This document shows positions 1 to 42,834 of a stretch of DNA of 42,834 bases, piece after piece; position 1 is the first letter of the stretch, and each line of letters begins with the position of its first letter. The notes beneath the pieces were generated by a model. The model worked only from the letters and a program-made list of their open reading frames with translations, made no database searches and was not told where the DNA came from. Made by a program: the position numbers and the translations under genes. The stretch covers positions 1 to 42,834 of IMG/VR virus record IMGVR_UViG_3300028610_000998. The stretch is one strand, 5' to 3'. Source of the DNA: a virus.

Positions 1-850
1 GCGTGTCGTCGGGATCCACAGGATCGTCGGGAGCTCCGGTGGCGGGAGGAGCGATGAAGGCCTGGCTCGAGGCGACGACCGGCGGCGGTTGGACGGGAGG
101 GGCGACCTGCGGCGGCTGGATGGCCGGAGGGGCCGCCTGGGGCGCCGGAGCAGGCTGCGGAGGCTGGGCGACCGGTGGCGCGACCGGGGCCGGCTGAGGA
201 GCGGGAGCAACCGCAGGGGGAGCCTGAGCGGGGGCGGCCTGGACGGGCGCTGGCGTAGGCCCGGGCGTAGGCGCCGGCGTAGGCCCGGGCGTAGGCATCG
301 GCGGCAGCGCGGGAACGTTCGGAGGCGCCGGCGCGGTCCCGGCAGGAGCTCCTCCGGCGATCGCCCGGGTCTGCGACTGGAACCGAGCGCGGAGCGTCGA
401 GAGAACGTCGGGATCGGCGGGCGCGAAGCCGCCTCGAGCAGTCGGTTCGGCGGCGTCAGGGTTGATCCACTTCGTTTTGATCGACGTTTTCCCCTCGTAC
501 GTCTCGAAGCCGATGTCGAGCAGGACGAAGACCGACGGGACCGGACCCTGGAGCGCGTCGAAGTCGCCGTTCCAAAGGCCGCACTTTCCGAGGTTCTCGA
601 CGGTGGTCTGATTGATGCCGCCGCCCTTGTCTTTTCGTCTGACGACCCAGGCCTCGCCGTAGACGAAGAACCCGGGCGGCCAATCCTGCGACCAGCCCTG
701 CTCCTTGCCCCACCACTTGTGGCGGATCGCGAACTGGAATCTGATCCCGACGGAGCCGCTCTCTTTCTCGACTACGGTCCAGGCGACTGGGAAGGCGCGG
801 AAGACGCCCTCCTCCTCGAGTTGGTGCTGCGTGTACTCTTCGACGTTCAT
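1..850 (-). CDS. probable ssDNA-binding protein, partial
   Basis: The frame is open from an ATG at 850 to the left edge (283 codons), so the C-terminus is missing. Residues 1 to about 150 form a compact, Trp-rich globular region (FAIRHKWWGKEQGW, GCGLWNGDF-like stretch, then FVLLDIGFETYEGKTSIKTK). The rest is a long Pro/Ala/Gln tail with PTPGPTPAP repeats. It follows the Sak4-like ATPase gene, a position where phages often carry a DUF669-like or other ssDNA-binding protein with a disordered tail. I infer an ssDNA-binding partner for the recombinase. The globular part shows no motif that proves it. No clear Shine-Dalgarno is present; an ACGAAAC stretch lies just before the ATG, as it does before the ATPase gene. 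Confidence 0.6.
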   Translation of the reverse strand, partial: MNVEEYTQHQLEEEGVFRAFPVAWTVVEKESGSVGIRFQFAIRHKWWGKEQGWSQDWPPGFFVYGEAWVVRRKDKGGGINQTTVENLGKCGLWNGDFDALQGPVPSVFVLLDIGFETYEGKTSIKTKWINPDAAEPTARGGFAPADPDVLSTLRARFQSQTRAIAGGAPAGTAPAPPNVPALPPMPTPGPTPAPTPGPTPAPVQAAPAQAPPAVAPAPQPAPVAPPVAQPPQPAPAPQAAPPAIQPPQVAPPVQPPPVVASSQAFIAPPATGAPDDPVDPDDT

Positions 851-891
851 GGTTTCGTTTTGTCGGTTCGTTGTGACAGGCGCGCGGGGAG

Positions 892-1734
892 TTAGGAGAT
901 TCCGAGCTCGCGCCAGATCGCGCTCGGGTCCTCGAGACTGAAATTGATCGAGGTCTGTTTGACGCGGCTCTTCGCGATGTGTGTCGGGAGCTCCTGCGTC
1001 CAGATCGTGCGCGTCCCGGAGCCGGAGCCCTTCCCGTCCTCGACGTGTACGTCGTATCCGATGAAAACGACGTGATCGCTCCAGTTCTTCACGCGCTCGC
1101 GCGTCGAGCCTCGGCCCTTCTTGTCTCCGGAGTAGAGCAGCGGCTCCCACCGGATGAAATCTTCGGCGGCGGGATACGGGACCAGCGCCGAGACCTCGTG
1201 AGCAACGAGACAGACGTTGACTCCCAGGGTCGCGATCCGGTCGAGATCGGCGAGCAGACCATTGAACTCGTCATAGACGAACTGCCAGCCCTTGCCCCAG
1301 CCGAACCCCTCGATCGAATCGACCAGTCTGCCTTTGTCGGTCTTGCGCGTTGCGATGACGTGCTCCTTGGCGAGCTCCTCCGCGACGCTCGCTGTGTCGA
1401 TCACGATGGAGCGGACACCCTTCGGTGGAGCCTGGGCAATTGCCGCGAGCTTGCCGCGGAGCATCGACCAGGAGGGGGCAGTGCGGAGCTCGGAGTCGTA
1501 TGCGACCTCGAGGAACTCGGTGCTCGACTCGACGTCGAGGAAGAGAGGCGCCGGCAGATAGGCAGCGAGCGTGCTCTTGCCGATACCGCCGGTGCCGTAC
1601 AGGACGATGCGATGGGCCGTTTTCGAGACGCCGGTCGCAAGGGCGAGCGGAACGATCTCCGGGATCGTAGCGCGGGGACTTTGCTTCTTCGCCGGAGCGG
1701 ACGGCGCAGGGGGCGCGTGCGGTTTCGATGCCAT
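892..1734 (-). CDS. Sak4-like RecA-fold ATPase (AAA_24)
   Basis: This 280-residue protein has a Walker A motif GTGGIGKST at residues 47-55, a Walker B-like strand ending in Asp (SIVIDTAS, about 110-116) and a sensor-like VNVCLVAHE strand (172-180). The layout and length match phage Sak4/AAA_24 RecA-like ATPases, which work with an ssDNA-binding protein in single-strand annealing and recombination-dependent replication. The N-terminal 20 residues are Pro/Ala/Lys rich and probably disordered. The gene sits between a RecB-like nuclease and a probable ssDNA-binding protein, which supports the call. The ATG at 1734 was preferred to an in-frame upstream start because the extension lies inside the preceding nuclease gene. 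Confidence 0.82.
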   Translation of the reverse strand: MASKPHAPPAPSAPAKKQSPRATIPEIVPLALATGVSKTAHRIVLYGTGGIGKSTLAAYLPAPLFLDVESSTEFLEVAYDSELRTAPSWSMLRGKLAAIAQAPPKGVRSIVIDTASVAEELAKEHVIATRKTDKGRLVDSIEGFGWGKGWQFVYDEFNGLLADLDRIATLGVNVCLVAHEVSALVPYPAAEDFIRWEPLLYSGDKKGRGSTRERVKNWSDHVVFIGYDVHVEDGKGSGSGTRTIWTQELPTHIAKSRVKQTSINFSLEDPSAIWRELGIS

Positions 1735-1750
1735 GGGCGTTTCGTTGTGC

Positions 1751-2752
1751 CTAGTCGGCAGGTTGAGCGAGCTCCGGATGGCGGTGCTCGCGACGATGGA
1801 ATCCGTCAGGAGCGGGATCGCCCTCTTCCGGTCGGATGTTATTGGAACAGAGGCCAAAGAAGGTGCACTGGCTGTAGCCGCGAGCCGCGCAGGCGTCTGG
1901 GTTGCGATGCATCAGCCCATACTCTTGCGCGTGTTCGAGGACTCGGATCTGAGCGATCAGATTGTCCTGGAGCGTCTTCATGTCCTGGGCGCCTCGAGGA
2001 ACCTCGCGGCGAGCGAAGTAGGTGCCGGGACGGTTCCCGATGTCGGCGGTGAGGCGCGCGCCGTAGAGCGCGATCGACTCGCGCCCCTCCTCGAGCGGAG
2101 CCTCGAGGTCTTCGGCGGTGAAGGTGTCGTCGTAGTATTTCGTGACGCCGTCGATCCGGACCTGTGCGCCCATGCGCTTGATCTCGGCCTTCGTCAGGCG
2201 CTTCGGATTGATCGTCGGCTTTCGCATGACGTCGTACAGGATGAACGCCGGCGTGAAGCCGCAGCCGAGCGAGTAGACGCCGACCTGGACATCGAGACGT
2301 AGCCGATCCCAGAACGACGACTCGGCGTCGAGCGCGTCAACAGTCGACTTGCGCTCGAGGATGCCGCGACGTCCGTCGATCACGGGGATGCCGTCGATCT
2401 GTCCCTCGAACTCGATGCCACCAATCTCGGCACTGAACTTGTACTCGGACCGCTCGAGGTTGAGCGGCTGGTCTCTCCAGTACCAGTGATAGGCGGCGAA
2501 GAGTCGCCGTAGCTTCTCGTTCCAAAGTGGACTCGGAGCGTGGCGCTCGATCGCGTGGTAGGGCGCCATCAGGAACTGATTGTGCAGGTCCTCGTCGTCG
2601 AGGTCGTCGGCGTCGAAAGCCTTGTGCCAGGCCTGGCCGACCTGCAGCGCTTCGGCGTCGGCGCTGTCGGGTTCCAGCTGCTGGTTGTATCCGAAGTCGT
2701 ACTTCGTGAGGCACGAGCGAGCGGTCGACAGACTGGTATTCGTGTAGCTCAA
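1751..2752 (-). CDS. RecB/Cas4-like PD-(D/E)XK nuclease with Fe-S cysteines
   Basis: A 333-residue protein. The N-terminus SYTNTSLSTARSCLTKYDF resembles the opening of RecB/Cas4/PDDEXK_1 nucleases. GQAWHKAF (39-46) gives the motif I His, GQIDGIPV supplies Asp120, and ILERKS supplies Glu133 and Lys135, forming the D...ExK site. LDVQVGVY (153-160) is the Q-x3-Y-type motif. Cys14 plus Cys288, Cys296 and Cys302 have the spacing of an AddB/Cas4-type 4Fe-4S staple. A TTG start at 2752 overlaps the upstream stop (TTGA) and keeps all these motifs. It is probably an exonuclease working with the Sak4-like ATPase next door. The neighbourhood gives no sign of CRISPR function. Confidence 0.83.
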   Translation of the reverse strand: MSYTNTSLSTARSCLTKYDFGYNQQLEPDSADAEALQVGQAWHKAFDADDLDDEDLHNQFLMAPYHAIERHAPSPLWNEKLRRLFAAYHWYWRDQPLNLERSEYKFSAEIGGIEFEGQIDGIPVIDGRRGILERKSTVDALDAESSFWDRLRLDVQVGVYSLGCGFTPAFILYDVMRKPTINPKRLTKAEIKRMGAQVRIDGVTKYYDDTFTAEDLEAPLEEGRESIALYGARLTADIGNRPGTYFARREVPRGAQDMKTLQDNLIAQIRVLEHAQEYGLMHRNPDACAARGYSQCTFFGLCSNNIRPEEGDPAPDGFHRREHRHPELAQPAD

Positions 2753-2985
2753 AATCGTTCGGCTCCTCCCAGGGCCTCCATGTCGGACTTCGAATACAGG
2801 CGGTTCAACCCGTACGGCGCAACGTTCTCGGCCGTCGCACCCTCGAGCGGCGCAGCCTGAACCTCGCCGCCCGGATTGATCCGGAGCTCCCAGGACTTCG
2901 AGAGCGCGGCGTCGAAGTCGTCGGCCTCGACCAAGCATGCGCCGCGAAAGCCCTTTTCGTCGGCGAACGACATCCAGAAGATCAT
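2749..2985 (-). CDS. hypothetical protein, 78 aa
   Basis: I do not recognise this protein. The ATG at 2985 overlaps the upstream stop by four bases, and the 3' end overlaps the TTG start of the nuclease gene, so it sits in a translationally coupled run. The sequence begins MIFWMSFADEKGFRGACLVE and continues with an acidic, helical middle that looks like a small alpha/beta domain. It has no signal peptide, membrane segment or metal-binding cysteine pattern. The position suggests an accessory to the recombination module, but nothing in the sequence shows this. Confidence 0.7.
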   Translation of the reverse strand: MIFWMSFADEKGFRGACLVEADDFDAALSKSWELRINPGGEVQAAPLEGATAENVAPYGLNRLYSKSDMEALGGAERF

Positions 2986-3155
2986 CGGTCGTCCTCGTAT
3001 GATTTCAGGCGGTAGGAATGCGTCGAATGCTTTCGAGCTTCGAGGATCCTTTTGAGCGCCTCGGCCCGCGTGAACGTCCCGGGAACCTCCTTCCATCCTG
3101 GACTAAGTTGAAGGCGGAACTCGAGTCTCACTATCGGAGGGCGTTGGAGCGCCAT
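2982..3155 (-). CDS. hypothetical protein, 57 aa
   Basis: A small basic protein of unknown function. Its ATG shares one base with the upstream stop (TGATG) and its stop overlaps the next start (ATGA), which is why I prefer this start to a longer in-frame reading. It starts MALQRPPIVRLEFRLQL and has a Lys/Arg-rich C-terminal helix. No domain is recognised. Confidence 0.62.
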   Translation of the reverse strand: MALQRPPIVRLEFRLQLSPGWKEVPGTFTRAEALKRILEARKHSTHSYRLKSYEDDR

Positions 3156-3295
3156 CAGACCTTCCCCAACATGCTCGCCATCAACCGATCCCAGAGCATG
3201 ATCTCCGTCGTGCGGTCGCCGCGTGCGACGGCCGCGTGGTAGATCCGCCACCAGGCCTTGACGCGCAGGCAGCGCAGACGTCCTCGAACACTCAT
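3155..3295 (-). CDS. hypothetical basic protein, 46 aa
   Basis: A very short gene (MSVRGRLRCLRVKAWWRIYH...) rich in Arg and Trp, with an amphipathic helix and the motif TTEIMLWDRLMASM. Its ATG overlaps the upstream stop by four bases and its stop overlaps the next start. The coupled position is the main evidence that it is real; the function is unknown. Confidence 0.55.
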   Translation of the reverse strand: MSVRGRLRCLRVKAWWRIYHAAVARGDRTTEIMLWDRLMASMLGKV

Positions 3296-3666
3296 GACTG
3301 GCCTCCGCTCTCGATCCCCAGGGAGCATCCTGACTTGTGCTCGAGCAATCCGTGACAGCATCGAAGTGGCACCAGCTGACCTTCCGGGGTAGCCACCAGA
3401 TCCCAATCCACGATCTCCACGATCTTGACGGAGCTCTCGCCGATGGAGACCACGGATAGCTCTGCCGACTCTGCCTTGGCTGGAACAGGCATCCCCCCCC
3501 TCCTGAACGCCTCGTCCGTGACGCCGCCCGTGCAATCGAGGCAGGCGTGGACGCGCTCTCTACTGAAGGGCGCCCGAGGTTCGGAACACAGGCCCCAATC
3601 CTTTGCGAGAAACCAAAACCCGCAAACGCAGCATTCGAAGGTCGGACGATCCGGCATCCCGCTCAT
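3292..3666 (-). CDS. Cys-rich putative zinc-binding protein, 124 aa
   Basis: The N-terminal half carries ECCVCGFWF, GLCSEP and HACLDC (Cys pairs within the first 50 residues), and the C-terminal half carries RCCHGLLEHKSGC. These pairs look like zinc ribbon or knuckle ligands; no catalytic motif is visible. The ATG at 3666 overlaps the stop of the DUF6011-like gene (ATGA), and the 3' end overlaps the next gene. Function is unknown. Cys-rich small proteins of this type are common in phage accessory operons, some as modifiers of host proteins, but nothing here shows which. Confidence 0.68.
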   Translation of the reverse strand: MSGMPDRPTFECCVCGFWFLAKDWGLCSEPRAPFSRERVHACLDCTGGVTDEAFRRGGMPVPAKAESAELSVVSIGESSVKIVEIVDWDLVATPEGQLVPLRCCHGLLEHKSGCSLGIESGGQS

Positions 3667-4145
3667 GATCGGCCTCCGCATTTCGGACCGATGCCCAGAC
3701 GGATCGACTCGGGATCGGTGAGCTTGCGATTGCAGATCACGCAACGACCGGCGTGCTGGAGCTCGTACCCCTCGCCGGTCCAGAAACCGTCGGCGGCGCG
3801 GACGGCGAGGTCGACCCAGATCGCGAGCTTCGTCTCGATCGCCGACCAACCTGTCTTCTGAAAGTGAAAGCCGTCGATCGGAAGGTTCGAGTCGGGGCCG
3901 CGATGCCGGCGCCAGACGGTGGCCTTCTTGCGAGCGTCGTCCCAGAAGGCAACGCCGCGATAGTTCGTCGTGTTGTCGGGGCCGACGAGGAGCGAGACGA
4001 TCCGCTTCCCGATGAGGTCGCCCTTCAGGACCGTGTAGACCTTCAGGGTGAAGTGCCCCTGGGTCGGATGCGAGACGGTGTAGGTCCCGTTCTGAACGTT
4101 CGGCGCGTTAGTGACGGCCGCGCCGGCCGGATCCTCGTGCTTCAT
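3663..4145 (-). CDS. DUF6011-like zinc-finger protein, 160 aa
   Basis: The C-terminus RCVICNRKLTDPESIRLGIG followed by PKCG matches the DUF6011 signature (C-x2-C ... G-x-G-P-x-C), thought to bind zinc. The middle (about residues 20-100) reads as a beta-rich domain: GTYTVSHPTQGHFTLKVYT, then VSLLVGPDNTTNYRGVAFW. This resembles proteins from phage and plasmid replication regions. It is the first gene after the strong terminator at 4241-4275, so it probably has its own promoter. The ATG at 4145 (MKHEDPAG) begins ATGAAGCA like several other genes here. The DNA between that start and the terminator has no clear promoter I can name. Confidence 0.72.
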   Translation of the reverse strand: MKHEDPAGAAVTNAPNVQNGTYTVSHPTQGHFTLKVYTVLKGDLIGKRIVSLLVGPDNTTNYRGVAFWDDARKKATVWRRHRGPDSNLPIDGFHFQKTGWSAIETKLAIWVDLAVRAADGFWTGEGYELQHAGRCVICNRKLTDPESIRLGIGPKCGGRS

Positions 4146-4240
4146 ATTTTCTCTCTCAAGGAGCCTCGCGGTTCGTGTGTGCGACGGCTCAGGTCTGTGA
4201 ACGTACCCCGGTATCGGCAATCCGGCCAGGTGACCTTGAG
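4146..4240. other. short intergenic region, presumed promoter segment
   Basis: These 95 bases lie between a strong minus-strand terminator and the start of the DUF6011-like gene, so a promoter for the leftward recombination operon is expected here. I could not pick out a convincing -35/-10 pair. A GAGAGAG stretch upstream of the ATG may serve as ribosome binding site. No ORF is supported. Confidence 0.4.
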
Positions 4241-4275
4241 AAGAAAAGACCCCCCCGGCTCGCATCGGGAGGGTC
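4241..4275 (-). terminator. intrinsic terminator after the lysis-region genes
   Basis: Read on the minus strand, GACCCTCCCG pairs with CGGGGGGGTC (10 pairs, one G-T wobble) around an 8-base loop, directly followed by TTTTCTT. This is a textbook Rho-independent terminator. It stands about 110 bases after the stop of the lipoprotein gene and marks the end of the long late and accessory transcript. Confidence 0.85.
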
Positions 4276-4382
4276 CGGGTGGGGCGATCCCTACGGCCCG
4301 GGGACGCCAGGCTCCGAGAGAGAGGGTTTCAGATCAAGGCGATAGCCGCAATCCGGACCGCTCCACCGATCAAAACCTACCA

Positions 4383-4787
4383 TCACGGCACGGCGGACGT
4401 CGTCGTCGCGACGATGATCTCGTCGACGAGGATCTGGACAAGCAACACGATGGCGATGTCCTCACCGTCAAGTTCCTCGATCGCGACCTTCGAGATCAGG
4501 GTCGACAGTGACAGCAGCGCATCTGTGCGTGTCTCATCGCCGGACGCCGCGGCCATGACGTCGAGCGCCGAGGCGATCGTCTCGAATGTCTTCGCTCTGT
4601 CCGGGTTGCTCTCCGCGTACGCAGCGGCGGCGGCTCTGAAGTGTCCCGCGTAGCGAGTAGCGTCGGCGCTGACGCGCTCGACGCGGATCGTGCCGTCTTC
4701 GTTGACGAACCGCGACCCGCCGCCAGACGGACAGGATGCCAAGAACGAACAGGCGACGACGGTGGCGATGGAGAGAAGGTGCTTCAT
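4383..4787 (-). CDS. phage lipoprotein (possible outer spanin or lysis accessory)
   Basis: A 134-residue protein with a bacterial lipoprotein signal: MKHLL, a hydrophobic core (SIATVVACSF) and the lipobox L16-A17-S18-C19. The mature part of about 116 residues is helical and Ala rich, ending with a hydrophobic stretch (DIAIVLLVQILVDEIIV). Its ATG overlaps the stop of the holin candidate (ATGA), and a strong terminator follows. A lipoprotein directly behind a holin suggests an Rz1-like outer spanin, but it is longer than usual and not proline-rich, so another surface role such as superinfection immunity is possible. The lipobox is seen; the role is inferred. Confidence 0.75.
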   Translation of the reverse strand: MKHLLSIATVVACSFLASCPSGGGSRFVNEDGTIRVERVSADATRYAGHFRAAAAAYAESNPDRAKTFETIASALDVMAAASGDETRTDALLSLSTLISKVAIEELDGEDIAIVLLVQILVDEIIVATTTSAVP

Positions 4788-5005
4788 TGGTGGCTCGCGT
4801 TGTCCATCGTTCGGGCGACCTTTTCGCGTTCCTTGCCGATATCGGCGAGCCCTTGGCTGCCTATGTAGGCGTAGAGCGGAGCGGTTACGATGGCGATCTG
4901 CTCGATCGCGAAGCCGAACTTGATGCCGACACCGGAAAGGACCGCGGCGAGCGCCGCCGCGCCGAACTTCTTCGACGGCGTGATCGTAGGAACCGAGACT
5001 TGCAT
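4784..5005 (-). CDS. putative holin, 73 aa
   Basis: A small protein with an N-terminal TITPSKKFGAAALAAVLSG segment and a second hydrophobic segment AIEQIAIVTAPLYAYIGSQG, followed by a charged tail (LADIGKEREKVARTMD). This pattern, including the y-i-x-x-Q-G-L-A-D-x-G-K-E end, is familiar from small phage proteins annotated as holins. It is followed immediately by a lipoprotein gene. The preceding intergenic DNA starts TAGGGCCTCA, the first part of the leader repeat seen upstream of other small genes here. No endolysin gene is recognised nearby, which weakens the functional call. Confidence 0.6.
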   Translation of the reverse strand: MQVSVPTITPSKKFGAAALAAVLSGVGIKFGFAIEQIAIVTAPLYAYIGSQGLADIGKEREKVARTMDNASHQ

Positions 5006-5042
5006 GGGAACCTCGAGGTCGGGGTTTCGGAATGAGGCCCTA
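5006..5042 (-). repeat. divergent copy of the TAGGGCCTCA leader
   Basis: The minus strand reads TAGGGCCTCATTCCGAAACC from the stop codon of the preceding gene onward and ends at the ATG of the holin candidate. The first ten bases match the better-conserved copy at 6083-6125, but the hairpin part is different (ACCTCGAGGT palindrome only) and the following gene starts ATGCAAG, not ATGAAGCAAG. I call it a partial copy. Confidence 0.45.
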
Positions 5043-5225
5043 CGCTCTAACCGACAGGAGAGCGCATAGCAAGATCGCTCCGGCAGCGAGGATGACGACT
5101 GGAACCGTCCAGCCCCAGAGCCACCAAGAGGCCCCCAAGACCGCCCACGGGAAGAGGATCCCCAGAGCGACGGTGGCCGGACAAGGGCGCCCGACCGGCC
5201 GCTGATCGTGTCGCGAGCAGATCAC
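5040..5225 (-). CDS. small two-helix membrane protein, 61 aa
   Basis: A GTG-started frame with two hydrophobic segments (VALGILFPWAVLGASWWLW and VPVVILAAGAILLCALLSV), joined by a short turn. The size and topology fit a holin or antiholin-like protein and it sits directly before the better holin candidate, so the pair may form a holin/antiholin set. No strong Shine-Dalgarno precedes the GTG and no ATG alternative exists, so the exact start is unsure. Confidence 0.5.
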   Translation of the reverse strand: MICSRHDQRPVGRPCPATVALGILFPWAVLGASWWLWGWTVPVVILAAGAILLCALLSVRA

Positions 5226-5270
5226 GACCGGAAAGGTAGCCCGTATCCTGCCGATCGGAGGCGCCGAATC

Positions 5271-5447
5271 TCAGATCTTGGCGAGCTCGGGGACGACGGT
5301 GTCCTCGGTCGTCTCGAGGAGGAGCATACCGACCTCCCAGGAGATTTTCTGCTGGGCGGCCTCGCGCTGGACCGAGCGGCGGCTAGCCGAGATCGAGATC
5401 GAGACGGTCGGAAGGGCGCGGAGGAGGGCTTGGATGGCTTGCTTCAT
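5271..5447 (-). CDS. hypothetical protein, 58 aa (MKQAIQA start)
   Basis: A short protein, MKQAIQALLRALPTVSISIS followed by a helical acidic tail. The first seven codons are the same at the protein level as those of the gene starting at 6082 (MKQAIQA), and both genes follow a near-identical 43-base leader. After that the two proteins diverge completely. Function unknown; a small soluble helical protein is likely. Confidence 0.6.
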   Translation of the reverse strand: MKQAIQALLRALPTVSISISASRRSVQREAAQQKISWEVGMLLLETTEDTVVPELAKI

Positions 5448-5490
5448 GCCTACACTTTCGGCATCCCGGCCCGAATCCTTGAGGGCCCTA
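5448..5490 (-). repeat. hairpin leader repeat, copy 1
   Basis: On the minus strand the element runs from the stop codon (TAG) of the upstream gene, TAGGGCCCTCAAGGATTCGG, through a TTCGG/CCGAA hairpin (9-base loop, 5457-5475) to the ATG of the next gene. It is the same length (43 bases) and largely the same sequence as the copy at 6083-6125, and both lead into ATGAAGCAAGCCATCCAAGC. It is probably a translation or transcription signal carried with the gene start. Confidence 0.75.
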
Positions 5491-5907
5491 CTCTGGAATT
5501 TCGATTTCCGCGACGTCGTACGGCGATTGCGGCCAGTCGAGGACGAGACCCGGGCACCGGCGGGGGTAACGCGCGGTCCCCCCGTGGATCTGCGGCCGCG
5601 GGATCCGAGCGACGACCTGGAAGAAATAGCTAATCGCCGGTCGCCATTCCCAAGGCTCCGTGTCCGGCACGACGCGCTGTGAGCGGCTGTGGAGGACGAC
5701 CGAGCTCGGGGCCGCCGATCGGCCGAGGCGCCGAGAGAGGAGCTCTTGAGCGGCCTCGAGCAGGGCAAACTTGGCGCCGGTGCGCCAGACGACGAGCTCG
5801 GGATCCTCATGGTCCGAAAAGCAGACGAACCCCTCCTCGAAGACGAGGACGGGGTTCTTGTACAGGGCGCCGTCTCGAGCGCGGACGTAGGTCGAGGAGA
5901 GCGTCAT
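5488..5907 (-). CDS. hypothetical protein, 139 aa
   Basis: I do not recognise this protein. It is a mixed alpha/beta sequence (YVRARDGALYKNPVLVFEEG near the N-terminus, a helix AKFALLEAAQELLSRRLG, then a Pro- and Trp-rich C-terminal half). It starts 4 bases after the stop of the preceding 56-residue protein, so the two are likely translated together. There is no signal peptide or membrane segment. Confidence 0.7.
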   Translation of the reverse strand: MTLSSTYVRARDGALYKNPVLVFEEGFVCFSDHEDPELVVWRTGAKFALLEAAQELLSRRLGRSAAPSSVVLHSRSQRVVPDTEPWEWRPAISYFFQVVARIPRPQIHGGTARYPRRCPGLVLDWPQSPYDVAEIEIPE

Positions 5908-5911
5908 GGGG

Positions 5912-6082
5912 TTAGGAGAGCTCCTTGGGATCGACGATAGCGTCGCGGTCGACGTCCTCGAGAAAGATAATCCAGACGTTGGAGGTCTGGTCAGGGTCGA
6001 CGGCGAGGACGCGGACGCGCTGGCCCTGGTAGGTGTAGACGCCGCCTTCGGCGATGTCGTTGGCTTGGATGGCTTGCTTCAT
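5912..6082 (-). CDS. small SH3-like protein, 56 aa (MKQAIQA start)
   Basis: This gene was read by hand and is too short for most callers. The protein is MKQAIQANDIAEGGVYTYQG, then QRVRVLAVDPDQTSNVWIIF and a short acidic end. The pattern EGGVYTYQGQRVRVLAVD...VWIIFLEDVD looks like a small five-strand beta barrel (SH3 or KOW type), as in small phage proteins of unknown role. It follows the best copy of the hairpin leader and lies 4 bases upstream of the next gene. Confidence 0.65.
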   Translation of the reverse strand: MKQAIQANDIAEGGVYTYQGQRVRVLAVDPDQTSNVWIIFLEDVDRDAIVDPKELS

Positions 6083-6125
6083 GGATCTCTCTTCGGCCAG
6101 GCGGGCCGAATCCCTTGAGGCCCTA
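6083..6125 (-). repeat. hairpin leader repeat, copy 2
   Basis: The minus strand reads TAGGGCCTCAAGGGATTCGG from the upstream stop codon, then a perfect 7-bp hairpin (TTCGGCC / GGCCGAA, 5-base loop, at 6092-6110), GAGAGA and the ATG. It matches the copy at 5448-5490 at the same spacing. The GAGAGA just before ATG may be the ribosome-binding part. Confidence 0.78.
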
Positions 6126-6329
6126 CAGGGAAAAAGCGAGAACGTCGATCGCGCGGACGCGGGCGCCGCTCTCGGTGATGAAGTGCGTCAGGCCGGTGCT
6201 CCCGGGCTGGGGGCGAGCTACGGACCGAACGCGCTCGGTGACGAAATCGTCGCCGACCGGATACGTGATCTCGCTGACGTTGCCGATCCTCCGGAGAAGG
6301 GCGGCGTCGGGGTTCTGAGCTTGCTTCAT
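6123..6329 (-). CDS. hypothetical protein, 68 aa (MKQAQNPD start)
   Basis: A beta-rich small protein: MKQAQNPDAALLRRIGNVSE, a GDDFVTERVRSVARPQ middle and an end containing THFITESGARVRAIDVLAF. The first four residues and the codons ATGAAGCAAGC are shared with other genes of this cluster. The gene lies directly behind the intrinsic terminator at 6347-6373, so its expression probably depends on readthrough or a local promoter. Function unknown. Confidence 0.62.
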   Translation of the reverse strand: MKQAQNPDAALLRRIGNVSEITYPVGDDFVTERVRSVARPQPGSTGLTHFITESGARVRAIDVLAFSL

Positions 6330-6346
6330 GAGGGTCGATTTCAGGG

Positions 6347-6373
6347 AAAAGAAAGAAGGCCGCCAGCCGGCCT
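6347..6373 (-). terminator. intrinsic terminator just upstream of a gene start
   Basis: On the minus strand AGGCCGGCTGGCGGCCT forms a 6-bp GC-rich stem with a 5-base loop, followed at once by TCTTTCTTTT. This looks like a Rho-independent terminator. Its tail ends only 17 bases before the ATG at 6329, so it may act as an attenuator and not simply as an operon end. The rest of the 6330-6474 gap holds GC-rich sequence without a gene I can support. Confidence 0.7.
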
Positions 6374-6474
6374 GGGACGCCCTGTGGCGCGCGCAGCCAG
6401 CCGACGGCCCCGGAGGGCGCCAGGAGCCCGTTAGCGGCCAGAGCGGCCAGCGAAGCTCCCAGGCGACCACCTGG

Positions 6475-13102: not shown

Positions 13103-14808
13103 TCGAAGAGCACCTGAAGCGGAGCGACCATCCGAGCTCGAAGGGCTGCTCGGTCATAGTTGATCCGGATTCGATCGGTAGCGAAGCGAAGCTTCTCGAC
13201 GTACTCGATCCTCGAAATTTCAGCCGGCGTGATCGTGCTCGGCCAGTTCGTGTCGACCGTCAGCTGGTCAACGGTCGGGCTCGTGTTGGACGAGTTAGTG
13301 ATCGTCCGAAGCAACGGGGCCGAGCCGTCAACGAAGTTGACCCGGATGACGTTCTTCGGCTGGCGATGCCGAACGAACTGAGCGTAGCCGACGTTAGTCA
13401 CGTCGAGCAGGTTCGATGCCGAGAGGAGGTCGGCGACAGCGACGAGATCGTCGGACGCGCGGGGGACATAGAACGAAATGAACTGCCCCTTGATCCCGTG
13501 CAGCATCCGACGCATTTCCCAGACCGTCTGCCGACCATCGGCGCGGAGCGTGAAAACATAGCCGCGCTTGTCTCGATCCCATGACGAGTCCTGGAATCGA
13601 AGTCCCGTCTGGCCGTCGATCTTCTCGAGCGCCATACGGAACCCATGCCCAACCTTCCTGCCCCGAACGCTGTTGGGATTGTCGAGCAGCAGCTTGCCGT
13701 TGAACGAGGAGAAGGCCGAGAGATCGCCGATGTCGATGTCGTTGTCGGTCGGCTCGAATCGAATCTTGTCCTCCTGGAGGTTGACAGGCCATCGCGATCC
13801 GCTGATCTGCGACTGAGCGAAGCATGTCGCGAGCGGATAGACGCTCGTCCGTGCAAGGTAGGCGTTGATCGTCGGGCTCGTGAAGGACAGCGTCGTCGCC
13901 GTGATCGCGCTAATCTCGAGGACGTCGAACGTGGACTGGTCGACGATGATCACGGCCAACCCGCCTACGCGGAAGTCGCGGAAGTCGGTAGAGCCGACGA
14001 CGATGGTGGACGCTCCGGCCGACTCGCCGTTCGTGAGCTCGGTGTCGTCGAACCAGACGGGCACGCCGAAGGTGCGGGAATGAAAGTCGAAGAGGAGGTT
14101 CTCGAGCGTCTGCATTTCGACGCCCTCGTCTATCCGGTAGGTGTAATCCCAGGATTGACGCGGAGCTTTCCGAACAGACTCCCGCTGCTCCTCCCCATTC
14201 TTCGACGTATACACGTTCGTCAGAAAGTCGAGCGCCTCGATGTGCTGCTGCTCGGGAACCGCGCCCCATAGGACGATCCGCTGGATCTCAATCGGAACGA
14301 AGATTGTCCCGAGCCCGGAGAAGCCGAAGTCGAGAGTCGCATCGACAAACGGATCGCCGGTCGTCTCCACGTCGACCGTCATCTGCACGCCACTTAGATT
14401 GTCAACGTTCGTCGGCAACGTAGGTTGACCGCCGAGGCTCGTACCGGCGCCAGCACCATTGACGAACGAGGTCCACTCGCGGATTTCACGGCGGAAGGCG
14501 TTGAAGACTTCGATCGGAGTTGACTGCGCTGAAAGGAGATTGCCGAAGTCGAACGACCGCGGGAGAACGTGGAAGGCTTCGAACCAATCGAAGCCGCCCG
14601 AGCTCGCGCCCTCCTCCTGCGCCGGGAACTCGGACACGACGATCGGCCGCTTGTGGTCCAGGTTCGTCGTTAGCGCTCCCGACTCAATCGGAAGGGAGAG
14701 GTCGGGAACGATTTGCCGCGGGAACTCGGGCTCCGGCTTCATCGCAGCCGTGAGGGCGTGGATCGCTTGACCGACTTCGAGGTCTGCTCCTTGGACGAAC
14801 GTCGGCAT
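13099..14808 (-). CDS. minor tail protein, 569 aa
   Basis: A large mixed protein. Recognisable stretches include FEAFHVLPRSFDFGNLLSAQ near the N-terminus, a beta-rich middle (GASTIVVGSTDFRDFRVGGL) and the C-terminus DRIRINYDRAALRARMVAP. It overlaps the BR0599-like gene by 4 bases (ATGA) and lies between the tape measure and the hub, where GTA-like phages carry distal tail and adaptor proteins. I would call it a distal tail/baseplate component; I cannot name the family with certainty. Confidence 0.7.
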   Translation of the reverse strand: MPTFVQGADLEVGQAIHALTAAMKPEPEFPRQIVPDLSLPIESGALTTNLDHKRPIVVSEFPAQEEGASSGGFDWFEAFHVLPRSFDFGNLLSAQSTPIEVFNAFRREIREWTSFVNGAGAGTSLGGQPTLPTNVDNLSGVQMTVDVETTGDPFVDATLDFGFSGLGTIFVPIEIQRIVLWGAVPEQQHIEALDFLTNVYTSKNGEEQRESVRKAPRQSWDYTYRIDEGVEMQTLENLLFDFHSRTFGVPVWFDDTELTNGESAGASTIVVGSTDFRDFRVGGLAVIIVDQSTFDVLEISAITATTLSFTSPTINAYLARTSVYPLATCFAQSQISGSRWPVNLQEDKIRFEPTDNDIDIGDLSAFSSFNGKLLLDNPNSVRGRKVGHGFRMALEKIDGQTGLRFQDSSWDRDKRGYVFTLRADGRQTVWEMRRMLHGIKGQFISFYVPRASDDLVAVADLLSASNLLDVTNVGYAQFVRHRQPKNVIRVNFVDGSAPLLRTITNSSNTSPTVDQLTVDTNWPSTITPAEISRIEYVEKLRFATDRIRINYDRAALRARMVAPLQVLFE

Positions 14809-14811
14809 AGT

Positions 14812-15837
14812 TCACGCCACGAGCCGGTAGGCAATGCCGGAAAACTGCGACCGATTGACGATCAAGGCCTGCGTCCGAATCGACTGAGGGAATAGGTGCC
14901 AAGTGTCCGAGCCGATCGTGATCGTCTCGCCCGGCTCGAAGTTGCGCGTGTTGAAAGCGCGAACGTCGGGAAGGTGGCCGAGGAGTTGACAGCGGACATT
15001 GCTGGGGTCGCGATAGAAGGCTTCGATCGGAACCAAGCCAACGACGCCGGAGCTCGAGTTGCCGACGGCGTTGGCGAATCCTCGAGGCCCCATGCCGGCG
15101 CGGTATCCTCCGTGGATCTGGCGTCGGATATTGCCGGCGGTGTCGTTGAGCATGCTCGCCGACGCAACCTGAGTCGAGACGGCCCAGACCGCCGGAGACT
15201 GGTTTAGCAATCCGCTCGCGATCCGAATGGTACCGGCGCGCAGCCGTTCGCCTGTGCTGCCAAGGCCATCAAGCAAGACCTGCGTGTTCGCATCGGTCGA
15301 AAGCGAGGTCGACCCCTGATCTTGGAAGTGGCCGCAGACGTACTCGCCGCCGACCCAGTTGTCGCCGAACCTCACAAGCTCGCCGAAGAGTAGGTGTCGG
15401 AACATCCCGGTCGTCGCTTCGACGACAACGTGGATGTAATCATGCGTCGCCGTATCGTCGGCGAAGAAATGGAAACTCGGGAAGGGTCCGTTGCCTATCT
15501 GCGAAACGCATCGCTCGGTCAGAAGGTTCGCATTCGTGTGGCCGGTCGTCCCGGTGTTGAAACCGCTCCCGCTGTCGGCCGTATGCGCTCCGGGCGCGGT
15601 TGCGTCGTTGATGAAACCCGTCGCTTGGTGGACGCTCATGTGCTGAGGCGGACCCTCGGCGTCGGTCGGGTACTTGATCGACATCGACAGGCTCCCCTTG
15701 TGGAGCTCGAACCAGCCGTCAGTCGTCTGCGGGTTCGTCGAGTATCCCGTCCAGCCGCCGTGCGTCGTCGTCGCGAACGTGTCCAGCTGCGAGAGCAGAT
15801 CCTCGAGGTCGGTAGCGGTCCCGGTTACATGCGTCAT
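14812..15837 (-). CDS. tail protein, 341 aa
   Basis: The start MTHVTGTATDLEDLLSQLDT is similar to the start of the next upstream gene (MTFNAGTATDYLDMLDQLIE), suggesting a shared N-terminal docking segment. The rest is Gly/Thr rich (TGYSTNPQTTDGWFELHKG, VVVEATTGMFRHLLFGELVR) and beta-like. The gene lies in the distal tail block, four bases on both sides from its neighbours. It is probably a tail tip or fibre-associated structural protein; I cannot identify a catalytic site. Confidence 0.68.
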   Translation of the reverse strand: MTHVTGTATDLEDLLSQLDTFATTTHGGWTGYSTNPQTTDGWFELHKGSLSMSIKYPTDAEGPPQHMSVHQATGFINDATAPGAHTADSGSGFNTGTTGHTNANLLTERCVSQIGNGPFPSFHFFADDTATHDYIHVVVEATTGMFRHLLFGELVRFGDNWVGGEYVCGHFQDQGSTSLSTDANTQVLLDGLGSTGERLRAGTIRIASGLLNQSPAVWAVSTQVASASMLNDTAGNIRRQIHGGYRAGMGPRGFANAVGNSSSGVVGLVPIEAFYRDPSNVRCQLLGHLPDVRAFNTRNFEPGETITIGSDTWHLFPQSIRTQALIVNRSQFSGIAYRLVA

Positions 15838-15841
15838 CGGA

Positions 15842-17455
15842 TCAATCCTCGCGCATCGCCATGAAAGAGAACGGCTGAATGCGTGTGCCGTTCTGAAAGA
15901 TCGAATAGGCGACGTTGCCCTGAGTGAACCGGTCCTCGCTCGTGACCCCCGCGTCGGCTATGTGGAACCACCAGACCCCATCCATTTCCCCGAAGGTCCT
16001 GAAGAAGGCGGTCGCGGAGTCGGCCTGTACGAGCGTGTTGGGGAAGAGCGGAAAGAGGTTGCCTCCGGTGTCTGGCGTCCGATAAATCTCCATCGCCAGG
16101 GTCGTAAGGGTCAGGTCGTCATTGTCGAATCCCAGAGAGTTCGGCAGTGCCCAGATTCGATCATCGACCGTCCCGTGCGTGTTGGACGGACCGAGCGGCC
16201 AGACGTGAGCGCGAGGCGCATCGCTCTCAACGTTGTATGTCGGAGTCGTTGCCGTGTTGCTCGAGATCGCCGCGTTCTTGCAGCCGATCCAAACGCCCTC
16301 TGGTGCCCAAGCAAAGCATGGTCCATTGTTGCGCTCGATGACTTCGGTAAGGCCGCCGAAGATCGAGCCGACGTCGCGCCACCAGACTCGCTTGCGATCA
16401 CTCGTGCCGGCAACGCATGCCGGGAACGGAAACTCGGTCGTGATCCCGAACTGATTGAGCAGGCCGAAGTAGCACGAGGCGTAGTACGTCGTCGACGCCG
16501 CCTCGATCTTGAAGACGCAATAGACGCGACGACCGGTTGCCGAAATCCACCACTCGATATTGAAAGCGTCGGAGTCCTTGAGCGGAACGAAGGCGCCGTC
16601 GCCCGTCGTCGAGGTCGTGATGGCGCCATCGTCTGCGGTACTGAAACCGTCAGAGACGTTCGGCTGTAGGTGCAGGTTCGTACTCGACTGCCAGGCCGTC
16701 ATCCCGAACAGGGCCCAGTTGAAGACCGTATTGATCGAGGTCTCGTCGGTCTCGCTCGAGTAGGTCTTGATGCCGACGACGGGATCGAGCGATGCGCCAG
16801 CGTCGCCCTGCAGGACGACGATCGTATCGCCGGCAACGTCGGCCCAGGTCACGTTGAGTGTGCACCCAGTCCCGCCGGTCGGCGAAACAGTCGTAAGAAC
16901 GGCGTTCGTCGGAAAAACTTCGTAGTCGCCGGCGGCGAGGAGCGCAACCGAGTCGACTGTTCCGCCCGTGACCGTCGCCGTAAAAGTCGCCGCGCTCCCG
17001 CCGGGAGCGAGCACGCCGCCGACTACAGTGAGCACGTCGGTCGAACCGTTCGTGTAGCCTGACCCGGCAGCGCCAACAGTCGCAGACACGGCCTCGCTCT
17101 CGCGCGCGTTCTGTGTCCAGCCGGTCGCAGCGAAAGTGATGTCGAAGGTAGCGCCCGAGCCGCCGCCACCCGTCGTGGCATTGGCCGTCAGGTTCGTCGG
17201 GTCAACCGTGTAAACGCCGCCGCGATAGATCCGAGCGTCGGTGATCACGCCAGCGGAGACGGCAGTCACTTCAATCTGGGCGACCTCGGTGCTCGTCGCT
17301 CCGGTCTCGTCGAGCCCCAGGATGTCGCCCACGAGATACGTCGCGGATCCGCCTGAGACGAGAACGATCGTGTCGAGGTGCCGGCCGGTGATTACCTCGA
17401 TCAGCTGATCGAGCATGTCCAGGTAGTCCGTCGCTGTGCCCGCGTTGAAGGTCAT
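15842..17455 (-). CDS. tail protein with two internal repeats, 537 aa
   Basis: The N-terminus shares GTATD-x2-D-x-L-x-Q-L with the gene downstream. Residues about 37-110 and 131-204 are two copies of a Gly/Thr-rich module ending in PTNLTANATTGGGGSGATF and PTNAVLTTVSPTGGTGCTL. The same module is inserted in the hub protein (GTYTTQSTNPAATTVAPSGG...). The C-terminal half is rich in Trp and looks like a lectin- or fibre-like beta domain (FNIEWWISATGRRVYCVFKI). It overlaps the tape measure gene by four bases. A distal tail protein or fibre is likely. Confidence 0.7.
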   Translation of the reverse strand: MTFNAGTATDYLDMLDQLIEVITGRHLDTIVLVSGGSATYLVGDILGLDETGATSTEVAQIEVTAVSAGVITDARIYRGGVYTVDPTNLTANATTGGGGSGATFDITFAATGWTQNARESEAVSATVGAAGSGYTNGSTDVLTVVGGVLAPGGSAATFTATVTGGTVDSVALLAAGDYEVFPTNAVLTTVSPTGGTGCTLNVTWADVAGDTIVVLQGDAGASLDPVVGIKTYSSETDETSINTVFNWALFGMTAWQSSTNLHLQPNVSDGFSTADDGAITTSTTGDGAFVPLKDSDAFNIEWWISATGRRVYCVFKIEAASTTYYASCYFGLLNQFGITTEFPFPACVAGTSDRKRVWWRDVGSIFGGLTEVIERNNGPCFAWAPEGVWIGCKNAAISSNTATTPTYNVESDAPRAHVWPLGPSNTHGTVDDRIWALPNSLGFDNDDLTLTTLAMEIYRTPDTGGNLFPLFPNTLVQADSATAFFRTFGEMDGVWWFHIADAGVTSEDRFTQGNVAYSIFQNGTRIQPFSFMAMRED

Positions 17456-20400
17456 GCCGTGATCCCCTGGAAGGTCCTTCGGTTTTTTCTAACGACGTTC
17501 ATAACCGCCTGCTCGCCATCTGGCGATTCAATACCACTCGGGATCTCGCTCGGATCGCTCACGTTTGTGATGTTCACCGGTGGGGTCGTGACGTTGACGA
17601 TCGGAGCCGCCGCTGCTGCGCCTCGCATGATTGCCGCCGTCTCGCCGGCGGGAGTGAAGTCGCCGCCACCGGCGGGAGTGCGAATGAGCTCAGGACCGTC
17701 TTCGCCGACGATAACGTCGCTGTTCCCAGGAACTCGACCGCCGCCTTGCGCGGTAAAGAAGCTGCCAATCGCACCGGCCGCGCCGCCCCCTCCCCCTCCA
17801 CCGAACGCGGCGAGGAGCGCCTGCTTTACAAGGAGCCGAGCAATGTCGTCGAGTAGGCCGTCGACGAACGCAGAGAAGTCTGCCTCGCCGGTCCTGACGA
17901 ACGAGACGAGCGCATCCTCGGCAGCAGAGAAGCCATTCTCGACGAGGTTTTGCGCAGCGCCCTGGACGTCGGTGATCTCGTCGACCGAGTTGCGAAGCCC
18001 GATCTGAAAACCGGAGAGAGCCGTGTTCGTGGTCTCACTCGCGACGCCCATGCGCTCGAGCTCGCGGTTGTACTCCTGCGCTGAAATCTTGTTCGCCTGC
18101 AGGAGCGCATCAAGGGCGAGGAGCCTCGCAGCGAGCGCGTCTTGCGGTTCCTGGATGTCGGCGAGGATTTCGGCCTGGAGCGCTTGCTCTTCGGTAACCG
18201 GCACGAGCGCGGCCGCGACCTCTTCGAGCGCCAAAGCATAGGCGCCAGTAGCGTCGCCGGTCGCGAGGATCAAGGCCTGAAGATCCTCCTGGCGCTGCAT
18301 GAGAGCCGCGGTCGGGCCCTCGATCTCTTGGATCAGGGCCTGCTGACGCGCGTACTCGGGATTCAGAAGCCGGATCGCCTCGGCGGTCTTCTCGAAAGCC
18401 AGGGCCGCCGCTTCCTCGGTGATCGCGCCCTCTTTTCCGAGCGCAATAGTCTCCTCCTGGCGAGCCTGAAGCGCGGCAAGCGGACCCTCGGCCTCGGCAA
18501 TGATGCTCGCCCGGAGAGCCTCGATCCGCGCGAGCTCTTTGGTTGCCTCAACCTGTTCGAGGATCCTGGACGCGATGTCCTGACCACCGCCGGCGTCGGC
18601 CGCGGACAGATCGAGACCTTCGGCGGTCTGCGCGAGGCCCAGGAGCGCCACGCTGAGCTCCTCGGTCGTGATCCTCCCCTCCTCCTCTAGGACCGTCAGC
18701 GCGGCCACCTGAGCGTTGAAGGCTTCCTGAGGCCCTCGGATGCTCTCGAAGGCCGCGGCCTGGTCCTGGAGCAGCTGGTTCCGCCTGAGGGCCGCCTCGA
18801 GCTCCCCCCGCTGGCCCTCGTCAACGTCGACGCCGGCTTGCTTCTCGAGCTCGGTGACCTCCTGAATCAAGGCCGCCTGGATCTGACGCTCGCGAGAGTT
18901 CTCCTGCAGGAGGTCGTTCTCCTGCTCGATGCTCGAAATGACGCCGCCGACCGCGGTCGCGAGCAGATCGAGCGCGAGGGTCTGGGCCTGCGCCTCCTCG
19001 GTCGTCTTCGCCGTTCCGTCGGCGAGGAAACCCTGCTGGAACCGCAAGGTCTCAAGCTGCTGTTCGTAGCGCTGCGCAGCCTGGAGAGCGACGGGATTCG
19101 CGAACCCCTTGCTCGCGACATCCTTGTCGATCTGATCGTTCACGGCGGCCAGGTTCTCCTGAACGCGAACGATGTCTGCGCCGACCTTCCCGAACTCGGT
19201 CAGGGCGAACTTGTCGCCGGCTTCCTGGACGCGAAGGGCCTGTTCCGCAAGCTCATCGAATTCGTCGACGAGGAGTTTCGTGCCGGCAATCGCGATCGCG
19301 CCAGCGGCGATCAAACCGGCGAACGGATTGATCGCCGCCAGGGCCCTCGCCCGGATCGTCGTCGCGGCCGTAGCCGTAGCGAGCTTGCCCTGTGCGATGG
19401 TGAGGGCCTCAGTCGCAACCGTGTTCGCCGCGGTCGCAGCTGCCAGCTGCGTCTCGACAGCGGCCTGGATGAATAGGGTCTGGGTCGATCCAGCAACGAC
19501 AATAGCCTTCGCTGTCTCGGCCTTGATCGCAGCAATGTTCGCGGTCGTCTTGGCAACAAGCGCCGCAGCCGACTCGACTTCGGCGACGGCCTGCAGCTGC
19601 GTTGCTGCAGCCGATCCGAGGATGACCGCCGTACCGCTCGCGACCGCGATTCGGAGCTTGACGAAAGCGACAGTTGACGCAACGACGCTCGAGGCCAAGG
19701 GCGCAAGCTTCACGGCAGCAAAAACAGTTCCGAACCCCAGCGTCGCCGCGGTCACGAGGTCGATATTGTTCGCGAGCCCGCGCAGGCCAACTGTCGTGAT
19801 GTCGAAGAACCCTCGAAGAGCTCCGGTCGCGCCCGCCTCACCAACGCCAAGAACGAGACCCTCGAGCGCCGACTTCGTCGCGAGGATCGCCCCGTTCAGG
19901 TTGTCGTCCATCGTCGCAGCGATCCGCGACGCGGTTCCGTCGGCCTCGTTCAGCGACTCGGTAAACCGGATGACGTCCGGGATCGAGTTGCTCAGAACCT
20001 CGAAAGCCGGGCCGCCTCGATCGCCGAAGATCTCGAGACCGAGGCCGGTGTCGACGCCAGCTTCGGCGAGCGCCTGCAGGGCAGCCGTCAGACCGACGGA
20101 CGAGATCCGGAAGTCCTTGGTCTCGAGCCCGAGATCACCAAGCTGTCTCTTCGTCTTCGCGCTCGGGCTCTCGAGCTCGGAGATCACTCGCCGGAGGCCG
20201 GTGCCGGCAAGGGTCGCCTGCAGGCCGGCGTTCGAGAGGGCGGCGATCGCAGCCGCTGTCTCTTCGATCTCAACGCCAACGCCGGCGGCGATGGGCGCGA
20301 CCAGCTTGAGGCCATCGCCTAGCTGCCGGACAGTCGTGTTCGAGCTATTCGCCGCCAGGGCGAGGACGTCGACGACCCGACCCGCCTGATCAGTCTCGAG

Positions 20401-20856
20401 ACGGAAGGCCGTCAGAGCGTTCGATGCGATGTCGGCCGCCTCGCCGAGGCCGAGCGCTCCGGCCTGCGCGAGCTCGAGCGTCGACTCGACCGTCTCGAAG
20501 ACCTCGTCCGCCTCGAAGCCGGCGCGCGCGAGGAACGTCATGCCCTCGGCAGCCTGCGTCGCGGTGAACCTGGTATTCGTGCCGAGCTCGATCGCCTTCG
20601 CCTGAAGATCGTCGAACTCCTGGCCGGTCGTCTGCGCGATGGCAGCGACCGTGCTCATTTCCTGCGAGAAGTTGGCGAGCAGGCGGGTGCCGGCTGTGAT
20701 ACCGGCACCCACCGTGAGAATGCCAAGCGCTCCGGTGAGCGCGCGCTTGAGGCGCGTTGCCGATCCCTCCATCCGTTCAAGCTCGCCACGAACCTTCCGC
20801 GCGCCGGGAACGGCACGCCTCGGATCAACGACGACTTCGATGACGAACTGGGTCAT
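17452..20856 (-). CDS. tail tape measure protein, 1134 aa
   Basis: The longest gene of the window. Residues 1-330 carry a TP901-like tape measure core (FSQEMSTVAAIAQTTGQEFD, TRFTATQAAEGMTFLARAGF, NSSNTTVRQLGDGLKLVAP). About 340-560 are hydrophobic, Ala rich and membrane-like. About 705-950 carry four repeats around G-P-x-x-A-L-x-x-R (GPQEAF, GPLAAL, GPTAAL, EPQDAL) joined by helices. The C-terminus is Gly rich (GGGGGGGAAGAIGSF) and ends GEDGPELIRTP-like, as in many tape measures. The protein sets tail length; at about 0.15 nm per residue the tail would be near 170 nm. It follows the frameshifted chaperone by 9 bases. Confidence 0.93.
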   Translation of the reverse strand: MTQFVIEVVVDPRRAVPGARKVRGELERMEGSATRLKRALTGALGILTVGAGITAGTRLLANFSQEMSTVAAIAQTTGQEFDDLQAKAIELGTNTRFTATQAAEGMTFLARAGFEADEVFETVESTLELAQAGALGLGEAADIASNALTAFRLETDQAGRVVDVLALAANSSNTTVRQLGDGLKLVAPIAAGVGVEIEETAAAIAALSNAGLQATLAGTGLRRVISELESPSAKTKRQLGDLGLETKDFRISSVGLTAALQALAEAGVDTGLGLEIFGDRGGPAFEVLSNSIPDVIRFTESLNEADGTASRIAATMDDNLNGAILATKSALEGLVLGVGEAGATGALRGFFDITTVGLRGLANNIDLVTAATLGFGTVFAAVKLAPLASSVVASTVAFVKLRIAVASGTAVILGSAAATQLQAVAEVESAAALVAKTTANIAAIKAETAKAIVVAGSTQTLFIQAAVETQLAAATAANTVATEALTIAQGKLATATAATTIRARALAAINPFAGLIAAGAIAIAGTKLLVDEFDELAEQALRVQEAGDKFALTEFGKVGADIVRVQENLAAVNDQIDKDVASKGFANPVALQAAQRYEQQLETLRFQQGFLADGTAKTTEEAQAQTLALDLLATAVGGVISSIEQENDLLQENSRERQIQAALIQEVTELEKQAGVDVDEGQRGELEAALRRNQLLQDQAAAFESIRGPQEAFNAQVAALTVLEEEGRITTEELSVALLGLAQTAEGLDLSAADAGGGQDIASRILEQVEATKELARIEALRASIIAEAEGPLAALQARQEETIALGKEGAITEEAAALAFEKTAEAIRLLNPEYARQQALIQEIEGPTAALMQRQEDLQALILATGDATGAYALALEEVAAALVPVTEEQALQAEILADIQEPQDALAARLLALDALLQANKISAQEYNRELERMGVASETTNTALSGFQIGLRNSVDEITDVQGAAQNLVENGFSAAEDALVSFVRTGEADFSAFVDGLLDDIARLLVKQALLAAFGGGGGGGAAGAIGSFFTAQGGGRVPGNSDVIVGEDGPELIRTPAGGGDFTPAGETAAIMRGAAAAAPIVNVTTPPVNITNVSDPSEIPSGIESPDGEQAVMNVVRKNRRTFQGITA

Positions 20857-20865
20857 AGGATCAGG

Positions 20866-21264
20866 TCAGCGGTTGTAGGTTTGGCGAGAGGTCCTCCGGC
20901 CACCCTTGCCCTTCTTGCTGTGCTGTCGCACGTATCGGTCGTGCTCGTTCTTCTGCCAGCCGAGAAATCCTCCGTCCATCGTCGAAATGATCTGCCAGAA
21001 GATCGAGAGCGTGTCCGGGTCGAAGCCGTACTCCTCCCGGCCGTAGGCCATGACCTTCGACCTGGGAATGCGACCGAGCGTGCCGCCACCTGACGCCCTC
21101 TCGGAATCGAGCTCCCAGAACGAATCCAGGTACATCCTCTCGCCAGCGAGGAGCTCTGGGCAATCGAGAAACCACTCTGGATCGGGGCGACCCTTTGCGC
21201 GACCGGACTCGATCGAGAACTGATCTCGCCGGAAGCGGAGCTCCCAAAGCAGCCGCCGTTTCAG
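20866..21264 (-). CDS. tail assembly chaperone, -1 frame extension (T part)
   Basis: The frame has no good start of its own. It is entered by a -1 shift at GGGAAAC (21264-21270), next to the stop of the G-like gene. After the shift it encodes LKRRLLWELRFRRDQFSIES and 112 more residues, with the EERMYLDSFWELDSERASGG-like and YGREEYGFDPDTLSIFW stretches typical of the second tail chaperone upstream of tape measures. The G-T fusion would have about 291 residues (159 + 132). It ends 9 bases before the tape measure start, in keeping with lambda-like G/GT chaperones that load the tape measure. Confidence 0.83.
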   Translation of the reverse strand: MKRRLLWELRFRRDQFSIESGRAKGRPDPEWFLDCPELLAGERMYLDSFWELDSERASGGGTLGRIPRSKVMAYGREEYGFDPDTLSIFWQIISTMDGGFLGWQKNEHDRYVRQHSKKGKGGRRTSRQTYNR

Positions 21265-21740
21265 TTTCCCGCTTGCTCTGCAACCTCGACCTCGGTCGGC
21301 ATGGCGTCGGGTAGGAAGTTGCGAGGTCGGGCACAGAAGACGGAGAGCTCGTGCACGATCCAATCGGGGAGCGCGTCGAGGAACTCGGCGCAAGCCGAGA
21401 CCGAGAACTTCACGGCCTTCCCGTCCTCGTCGGCGATGCCCTCCCAGCCCTTGATGATGTGTTGCGGGAAGAGCTCGCGGTCGATCTTCAGGTTCTCCTT
21501 TATTGCGACCTGAATGTCTACGGCCGTCGGCTTCGGACCGATCCGTATCGCCGGGCCCTTCTTCGCGTTGATCTGCATGACCGCAGCGGTGTAGTTGCGA
21601 TTCGAGCGACCGGCGTGAACGATGTCGAGAACGGCGGGGACCTCCTCGCCCTTCTTGTTGCGAGCCCCAGCAATAGGCAGCGCGTATCGAACGCGACGCC
21701 CCTCCGGGTTGTATTCCTTCAGGTGTCCAAACTTGCTCAT
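21261..21740 (-). CDS. tail assembly chaperone (G-like), 159 aa
   Basis: A 159-residue protein (MSKFGHLKEYNPEGRRVRYA) found between the tail tube and the tape measure, where tail chaperones of the lambda gpG type are always encoded. Its last codons, GCG GGA AAC TGA, contain the slippery heptamer GGGAAAC directly before the stop, so part of the ribosomes should shift -1 and make the longer GT form. The middle reads KIDRELFPQHIIKGWEGIAD, a helix with a Trp, common in this family. GACAAGAAGCC lies before the ATG as a usable Shine-Dalgarno. Confidence 0.85.
   Translation of the reverse strand: MSKFGHLKEYNPEGRRVRYALPIAGARNKKGEEVPAVLDIVHAGRSNRNYTAAVMQINAKKGPAIRIGPKPTAVDIQVAIKENLKIDRELFPQHIIKGWEGIADEDGKAVKFSVSACAEFLDALPDWIVHELSVFCARPRNFLPDAMPTEVEVAEQAGN
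21264..21270 (-). other. -1 ribosomal slippery site GGGAAAC
   Basis: On the minus strand the 0-frame codons are G GGA AAC followed at once by TGA (21261-21263). Moving back one base gives GGG AAA C, so both tRNAs re-pair. This is the canonical X-XXY-YYZ type of heptamer, the same pattern as lambda's GGGAAAG in the G/GT gene pair. The new frame stays open to 20866. Confidence 0.86.
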
Positions 21741-21787
21741 GGCTTCTTGTCTCGGGCAGGTTGTCGTCGTCGCCTGGATGAGAATCA

Positions 21788-21822
21788 GACGGGAGACCTC
21801 AGGCGACTAGAGGTCTCCCGTC
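21788..21822 (-). terminator. 13-bp perfect hairpin after the tail tube gene
   Basis: GACGGGAGACCTC and GAGGTCTCCCGTC pair perfectly around a 9-base loop, 8 bases after the tail tube stop. On the minus strand it is followed by TGATTCTCATCC, only weakly U rich. It could be a leaky terminator or an mRNA 3' stabiliser that sets high tube expression relative to the chaperone gene behind it. Confidence 0.65.
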
Positions 21823-21829
21823 CGTTCGA

Positions 21830-23440
21830 TTACAGGATCGGGAAGACCGGGAAGAGCGAAACGCCCAGCGACGTCAGGAGGATCGGGTCGATGAACGCCT
21901 GCACCGTCAGGCCGATTCGAACCGACTCGTTCACGGGGAACTCCTTGCCATCGGACCCCATCGTCGCACTCGGGATATCGACGGCGATCGCGCCATCGTC
22001 GTTGCGCATAAGGAAGTCCATCGAGACAGTCGTGTTCGCCCGGATGCGAGCGGGGACGAGCGCGTTCGTAAAGAGCGCTTGCGTCTCAATGTCGAGCTCG
22101 AAGTTGCCCTGGTTCATGAATCTGGCACCGAGGAGACCGAGGACTTTCTCGGCCGCCACGTTGTTATTCCAGACCATCGTCATGTCCTTGAAGTCCGACG
22201 TCAGACCCGTCTCGTCAACGTCCTCGATGCGGAGCCGGAAAAAGTCCGTGCTCGTGTTGAGGGCACCGGTGAAGAGCGGGTCTCGAGCGGCCGACGCACC
22301 GGTCTCACGCGCTGCGTTGTCGACCGGCTCGTTCGCCGTCGTGCCGATGAACGCGAACGTCGCGGTCGACTTGTCCGTCAGGGGCATGCCCCACGTCAAC
22401 TGCGCCGCGAGGCCTCCTCGGACGTAACCGAAGCCGTCGGGGTTGGCGACCGGAGTCGGCGGATCGGTCTCGAACAGATTGGGGTAGCTCTGCTCGAAGG
22501 TCATGCTGATCTGCGAATACTCCGCCGAGTCAACGGCGACGTTCCGGATGAAGCGGCCGAAGAGAATGTCGACCGGGACCTCGGTACCGGCCGTGCCATC
22601 GTCCGTACCGTCGGAGGCGACCAGCGTCGCGTCGATCTTGTCGATCGTCATTGTCTGCGCCGCGATCGTGACGATCCGGCCGGAGCCAAACGAGCGTGTA
22701 CCGTCGCCGGCAGCGGTCGACCCGAAACGATTGACGGTGAGGCTCGTACCACCGATATGAATCCTCTGGCCTGCCGTCAAGCCAAGCGTCGTAAAGTCGA
22801 TCGGCGTGATCGGCGTGCCGTTGTTGCTCGTCAGCGTGCCGATACCTGCGGAAATCGAGAGTGCGATGTCGCCGGCCTCCGCACGAATCCCTCCGAGCGA
22901 GACCTCGGCGTTCGTCGGGGCCGTCTCGATGGCCTTGCCGGCGACGGGAATCTCCGTACCCGAAGGCGCCACGTCAGCGGAGAGCGGCTCGAGCGTTTGA
23001 ACGCCGCTATTGTTTCCGGCGATCACGTAGCCGGTCGCAGCGATCAGGGAGATCGGACCGGCCGCGGTGAACTGAAACTTCGCCGCTTGCGCCGCAGTCG
23101 CAGCAGGGATCGTGTAGCCGGTTCCGGTGACGTCGACTCCGCGGAACGTCATGTCGGAATTGACCGCAGTTGCGAAGAGGAAGGCCTCGACGAAGTCGAC
23201 GAATGCGTCGAGCGTCAGGTCGCCGTCGTAGTCGTTCTCGGCGTCGAGGTCGACGATCGTCCCCTTGCGCCGCTGGCGAAGAGGAGAGATCGGATTGCGG
23301 GGAACCGTCGTGATCGACGCGCCGAAAGCTCCTTGGCTATTCGGCTCGAGCCCCTTCCAGTCGGGCGAACCTGGGAGCACGCCGAGCGACGTTTCGCGGG
23401 CATAGATCAGCCCAGTGTTGTTTGTGAGGACTTGTCCCAT
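21830..23440 (-). CDS. major tail tube protein, 536 aa
   Basis: The opening MGQVLTNNTGLIYARETSLG with VLPGSPDWKGLEPNS, ITTVPRNPISPLRQRRKGTI and DYDGDLTLDAFVDFVEAFLF is the pattern of Phage_tube_2-type tail tube proteins. The protein is long for a tube subunit, with beta-rich middle regions (GTEVPVDILFGRFIRNVAVD, DSAEYSQISMTFEQSYPNLF) that fit Ig-like or duplicated tube domains. It lies directly before the chaperones and tape measure. A strong hairpin follows the stop. Confidence 0.85.
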   Translation of the reverse strand: MGQVLTNNTGLIYARETSLGVLPGSPDWKGLEPNSQGAFGASITTVPRNPISPLRQRRKGTIVDLDAENDYDGDLTLDAFVDFVEAFLFATAVNSDMTFRGVDVTGTGYTIPAATAAQAAKFQFTAAGPISLIAATGYVIAGNNSGVQTLEPLSADVAPSGTEIPVAGKAIETAPTNAEVSLGGIRAEAGDIALSISAGIGTLTSNNGTPITPIDFTTLGLTAGQRIHIGGTSLTVNRFGSTAAGDGTRSFGSGRIVTIAAQTMTIDKIDATLVASDGTDDGTAGTEVPVDILFGRFIRNVAVDSAEYSQISMTFEQSYPNLFETDPPTPVANPDGFGYVRGGLAAQLTWGMPLTDKSTATFAFIGTTANEPVDNAARETGASAARDPLFTGALNTSTDFFRLRIEDVDETGLTSDFKDMTMVWNNNVAAEKVLGLLGARFMNQGNFELDIETQALFTNALVPARIRANTTVSMDFLMRNDDGAIAVDIPSATMGSDGKEFPVNESVRIGLTVQAFIDPILLTSLGVSLFPVFPIL

Positions 23441-23485
23441 GGCGTGTAGGCTCCGTGGTTAGAGAGGGATCTTCGATGGAAAGTA

Positions 23486-23902
23486 TCAGGAGAAGCGGAG
23501 CGATCCAAGCGCCCGGACAGACGTCGCGATCGCGCGTTGGGGAAAGTTCTTGGGCGCTTGCGAGCTCGAACCCATGACCAGGAAGACGACGTACCCGGCG
23601 CGATAGGTGAGGAAGACCTTGCCGTCGCCGATCTTGTACGTCGCTGCGATCGCCGCTGCCTTCGCCTTGTTGTCCGAGAAGCGGGAAGACGCATCCTTGC
23701 GCGCAGCCTCGTCGGTCACCGGTCGCTCCAGCATTTTCGACACGGGCGATCCGACCGCCGGCGTCAGGCTCGCTCGAGCGAAAGCGGTATCGACCGGCGT
23801 CGCTGACGTGAGCGCCTGGTAGAGCAGTAACTCCAGGGTGCGAACGACCTTCGTACCGGCAGCGAGAATCCGCTTCTCCTGATCTCGAGGCTGGCTGGTC
23901 AC
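23486..23902 (-). CDS. HK97-gp10-like connector/minor tail protein, 138 aa
   Basis: The protein has LELLLYQALTSATPVDTAFA, then RASLTPAVGSP, and later YRAGYVVFLVMGSSSQAPKN and FPQRAIATSV. The T-P-V-D-T-x-x-A-R-x-x ... G-S-S-S-Q-A-P pattern is that of HK97 gp10-like proteins at the head-tail junction. A GTG start at 23902 overlaps the upstream stop (GTGA), so translation is coupled with the tail terminator gene. It lies directly before the tail tube gene. Confidence 0.8.
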   Translation of the reverse strand: MTSQPRDQEKRILAAGTKVVRTLELLLYQALTSATPVDTAFARASLTPAVGSPVSKMLERPVTDEAARKDASSRFSDNKAKAAAIAATYKIGDGKVFLTYRAGYVVFLVMGSSSQAPKNFPQRAIATSVRALGSLRFS

Positions 23903-24339
23903 GGAGCGAGCTCCTGGTAACGAATGGAAGCGACAACGTTCGTCTGAAACCAGGGCCCCGTCTCGCCGATCTCGTTCGGGTCGATGTCGAAGAACGAAAG
24001 ACCGGCCGGACTCCCCACGTGGCTGCGAAGCGCGTTGAGGATGACCTGAGCGAGAGCGTCGCCCAGGGTATTGCCATCGCCGAAGGGCGTGAAGATCTGG
24101 ACCGTGACGGTCCCGGTCGTCTCGAAGCGCCGGCGTCCCTGAGTCGTCTGTGGCGAACCGATCGTCCGAACGGTCGTCTTGGCGTAGGAAGGCGCTCGAG
24201 ACGTGATCGCATCCTCTCCGGGCTTGTCGGCCTTGACGTCGTCCCAATGCATCGGGATCGAGCTCGAGACCGAGGCCGCCAACCAGGCAGTATTGATCAC
24301 GAGAGCGACAGCGTCGCGGGCTTCGGCGAGGGTCGTCAT
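23899..24339 (-). CDS. tail terminator-like protein (DUF4128 type), 146 aa
   Basis: MTTLAEARDAVALVINTAWL starts a protein with a beta-rich core (RRRFETTGTVTVQIFTPFGD), then NALRSHVGSPAGLSFFDIDP and the C-terminal GPWFQTNVVASIRYQEL. The G-x-V-x-V-Q-I-F-x-P-x-G-x-G pattern and closing W-F-Q-T-N-V-V are those of DUF4128-like tail terminators, which cap the tail tube and connect it to the head. ATGA overlap with the upstream gene. Confidence 0.82.
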   Translation of the reverse strand: MTTLAEARDAVALVINTAWLAASVSSSIPMHWDDVKADKPGEDAITSRAPSYAKTTVRTIGSPQTTQGRRRFETTGTVTVQIFTPFGDGNTLGDALAQVILNALRSHVGSPAGLSFFDIDPNEIGETGPWFQTNVVASIRYQELAP

Positions 24340-24755
24340 CGCTTCAGCCCCAGCACGAAAAGGATCGAAGTGTCCCCTGGCTGCAGGTGCCCCCTGGTCA
24401 CGACCTTCCAGATATCGAGTCCGTCCCTGACGCTGTCGACTTCCTCGACGTCAGCTGGAGTCATGCCCGTGGGGAGCGACGAGGAAGCCATGAGTCCAAC
24501 CTGCTCGAACGCAACGGTTAGCTTTCCGCCGAGCTCCTTGACGAGCTTGCCGAATCCGGAACCCGAAGCGGGAATGAAGGCCATGATCACCGGAATGGTC
24601 AGGCCGCCGGCGACGGGTTCGGGGTGCTCGCTCGTGCCGCGCCACGGAAGCGCGGGGTCGTCGGGCGTACGGTTGACCCTGAAGAGCTCGACGCTCCTCC
24701 CGCTGGCCTCAATAAGCCTCAGAGCGGTCGCTGCTGAACGAGCGAAGTCAACCAC
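24336..24755 (-). CDS. head-closure-type protein, 139 aa
   Basis: A GTG-started gene (second residue Val) overlapping the DnaT-like adaptor gene by 8 bases. It has a helix with VDFARSAATALRLIEASGRS, the stretch LTIPVIMAFIPASGSGFGKL and a C-terminus VTRGHLQPGDTSILFVLGL. Its place between adaptor and tail terminator and the final G-D-T-S-I-L-F-V-L fit a head-closure/stopper protein. I assign it from position and fold-like features, not from a motif that proves it. Confidence 0.7.
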   Translation of the reverse strand: MVDFARSAATALRLIEASGRSVELFRVNRTPDDPALPWRGTSEHPEPVAGGLTIPVIMAFIPASGSGFGKLVKELGGKLTVAFEQVGLMASSSLPTGMTPADVEEVDSVRDGLDIWKVVTRGHLQPGDTSILFVLGLKR

Positions 24756-25662
24756 GGATGACTCCCGGCTGAGAGATCAGGTCCGCAAGGAGTCGGTCGG
24801 CCGCTGGGTATGCGGGGAGGGTTCCCGAGTTGGCCGTCCCAGCCAGGTATTGGGTCTCGGTCTCGATCGGGCCAACCCTTTCGCGAAGGCTCGTGATCGT
24901 CCCGCCAATCGGGTCGACCGTCGGATCGGGCGCGAGAACCGTCGTCGTTGAACGATCTCGGACAGCGTACTCCGCCGTGGCGTAGAGCAGTCGCAGCGGC
25001 ATGCCCTCGATCGAGTTTCCGTCGGGGTCGATGAGGCCAACCCGAGGAAACGAAAGCGGCTGCGGTGCGATGATGTCGGTGCCGCCGTGCAGTGTCGCGA
25101 AATTCCAGGATGCCCCTGTAACCGTCGTCGTCGTCGCGACGGTGTTGTCAGCGGTCCCGGTTAGAAGACCGAAGGCGAGCAGCCGGTTGTCGGTATACAG
25201 CTGCGCGCCGGCGTCGGGATTCGCGACCGTATCCGCGTGAAAGCCAACGCCTGACGTGTTCGCGTTCGCGTTGATCGCGTCGGTCAGGTTCACGACCGAG
25301 GCCGCTGCGCTCACGCCGATGAGAACGTCGTTCGCCGCAGCGAGCGCAGCCCGGAACGTGTAGGTCACAGACCCGACAACGACCGTCTCGGTGTCGAGCG
25401 CGTTGGCCGTGAGCTCGAGCGTCGAACGAGCGAGACTGATGTCGCTGTATTGCTTGATGCCGTTGAAGAGGGTCCGGAACCGGTTCTCGATGTAGTCGGT
25501 AGCGCCGACGCATGCGGCGTCCTCTTCGGCGGCCTCCGAACCGCTCGCCCAGCCGTTCTCGGTCGCGCGGTTGCGATCGGCTAGATAGCTCGAGACGAAG
25601 GTGGCGATGACGAAACTGTTCGCGCCAGCGACCCCGGTCCCGTTTTCTACGATGAGCGCCAT
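24748..25662 (-). CDS. DnaT-like head-tail adaptor with inserted domain, 304 aa
   Basis: The ends match phage adaptors annotated as DnaT-like ssDNA-binding proteins: MALIVENGTGVAGANSFVIA near the N-terminus, AAEEDAACVGATDYIENRF (44-62), and later FPRVGLIDPDGNSIEGMPL (205-223) and LRERVGPIETETQYL. Between them, about residues 76-195, lies an extra beta-rich domain (VTYTFRAALAAANDVLIGVS, VNLTDAINANANTSG) that the usual family lacks. The same domain occurs in the protein at 27705-28511. The protein probably joins portal and tail; the insert may face outward. Confidence 0.82.
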   Translation of the reverse strand: MALIVENGTGVAGANSFVIATFVSSYLADRNRATENGWASGSEAAEEDAACVGATDYIENRFRTLFNGIKQYSDISLARSTLELTANALDTETVVVGSVTYTFRAALAAANDVLIGVSAAASVVNLTDAINANANTSGVGFHADTVANPDAGAQLYTDNRLLAFGLLTGTADNTVATTTTVTGASWNFATLHGGTDIIAPQPLSFPRVGLIDPDGNSIEGMPLRLLYATAEYAVRDRSTTTVLAPDPTVDPIGGTITSLRERVGPIETETQYLAGTANSGTLPAYPAADRLLADLISQPGVIRG

Positions 25663-25677
25663 TTCATCCTCCTCCCC

Positions 25678-26277
25678 TTAGACGAAGTGCCTCGGTGCCT
25701 GTTTCGTGTACGCCGACAGCGGCTTGGCGACTTCGAATGAGCTCGGAGCGCCGACCTCGAGCACGTCGGCAGGGAGCGCACCAGAGGCGGCAGCGGCGAA
25801 GGCGCCGGCGCTATCGGCGGACCAGCCGAGCGGCAGGGAACCACCGGAAGCAACCCCTCGCGCAATCTCGAGCCCGTTGCCCCAGATTCTGACGCGACCG
25901 TCGCCAGGTAGGCAGGCGAAGACGAGGTTGAGCCTCAAGCCGACCGGCAGCGAAACGGTGTTGTCATACGTGGCGATCCCTCGGTCTGCAGCCGCGGCGT
26001 CTCCCGCACGGAACGACAAGGTCGAGTCGTCGACCCAGGCCGCGATGGCTGTGGCCGCGTCGCCGAACTCGAAGATCAGTCCAGCCGGCGTGGCGCCCGT
26101 AACGAGAATCGACGTCGCGAACGTCACCGGCGAAGTGAGACTGCCGGCGAACGAGCCTGCCGCAATCGACGCAGTCGGTATCCCGAAATCGTGCGTGCGG
26201 AAGAGCTCCGGAGTACCTCCGAGCGACCTGCGCCTCTCTCGCGAATGGAACAGGAGCGATTGTCTTTCGTGAGGCAT
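25678..26277 (-). CDS. structural protein with lectin-like fold (tentative), 199 aa
   Basis: The protein has an N-terminal basic, disordered-like stretch and then a beta-rich, Ala/Gly-rich body: GSFAGSLTSPVTFATSILVT, PAGLIFEFGDAATAIAAWVD, TVSLPVGLRLNLVFACLPGD, GRVRIWGNGLEIARGV. This sequence pattern resembles concanavalin/LamG-like jelly-roll domains seen in phage surface proteins (a GxVRIWGNGxExA-type strand). It sits between the capsid block and the adaptor gene. A decoration or head-associated adhesin is possible; the fold call is tentative. Confidence 0.55.
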   Translation of the reverse strand: MPHERQSLLFHSRERRRSLGGTPELFRTHDFGIPTASIAAGSFAGSLTSPVTFATSILVTGATPAGLIFEFGDAATAIAAWVDDSTLSFRAGDAAAADRGIATYDNTVSLPVGLRLNLVFACLPGDGRVRIWGNGLEIARGVASGGSLPLGWSADSAGAFAAAASGALPADVLEVGAPSSFEVAKPLSAYTKQAPRHFV

Positions 26278-26288
26278 CTGCCGCTACC

Positions 26289-27056
26289 TCAGGACATAGC
26301 CGAAGGGATGCGCACAGGGGGACGTCTCGACCCGAGCGCAGGTTTGCGCTGTTTCATCGCGGCGTCGAGCCTCGAGCCGCCCCGCAGCTGGGCGGCGACG
26401 TCGGCTGGCGTCGTGCCGGCATCGATGAACTTCCGAGCTCGAGCCGCGCGCTCCTCTCGAGCTCGAGACTGGGCAGCCAGATAGTCCTGGACGTTCGTCC
26501 GCTTGGTGCCGTTCTGGCGAGCGATGCGGTCGTGCAGGACCTCTTGTCGGCTCAGGAGCTCGGTCTTCGCATAGAGTTGCTTGAGCTCCTCGTCGATCTT
26601 CGCCTTCGCACTGAGGACCTGGGCCACCTTGCGATTGATCTCATCGAGGGCCTTCTTCGTCAGATCAGGATGACCGAGAACGGTTCCGACCGGAAGGTCG
26701 AGGACATTCTGTGTGTCGAGCTCGACCTCCACCTTGACCTGCGTCGCTTCGACGTCGACCTTCGGGGCACCGTCCTCCTCGAGGACGAGCTCGGCGAACG
26801 TCTTCTCGGGCGCCGGCGGGTCGGCCGCTTTCGGGCCGAGATTCTCGCTGCGAACGACACCGGTATTCTCGGCTTCGACCAGCTGAGCCTGCGCGAGAGC
26901 TCGAGTCAGGTTCGGCGCAGCGTGCGTGATGTCCTTGCGGGTGATCGAGGAGTCACCGGCGAGCTCGCCGACCGCGGTCATGCGCGGCAATCCGTCAGCG
27001 GTCCAGTGATCGTCGTTTGCGGGATCGAGTCGTGAGGTGGCTTCTAGGAGATTCAT
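26289..27056 (-). CDS. phage protein with WTADG N-terminus, 255 aa
   Basis: The N-terminus MNLLEATSRLDPANDDHWTA, DGLPRMTAVGELAG, is a short motif region seen in phage head-module proteins of unknown role (it resembles the docking segment D-P-x-N-D-x-H-W-T-x-D-G-x-P). The middle is an acidic, then highly helical coiled coil (EINRKVAQVLSAKAKIDEEL), and the C-terminus is basic (RQNGTKRTNVQDYLAAQSRA). The ATG at 27056 follows AAGGA and excludes a 23-residue in-frame extension. Confidence 0.65.
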   Translation of the reverse strand: MNLLEATSRLDPANDDHWTADGLPRMTAVGELAGDSSITRKDITHAAPNLTRALAQAQLVEAENTGVVRSENLGPKAADPPAPEKTFAELVLEEDGAPKVDVEATQVKVEVELDTQNVLDLPVGTVLGHPDLTKKALDEINRKVAQVLSAKAKIDEELKQLYAKTELLSRQEVLHDRIARQNGTKRTNVQDYLAAQSRAREERAARARKFIDAGTTPADVAAQLRGGSRLDAAMKQRKPALGSRRPPVRIPSAMS

Positions 27057-27143
27057 CGGTCGGCTTCCTTGCAGGAGGGGTTCGTCGTCGGGAGAAGAGC
27101 GACCCGCCCGAATGGGAATAGCCAATCGAGCAGGCCCTCCAGA

Positions 27144-27665
27144 TCAGTCGTCGAGGACCTTGGTGTAAAGGATCTCGATTTCACCCGATACGGTGATCGG
27201 GATGCCATCGGCCGAGACGTCGGCGTCATCGACCAGCAGCGAAACGTTGACCTCGAGCGACCCGTCCGTGTTGTCGAGGATGACCTGGGTGTTCCCGGTT
27301 CCTCGAGTCCTCGGCGAGACCTCGGCGGCTGCAGCGGCGAGCGCGGTCGTGCCGACCATGTCGACATCGCCAGCGCTGATCGTGCCATCGGATGCCGGCG
27401 TCGAGCCGACGCCGTAGTCGCCGGCCCAAGTATCGACGAGTCCGGCATCGGAGCCGGAGCCCGCGAACTGCAGGTAGGCGACGCCGCCCTGCAGAATGAT
27501 GTTGCCCTCCGGCAGCTGGCCGGCGACGAGCGATCCGAATCCGACCCCCGACGCACCGTCGAGCGTGAGCGCAGCGTTCGTCAGAACGATCGTGTGCGAC
27601 AGAAGCGCCGCCGGCCTGCTTGCGATCGGCGCTCGAGAGAGCGAGCGCTGTAGTCCTTTAGTCAT
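27144..27665 (-). CDS. head-region structural protein, 173 aa
   Basis: A Gly/Ala/Thr-rich, beta-like protein: LLSHTIVLTNAALTLDGASG, GVAYLQFAGSGSDAGLVDTW and VNVSLLVDDADVSADGIPIT. It lies right after the capsid block and has the low-charge, beta-rich composition of decoration or head-completion proteins. No motif names a family. The gene may encode a capsid cement protein; the evidence is composition and position only. Confidence 0.6.
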   Translation of the reverse strand: MTKGLQRSLSRAPIASRPAALLSHTIVLTNAALTLDGASGVGFGSLVAGQLPEGNIILQGGVAYLQFAGSGSDAGLVDTWAGDYGVGSTPASDGTISAGDVDMVGTTALAAAAAEVSPRTRGTGNTQVILDNTDGSLEVNVSLLVDDADVSADGIPITVSGEIEILYTKVLDD

Positions 27666-27704
27666 GGTCTTTCGGCTTGTGAAGGTTGAGAGGGCGGGCG
27701 GGTT

Positions 27705-28511
27705 CTAGTTCGCGACACCGTCGATAGCTGTCTGCCAGAAATCGGCGATGTTCTGGGCGGGATCGTTCACGCGGATACCGGTAGCCGTAAGTCGATTCAC
27801 GACGACGTCCTCGAGGGAGTCGGCCAGCGACTGCGCCGTGGCGACGAGCGTGTGCACTCCCGTTCCGGCATCGGCAAGAGCAACTGCGGTACCTGCGATC
27901 GCGGCAGCCTTCGTCAGCGCCAGGGAGAACGTGCCGCTATCAAGCCGAATGATGAAGTACTCGGTCCCGTCGGCGCCGTTCTGGAGCGTGGCGTTATCCC
28001 ACGTCAAGGTCGAGTCGGGCGTCGAAACGGCGATCGCGTCACCGATCGCTGAGTCGAGAGTCTTCGCGGTGATGATGCAAGTGTCTCCGCGAGCCTCGGC
28101 GCTGACGTTCGGATTGCCGACCGTGTCGATGTCGTAATCGGTCCCGGCTCCTGAGCCGAGGTTGATCGCGCGGGCGAGGTTCTCCATCGACGCCGCATCC
28201 GAGGCGCCGACATCGACGTCACCGTCGGCCGCCGGCGTGGCGATGAACGTGTACGTCTTGCCGTCGATGATCACGAGGTCGGTCGCGATCACGGTTACGG
28301 CGGTGACGAACGTGGCCGCGCGCGCCGCCGCAACGAGACCGGATGGGACGTCGCCGGCGGAAGTCGTCATCACCTTGAACGGTCCGGCGCCGGTCTGCAG
28401 ACCGTGAGCCGCCGCCGTGAGGATGTTTCCCGACGTTCGCACGAACTCCTTCGAGAGCCCGACGGCAACGTCCTCGCCGAGCGATGTAATGAAGAGGGCT
28501 TTGGTAGTCAT
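27705..28511 (-). CDS. capsid-region protein with shared beta domain, 268 aa
   Basis: Residues about 72-183 (for example DGKTYTFIATPAADGDVDVG, MENLARAINLGSGAGTDYDI, TVGNPNVSAEARGDTCIITA) match, segment by segment, the domain inserted in the DnaT-like adaptor (VTYTFRAALAAANDVLIGVS, VNLTDAINANANTSG, TVANPDAGAQLYTDN). The rest is Ala/Thr rich. The gene follows the major capsid gene with a 99-base gap, the usual place for a decoration or head protein. Function is inferred only from place and the shared domain. Confidence 0.68.
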   Translation of the reverse strand: MTTKALFITSLGEDVAVGLSKEFVRTSGNILTAAAHGLQTGAGPFKVMTTSAGDVPSGLVAAARAATFVTAVTVIATDLVIIDGKTYTFIATPAADGDVDVGASDAASMENLARAINLGSGAGTDYDIDTVGNPNVSAEARGDTCIITAKTLDSAIGDAIAVSTPDSTLTWDNATLQNGADGTEYFIIRLDSGTFSLALTKAAAIAGTAVALADAGTGVHTLVATAQSLADSLEDVVVNRLTATGIRVNDPAQNIADFWQTAIDGVAN

Positions 28512-28610
28512 GATCGAATTCTCGTGAGGAGTCGCAGGGCGCGGCCGGAAGCGATGGAGGGCGCGACCGAGCTCGAAGGCCCGATCGCGCCAGTTAAGGA
28601 AATGCTTAGA

Positions 28611-29684
28611 TCAGGCCTCGCGCGTCACCAGGCGTGCGAACTTGATCTGCTTGCGCTCGGGGAACCGACGATCCCAGGAGGTTGCGTTCTCCAGCTGGTT
28701 CGCTCCCGTGCCGTTGCCGGGGCCACCGTCCGCGGCCGTGCCGACGTAGGCGTGACCGACCGGGTGCAGGCTCCATTCGACGCGAGAGTGCAGGATCTCC
28801 TGCCCCCCGCCGTTGCCTGCACCCGGCTTGCGCTCGACCTCGGTCGGCACCTTCGCCGAACCGGCGCCCATCTGCATGAAGCCGGCTCCGAAGAGCCAGG
28901 TATCGTAGACGTTCGCCGTGACCGGCATGCCGTCGTCGATGATGACCTCGCGACCGAGGAACGTCGGGATCTGAACCTCGCCGCGCGCGTCGGGGATGAA
29001 GTCGATCAGGTTGTTTTTCTGCATCCGAGCGAAGACGACCGAGTGAACCATCATTCCGGTCAGGGCCTCCATCGAGTCGCCCATCGTGACGGCCGTGTCG
29101 ATCACGGCCTCGGCGCTGATATTGGTGACGCCGTCGACGAAGGATCCGCCGCTGACGTCGTTCTCGTAATCGCCAGCGTCGTTGGCGACGTTGTCGAGGA
29201 TCACGCCGTTCACGGTTGCGATGAAGGCGGCCTGAAGTCGACGCCGCCAGTAGAACGCGACGTTCCCGGCGATCGAGTTGAGCGGATCGGATCCCGCGAG
29301 GGCCGCAGCAAGGTCAGCACTCGACCAACTGTTGTTGCGGGAAAGACGGACGGCGATCTCGGTATCCGTCTCGACCTTCAGCGGAACGGAATCGTTCAGC
29401 GTCGGGTAGTTCGCACCAACCGCGGTTCCTGAAAGCTGCGTCCAGGCGATCGCGTCGGAAACGGCGTCGGTCGAGACGTTGTCGGCGTCGTTGTCGAGGT
29501 CACGGAACGAGGGGACGTTGAACGTCAAGCCTCCTCCGGCGAGGAGCGCGTCCATGAGCGGATTCCGAGCAAGGATCCCGGCTTGGATGAGCCGCGCCTT
29601 CTCTTCGGTCTGCTGCTGGACGTAGGGCGTGAAGATCTCAGGAACGACGATGTCGGAGACCTGAGTAAGAGGGCCGGCGGCCAT
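28611..29684 (-). CDS. major capsid protein, 357 aa
   Basis: The protein opens MAAGPLTQVSDIVVPEIFTP, then YVQQQTEEKARLIQAGI, LTFNVPSFRDLDNDADNVST, and has a conserved later part LTGMMVHSVVFARMQKNNLI, GREVIIDDGMPVT. These stretches and the length are those of HK97-fold capsid proteins of the P22-coat/major capsid type in phages with a separate scaffold. The gene lies directly after a scaffold-like gene. A good GAGGT precedes the start by 7 bases. A 14-bp hairpin stands 119 bases before the ATG. Confidence 0.88.
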   Translation of the reverse strand: MAAGPLTQVSDIVVPEIFTPYVQQQTEEKARLIQAGILARNPLMDALLAGGGLTFNVPSFRDLDNDADNVSTDAVSDAIAWTQLSGTAVGANYPTLNDSVPLKVETDTEIAVRLSRNNSWSSADLAAALAGSDPLNSIAGNVAFYWRRRLQAAFIATVNGVILDNVANDAGDYENDVSGGSFVDGVTNISAEAVIDTAVTMGDSMEALTGMMVHSVVFARMQKNNLIDFIPDARGEVQIPTFLGREVIIDDGMPVTANVYDTWLFGAGFMQMGAGSAKVPTEVERKPGAGNGGGQEILHSRVEWSLHPVGHAYVGTAADGGPGNGTGANQLENATSWDRRFPERKQIKFARLVTREA

Positions 29685-29869
29685 GGCTAATACCTCGGAA
29701 GGTTGAGCGGCTAGGTGGGTTACCTGGAGCCGAACGCCATGGAGCGGAGCCGGGGACCGTTTCCCGAAGACGAGCCATGCTCGCCACCGAGTCCCTTCGA
29801 TCTTCAGGGAGCGAGGCGACCACCATGGGTTCCTCGCTCCCTGAATCTAGGACCGGCTGGGGCGGAGAG
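29685..29869. other. intergenic region between scaffold and capsid genes
   Basis: This 185-base gap holds a perfect 14-bp hairpin (listed separately) and no gene I can support. A short open frame on either strand exists but has no coupling, ribosome site or recognisable product. It may hold a promoter or processing site for the capsid message. Confidence 0.55.
29803..29845 (-). promoter_or_regulatory. 14-bp perfect hairpin upstream of the major capsid gene
   Basis: TTCAGGGAGCGAGG and CCTCGCTCCCTGAA pair without mismatch around a 15-base loop. No T-run follows on the minus strand (GATCGAAGG), so a simple terminator is less likely. It may be an RNase processing or stabilising structure between the scaffold and capsid messages. 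Confidence 0.6.
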
Positions 29870-30712
29870 TCAAGCCTGGACCTTTGCCTTAGGCTGCGGC
29901 CCCCCGACCGTGGTGCCAGCGGCCTTCGCCAGACGATCTGCGTATTCCTTGCCCTTGTCGGTATAGATCCGGCCCTGCTCGGTCATGTTCCAACCCTCGT
30001 GAGACCAGGGATTCTTCCCCTGGAAGCCGCCGCCGGGTCTCGAACCTCGAGCTCCTCCACCCTCAGACGCCGGCCACCAATGCGGCTTCTTATCCTGGAT
30101 GTCCGCGAGCCAGGCGGTTCCGTCGAGGCCAGGAGTCGTGCCGACTTTGTCGCGCGTGAGAATCGCCTCGTCCTCGGTGATCTCAAAAAGCCTCTCGGCG
30201 AGCATGAGCGCGTCGTCGTGAGCCTCGGGGATGACCTTTGCTGCGATCAGGGCGGACCGAACGTGGTCGTGGATCTTCCGACGGGTATTGGATTGGACGA
30301 ATCCGGCGTTCGCCTCGGTGAGCTCGGCGTTCGTCGTCTTCAGTTTCTTGTTGTCGCGCTCGAGCGGCGAGAGCTTCGAGCGAAGCGTGCCCTCGACACG
30401 CTTCGTCACGATCTCCTCGATCGCGGCCTCGTCGAGCTTTCCGGCAGCAGCCGTCTCGAGCTCGGGATACTTGTCGAGCTTGACGACAACGTCGTCGTGG
30501 TCGAGATCGCCCCAAACCGCGAGCTTGTCCTTCGTCACCTTGTGGGCGTCGCGCTCCTTGGTCAGGCCGACCTGGATCCGATCGATGTCGGCTTGCGTCT
30601 TGATGCCCGTAATCCCCGTGAGCTCCCACTTGTCACCCTTCTCGGTGTAGAGCTCTCGGTACTCCTCGGCGATCTCATCTTGCGTGTCGTGCGATGCTTT
30701 GAGCTCGGCCAT
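29870..30712 (-). CDS. scaffolding protein, 280 aa
   Basis: Highly charged and helical: MAELKASHDTQDEIAEEYRE, a middle with LSPLERDNKKLKTTNAELTE coiled coil, then a Gly-rich linker (EGGGARGSRPGGG) and a conserved-looking end NPWSHEGWNMTEQGRIYTDK...LAKAAG. The N-P-x-x-x-E-x-W-N-x-T-E-Q-G-R ending is common to scaffolds of this capsid type, where it binds the coat. It directly precedes the major capsid gene. GGAGGAGC before the ATG at 30712 is a strong Shine-Dalgarno, so a longer in-frame start was rejected. Confidence 0.82.
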   Translation of the reverse strand: MAELKASHDTQDEIAEEYRELYTEKGDKWELTGITGIKTQADIDRIQVGLTKERDAHKVTKDKLAVWGDLDHDDVVVKLDKYPELETAAAGKLDEAAIEEIVTKRVEGTLRSKLSPLERDNKKLKTTNAELTEANAGFVQSNTRRKIHDHVRSALIAAKVIPEAHDDALMLAERLFEITEDEAILTRDKVGTTPGLDGTAWLADIQDKKPHWWPASEGGGARGSRPGGGFQGKNPWSHEGWNMTEQGRIYTDKGKEYADRLAKAAGTTVGGPQPKAKVQA

Positions 30713-30810
30713 GCCTGCTCCTCCTCGATTGGATTGTTTCGGGGCGCCATGACCCCACGATTGTCGAACGCCCATGGCGACCGACGCGGCTTCTGATTGC
30801 GTGGTTCTAT

Positions 30811-32019
30811 CTAGCGAAACAGGTCCGGGTCAAGACCTGCGCGCAGGAACGCGTCCGTGTGGCGCGTCGCCAGCTGCGCGAGAGTGAGCTCGGTACCGTC
30901 GAACGTGACGTACTTGTCGAGCGTCAAGCCGCCTCGGCGGAAGAGCGCGCCTCGAGTCGGGCCGAGGATGTCGTTCTGAAACGCTGCCGGCTGGCCGGTG
31001 AGCCAGGTCTGGTAGGACGTCCTCGCCGGCGCGCGTCCTGTGAGCTCGCGCATGCGCTTCCTGGCAAAGGCGTCGAAGTTCCGCTTCGTTCCTCGAGGCA
31101 GGTTCGCGCGCTTGACCGGCGCCCTGAATCCTTCTTCCTTGGCAAACTCCCTGAGCAGCTGGCGCTGCGTGAAGTCGCGCCGCGGCCGCTCACCGATGGC
31201 GCCACCGTCGGCGACGGGTGAGTAGACTGAGCGTTCGTTGAAGTGAAGCGGCAGCTGCGGGCCCTCGGCAACCTTGAAGACCTTGCCGTCGAACCGCCGG
31301 CAGATCGGCGTCGTCCTCGCGTCGAGCGTCGCCGTGAAGAGCTCGTTCGGGAGAATGTCGACGTTCGCCAGGGCGTAGGCCTTCCTCGACTCAGCGGCGA
31401 CTCCCGAGACAACCGTCCTCGTGATCGTGGCAGCCTGGCGCCGGGTGATCTGCGTGGTGCCATCGCGCCCCCGCTGGGCGACCGTCCCGACGACCCGCCT
31501 CGAGATCTGCTGACCAGACTCGCCCTGTACCAGACCGATCTTGATCTGGTCCTCGATCCGCGCGATGTCGTCGACCTGGACCTTGTCCGACCATTGCCGA
31601 AGCGTCCTGCCCAGGAACGGCTGCGAGGTCACGATCTGCCGAAGGTCTCCGGTGTCCGGGAGGACCGTCCCGAGCTCGACGCCAGGGAACGAGGCCGTGA
31701 TGATCCGATCGAAGAAGCCGGCCTCGGCGACAGATAGCTCGCGGATCTCCGAGAACCAGACATCGTCGACATCCTTCCAGGCCCTCAGCCGAGTCTTCTT
31801 GAGCGACGCGAGCAGCGTCTCGAGCTTCTGGACGCGCGCCTTCGATGAAAGGCCGGCGCCACCGTCGATACCGCGCCGAATCTTCCTCTTGACGTCGGTC
31901 TCGGTAGCGTCGAGCAGGGCCCAGATCCGATTGCGCATCCCCCCCGAGAACCGGAGCAATCCGGTCTGGTGCCGGAGCATCGCATCGAAGAGCTCCTGAT
32001 TGAAGGTGCGCTCGGCCAC
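30811..32019 (-). CDS. Mu gpF/SPP1 gp7-like head morphogenesis protein, 402 aa
   Basis: The C-terminal half contains the family signature ATLDARTTPICRRFDGKVF with LPLHFNERSVYSPV (about residues 230-280), as in the Mu F/SPP1 gp7 family of minor head proteins. These attach to the portal and are ejected or needed for head assembly. The N-terminal half is helical. It is encoded between portal and scaffold, the standard place. The start is GTG at 32019, 4 bases after the upstream stop. Confidence 0.85.
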   Translation of the reverse strand: MAERTFNQELFDAMLRHQTGLLRFSGGMRNRIWALLDATETDVKRKIRRGIDGGAGLSSKARVQKLETLLASLKKTRLRAWKDVDDVWFSEIRELSVAEAGFFDRIITASFPGVELGTVLPDTGDLRQIVTSQPFLGRTLRQWSDKVQVDDIARIEDQIKIGLVQGESGQQISRRVVGTVAQRGRDGTTQITRRQAATITRTVVSGVAAESRKAYALANVDILPNELFTATLDARTTPICRRFDGKVFKVAEGPQLPLHFNERSVYSPVADGGAIGERPRRDFTQRQLLREFAKEEGFRAPVKRANLPRGTKRNFDAFARKRMRELTGRAPARTSYQTWLTGQPAAFQNDILGPTRGALFRRGGLTLDKYVTFDGTELTLAQLATRHTDAFLRAGLDPDLFR

Positions 32020-32023
32020 GGGC

Positions 32024-32236
32024 CTACCAGCGATCCTCGTCGTCCTCGGTCTCGTCGTCGGCGTCGAACCATTTGCGGAGCAACACGTGCTTCACGCCTT
32101 CGAGCGCCCCGATTATGTGTGCACGCGTCAAGGTCGACTGCTCGCAGAAACCCTGAATCGTATTCATCAGGTCGCGCCCCTCCTGCTCCGGCAGGACGGA
32201 CGGCATCGCGTCGGGGACCTTCGGCTTCTTGGCCAC
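32024..32236 (-). CDS. small acidic-tailed protein, 70 aa
   Basis: A helical small protein (MAKKPKVPDAMPSVLPEQEG, TLTRAHIIGALEGVKHVLL) with a very acidic end (ADDETEDDEDRW), read from a GTG start that overlaps nothing but follows the portal stop by 3 bases; the GAGGAG at the end of portal is its likely Shine-Dalgarno. No family recognised; it may be a small portal- or head-associated factor. Confidence 0.62.
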   Translation of the reverse strand: MAKKPKVPDAMPSVLPEQEGRDLMNTIQGFCEQSTLTRAHIIGALEGVKHVLLRKWFDADDETEDDEDRW

Positions 32237-32239
32237 GAG

Positions 32240-33742
32240 CTACTCCTCTTCGTCGTCCTCCGGCTCTTCCTCCGGCTCCTCGGGATCGCCTTCCTCGGTC
32301 GCCCCGGTGTCGTCCTCGCCCTCCACAACGGCTCCTGGCATCCCTGCGTCGGCCTCGGCCTGGAGTCGAGCGAGCTCGTCCTCCCAGGTCTGGGTCGTCA
32401 GGCCGCGCTCCTGGAGCGCCTCGTGGATGGATTGGAGCGAAAGCGGAGCACCGAGGCCCTTGGCCGTCATGTAGCCGACGAGCTCGTTCCCGGGCAGGCG
32501 GTCGGCGACGAAGTCGAGGTTCGGCTCGACCCTGACCTCGTCGGGGTTGGCACCGATCCACCGAGCGGCGATCTTGAGGAGCTCCTGCAGGCCGAAAGCG
32601 CCGGCCATCGCGATCTGGTTCAAAGACGCCGTCCTCGCCGAGACGCGGACGCGCAAGGCCTCACCTGACTCGGCAGATCGCGACACAGCCTCGAGGAGCC
32701 CGTTCGCTCGACTTTCCCCGCGCGTGTAGTCGCTCTCGAGAGAGAGCCGCTGCTCCTCGAGGCCACTCGAGTCGACGCCAATGAACTTGGCGTCGCCACC
32801 CATCGGCAGGTCAATCGAAGCGCCGGCCCCGACACGGATTTCGTCAGACCCATCGGAATTCGTAGCGCCGATCGTCACGAGCGTGTCCTGGCCGCTTTCA
32901 TGAAGAGCTTGCCGGTGATCGGCCTCGCCGCGATAGATCGTCAGGGCCAGGTTCGACTGACCCAGAAGCGGCGGCTCGTCGGGCGTCGGCACGATGTCTT
33001 TCGTGTTGATGAACTTGAACGGGATCTCCTCGAGCATCGTCCCCGAAATGCTCGGCTCCATTAGCGCGTCCTCGGAGAATGGCTTGCCCTCGCGGAAGAC
33101 GCCGACGCGGTAGACGCCCTCGGTCTCGTTCTCGACCAAATCGCCCAACACGAGCACGCGGTGCTTCTCGACGCGCTCCCATTCGAAACCGTCCTCCGTG
33201 CGCTCCTGCTCGGTCTCGTCGATGACGACGAGGTTCAGGGCGTCGATCTCCGTCTCGTCGCGCGCGCCCTCGTCCCAATTGATCAGATCTTCGGCGACGT
33301 AGAGCGCGATCAGCGGAAGCGCCGCGCTCTTCTCGGGAACCTCGAGCATGATCCCGAGCCGCCCCGTCGTCAGCTGCTCTTCATTGATCCGCCGCAGGAG
33401 CATCTGCAGCGACTCGTTCCGGAGCGTCGCCTTCTCGATGAGCGGCTCGAGCTTCGCCGGGACCTCGATGACCGCCGGCTTGTGGTGCATGACACCGAGC
33501 ATCGCCTCGATTCCCTGCGAAACGATCTCGGGAAAGACCGCGCGCGCGCGGTAGGCGAGATAGTTCTTCCAGCCCTTCGTCTTCTTACCCGTGAAGACGC
33601 CGTCCTTCACCATGCCGGCGGTCGGCGGCAGGTACTTGGTGCCCTGATCCTTGACGACGCGCTCGCTCTTCGACGTCTCGCGCATCTGGATCCAGTCGGG
33701 CTCGAACTCGATGTACAGAGGGTGCTTGCTGTCGACGCCCAT
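32240..33742 (-). CDS. portal protein (DUF4055 type), 500 aa
   Basis: The protein begins MGVDSKHPLYIEFEPDWIQM, then DQGTKYLPPTAGM and YRARAVFPEIVSQGIEAMLG, followed by RRINEEQLTTGRLGIMLEVP and ALYVAEDLINWDEG. This is the pattern of DUF4055 portal proteins (Y-L-P-x-T-x-G-M; Y-x-x-R-A-x-F; I-x-W). It ends with a strongly acidic tail (EEGDPEEPEEEPEDDEEE). It is next to terminase and the Mu-F-like gene. ATG at 33742 has AGAGGACC upstream, so the longer upstream frame overlapping the terminase gene was rejected. The portal forms the DNA gate of the capsid. Confidence 0.88.
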   Translation of the reverse strand: MGVDSKHPLYIEFEPDWIQMRETSKSERVVKDQGTKYLPPTAGMVKDGVFTGKKTKGWKNYLAYRARAVFPEIVSQGIEAMLGVMHHKPAVIEVPAKLEPLIEKATLRNESLQMLLRRINEEQLTTGRLGIMLEVPEKSAALPLIALYVAEDLINWDEGARDETEIDALNLVVIDETEQERTEDGFEWERVEKHRVLVLGDLVENETEGVYRVGVFREGKPFSEDALMEPSISGTMLEEIPFKFINTKDIVPTPDEPPLLGQSNLALTIYRGEADHRQALHESGQDTLVTIGATNSDGSDEIRVGAGASIDLPMGGDAKFIGVDSSGLEEQRLSLESDYTRGESRANGLLEAVSRSAESGEALRVRVSARTASLNQIAMAGAFGLQELLKIAARWIGANPDEVRVEPNLDFVADRLPGNELVGYMTAKGLGAPLSLQSIHEALQERGLTTQTWEDELARLQAEADAGMPGAVVEGEDDTGATEEGDPEEPEEEPEDDEEE

Positions 33743-33798
33743 TGGGGTCCTCTTTCGGTCGGCCGGAGGTCGCGAGCGCCCGAGGCTACCCGTCGGCC

Positions 33799-35403
33799 TT
33801 AGTACATTCCAGTTGTCGTCCGGGCTCCAATCCGCATCCCGCTCGAGCGCACCCTGTAACGGAACTCGTCGGCAACGTGATCCTCGGCATCGGTATCGGC
33901 GTCGTCGAGGTCCTTCTCGTCCCTCGGCAGCGAGAGCACCGTCCGGATGAATTGAGGGCAATCCTCGCCGACCACGAAAAACCCCGGATCCTCGCGCACT
34001 CCGCCGCCCTTGGGCGGCTGGCCGGCCCTGATCATCGCTCGCGACTGCTCCCAGCCGGCCTTCCTCGAGCCTGGGCGCTTGTCCGCACGCGTCCAGACGA
34101 CGCCGGGAACGACTGAATTCTCGATCCTGACGGGCCGCTCCATGTCCATCCCGATCGAACGCCCGTTCTCGACCGTGTAGATCGAGGAGTCGGCGGGCCC
34201 CGGCCGGCAGCGCTGGTACCGATCGCCCAGCTTGCGCCAGCCCCACATAAATTCCCGCTCGACGATGCCGGCGGCAACCTCGACGGCCAGGGAGCGCGTC
34301 CCCTCGTTCGCTCGCCCCGTCCAGCCGTACCACTCCGCAATCCTGAAGAGGTCGCCGCGAACGGTCGACCTCACGGCCCCGTCGTCGAAGAGCAAGTCGG
34401 AGCCATCACTTTCGGCGTACCAACCGACCGAGAACGGCTTCGAGCTCCCCCAGTCGAACGCTCGGTCGACCAGCCAGGTGTCGGGAACCTTGAAGCGACC
34501 AACGTCGTTGTACTCGCTCGACCAGACGTCGTCGAACATCCCGCCGGCGACGACGTCCCAGGATCCGTTGAGCCAGGCCGCGGCCATCGCCTTGTTGTGA
34601 GCCGACGCCGCGATCGCTTGCTTGTAATTCGGGTCGGCCTTGAGGAGGACCTTGTTCTCGTCGATATGGCCGTGAATCGCAACGCGCGGTGGCTCGAGTT
34701 TCCCTGAGAGGTCGAGCGAATCAGTCGTGACGATGGGCAGCCACCACTTGCCGTGCAGACGGAAGCGCTCCTTCACCCAGTTATGTCCAACGCCGTACGG
34801 GTTCGTGGTCCCGCGGATCTTTCTTGGCATGTCGCCGCGACTCGAGCGACAGCACGCGAACATGGACTTGTAGCAACGATCGTCAGCCCAGCTGGTGAGC
34901 TCCTCGAACGCAATCCACGGGTACTCGTGCCCGTGATAGTTCCAGTAATCGTCGGGCGAGCGCATGTACGACATGAAGAGGACCTCGCCCGTCGCGAACT
35001 CCCAACGCAGCGGCTTCGCTCGGACGAACTTCGCCGACGGGAAGATCTGCCGAAACCACTTCACCGTCTTCGCGACGAGGTCGGCCAGCTGCGGATACGT
35101 CTCGCGGAAAATGATCCCGCGCCAAGCTTCGCCGAACCCGCGGCCGACGTCCTGCGCGTAGTCCATGATCAGCGCGTCCGTCTTCCCCGGCCCTCGCGTC
35201 CCGTGGTAGAGCGCCTCGAAGAGAGGGCAGGCCATGAAGTCTTCCTGGCTCCCCGGCTGCGGCGCCCACACGACCGGCTTCCCGTTGACGATGCGCGGCG
35301 GGATCTGCGTTGCGAGCTCGCGCTCCGTTGCCTCGGCTAGGAGCTTGTCGAACGAGGCCTCGTCATCTGGCCCCGGGTCAAGACCGACGACGTCGTTTGC
35401 CAT
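33799..35403 (-). CDS. terminase large subunit, 534 aa
   Basis: The ATPase domain has Walker A GTRGPGKT (68-75), Walker B YPWIAFEE (161-168) and a coupling motif GTTNPYGVGHNWVK (198-211). The C-terminal nuclease domain has FDWGSSKPFSVGW (316-328) with the first catalytic Asp of the RuvC-like fold, and a later acidic stretch near the C-terminus (DADTDAEDHVADEF) typical of such nucleases. This is TerL, which cuts and pumps DNA into the head. The ATG at 35403 was chosen; a GTG 33 bases upstream is in frame. It overlaps the preceding 40-residue gene. Confidence 0.93.
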   Translation of the reverse strand: MANDVVGLDPGPDDEASFDKLLAEATERELATQIPPRIVNGKPVVWAPQPGSQEDFMACPLFEALYHGTRGPGKTDALIMDYAQDVGRGFGEAWRGIIFRETYPQLADLVAKTVKWFRQIFPSAKFVRAKPLRWEFATGEVLFMSYMRSPDDYWNYHGHEYPWIAFEELTSWADDRCYKSMFACCRSSRGDMPRKIRGTTNPYGVGHNWVKERFRLHGKWWLPIVTTDSLDLSGKLEPPRVAIHGHIDENKVLLKADPNYKQAIAASAHNKAMAAAWLNGSWDVVAGGMFDDVWSSEYNDVGRFKVPDTWLVDRAFDWGSSKPFSVGWYAESDGSDLLFDDGAVRSTVRGDLFRIAEWYGWTGRANEGTRSLAVEVAAGIVEREFMWGWRKLGDRYQRCRPGPADSSIYTVENGRSIGMDMERPVRIENSVVPGVVWTRADKRPGSRKAGWEQSRAMIRAGQPPKGGGVREDPGFFVVGEDCPQFIRTVLSLPRDEKDLDDADTDAEDHVADEFRYRVRSSGMRIGARTTTGMY

Positions 35404-35500
35404 CGCGGTACGCAGCCCACACGCCAAGGAAGCCACCGAAGACGAGCACGAAGACCGCAGCGAGCTCGACGAAGGTCATGTCCTCGAGGGCGGCAATCAT
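35378..35500 (-). CDS. single-helix membrane mini-protein, 40 aa
   Basis: MIAALEDMTFVELAAVFVLV and a short basic end: one hydrophobic helix followed by Arg/Lys (RDGKRRRRS), the build of a small membrane protein with its tail in the cytoplasm. Its ATG overlaps the upstream stop by 4 bases, and its end overlaps the terminase start by 26 bases. An internal ATG at 35479 is an alternative start. Function unknown. Confidence 0.5.
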   Translation of the reverse strand: MIAALEDMTFVELAAVFVLVFGGFLGVWAAYRDGKRRRRS

Positions 35501-35904
35501 CCAGAGAGGTCCTTCTGCGAGGCGCGAAGCCAGGTGAGCTCCCAAAGCGTGATGAACGCGCGCAGCGCGGCGACGTCGATCGTCTCGCCGGTCCCGCAGA
35601 CGTACCGACCATCCCCGGCGCCCTTGTCTATCCGCGCGCCCCCTGACGGAACGCCGGCACGCCACCAGAGGTCCTCCCGCGGCGGCTGGAATCGAAACGT
35701 CTTCTCCTCGAGCGAGGTCCCCGCGAACTTCACGCCACCGCCGAGCGGATACATCCCGAACCGTTCGGTAGCGAGATCAGAGATCGACTCCCACGTCAGC
35801 GCGGAGAGCGCACGGCGGCTCACGCCCATGAAGGCGGCGAACTGCTCCGGCGTACCGGGCAGGCGGCTGCTCCAGGCTCGAGCAAGGAGAGAGCGGCGCT
35901 TCAT
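35497..35904 (-). CDS. HTH-like protein before terminase, 135 aa
   Basis: The N-terminal part contains PEQFAAFMGVSRRALSALTW, which reads as a helix-turn-helix; the middle (RFQPPREDLWWRAGVPSGG) and end are rich in Trp and Gly. The gene lies directly upstream of the terminase large subunit with one mini-gene between, where small terminases are often found, so it is a second candidate for that role besides the lysine-rich protein at 39994. ATGA overlap at both ends. Confidence 0.55.
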   Translation of the reverse strand: MKRRSLLARAWSSRLPGTPEQFAAFMGVSRRALSALTWESISDLATERFGMYPLGGGVKFAGTSLEEKTFRFQPPREDLWWRAGVPSGGARIDKGAGDGRYVCGTGETIDVAALRAFITLWELTWLRASQKDLSG

Positions 35905-36221
35905 ACGCGCGCGTCCTTCACGATTCCAGCAGCTAGTTCCCGGATCTCGACCTGGCAACACGATCGCCAAGCATGCTCGGAGATTGACGACGAGCCAGGC
36001 TCGGAAGCGATGCGATCCGCGGCGGCCTTCATGCCGACGGCGACGCCGAGCTCGTACCCGTCAACGAACCCCAAGGATTCCAAGTTGTCGGCGTCGGTAT
36101 AGGCATGCTTACTGACACGCTTGCGCTCGTCCCAGACCTTCCAGCCGGCCTTGCGGACTGTGACTTGCCGACGCGCCGTCTCGTTCTCGCTCGCTGTCGG
36201 TTCGTCAGTCATCGGAGTCAT
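35901..36221 (-). CDS. hypothetical protein, 106 aa
   Basis: MTPMTDEPTASENETARRQV is followed by a basic and helical part (AGWKVWDERKRVSKHAY) and a Cys-containing end (SEHAWRSCCQVEIRELAAGI). A second in-frame ATG lies 3 codons downstream. I do not recognise the family. The next gene overlaps by four bases. Confidence 0.6.
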   Translation of the reverse strand: MTPMTDEPTASENETARRQVTVRKAGWKVWDERKRVSKHAYTDADNLESLGFVDGYELGVAVGMKAAADRIASEPGSSSISEHAWRSCCQVEIRELAAGIVKDARV

Positions 36222-36225
36222 CGTC

Positions 36226-36594
36226 TCACTTGCCGTACATTTCCCAAGCGGGAGCAACTCCCACGATGGCGTATCGGAGGTCCGCCACGTGCCCCCAGTC
36301 CTCAACATACACAAGCCACGCCTTGCCGTTGTCTCCGTCGTGATCGGGCTGTGGCGGGTAGTCGACAACCTGAAGCCAGCCCCACGCAAACTCGGTTGCC
36401 GCTGCGCAGTTCATTTCGTACGGCAACGCCTGCGAGTCCCGCTCTTTACCCCACAGCAGGATCAACCCCGCCTTCGGATCGATCCTGTAGTGCGTCGCCT
36501 TTCCACCTGGGGCGTTATCCCACGCGATCGCCATAACCTGATCGAATCGTTCGCGACCTCGGCGCAACACGCGCAGTTCTGGATTGTCGCTCAT
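36226..36594 (-). CDS. hypothetical protein, 122 aa
   Basis: A Trp-rich alpha/beta protein: RFDQVMAIAWDNAPGGKATH, AATEFAWGWLQVVDYPPQPD and the end YAIVGVAPAWEMYGK. No signal, membrane segment or metal site is visible. It is followed closely by the 106-residue gene. It has no clear Shine-Dalgarno but a GAGG lies near. Function unknown. Confidence 0.65.
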   Translation of the reverse strand: MSDNPELRVLRRGRERFDQVMAIAWDNAPGGKATHYRIDPKAGLILLWGKERDSQALPYEMNCAAATEFAWGWLQVVDYPPQPDHDGDNGKAWLVYVEDWGHVADLRYAIVGVAPAWEMYGK

Positions 36595-36601
36595 TGCCTC
36601 A

Positions 36602-36745
36602 TCATACTCCCTTTGGTTCCGGCAGTTCCGCCGGAGCATCACAGATCGCACGCATGCCCTCGAGATCGAACTCCTCGAGCGGGTAGCCGAGCTCGAGCAG
36701 GAGCTCGACGAGGACGTCAACGGGATGCGCGCTGGGCCTACTCAT
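36602..36745 (-). CDS. hypothetical small protein, 47 aa
   Basis: MSRPSAHPVDVLVELLLELG, then YPLEEFDLEGMRAICDAPAE. It was read by hand, since it is very short. Its ATG lies inside the last of two 21-base direct repeats (36742-36762) and just before the stop of the preceding 28-residue gene. It is an acidic, helical protein of unknown function. Confidence 0.55.
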   Translation of the reverse strand: MSRPSAHPVDVLVELLLELGYPLEEFDLEGMRAICDAPAELPEPKGV

Positions 36746-36824
36746 CGCCCTTGGCTCCGGCGAACATCGTCCACCAAAGGACGCAGCCGGAGTAGACCAG
36801 GAAGACCACGACCTCGCAGATCAT
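36738..36824 (-). CDS. membrane mini-protein, 28 aa
   Basis: MICEVVVFLVYSGCVLWWTM then FAGAKGDE. One hydrophobic helix. The ATG overlaps the stop of the preceding gene (ATGA), and the same arrangement exists at its own end. A 21-base repeat brackets it, one copy at each start codon junction. Such a gene is hard to prove from sequence alone; the coupling is the evidence. Confidence 0.45.
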   Translation of the reverse strand: MICEVVVFLVYSGCVLWWTMFAGAKGDE

Positions 36825-36841
36825 CGCCCCTGGCTCCGGCG
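36742..36841 (-). repeat. pair of 21-base direct repeats flanking a mini-gene
   Basis: Plus-strand 36742-36762 and 36821-36841 differ at one base (TCATCGCCC then T/C, then TGGCTCCGGCG). Each copy contains the start codon of the next gene in the last part of the gene before it. The repeats are read in different frames, so amino-acid constraint does not explain them. Confidence 0.75.
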
Positions 36842-37183
36842 CTGCGCGCGGTGGCGCTGCTCCGTCTGCTGCTTACGCTTGACGACGCCGTAGTCGAGAG
36901 CGTTGTCAAACTTCTCCTTGCTCCTCAGCTGCTCGCGCCTCAGGTCGCTCTGTTCCTTGACGAGGTCAACGTCGAGAGCATCCTCGAACTTCGACTTCTG
37001 GATCTGGTCGCGCAGCTTACCGATCGGCGTTCGCTCCTTGTGCTCCTTGAGCCAACGCGCGCGCGCCACGGCGGCCATGACGTCGAGCTCCTCGAACTCC
37101 TCCTCAGTGAGCTCGACCCAGCCTTCGGGGATTGCCTCTCCGTCGGCGAAGCGACGGACCTCATGCGGGGGTTCTTGATTCAT
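36821..37183 (-). CDS. coiled-coil protein, 120 aa
   Basis: The protein starts MNQEPPHEVRRFADGEAIPE, then an acidic helix (WVELTEEEFEELDVM) and a long charged helix (RDQIQKSKFEDALDVDLVKE) ending in Arg/Gln-rich residues (RKQQTEQRHRAQRRSQGR). The ATG at 37183 has the strong site GAGAAGGAATC; a further in-frame ATG 36 bases upstream overlaps the preceding stop and is a weaker choice. Function unknown. Confidence 0.68.
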   Translation of the reverse strand: MNQEPPHEVRRFADGEAIPEGWVELTEEEFEELDVMAAVARARWLKEHKERTPIGKLRDQIQKSKFEDALDVDLVKEQSDLRREQLRSKEKFDNALDYGVVKRKQQTEQRHRAQRRSQGR

Positions 37184-37215
37184 GATTCCTTCTCGGGTAA
37201 AGCCGCAGCGCAGCC

Positions 37216-37452
37216 TCATAGGTCTATCCTGTACGGCAGGGATTCGCGTGTGATCAGGTCGTCGTCCTTGGCGGCCTGGACGAGCGTCTCGAGAGCAACG
37301 GCTACCTGCGCGGCTACCGTCGCATCGTACGGGTGCGCCATTTCAGCGAAGCGAAAGCACAGCCACGCGTCGCCGCCTTCGCGAGAGATCGAAACGCCGA
37401 TAGGCCCTTCGATCTCGAGCTCGAGGATCGCGAGTGCTTCGGGGATGGTCAT
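37216..37452 (-). CDS. hypothetical protein, 78 aa
   Basis: MTIPEALAILELEIEGPIGV opens a small protein with a beta-helix pattern (SISREGGDAWLCFRFAEMAH) and a helical end (ALETLVQAAKDDDLI). Its ATG overlaps the upstream stop (ATGA), which decides between this start and an in-frame start six codons upstream. Function unknown. Confidence 0.63.
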   Translation of the reverse strand: MTIPEALAILELEIEGPIGVSISREGGDAWLCFRFAEMAHPYDATVAAQVAVALETLVQAAKDDDLITRESLPYRIDL

Positions 37453-37688
37453 CGAGCTTGGTCCTTCCAACCTCCGCGGTCTTCCTTCTTCATGTTTACC
37501 ACAAAGAACTTGCTGACAGGGATGCGCTCGTCGGTAAGGAGCCTAGCGTCGGGAAGTCCGCGCTCGGCCAGAGCGCCCCTCACCGACTTCTTGGACCTAG
37601 GATTGCAAACACACGCAACGATCTTCGCCTCTCCTCGAGACTCCGCGTCAAGGATGGCAATTTCGGCAGCGAGCTCGGGCGGGTTCAT
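37449..37688 (-). CDS. hypothetical protein, 79 aa
   Basis: A small alpha/beta protein: MNPPELAAEIAILDAESRGE, then AKIVACVCNPRSKKSVRGAL and the end SKFFVVNMKKEDRGG. It overlaps both neighbours by four bases. No family recognised; possible small regulatory or nucleotide-related protein. Confidence 0.62.
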   Translation of the reverse strand: MNPPELAAEIAILDAESRGEAKIVACVCNPRSKKSVRGALAERGLPDARLLTDERIPVSKFFVVNMKKEDRGGWKDQAR

Positions 37689-38362
37689 TGACCCGGCCCA
37701 CCCTGAGGAGCCGGGTGCGTGGCGAAGTGCTCCTTCAGGTACTCGGCGAGGATCCTGAATGACGGCGACCACGCGTAGGCTTCGTCATCGGGATCGATCT
37801 CGACGTCGTATGGCGTCGACAGGTAGCCGGCGAGCTTCGTGAGAGCGCGCGCGGCCGAGCCTTCGATCTTGTTGGCGCCCTCGTGGTCAGTAGCACGCTC
37901 GCGCGCGACGACCAAACGCTTGACGCGACCCACCAGGTCGCGCCCCTTCACAGCTTCGACATCCGCAGCCGGCTCGATGCCCGCGTCGACAAGAACGTCG
38001 TGGAGCTCGTTGCGGATCTCGCCGAAGCTGGCTATTGCCAGACGAGAATCCGCGCACTCCTCCAGCGCTTCTACTCCGTTCCGTTGCTCCGCGCCCAAGG
38101 CTTTCATCACTTGATCGGGCCAGGCCTCCAGCTGCGTATTGAGCTCAACGATGCGTGACTCGGATTCCTCGGCACGCTCACGCCAGAGCACGTAACAGTT
38201 GCAAGGCTTCGTAGACGGCTCAAGGTCAGGACCGAGACCACGCGTGTCGCAGTCTTCATGGTGTGGATTCTCGGCCTCCTCGACGCGACGCAAGAGCTCG
38301 CGCGCGTCGATGTCGGGCCAGGGGTAGTTCTCGATCGTGAGTGCTTCGGGTACGTACGGCAT
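37685..38362 (-). CDS. helical protein, 225 aa
   Basis: MPYVPEALTIENYPWPDIDA begins an N-terminal region with Cys/His (HHEDCDTRG, KPCNCY), followed by a long helical, Glu-rich part (RAEESESRIVELNTQLEAWP, GVEALEECADSRLAIASFGE) and a helix with Arg/Lys. It is the longest gene of the unknown cluster. A zinc-binding motif at the N-terminus is possible (H-x3-C-x14-C-x-C). Function unknown. Confidence 0.68.
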   Translation of the reverse strand: MPYVPEALTIENYPWPDIDARELLRRVEEAENPHHEDCDTRGLGPDLEPSTKPCNCYVLWRERAEESESRIVELNTQLEAWPDQVMKALGAEQRNGVEALEECADSRLAIASFGEIRNELHDVLVDAGIEPAADVEAVKGRDLVGRVKRLVVARERATDHEGANKIEGSAARALTKLAGYLSTPYDVEIDPDDEAYAWSPSFRILAEYLKEHFATHPAPQGGPGQ

Positions 38363-38374
38363 GGCTTCTCCTGT

Positions 38375-38908
38375 TCAGGATGTCGTCGGTTCTAGCGGTA
38401 GCTCGCCCATCGGAAGGATCGGCGCGGTCTCGTGCAGCATGAAGCAAGGACGCCGAATGCGGGTCTTCCAAAGGCCTCGATTCTTGACGTCCCAGCCATA
38501 CGCCCAGCCCTTGAGGGTCACAACCCGGCTTATGAAGTCGACAACGGCGAGGACGAAGACCTGCTCGGACGGATCGCGCCTGTGCACAGAAATACTGCGG
38601 TTGGACTTGTAGACAGCGTTGACCGCGCGGACCTGGTAGATCGTCCCGACGTCGGCCTTGGCCTGCCGCTCGAGGGCCGACGTCCAGGGGAGCTCGAGGT
38701 GCCAGCAGAGGGCGTGCTCGCCGAAGCATCCGACCTCGTGCAGAAGCGTCGAATCCCCAGGGTCGTTACTCGCCCCGAACTTCTGGTGCAGGCCAGCAGC
38801 GACGTTCATCCTCTGCCTCTCGAAGGCGACCCGACGAACCGATTCCCACTCCTGGGCCGTGTAAGGAATCTGGACCTCCTGCTCGATGCGGTTGCCGCGG
38901 TAGGTCAC
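38375..38908 (-). CDS. PD-(D/E)XK-like nuclease-fold protein (tentative), 177 aa
   Basis: The region GCFGEHALCWHLELPWTSAL, KADVGTIYQVRAVNA and SVHRRDPSEQVFVLAVVDF has the order Glu, Asp-x(n)-Q-V-R and then a strand, as in small phage PD-(D/E)XK-like proteins where the E-x-K is replaced. The middle and end (KGWAYGWDVKNRGLWK) are Trp rich. GTG start overlapping the upstream stop (GTGA). I infer a nuclease-like fold; the usual Lys is not clearly present, so activity is uncertain. Confidence 0.5.
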   Translation of the reverse strand: MTYRGNRIEQEVQIPYTAQEWESVRRVAFERQRMNVAAGLHQKFGASNDPGDSTLLHEVGCFGEHALCWHLELPWTSALERQAKADVGTIYQVRAVNAVYKSNRSISVHRRDPSEQVFVLAVVDFISRVVTLKGWAYGWDVKNRGLWKTRIRRPCFMLHETAPILPMGELPLEPTTS

Positions 38909-39072
38909 TCGAGCTCCTTGATCTCTTTCGCGATTGCCTCGGAGGCCGCGACCAGCTGTCTCCCTCTCTCGATCAGGGCGCCACCCCGATTCCTAAGAAA
39001 GGCCTGCGAGAGCTCGAGCGAAGAGAGCCTCCGCTCGCGGTCCGAAGCGTCCACCTTCCACACGTCTCTCAT
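38905..39072 (-). CDS. small helical protein, 55 aa
   Basis: Read by hand because it is short: MRDVWKVDASDRERRLSSLE, LSQAFLRNRGGALIERGRQL, VAASEAIAKEIKELE. The ATG overlaps the upstream stop (ATGA) and the stop overlaps the next gene (GTGA). It is highly charged and helical, probably a small coiled coil. Confidence 0.62.
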   Translation of the reverse strand: MRDVWKVDASDRERRLSSLELSQAFLRNRGGALIERGRQLVAASEAIAKEIKELE

Positions 39073-39323
39073 TGGTGCCCAGCCTCGTGGATAGCCTCGA
39101 GCACGTCGGCGAAGCCCTCCATGACGATCGCCTTGAGCTCGACGACGTTTCCCATTACGTCGGCATGCTCTCGAGCGGCATCGAATCCGCTGCGTCCAGG
39201 TCGCTTTCTGTCCTTGATGACCTCGTCGAGCTCGGTCGCCTTCTCGAGGAGCGTCGCTGCAAACTCACGCTCGAATTCTGCGCGCCTGCGATAGGTCGCA
39301 ACAATCTCGGGAACGTCGCTCAC
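39069..39323 (-). CDS. small helical protein, 84 aa
   Basis: MSDVPEIVATYRRRAEFERE then a helix-rich body (FAATLLEKATELDEVIKDRK) and a second helix (GNVVELKAIVMEGFADVLEA). A two-helix hairpin or coiled-coil is likely. Coupled by ATGA to both neighbours. Function unknown. Confidence 0.65.
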   Translation of the reverse strand: MSDVPEIVATYRRRAEFEREFAATLLEKATELDEVIKDRKRPGRSGFDAAREHADVMGNVVELKAIVMEGFADVLEAIHEAGHQ

Positions 39324-39997
39324 GGCTTCGTCCCCTCCATCGTCGTCCCGAAGAACGGATCCGCCGCGAACGTCGCGACGATCGTCTCGCAGATATGGAA
39401 GTCTGCGCCAACGGATCCGACTTGCTGACGCATCGGAACCGACGTAAACCTCCAGTCGTGCAGCGTGTAGCCGCGCTTAGCGTTGTGCGCGATGACGTGC
39501 TCGAACCGCTTGCCGATCGTACCCATCGGCCCCTTGACTCGAGCCTCAACCTCATCGAAGTGGTCGGTTCTGGCGTACGTGCACGAGACCTCGGCGACGA
39601 TCATGTTGGGGCGCTCCTTGAGCTCGGGCCCGTTCTCGTAAGCGGCAGCCATGGCCGCGCACGCGCTACAAAGATTGGTCGCGACCCAATAGCAAGGCCT
39701 GTCGGTCTCGGCGTCGACACAGGGATTCTCGTTAGTACAGCCGCACGATCGACAGGTCTGCACGACCTCCTTGCTGTCCTCGAACGCGTTGCCAGGCTCG
39801 ACCTCCTTGCTCTGCTCGGCAGCGTCCTGGACCGACGCCTGAAGCTCACGGATATGCGCAGCAAGCGCCGGCGCAGCGGTGTCCCACGCCGAAACGGTGT
39901 GCTCGAACTCCTCCGGCGTCATCGCCACAGAATCCTCGTCCTCGAGCTTCGTCCTTCCTGAATGAAACAGCGCATCGACCGTCTGTGTGTAACTCAC
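39320..39997 (-). CDS. Cys-rich zinc-ribbon-like protein, 225 aa
   Basis: GTG start at 39997 overlaps the preceding stop (GTGA). The N-terminus SYTQTVDALFHSGRTKLED leads to a helical part, then CRSCGCTNENPCVDAETD followed by PCYWVATNLCSACA: five to six cysteines with C-x2-C and C-x2-C spacing, a zinc-ribbon-like module. The C-terminal part is beta rich (MIVAEVSCTYARTDHFDEVE, FEHVIAHNAKRGYTLHDWRF), closing with an Asp/Thr-rich end. Function unknown; DNA or protein binding is possible. Confidence 0.66.
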   Translation of the reverse strand: MSYTQTVDALFHSGRTKLEDEDSVAMTPEEFEHTVSAWDTAAPALAAHIRELQASVQDAAEQSKEVEPGNAFEDSKEVVQTCRSCGCTNENPCVDAETDRPCYWVATNLCSACAAMAAAYENGPELKERPNMIVAEVSCTYARTDHFDEVEARVKGPMGTIGKRFEHVIAHNAKRGYTLHDWRFTSVPMRQQVGSVGADFHICETIVATFAADPFFGTTMEGTKP

Positions 39998-40545
39998 GAG
40001 CTCTCCTCGGTTCCGGGTTCCTTCTTGCCAGCCGCCCGAGCGGCGGTGGCAGCGATCCATTCCTCTGGCGACATTGACGTAGGCGCGACCAGCACGCCGC
40101 TCTTCGCCTCGACCTCGACAGCAACCTTCTCGCGCCAGCCCATCTGCGTCTTCGTCCACCAGATCGCAGCGGCAACAGATTGGTGGCCGTCGCCGGTCGC
40201 CTTCTTGAAGAGCGACTGCGAGATTGCGGCGTGAGCCTTCGGGCGCCCGGACGAAAGCTCGGCCTTGAAGTGACGACGCAGCGTGTCGTCATCGATCGGC
40301 TTGCCCGTGCGCGGGTTCTCGACCATGTAGCGAATGTCTTCGATCTTAATCCCGAGGCCGGCGAGCGTCTCAACGCGCTTGCGGTCGTCGTCGGTCGGCA
40401 CGAACATAGGCTTGCCGCCCTTCGAGCGGGGCCCCTTTCTTTTGGGCGCGCGGGATACCGACTTCGGCCGCTTTCGCGTCTTCTTCCGCTTCGCTGCCTT
40501 GCGCTTGGCGGGCTTCCGCTTTGCGGCTTTCTTCTTCTTAGCCAT
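39994..40545 (-). CDS. lysine-tailed HTH-like protein, possible small terminase, 183 aa
   Basis: The first 45 residues are an extreme basic stretch (AAKRKPAKRKAAKRKKTRKR). Then PTDDDRKRVETLAGLGIKIE DI, a helix-turn-helix-like segment, IDDDTLRRHFKAELSSGRPK and VAQSLF-like ISQSLFKKATGDGHQS, VAAAIWWTKTQMGWREK. This domain is common in phage proteins of the terminase region with an HTH and the K-A-T-G-D-G ... A-A-I-x-W motif, some of which may be small terminases. The basic tail would bind DNA non-specifically. TerL is 4.6 kb away, so the assignment is not firm. Confidence 0.58.
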   Translation of the reverse strand: MAKKKKAAKRKPAKRKAAKRKKTRKRPKSVSRAPKRKGPRSKGGKPMFVPTDDDRKRVETLAGLGIKIEDIRYMVENPRTGKPIDDDTLRRHFKAELSSGRPKAHAAISQSLFKKATGDGHQSVAAAIWWTKTQMGWREKVAVEVEAKSGVLVAPTSMSPEEWIAATAARAAGKKEPGTEESS

Positions 40546-40978
40546 CGCTCTGCGACTCCTCGGGGTCAGCGGGATCGATCTCGGTCGCGTCGGGCTCAGT
40601 CGCGTCGAGCGCCTGCTTCCAGACCTTCCGGATCCGACGAATGTCGCCAACGCGGAGCGCGTCCTTCGACCAGGTGAGAACAGAGTCGTCGTCCAAGCCC
40701 TGCGGGGTTGTCGGCAGAGCTTTGATGATCGGCGCGAGGGCGGTAAAGACCTCGTCGGGCGTGGGCATTGGCGGCCGATGGTCGGTGGAATCGCCTTTCA
40801 CCATTCTGAGCGTGAACGTGTGCTGAAAGTCCACGTCGACATCGACGCAGACGACGCGCCATTGCTCACCCAGAAACGGCACCGAATCGCACGCGGATGA
40901 TGCCTCGCGCAAACGCCTAGCGATCTCCGCCGAGGCCTCGACGCGAACGATCGGTGCTTGTTCGGGAACGGGGCTCAT
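40538..40978 (-). CDS. hypothetical protein, 146 aa
   Basis: MSPVPEQAPIVRVEASAEIA opens a protein with a beta-rich middle (PFLGEQWRVVCVDVDVDFQH, TFTLRMVKGDSTDHRPP) and a helix followed by an acidic tail (DATEPDATEIDPADPEES). No family recognised. The upstream ATGA overlap fixes the start. Confidence 0.65.
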   Translation of the reverse strand: MSPVPEQAPIVRVEASAEIARRLREASSACDSVPFLGEQWRVVCVDVDVDFQHTFTLRMVKGDSTDHRPPMPTPDEVFTALAPIIKALPTTPQGLDDDSVLTWSKDALRVGDIRRIRKVWKQALDATEPDATEIDPADPEESQSDG

Positions 40979-41250
40979 GCCTCTCGCTCCGCGCGAGGCC
41001 GGTGGTCGATCGTCAGATGGAGCGGGAACTGGAGCAGGCCCTGAAAGCGGTCGCTCTCGCGCCGCTTGAAGTCTTGAGCTCGGTGCCGTCTCCACCATTG
41101 GACGACTCGATCGGGGTCGACGCCGCATTCGCGGTCGAGCGCTTGGATCACGACATCGATGCCGAACACGCGGACCAAGTTGCAGAGGACGGGCACGGCG
41201 ATGCTCGCCGCCTCCTCGTCTTCCCAGCGCTTTCCGCCGCTACAGGGCAT
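40975..41250 (-). CDS. hypothetical protein, 91 aa
   Basis: MPCSGGKRWEDEEAASIAVP is followed by a helix with IDVVIQALDRECGVDPDRVV and a basic Trp-containing segment (QWWRRHRAQDFKRRESDRFQ). It overlaps the upstream gene by 11 bases. The basic WWRR region may contact nucleic acid; no family is recognised. Confidence 0.6.
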   Translation of the reverse strand: MPCSGGKRWEDEEAASIAVPVLCNLVRVFGIDVVIQALDRECGVDPDRVVQWWRRHRAQDFKRRESDRFQGLLQFPLHLTIDHRPRAEREA

Positions 41251-41566
41251 GGTTCTCCTCCAGATCCGAATACCCCTTCGGCGCATGGTCGCTATGTCCT
41301 TCGTTCAAGCCGAAATCGTGCCGGCAGGGGCGCGTGAGGACCGAGCCTTCGGCTTCGCGCTTGCGCTCCTTTGCCCAGCCGACGATGACCGCCTCGAACA
41401 CCAGGATCGATTCGATGTAGCCGGGGGCATCGAGCGAGTTCCGCGGGGTGGGAGAACAGAGGCCGGCGTGCGCCTTGGCGAAGGCGTAGATCGCGGCGTC
41501 CTCGAGCTTGAGGTCGAGAGCTCCGAGGGCGACGCGGCATCGCGATGCGATTTCGTTGTGCTTCAT
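41240..41566 (-). CDS. hypothetical protein, 108 aa
   Basis: MKHNEIASRCRVALGALDLK opens a helical protein, with LCSPTPRNSLDAPGYIESIL and VFEAVIVGWAKERKREAEGS. The ATG overlaps the upstream stop (ATGA) and the start reads ATGAAGCA like genes of the left cluster. The function is unknown. Confidence 0.62.
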   Translation of the reverse strand: MKHNEIASRCRVALGALDLKLEDAAIYAFAKAHAGLCSPTPRNSLDAPGYIESILVFEAVIVGWAKERKREAEGSVLTRPCRHDFGLNEGHSDHAPKGYSDLEENHAL

Positions 41567-41910
41567 GATGAGGGAAGGAGGGCGAGGCCGAGGATGGCCC
41601 AGCCGAACAAGATAGCTCCGCTCGGTTCGATGATGGCTGGCGTCCCTTCGTAGCGCATGACGTATGTGACGACACGCTCGAGGGAGCGGCCTGAGTAGGA
41701 GCCGGGCCCGTGCGGTGGCTCCGGATCCCACTCGCGCAGGACGAGAACGTCGCCGACATGGAAACCGCCCCTGCGGTCGTCGATGCGAAGCTCGAACTGC
41801 TTCTGGCCCTCGGCGATGGCGTCGTAATACACCGGCCACGTCTTGAGCTCGTGAGTGCGGCCGGTGAGCTCGAGGTCGAACTCGAGAACCTGGTTTTGGG
41901 GTCGGGTCAT
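41563..41910 (-). CDS. DUF3850/ASCH-like protein, 115 aa
   Basis: The sequence HELKTWPVYYDAIAEGQKQF, ELRIDDRRGGFHVGDVLVLR, EWDPE is the classic DUF3850 pattern (H-x-L-K-x-W-P ... F-E-x-R-x-x-D-R-x-F-x-V-G-D-x-L-x-L-x-E-W-D), an ASCH/PUA-like small domain found in many phages and thought to bind RNA or nucleotides. A short hydrophobic stretch closes the protein (AILFGWAILGLALL), which is unusual for the family and may be a membrane anchor. Confidence 0.83.
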   Translation of the reverse strand: MTRPQNQVLEFDLELTGRTHELKTWPVYYDAIAEGQKQFELRIDDRRGGFHVGDVLVLREWDPEPPHGPGSYSGRSLERVVTYVMRYEGTPAIIEPSGAILFGWAILGLALLPSS

Positions 41911-41928
41911 GGCAGAGAATCGTAGACG

Positions 41929-42366
41929 TCAGGCGTGCCGGCATCCAGGCCGGTGAACGCCGGTGGCACTCAGGCAGCAGGGAAAGATCCTTCCGGACCT
42001 TCGGACGCGGTCCTCGGAAAGCGCACGGCGTACGCCGGCACGCGCGGCGGCTTCCATCCGGGCCCGATACTCGGGCGATCCGGGGACGGGCGTCGTCTTC
42101 AGGTGGGTGATCATCCTGGCCTGGCAGCAGGCCTTGTACTTCTTGCCCGATCCGCAGGGGCAGGGATCGTTCCGCTGGATCCTGTAGCCGCGGTCTCGAG
42201 GAGCGCCGGCCTTGACGGCGGCGAGACACGGGGCGCAGACGTAGAGCTCGCGGCCCTTGGCCGTCTTATGCTTGGGCGTGCTGGGGGGCATGGCGGCGCC
42301 GCACGGGTGGCCATCGGAGCAGGCGACCTCGCAGGAGGCGTACGGGAGCTCGCCTGAGGAGCTCAC
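41929..42366 (-). CDS. SEC-C motif protein, 145 aa
   Basis: The middle reads [16 protein letters not shown], the SEC-C zinc-binding motif ([10 protein letters not shown]-x-C-C), known from the SecA C-terminus and many small proteins. Further Cys/His ([35 protein letters not shown]) suggest additional metal sites. It is coupled to the preceding gene by ATGA. Role is unknown; a small metal-binding accessory protein is likely. Confidence 0.85.
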
Positions 42367-42614
42367 AGCGGTATGCCTGCAGCGATGCGCACGAGCCGCG
42401 CGTACGTCTTGCGGAACTCGACCGCGCGCTTGGCACCGAGGATCGTGTTCTGGACGGATGTCGACTGCTGCGTCAGCCAGGGCACGTACTCCGTGTGCGT
42501 CTTGGCCAGGTGCGGGCGATCGCTCTTGTCGGTCTGGACCACCGGAACCTGGACGCAGGTCTTCCGCGCGCGCTCCTCGCGCTCGTCTCTCGGGTCCAAA
42601 GGAAGAGGCCTCAC
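42363..42614 (-). CDS. hypothetical protein, 83 aa
   Basis: A GTG start overlapping the upstream stop (GTGA) gives [20 protein letters not shown], then [20 protein letters not shown] and [20 protein letters not shown]. The frame is open farther upstream, but the extension lies in the upstream gene and is rejected. Basic, helical, function unknown. Confidence 0.6.
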
Positions 42615-42834
42615 GTCGGCTCCTCCGTGCCGGGATGGCCGAGCCCGCGAGCCAGTCGCGTCATGCGGCGATCGAACTCGTACTCCTCGCGGGTCATCGA
42701 GCGATCGTCGCCAGGATCGAAAGCGGTTGGCGAGGGGTGGCGGTTGTCCCACGCGCGCTCTTCGTCGAAGGTCATCGGGACGAAGGTCCCCGGCCGAAGC
42801 GTGACGTCCCTACGAAGGCGGATCGACAGGAACG
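42611..42834 (-). CDS. hypothetical protein, partial at the right edge
   Basis: The frame is open from the window edge (first residues [18 protein letters not shown]) to the stop at 42611, ending [19 protein letters not shown]. It also has an internal ATG at 42775 ([16 protein letters not shown]) that could be the true start of a 54-residue protein. I list it as partial. It is basic/acidic mixed and helical; no family recognised. The GTG of the next gene overlaps its stop. Confidence 0.5.

Follow-up and report, generated by a model that had tools for sequence, protein, structure and literature searches.

The viral DNA analysed here (IMG/VR record IMGVR_UViG_3300028610_000998, positions 1 to 42,834; hereafter, the window, that is, the whole stretch of 42,834 nucleotides) encodes two predicted virion proteins, the head-tail adaptor and an accessory protein that follows the major capsid protein, in which a similar region of about 120 residues appears to recur. 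This raises the question whether the region is a domain that was inserted into both proteins and, if so, where it came from and what it does on the virion.

The preliminary description of this locus, made by reading the sequence, had proposed that the two proteins share a domain, and this similarity is borne out by three comparisons. BLASTP aligns residues 75–196 of the adaptor (gene A) with residues 60–181 of the accessory protein (gene B) at 34% identity and 53% positives, with 2 gap positions (E = 8e-13); the Smith-Waterman score of the two proteins is 170, compared with a mean of 52.9, a standard deviation of 8.4 and a maximum of 88 in 1000 shuffles; and hhalign comparison of the B-family domain profile with the adaptor-insert profile gives a probability of 98.2 (E = 6e-14). 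The motifs quoted at the time, YTF, G-x-S, NLxxAIN, TVxNP and the final ATLxxG, are all present. The residue range then given for the adaptor, 76–195, was right, whereas in the accessory protein the domain begins at residue 60, about 12 residues before the proposed start at residue 72. In a profile scan of the window ORFs, the domain was found in no ORF other than these two, both of which are on the minus strand, with stops on the plus strand.

Interruption of the adaptor and of the HGL module

Gene A (24748..25662, minus strand) encodes a 304-residue head-tail adaptor of the Ad1/DnaT_2 family, as indicated by the matches to phrog_477 (head-tail adaptor Ad1; E = 1.8e-25), which fall into two stretches and cover both halves of the protein, and to Pfam DnaT_2 (E = 4.9e-21, above the cut-off). 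The N-terminal half (residues 1–72; 25447..25662, minus strand), which aligns with the insert-free adaptors of two related viral contigs (L003 and L005), and the C-terminal half (residues 199–304; 24751..25068, minus strand), which includes the best phrog_477 stretch (residues 199–299), flank the mobile or ‘YTF' domain at residues about 76–198 (25069..25437, minus strand), supported by a census of adaptors and by an AlphaFold2 model. The gene is located between the capsid genes and those for head closure, terminator and tube, an order that is the same in the window, L003, L005, L027 and L030; the gene next after the adaptor encodes the head closure protein Hc1 (24336..24755, minus strand; phrog_161, E = 2.5e-4), and this succession is conserved in relatives.

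The adaptors of L003, L004 and L005, all from related viral contigs, match residues 1–74 and 187–303 of the window adaptor and nothing in between. The census, together with a profile scan for adaptors, yielded 78 distinct adaptor ORFs, of which 69 are free of the insert. The earlier remark that the domain is absent from the usual adaptor thus stands for these 69 related adaptors and fails for the other nine (window, L027, L030, L174, L179, L180, L183, L194 and L195), which carry it, all nine at a single site between adaptor positions about 70 and 73. The adaptor inserts are strongly divergent and, in some cases (L030, L174, L194), shortened. On a quick tree of the adaptors, from which the insert was left out and for which only SH-aLRT support was computed, the presence of the insert requires four changes, with at least two gains or losses forced by well-supported branches.

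Gene B (27705..28511, minus strand) encodes an accessory protein of 268 residues right after the gene of the major capsid protein, its upstream neighbour (28611..29684, minus strand; phrog_247 major head protein, E = 4.3e-96). The protein shows no match to Pfam, NCBIfam or the decoration PHROGs, and thus none to a known decoration family. Its N-terminal part (residues 1–59; 28335..28511, minus strand), which ends with ...HGLQTGAGPFKVMTTSAGDVPSGL, holds the first half of the HGL module; the mobile domain occupies residues about 60–181 (27969..28334, minus strand; BLASTP alignment with the adaptor and profile match at 66–180), and the remainder (residues 182–268; 27708..27968, minus strand) consists of the second half of the HGL module (GTEYFII..TFSLA) and a C-terminal tail. 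The module has the form HGLxTGxGPFxV....PxGL before the break and xTxYxIVxxxxxTFSLA after it, and is uninterrupted in L142–L144 (E = 5e-11), L193 (E = 2e-10) and L026; in the L142–L144 proteins that carry the contiguous module, the front part is a Phage_tube_2 tail tube. A phage search with the two host parts of gene B joined into one query gave no match.

Five orthologues of gene B were found (L006–L010; 52–62% identity), all of which keep the insert, with the domain itself conserved at about 50% identity. Gene B is an optional, movable gene: it comes after the capsid gene in the window and in L006, L007 and L008, and L009 and L010 have it between the genes for the MuF-like and scaffold proteins. 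In L005, whose head operon is the same and whose adaptor is insert-free, gene B was not found after the capsid gene.

Because insert-free adaptors and uninterrupted HGL modules exist, the shared regions of genes A and B are true insertions. Given these empty-site homologues for the adaptor and for the module of gene B, and the many unrelated hosts considered below, the proposal of an inserted mobile domain on capsid and connector proteins holds up well, and we put the probability at about 0.85 that the shared region, its function apart, is a mobile inserted domain that has spread by recombination among phage virion proteins.

Spread over virion proteins and insertion of the domain into itself

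Single domain sequences proved too divergent for searches, and profiles were used for this reason: tblastn against phage genomes with each domain alone retrieved one record each (Simon, Sonora), and alignment A1 was too divergent to yield search patterns. In the profile search in other phages that the preliminary description had suggested, the domain was found in 106 distinct ORFs that fall into 45 clusters of host parts (profile built from the A and B copies, plus further scans). Besides the Ad1 adaptor, its hosts include the head closure protein Hc3 (L023, L068; phrog_578), the tail tube (Phage_tube_2/phrog_290; Sonora L001, Simon L002, L106), where the domain occupies two different sites, a major tail protein (L018; phrog_9522), a cement protein (L034; Phage_cement_2, E = 5e-10), a decoration protein of the lambda-D type (L095; phrog_49, E = 1e-12) and a virion protein of phrog_3287 (L028), and some proteins contain the domain in tandem copies. 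Across 60 diverse members, Y, N and A are invariant, and L, G and Y are nearly so. In cells, the domain is rare: among 99 genomes of the bacterial phylum that includes the Terriglobia genome behind L115, the only match came from that starting genome.

In 16 distinct ORFs, the domain is present in halves, and the order is balanced in all 16, namely, N-half, whole domain (or domains), C-half. The N-half spans profile positions 1 to about 34 and the C-half positions about 35 to 121, with reciprocal breakpoints near position 34, in one loop, in the 16 nested proteins; in L079, the order is N N whole C C, that is, the domain is nested twice over. When joined by a script, the outer halves score like full domains (83–141 bits, compared with 102–147 bits for the inner copies). 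The family of L097 provides a series in which L097 and 10 further distinct members are nested, L209 has one uninterrupted domain, and L210 and L211 have none. In the AlphaFold2 model of L097 (15-row alignment; mean pLDDT of 82.5), the outer N-half and the inner domain are mostly above 90, the outer C-half exceeds 90 until about residue 240, beyond which it is lower, and the strand-helix order is the same in both domains. Pairing of the two outer halves of L097 into one domain is supported by this model, albeit not proven.

Taken as a whole, it appears highly likely that this is an un-catalogued, virus-associated module whose loop around position 34 takes up whole copies of the module itself, which would produce ‘Russian dolls' of up to three layers, and that the same kind of splicing accounts for hopping between neck, head and tail within one phage lineage. 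The self-nesting forms a readable natural series (no copy, one copy, a copy inside a copy, two copies inside a copy) that shows how domain insertion works.

Predicted fold and comparison with known domains

Structure prediction, which had likewise been suggested, yields a confident β/α domain for the adaptor insert, with pLDDT mostly above 90 within an AlphaFold2 model of the adaptor that has a mean pLDDT of 85.3 and a pTM of 0.75 (47-row alignment, with three rows from named phage records left out). Strands are predicted at residues 79–84, 93–96, 99–104, 112–114, 151–157, 160–165, 175–179, 184–186 and 190–192, and a helix that includes the NLxxAIN motif lies between strands at residues 119–131; the weaker parts of the model are the loop around residues 161–180 (73–79 by block and below 50 at 168–171) and the last residues of the insert (60 in block 191–200). 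The domain of gene B can be expected, from its homology, to adopt the same fold.

Foldseek search of BFVD with the adaptor model detected viral proteins with the same domain as well as DnaT-like adaptors without it; one of the former, A0A516M5Z3, consists of 298 residues and shows 38% identity over its length (E = 2e-30). In the PDB, nothing was found below E = 0.001 with either the adaptor model or the nested L097 model, and its sequences, when queried with single proteins or with profiles built from 7, 8 and 60 members, yielded no genuine match. No family of Pfam or NCBIfam covers the domain at a convincing score (60 members compared with Pfam); matches of single members to unrelated enzymes in these collections were judged to be due to chance. 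A PHROG of unknown function, phrog_28344 (205 positions), is matched by 8 of the 60 members (best E = 2.4e-8), whereas most members, both window copies included, show no match to it at E below 0.001.

The weak fold matches that rank at the top in the PDB are chains of tail-sheath length from Mu, A-1(L) and Milano, and the flagellar cap protein FliD. The sheath domain is the best PDB fold for both models (that of Mu for the adaptor model), and for the nested model Foldseek probabilities reach 0.99 for A-1(L) and 0.93 for Milano. The Foldseek E-values of the sheath matches are only 0.014–0.13, at about 15% sequence identity. The sheath profile phrog_165 is matched by one of the 60 members (E = 3e-7), and among the genes identified in the part of the window that was studied, none encodes a sheath. 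FliD is not significant on its own and comes from a different protein context; Flagellin_IN is matched by one member of the 60, at E = 0.007. Because the PDB fold matches are weak and the profile matches occur in single members, distant kinship with the sheath and FliD domains is a lead rather than a finding.

Promiscuous domains known from phage particles are mainly Ig-like. The Ig-like domains (Big_2, I-set, FN3) are, like the domain described here, promiscuous, beta-rich, optional and often repeated on unrelated head, neck and tail proteins, and the spread of the present domain over 45 host clusters fits this pattern. However, when 60 members were compared with the Ig-like families of Pfam (Big, I-set, FN3), the only match was that of one member to Big_11 (E = 0.03), and antibody chains rank below sheath and FliD among the structural matches, with none past E = 0.001. 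The present domain also differs in having a helix with NLxxAIN between strands and in being inserted mainly into loops and into itself. By the tests applied here, it represents a second, separate kind of promiscuous virion domain. Neither this domain nor the self-nesting of domains was found described in open-access literature searches, although a description may exist elsewhere.

Origin of the two copies and possible role on the virion

In the domain tree, which was built from few columns and contains many unresolved forks, the insert of gene B and its orthologues form a clade (support of 99) within a group (support of 96) that excludes the adaptor insert. The nearest kin of the adaptor insert is the insert of the L027 adaptor (52%), and the B insert is nearest to the B orthologues. 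The two inserts belong to different clades and are therefore not recent copies of each other; a recent duplication between genes A and B is rejected accordingly, and the sequences suggest that the two genes probably gained the domain separately. The presence of both copies on one 42.8-kb genome fragment would be compatible with genes A and B having obtained the domain from each other inside the window phage and binding one partner, but the different clades and the different nearest kin of the two inserts make this scenario very improbable. The suggestion of the preliminary description that the two copies bind the same partner or a symmetry axis is not supported: the clades differ, gene B is optional, and the domain is also found on tail tubes and in arrays, both tandem and nested, which points to a generic module of the virion surface and not to one capsid site common to both proteins. 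A common binding partner of genes A and B is unsupported.

The scheme that best explains these data starts from a compact beta/alpha domain, about 120 residues long, which folds independently and whose chain ends must be close in space, so that it can enter a surface loop without breaking the fold of the host. Gene A would have gained this domain in the loop after the long second helix, and gene B, separately, inside the HGL module. Solved adaptors form a dodecameric ring under the portal, outside the capsid shell; by analogy, the adaptor copies may form about 12 knobs that face outward and ring the neck, beside the portal vertex, whereas the B copies presumably sit on the head. Because close relatives exist without the domain, generic surface work appears preferable to a catalytic or assembly step, and the diversity of the hosts, which range from tubes to cement and closure proteins, also makes a generic role likelier than a specific step of assembly. 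Less certainly, this work could be weak adhesion to polymers of the host surface or the environment, or bracing against neighbouring capsid subunits. The best reading of the domain is that of an outward-facing, transferable module of the virion surface, for which we infer a binding function.

As for the nature of this function, a weakly adhesive module whose targets are glycans or other polymers from the host or the habitat, as proposed for Ig-like domains, is a plausible candidate, at slightly less than even odds. Its ecology is that of the Ig-like domains, with many unrelated virion proteins, tandem copies and optional presence, but no conserved motif of a binding site emerged, and the sub-threshold match of one of the 60 members to a carbohydrate-binding module (E = 0.008) is too weak to count. 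Furthermore, for the roseophage R4C, in which an Ig-like attachment domain on the periphery of the adaptor is in contact with the capsid, the authors thought adsorption unlikely for a domain of the adaptor this close to the head, and proposed local stabilization (PMC10276861). The R4C domain is comparable to the insert of gene A as an extra domain on the periphery of a dodecameric neck adaptor, although it consists of the N-terminal residues 1–106 and is Ig-like according to the authors, whereas that of gene A is an internal loop insert (PMC10276861). Together with domain 2 of YSD1, an inserted domain that latches neighbouring tail-tube subunits (PMC7385642), and with the insertion site that is fixed in nine of nine adaptors, this would fit a domain that braces against neighbouring capsid subunits. 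Such bracing seems less likely than adhesion, given that the same domain resides on tubes, cement and closure proteins and in tandem arrays, with unrelated neighbours, and that most adaptors lack the domain and the adaptor inserts diverge strongly.

A near-neutral passenger, spread by illegitimate recombination and with little function of its own, could also show patchy gain and loss on the adaptor tree, self-nesting and tandem growth, and the strong divergence and shortening seen in the adaptors of L030, L174 and L194. This seems unlikely: the reading frame and the residue set (Y, N, A; L, G, Y) are kept in 60 diverse members, and the B orthologues retain the domain at about 50% identity, which suggests selection.

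Sonora, which is in culture, and Simon are both related to the window phage and have the domain in the tail tube and an insert-free adaptor, and with the adaptor as the host in one phage and the tail tube in a relative, the importance of position versus mere presence on the virion surface becomes testable.

Nested and tandem copies of the mobile domain

One loop of the mobile domain, the inserted 'YTF' domain of about 120 residues that the head-tail adaptor gene and the accessory gene B have in common, in some proteins holds further copies of the same domain, so that one copy lies within another. This self-nesting is seen in L079:2398-4008, where there are three layers, in L097:2445-3368, L042:2713-3843 and L042:3931-4932, L026:2734-3939 and L084:1136-2521, and in L197-L207; among the orthologues, L209 has a single copy, and L210 and L211 have none. 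Other sequences (L036, L069, L072, L075, L076, L083, L114 and others) carry two to four mobile domains in tandem. The later units of these arrays mostly begin at position 10-12 of the domain profile and hence are missing the first strand, as if this strand were shared or replaced by neighbouring units.

Foldseek searches with the models of the adaptor (window 24748-25662, minus strand) and of the self-nested L097 protein repeatedly yielded contractile tail-sheath chains and the flagellar cap protein FliD as weak fold matches; besides this likeness, there is one sequence match to a sheath profile.

Additional segments in tail and head proteins

A single tail-tube family has taken up the domain at two separate points in the chain, close to residues 41 and 208 (L001:3836-5773 versus L106:2338-4260). 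The MuF-like head protein of L007 (1630-3729) contains 300 additional residues, absent from the copy in the window, among which lies a match to an intein splicing domain (Pfam E=7.8e-8, slightly under the curated cut-off).

Gene B and the HGL module

The location of gene B (window 27705-28511, minus strand) varies among phages: it follows the capsid gene in four, is flanked by the MuF-like and scaffold genes in L009 and L010, and was not found in L005. The HGL module, the part of gene B that hosts the insert, is also present behind a Phage_tube_2 tail tube part (L142:2816-3478); HGL itself therefore seems to be another mobile module of virion proteins, the second one here.
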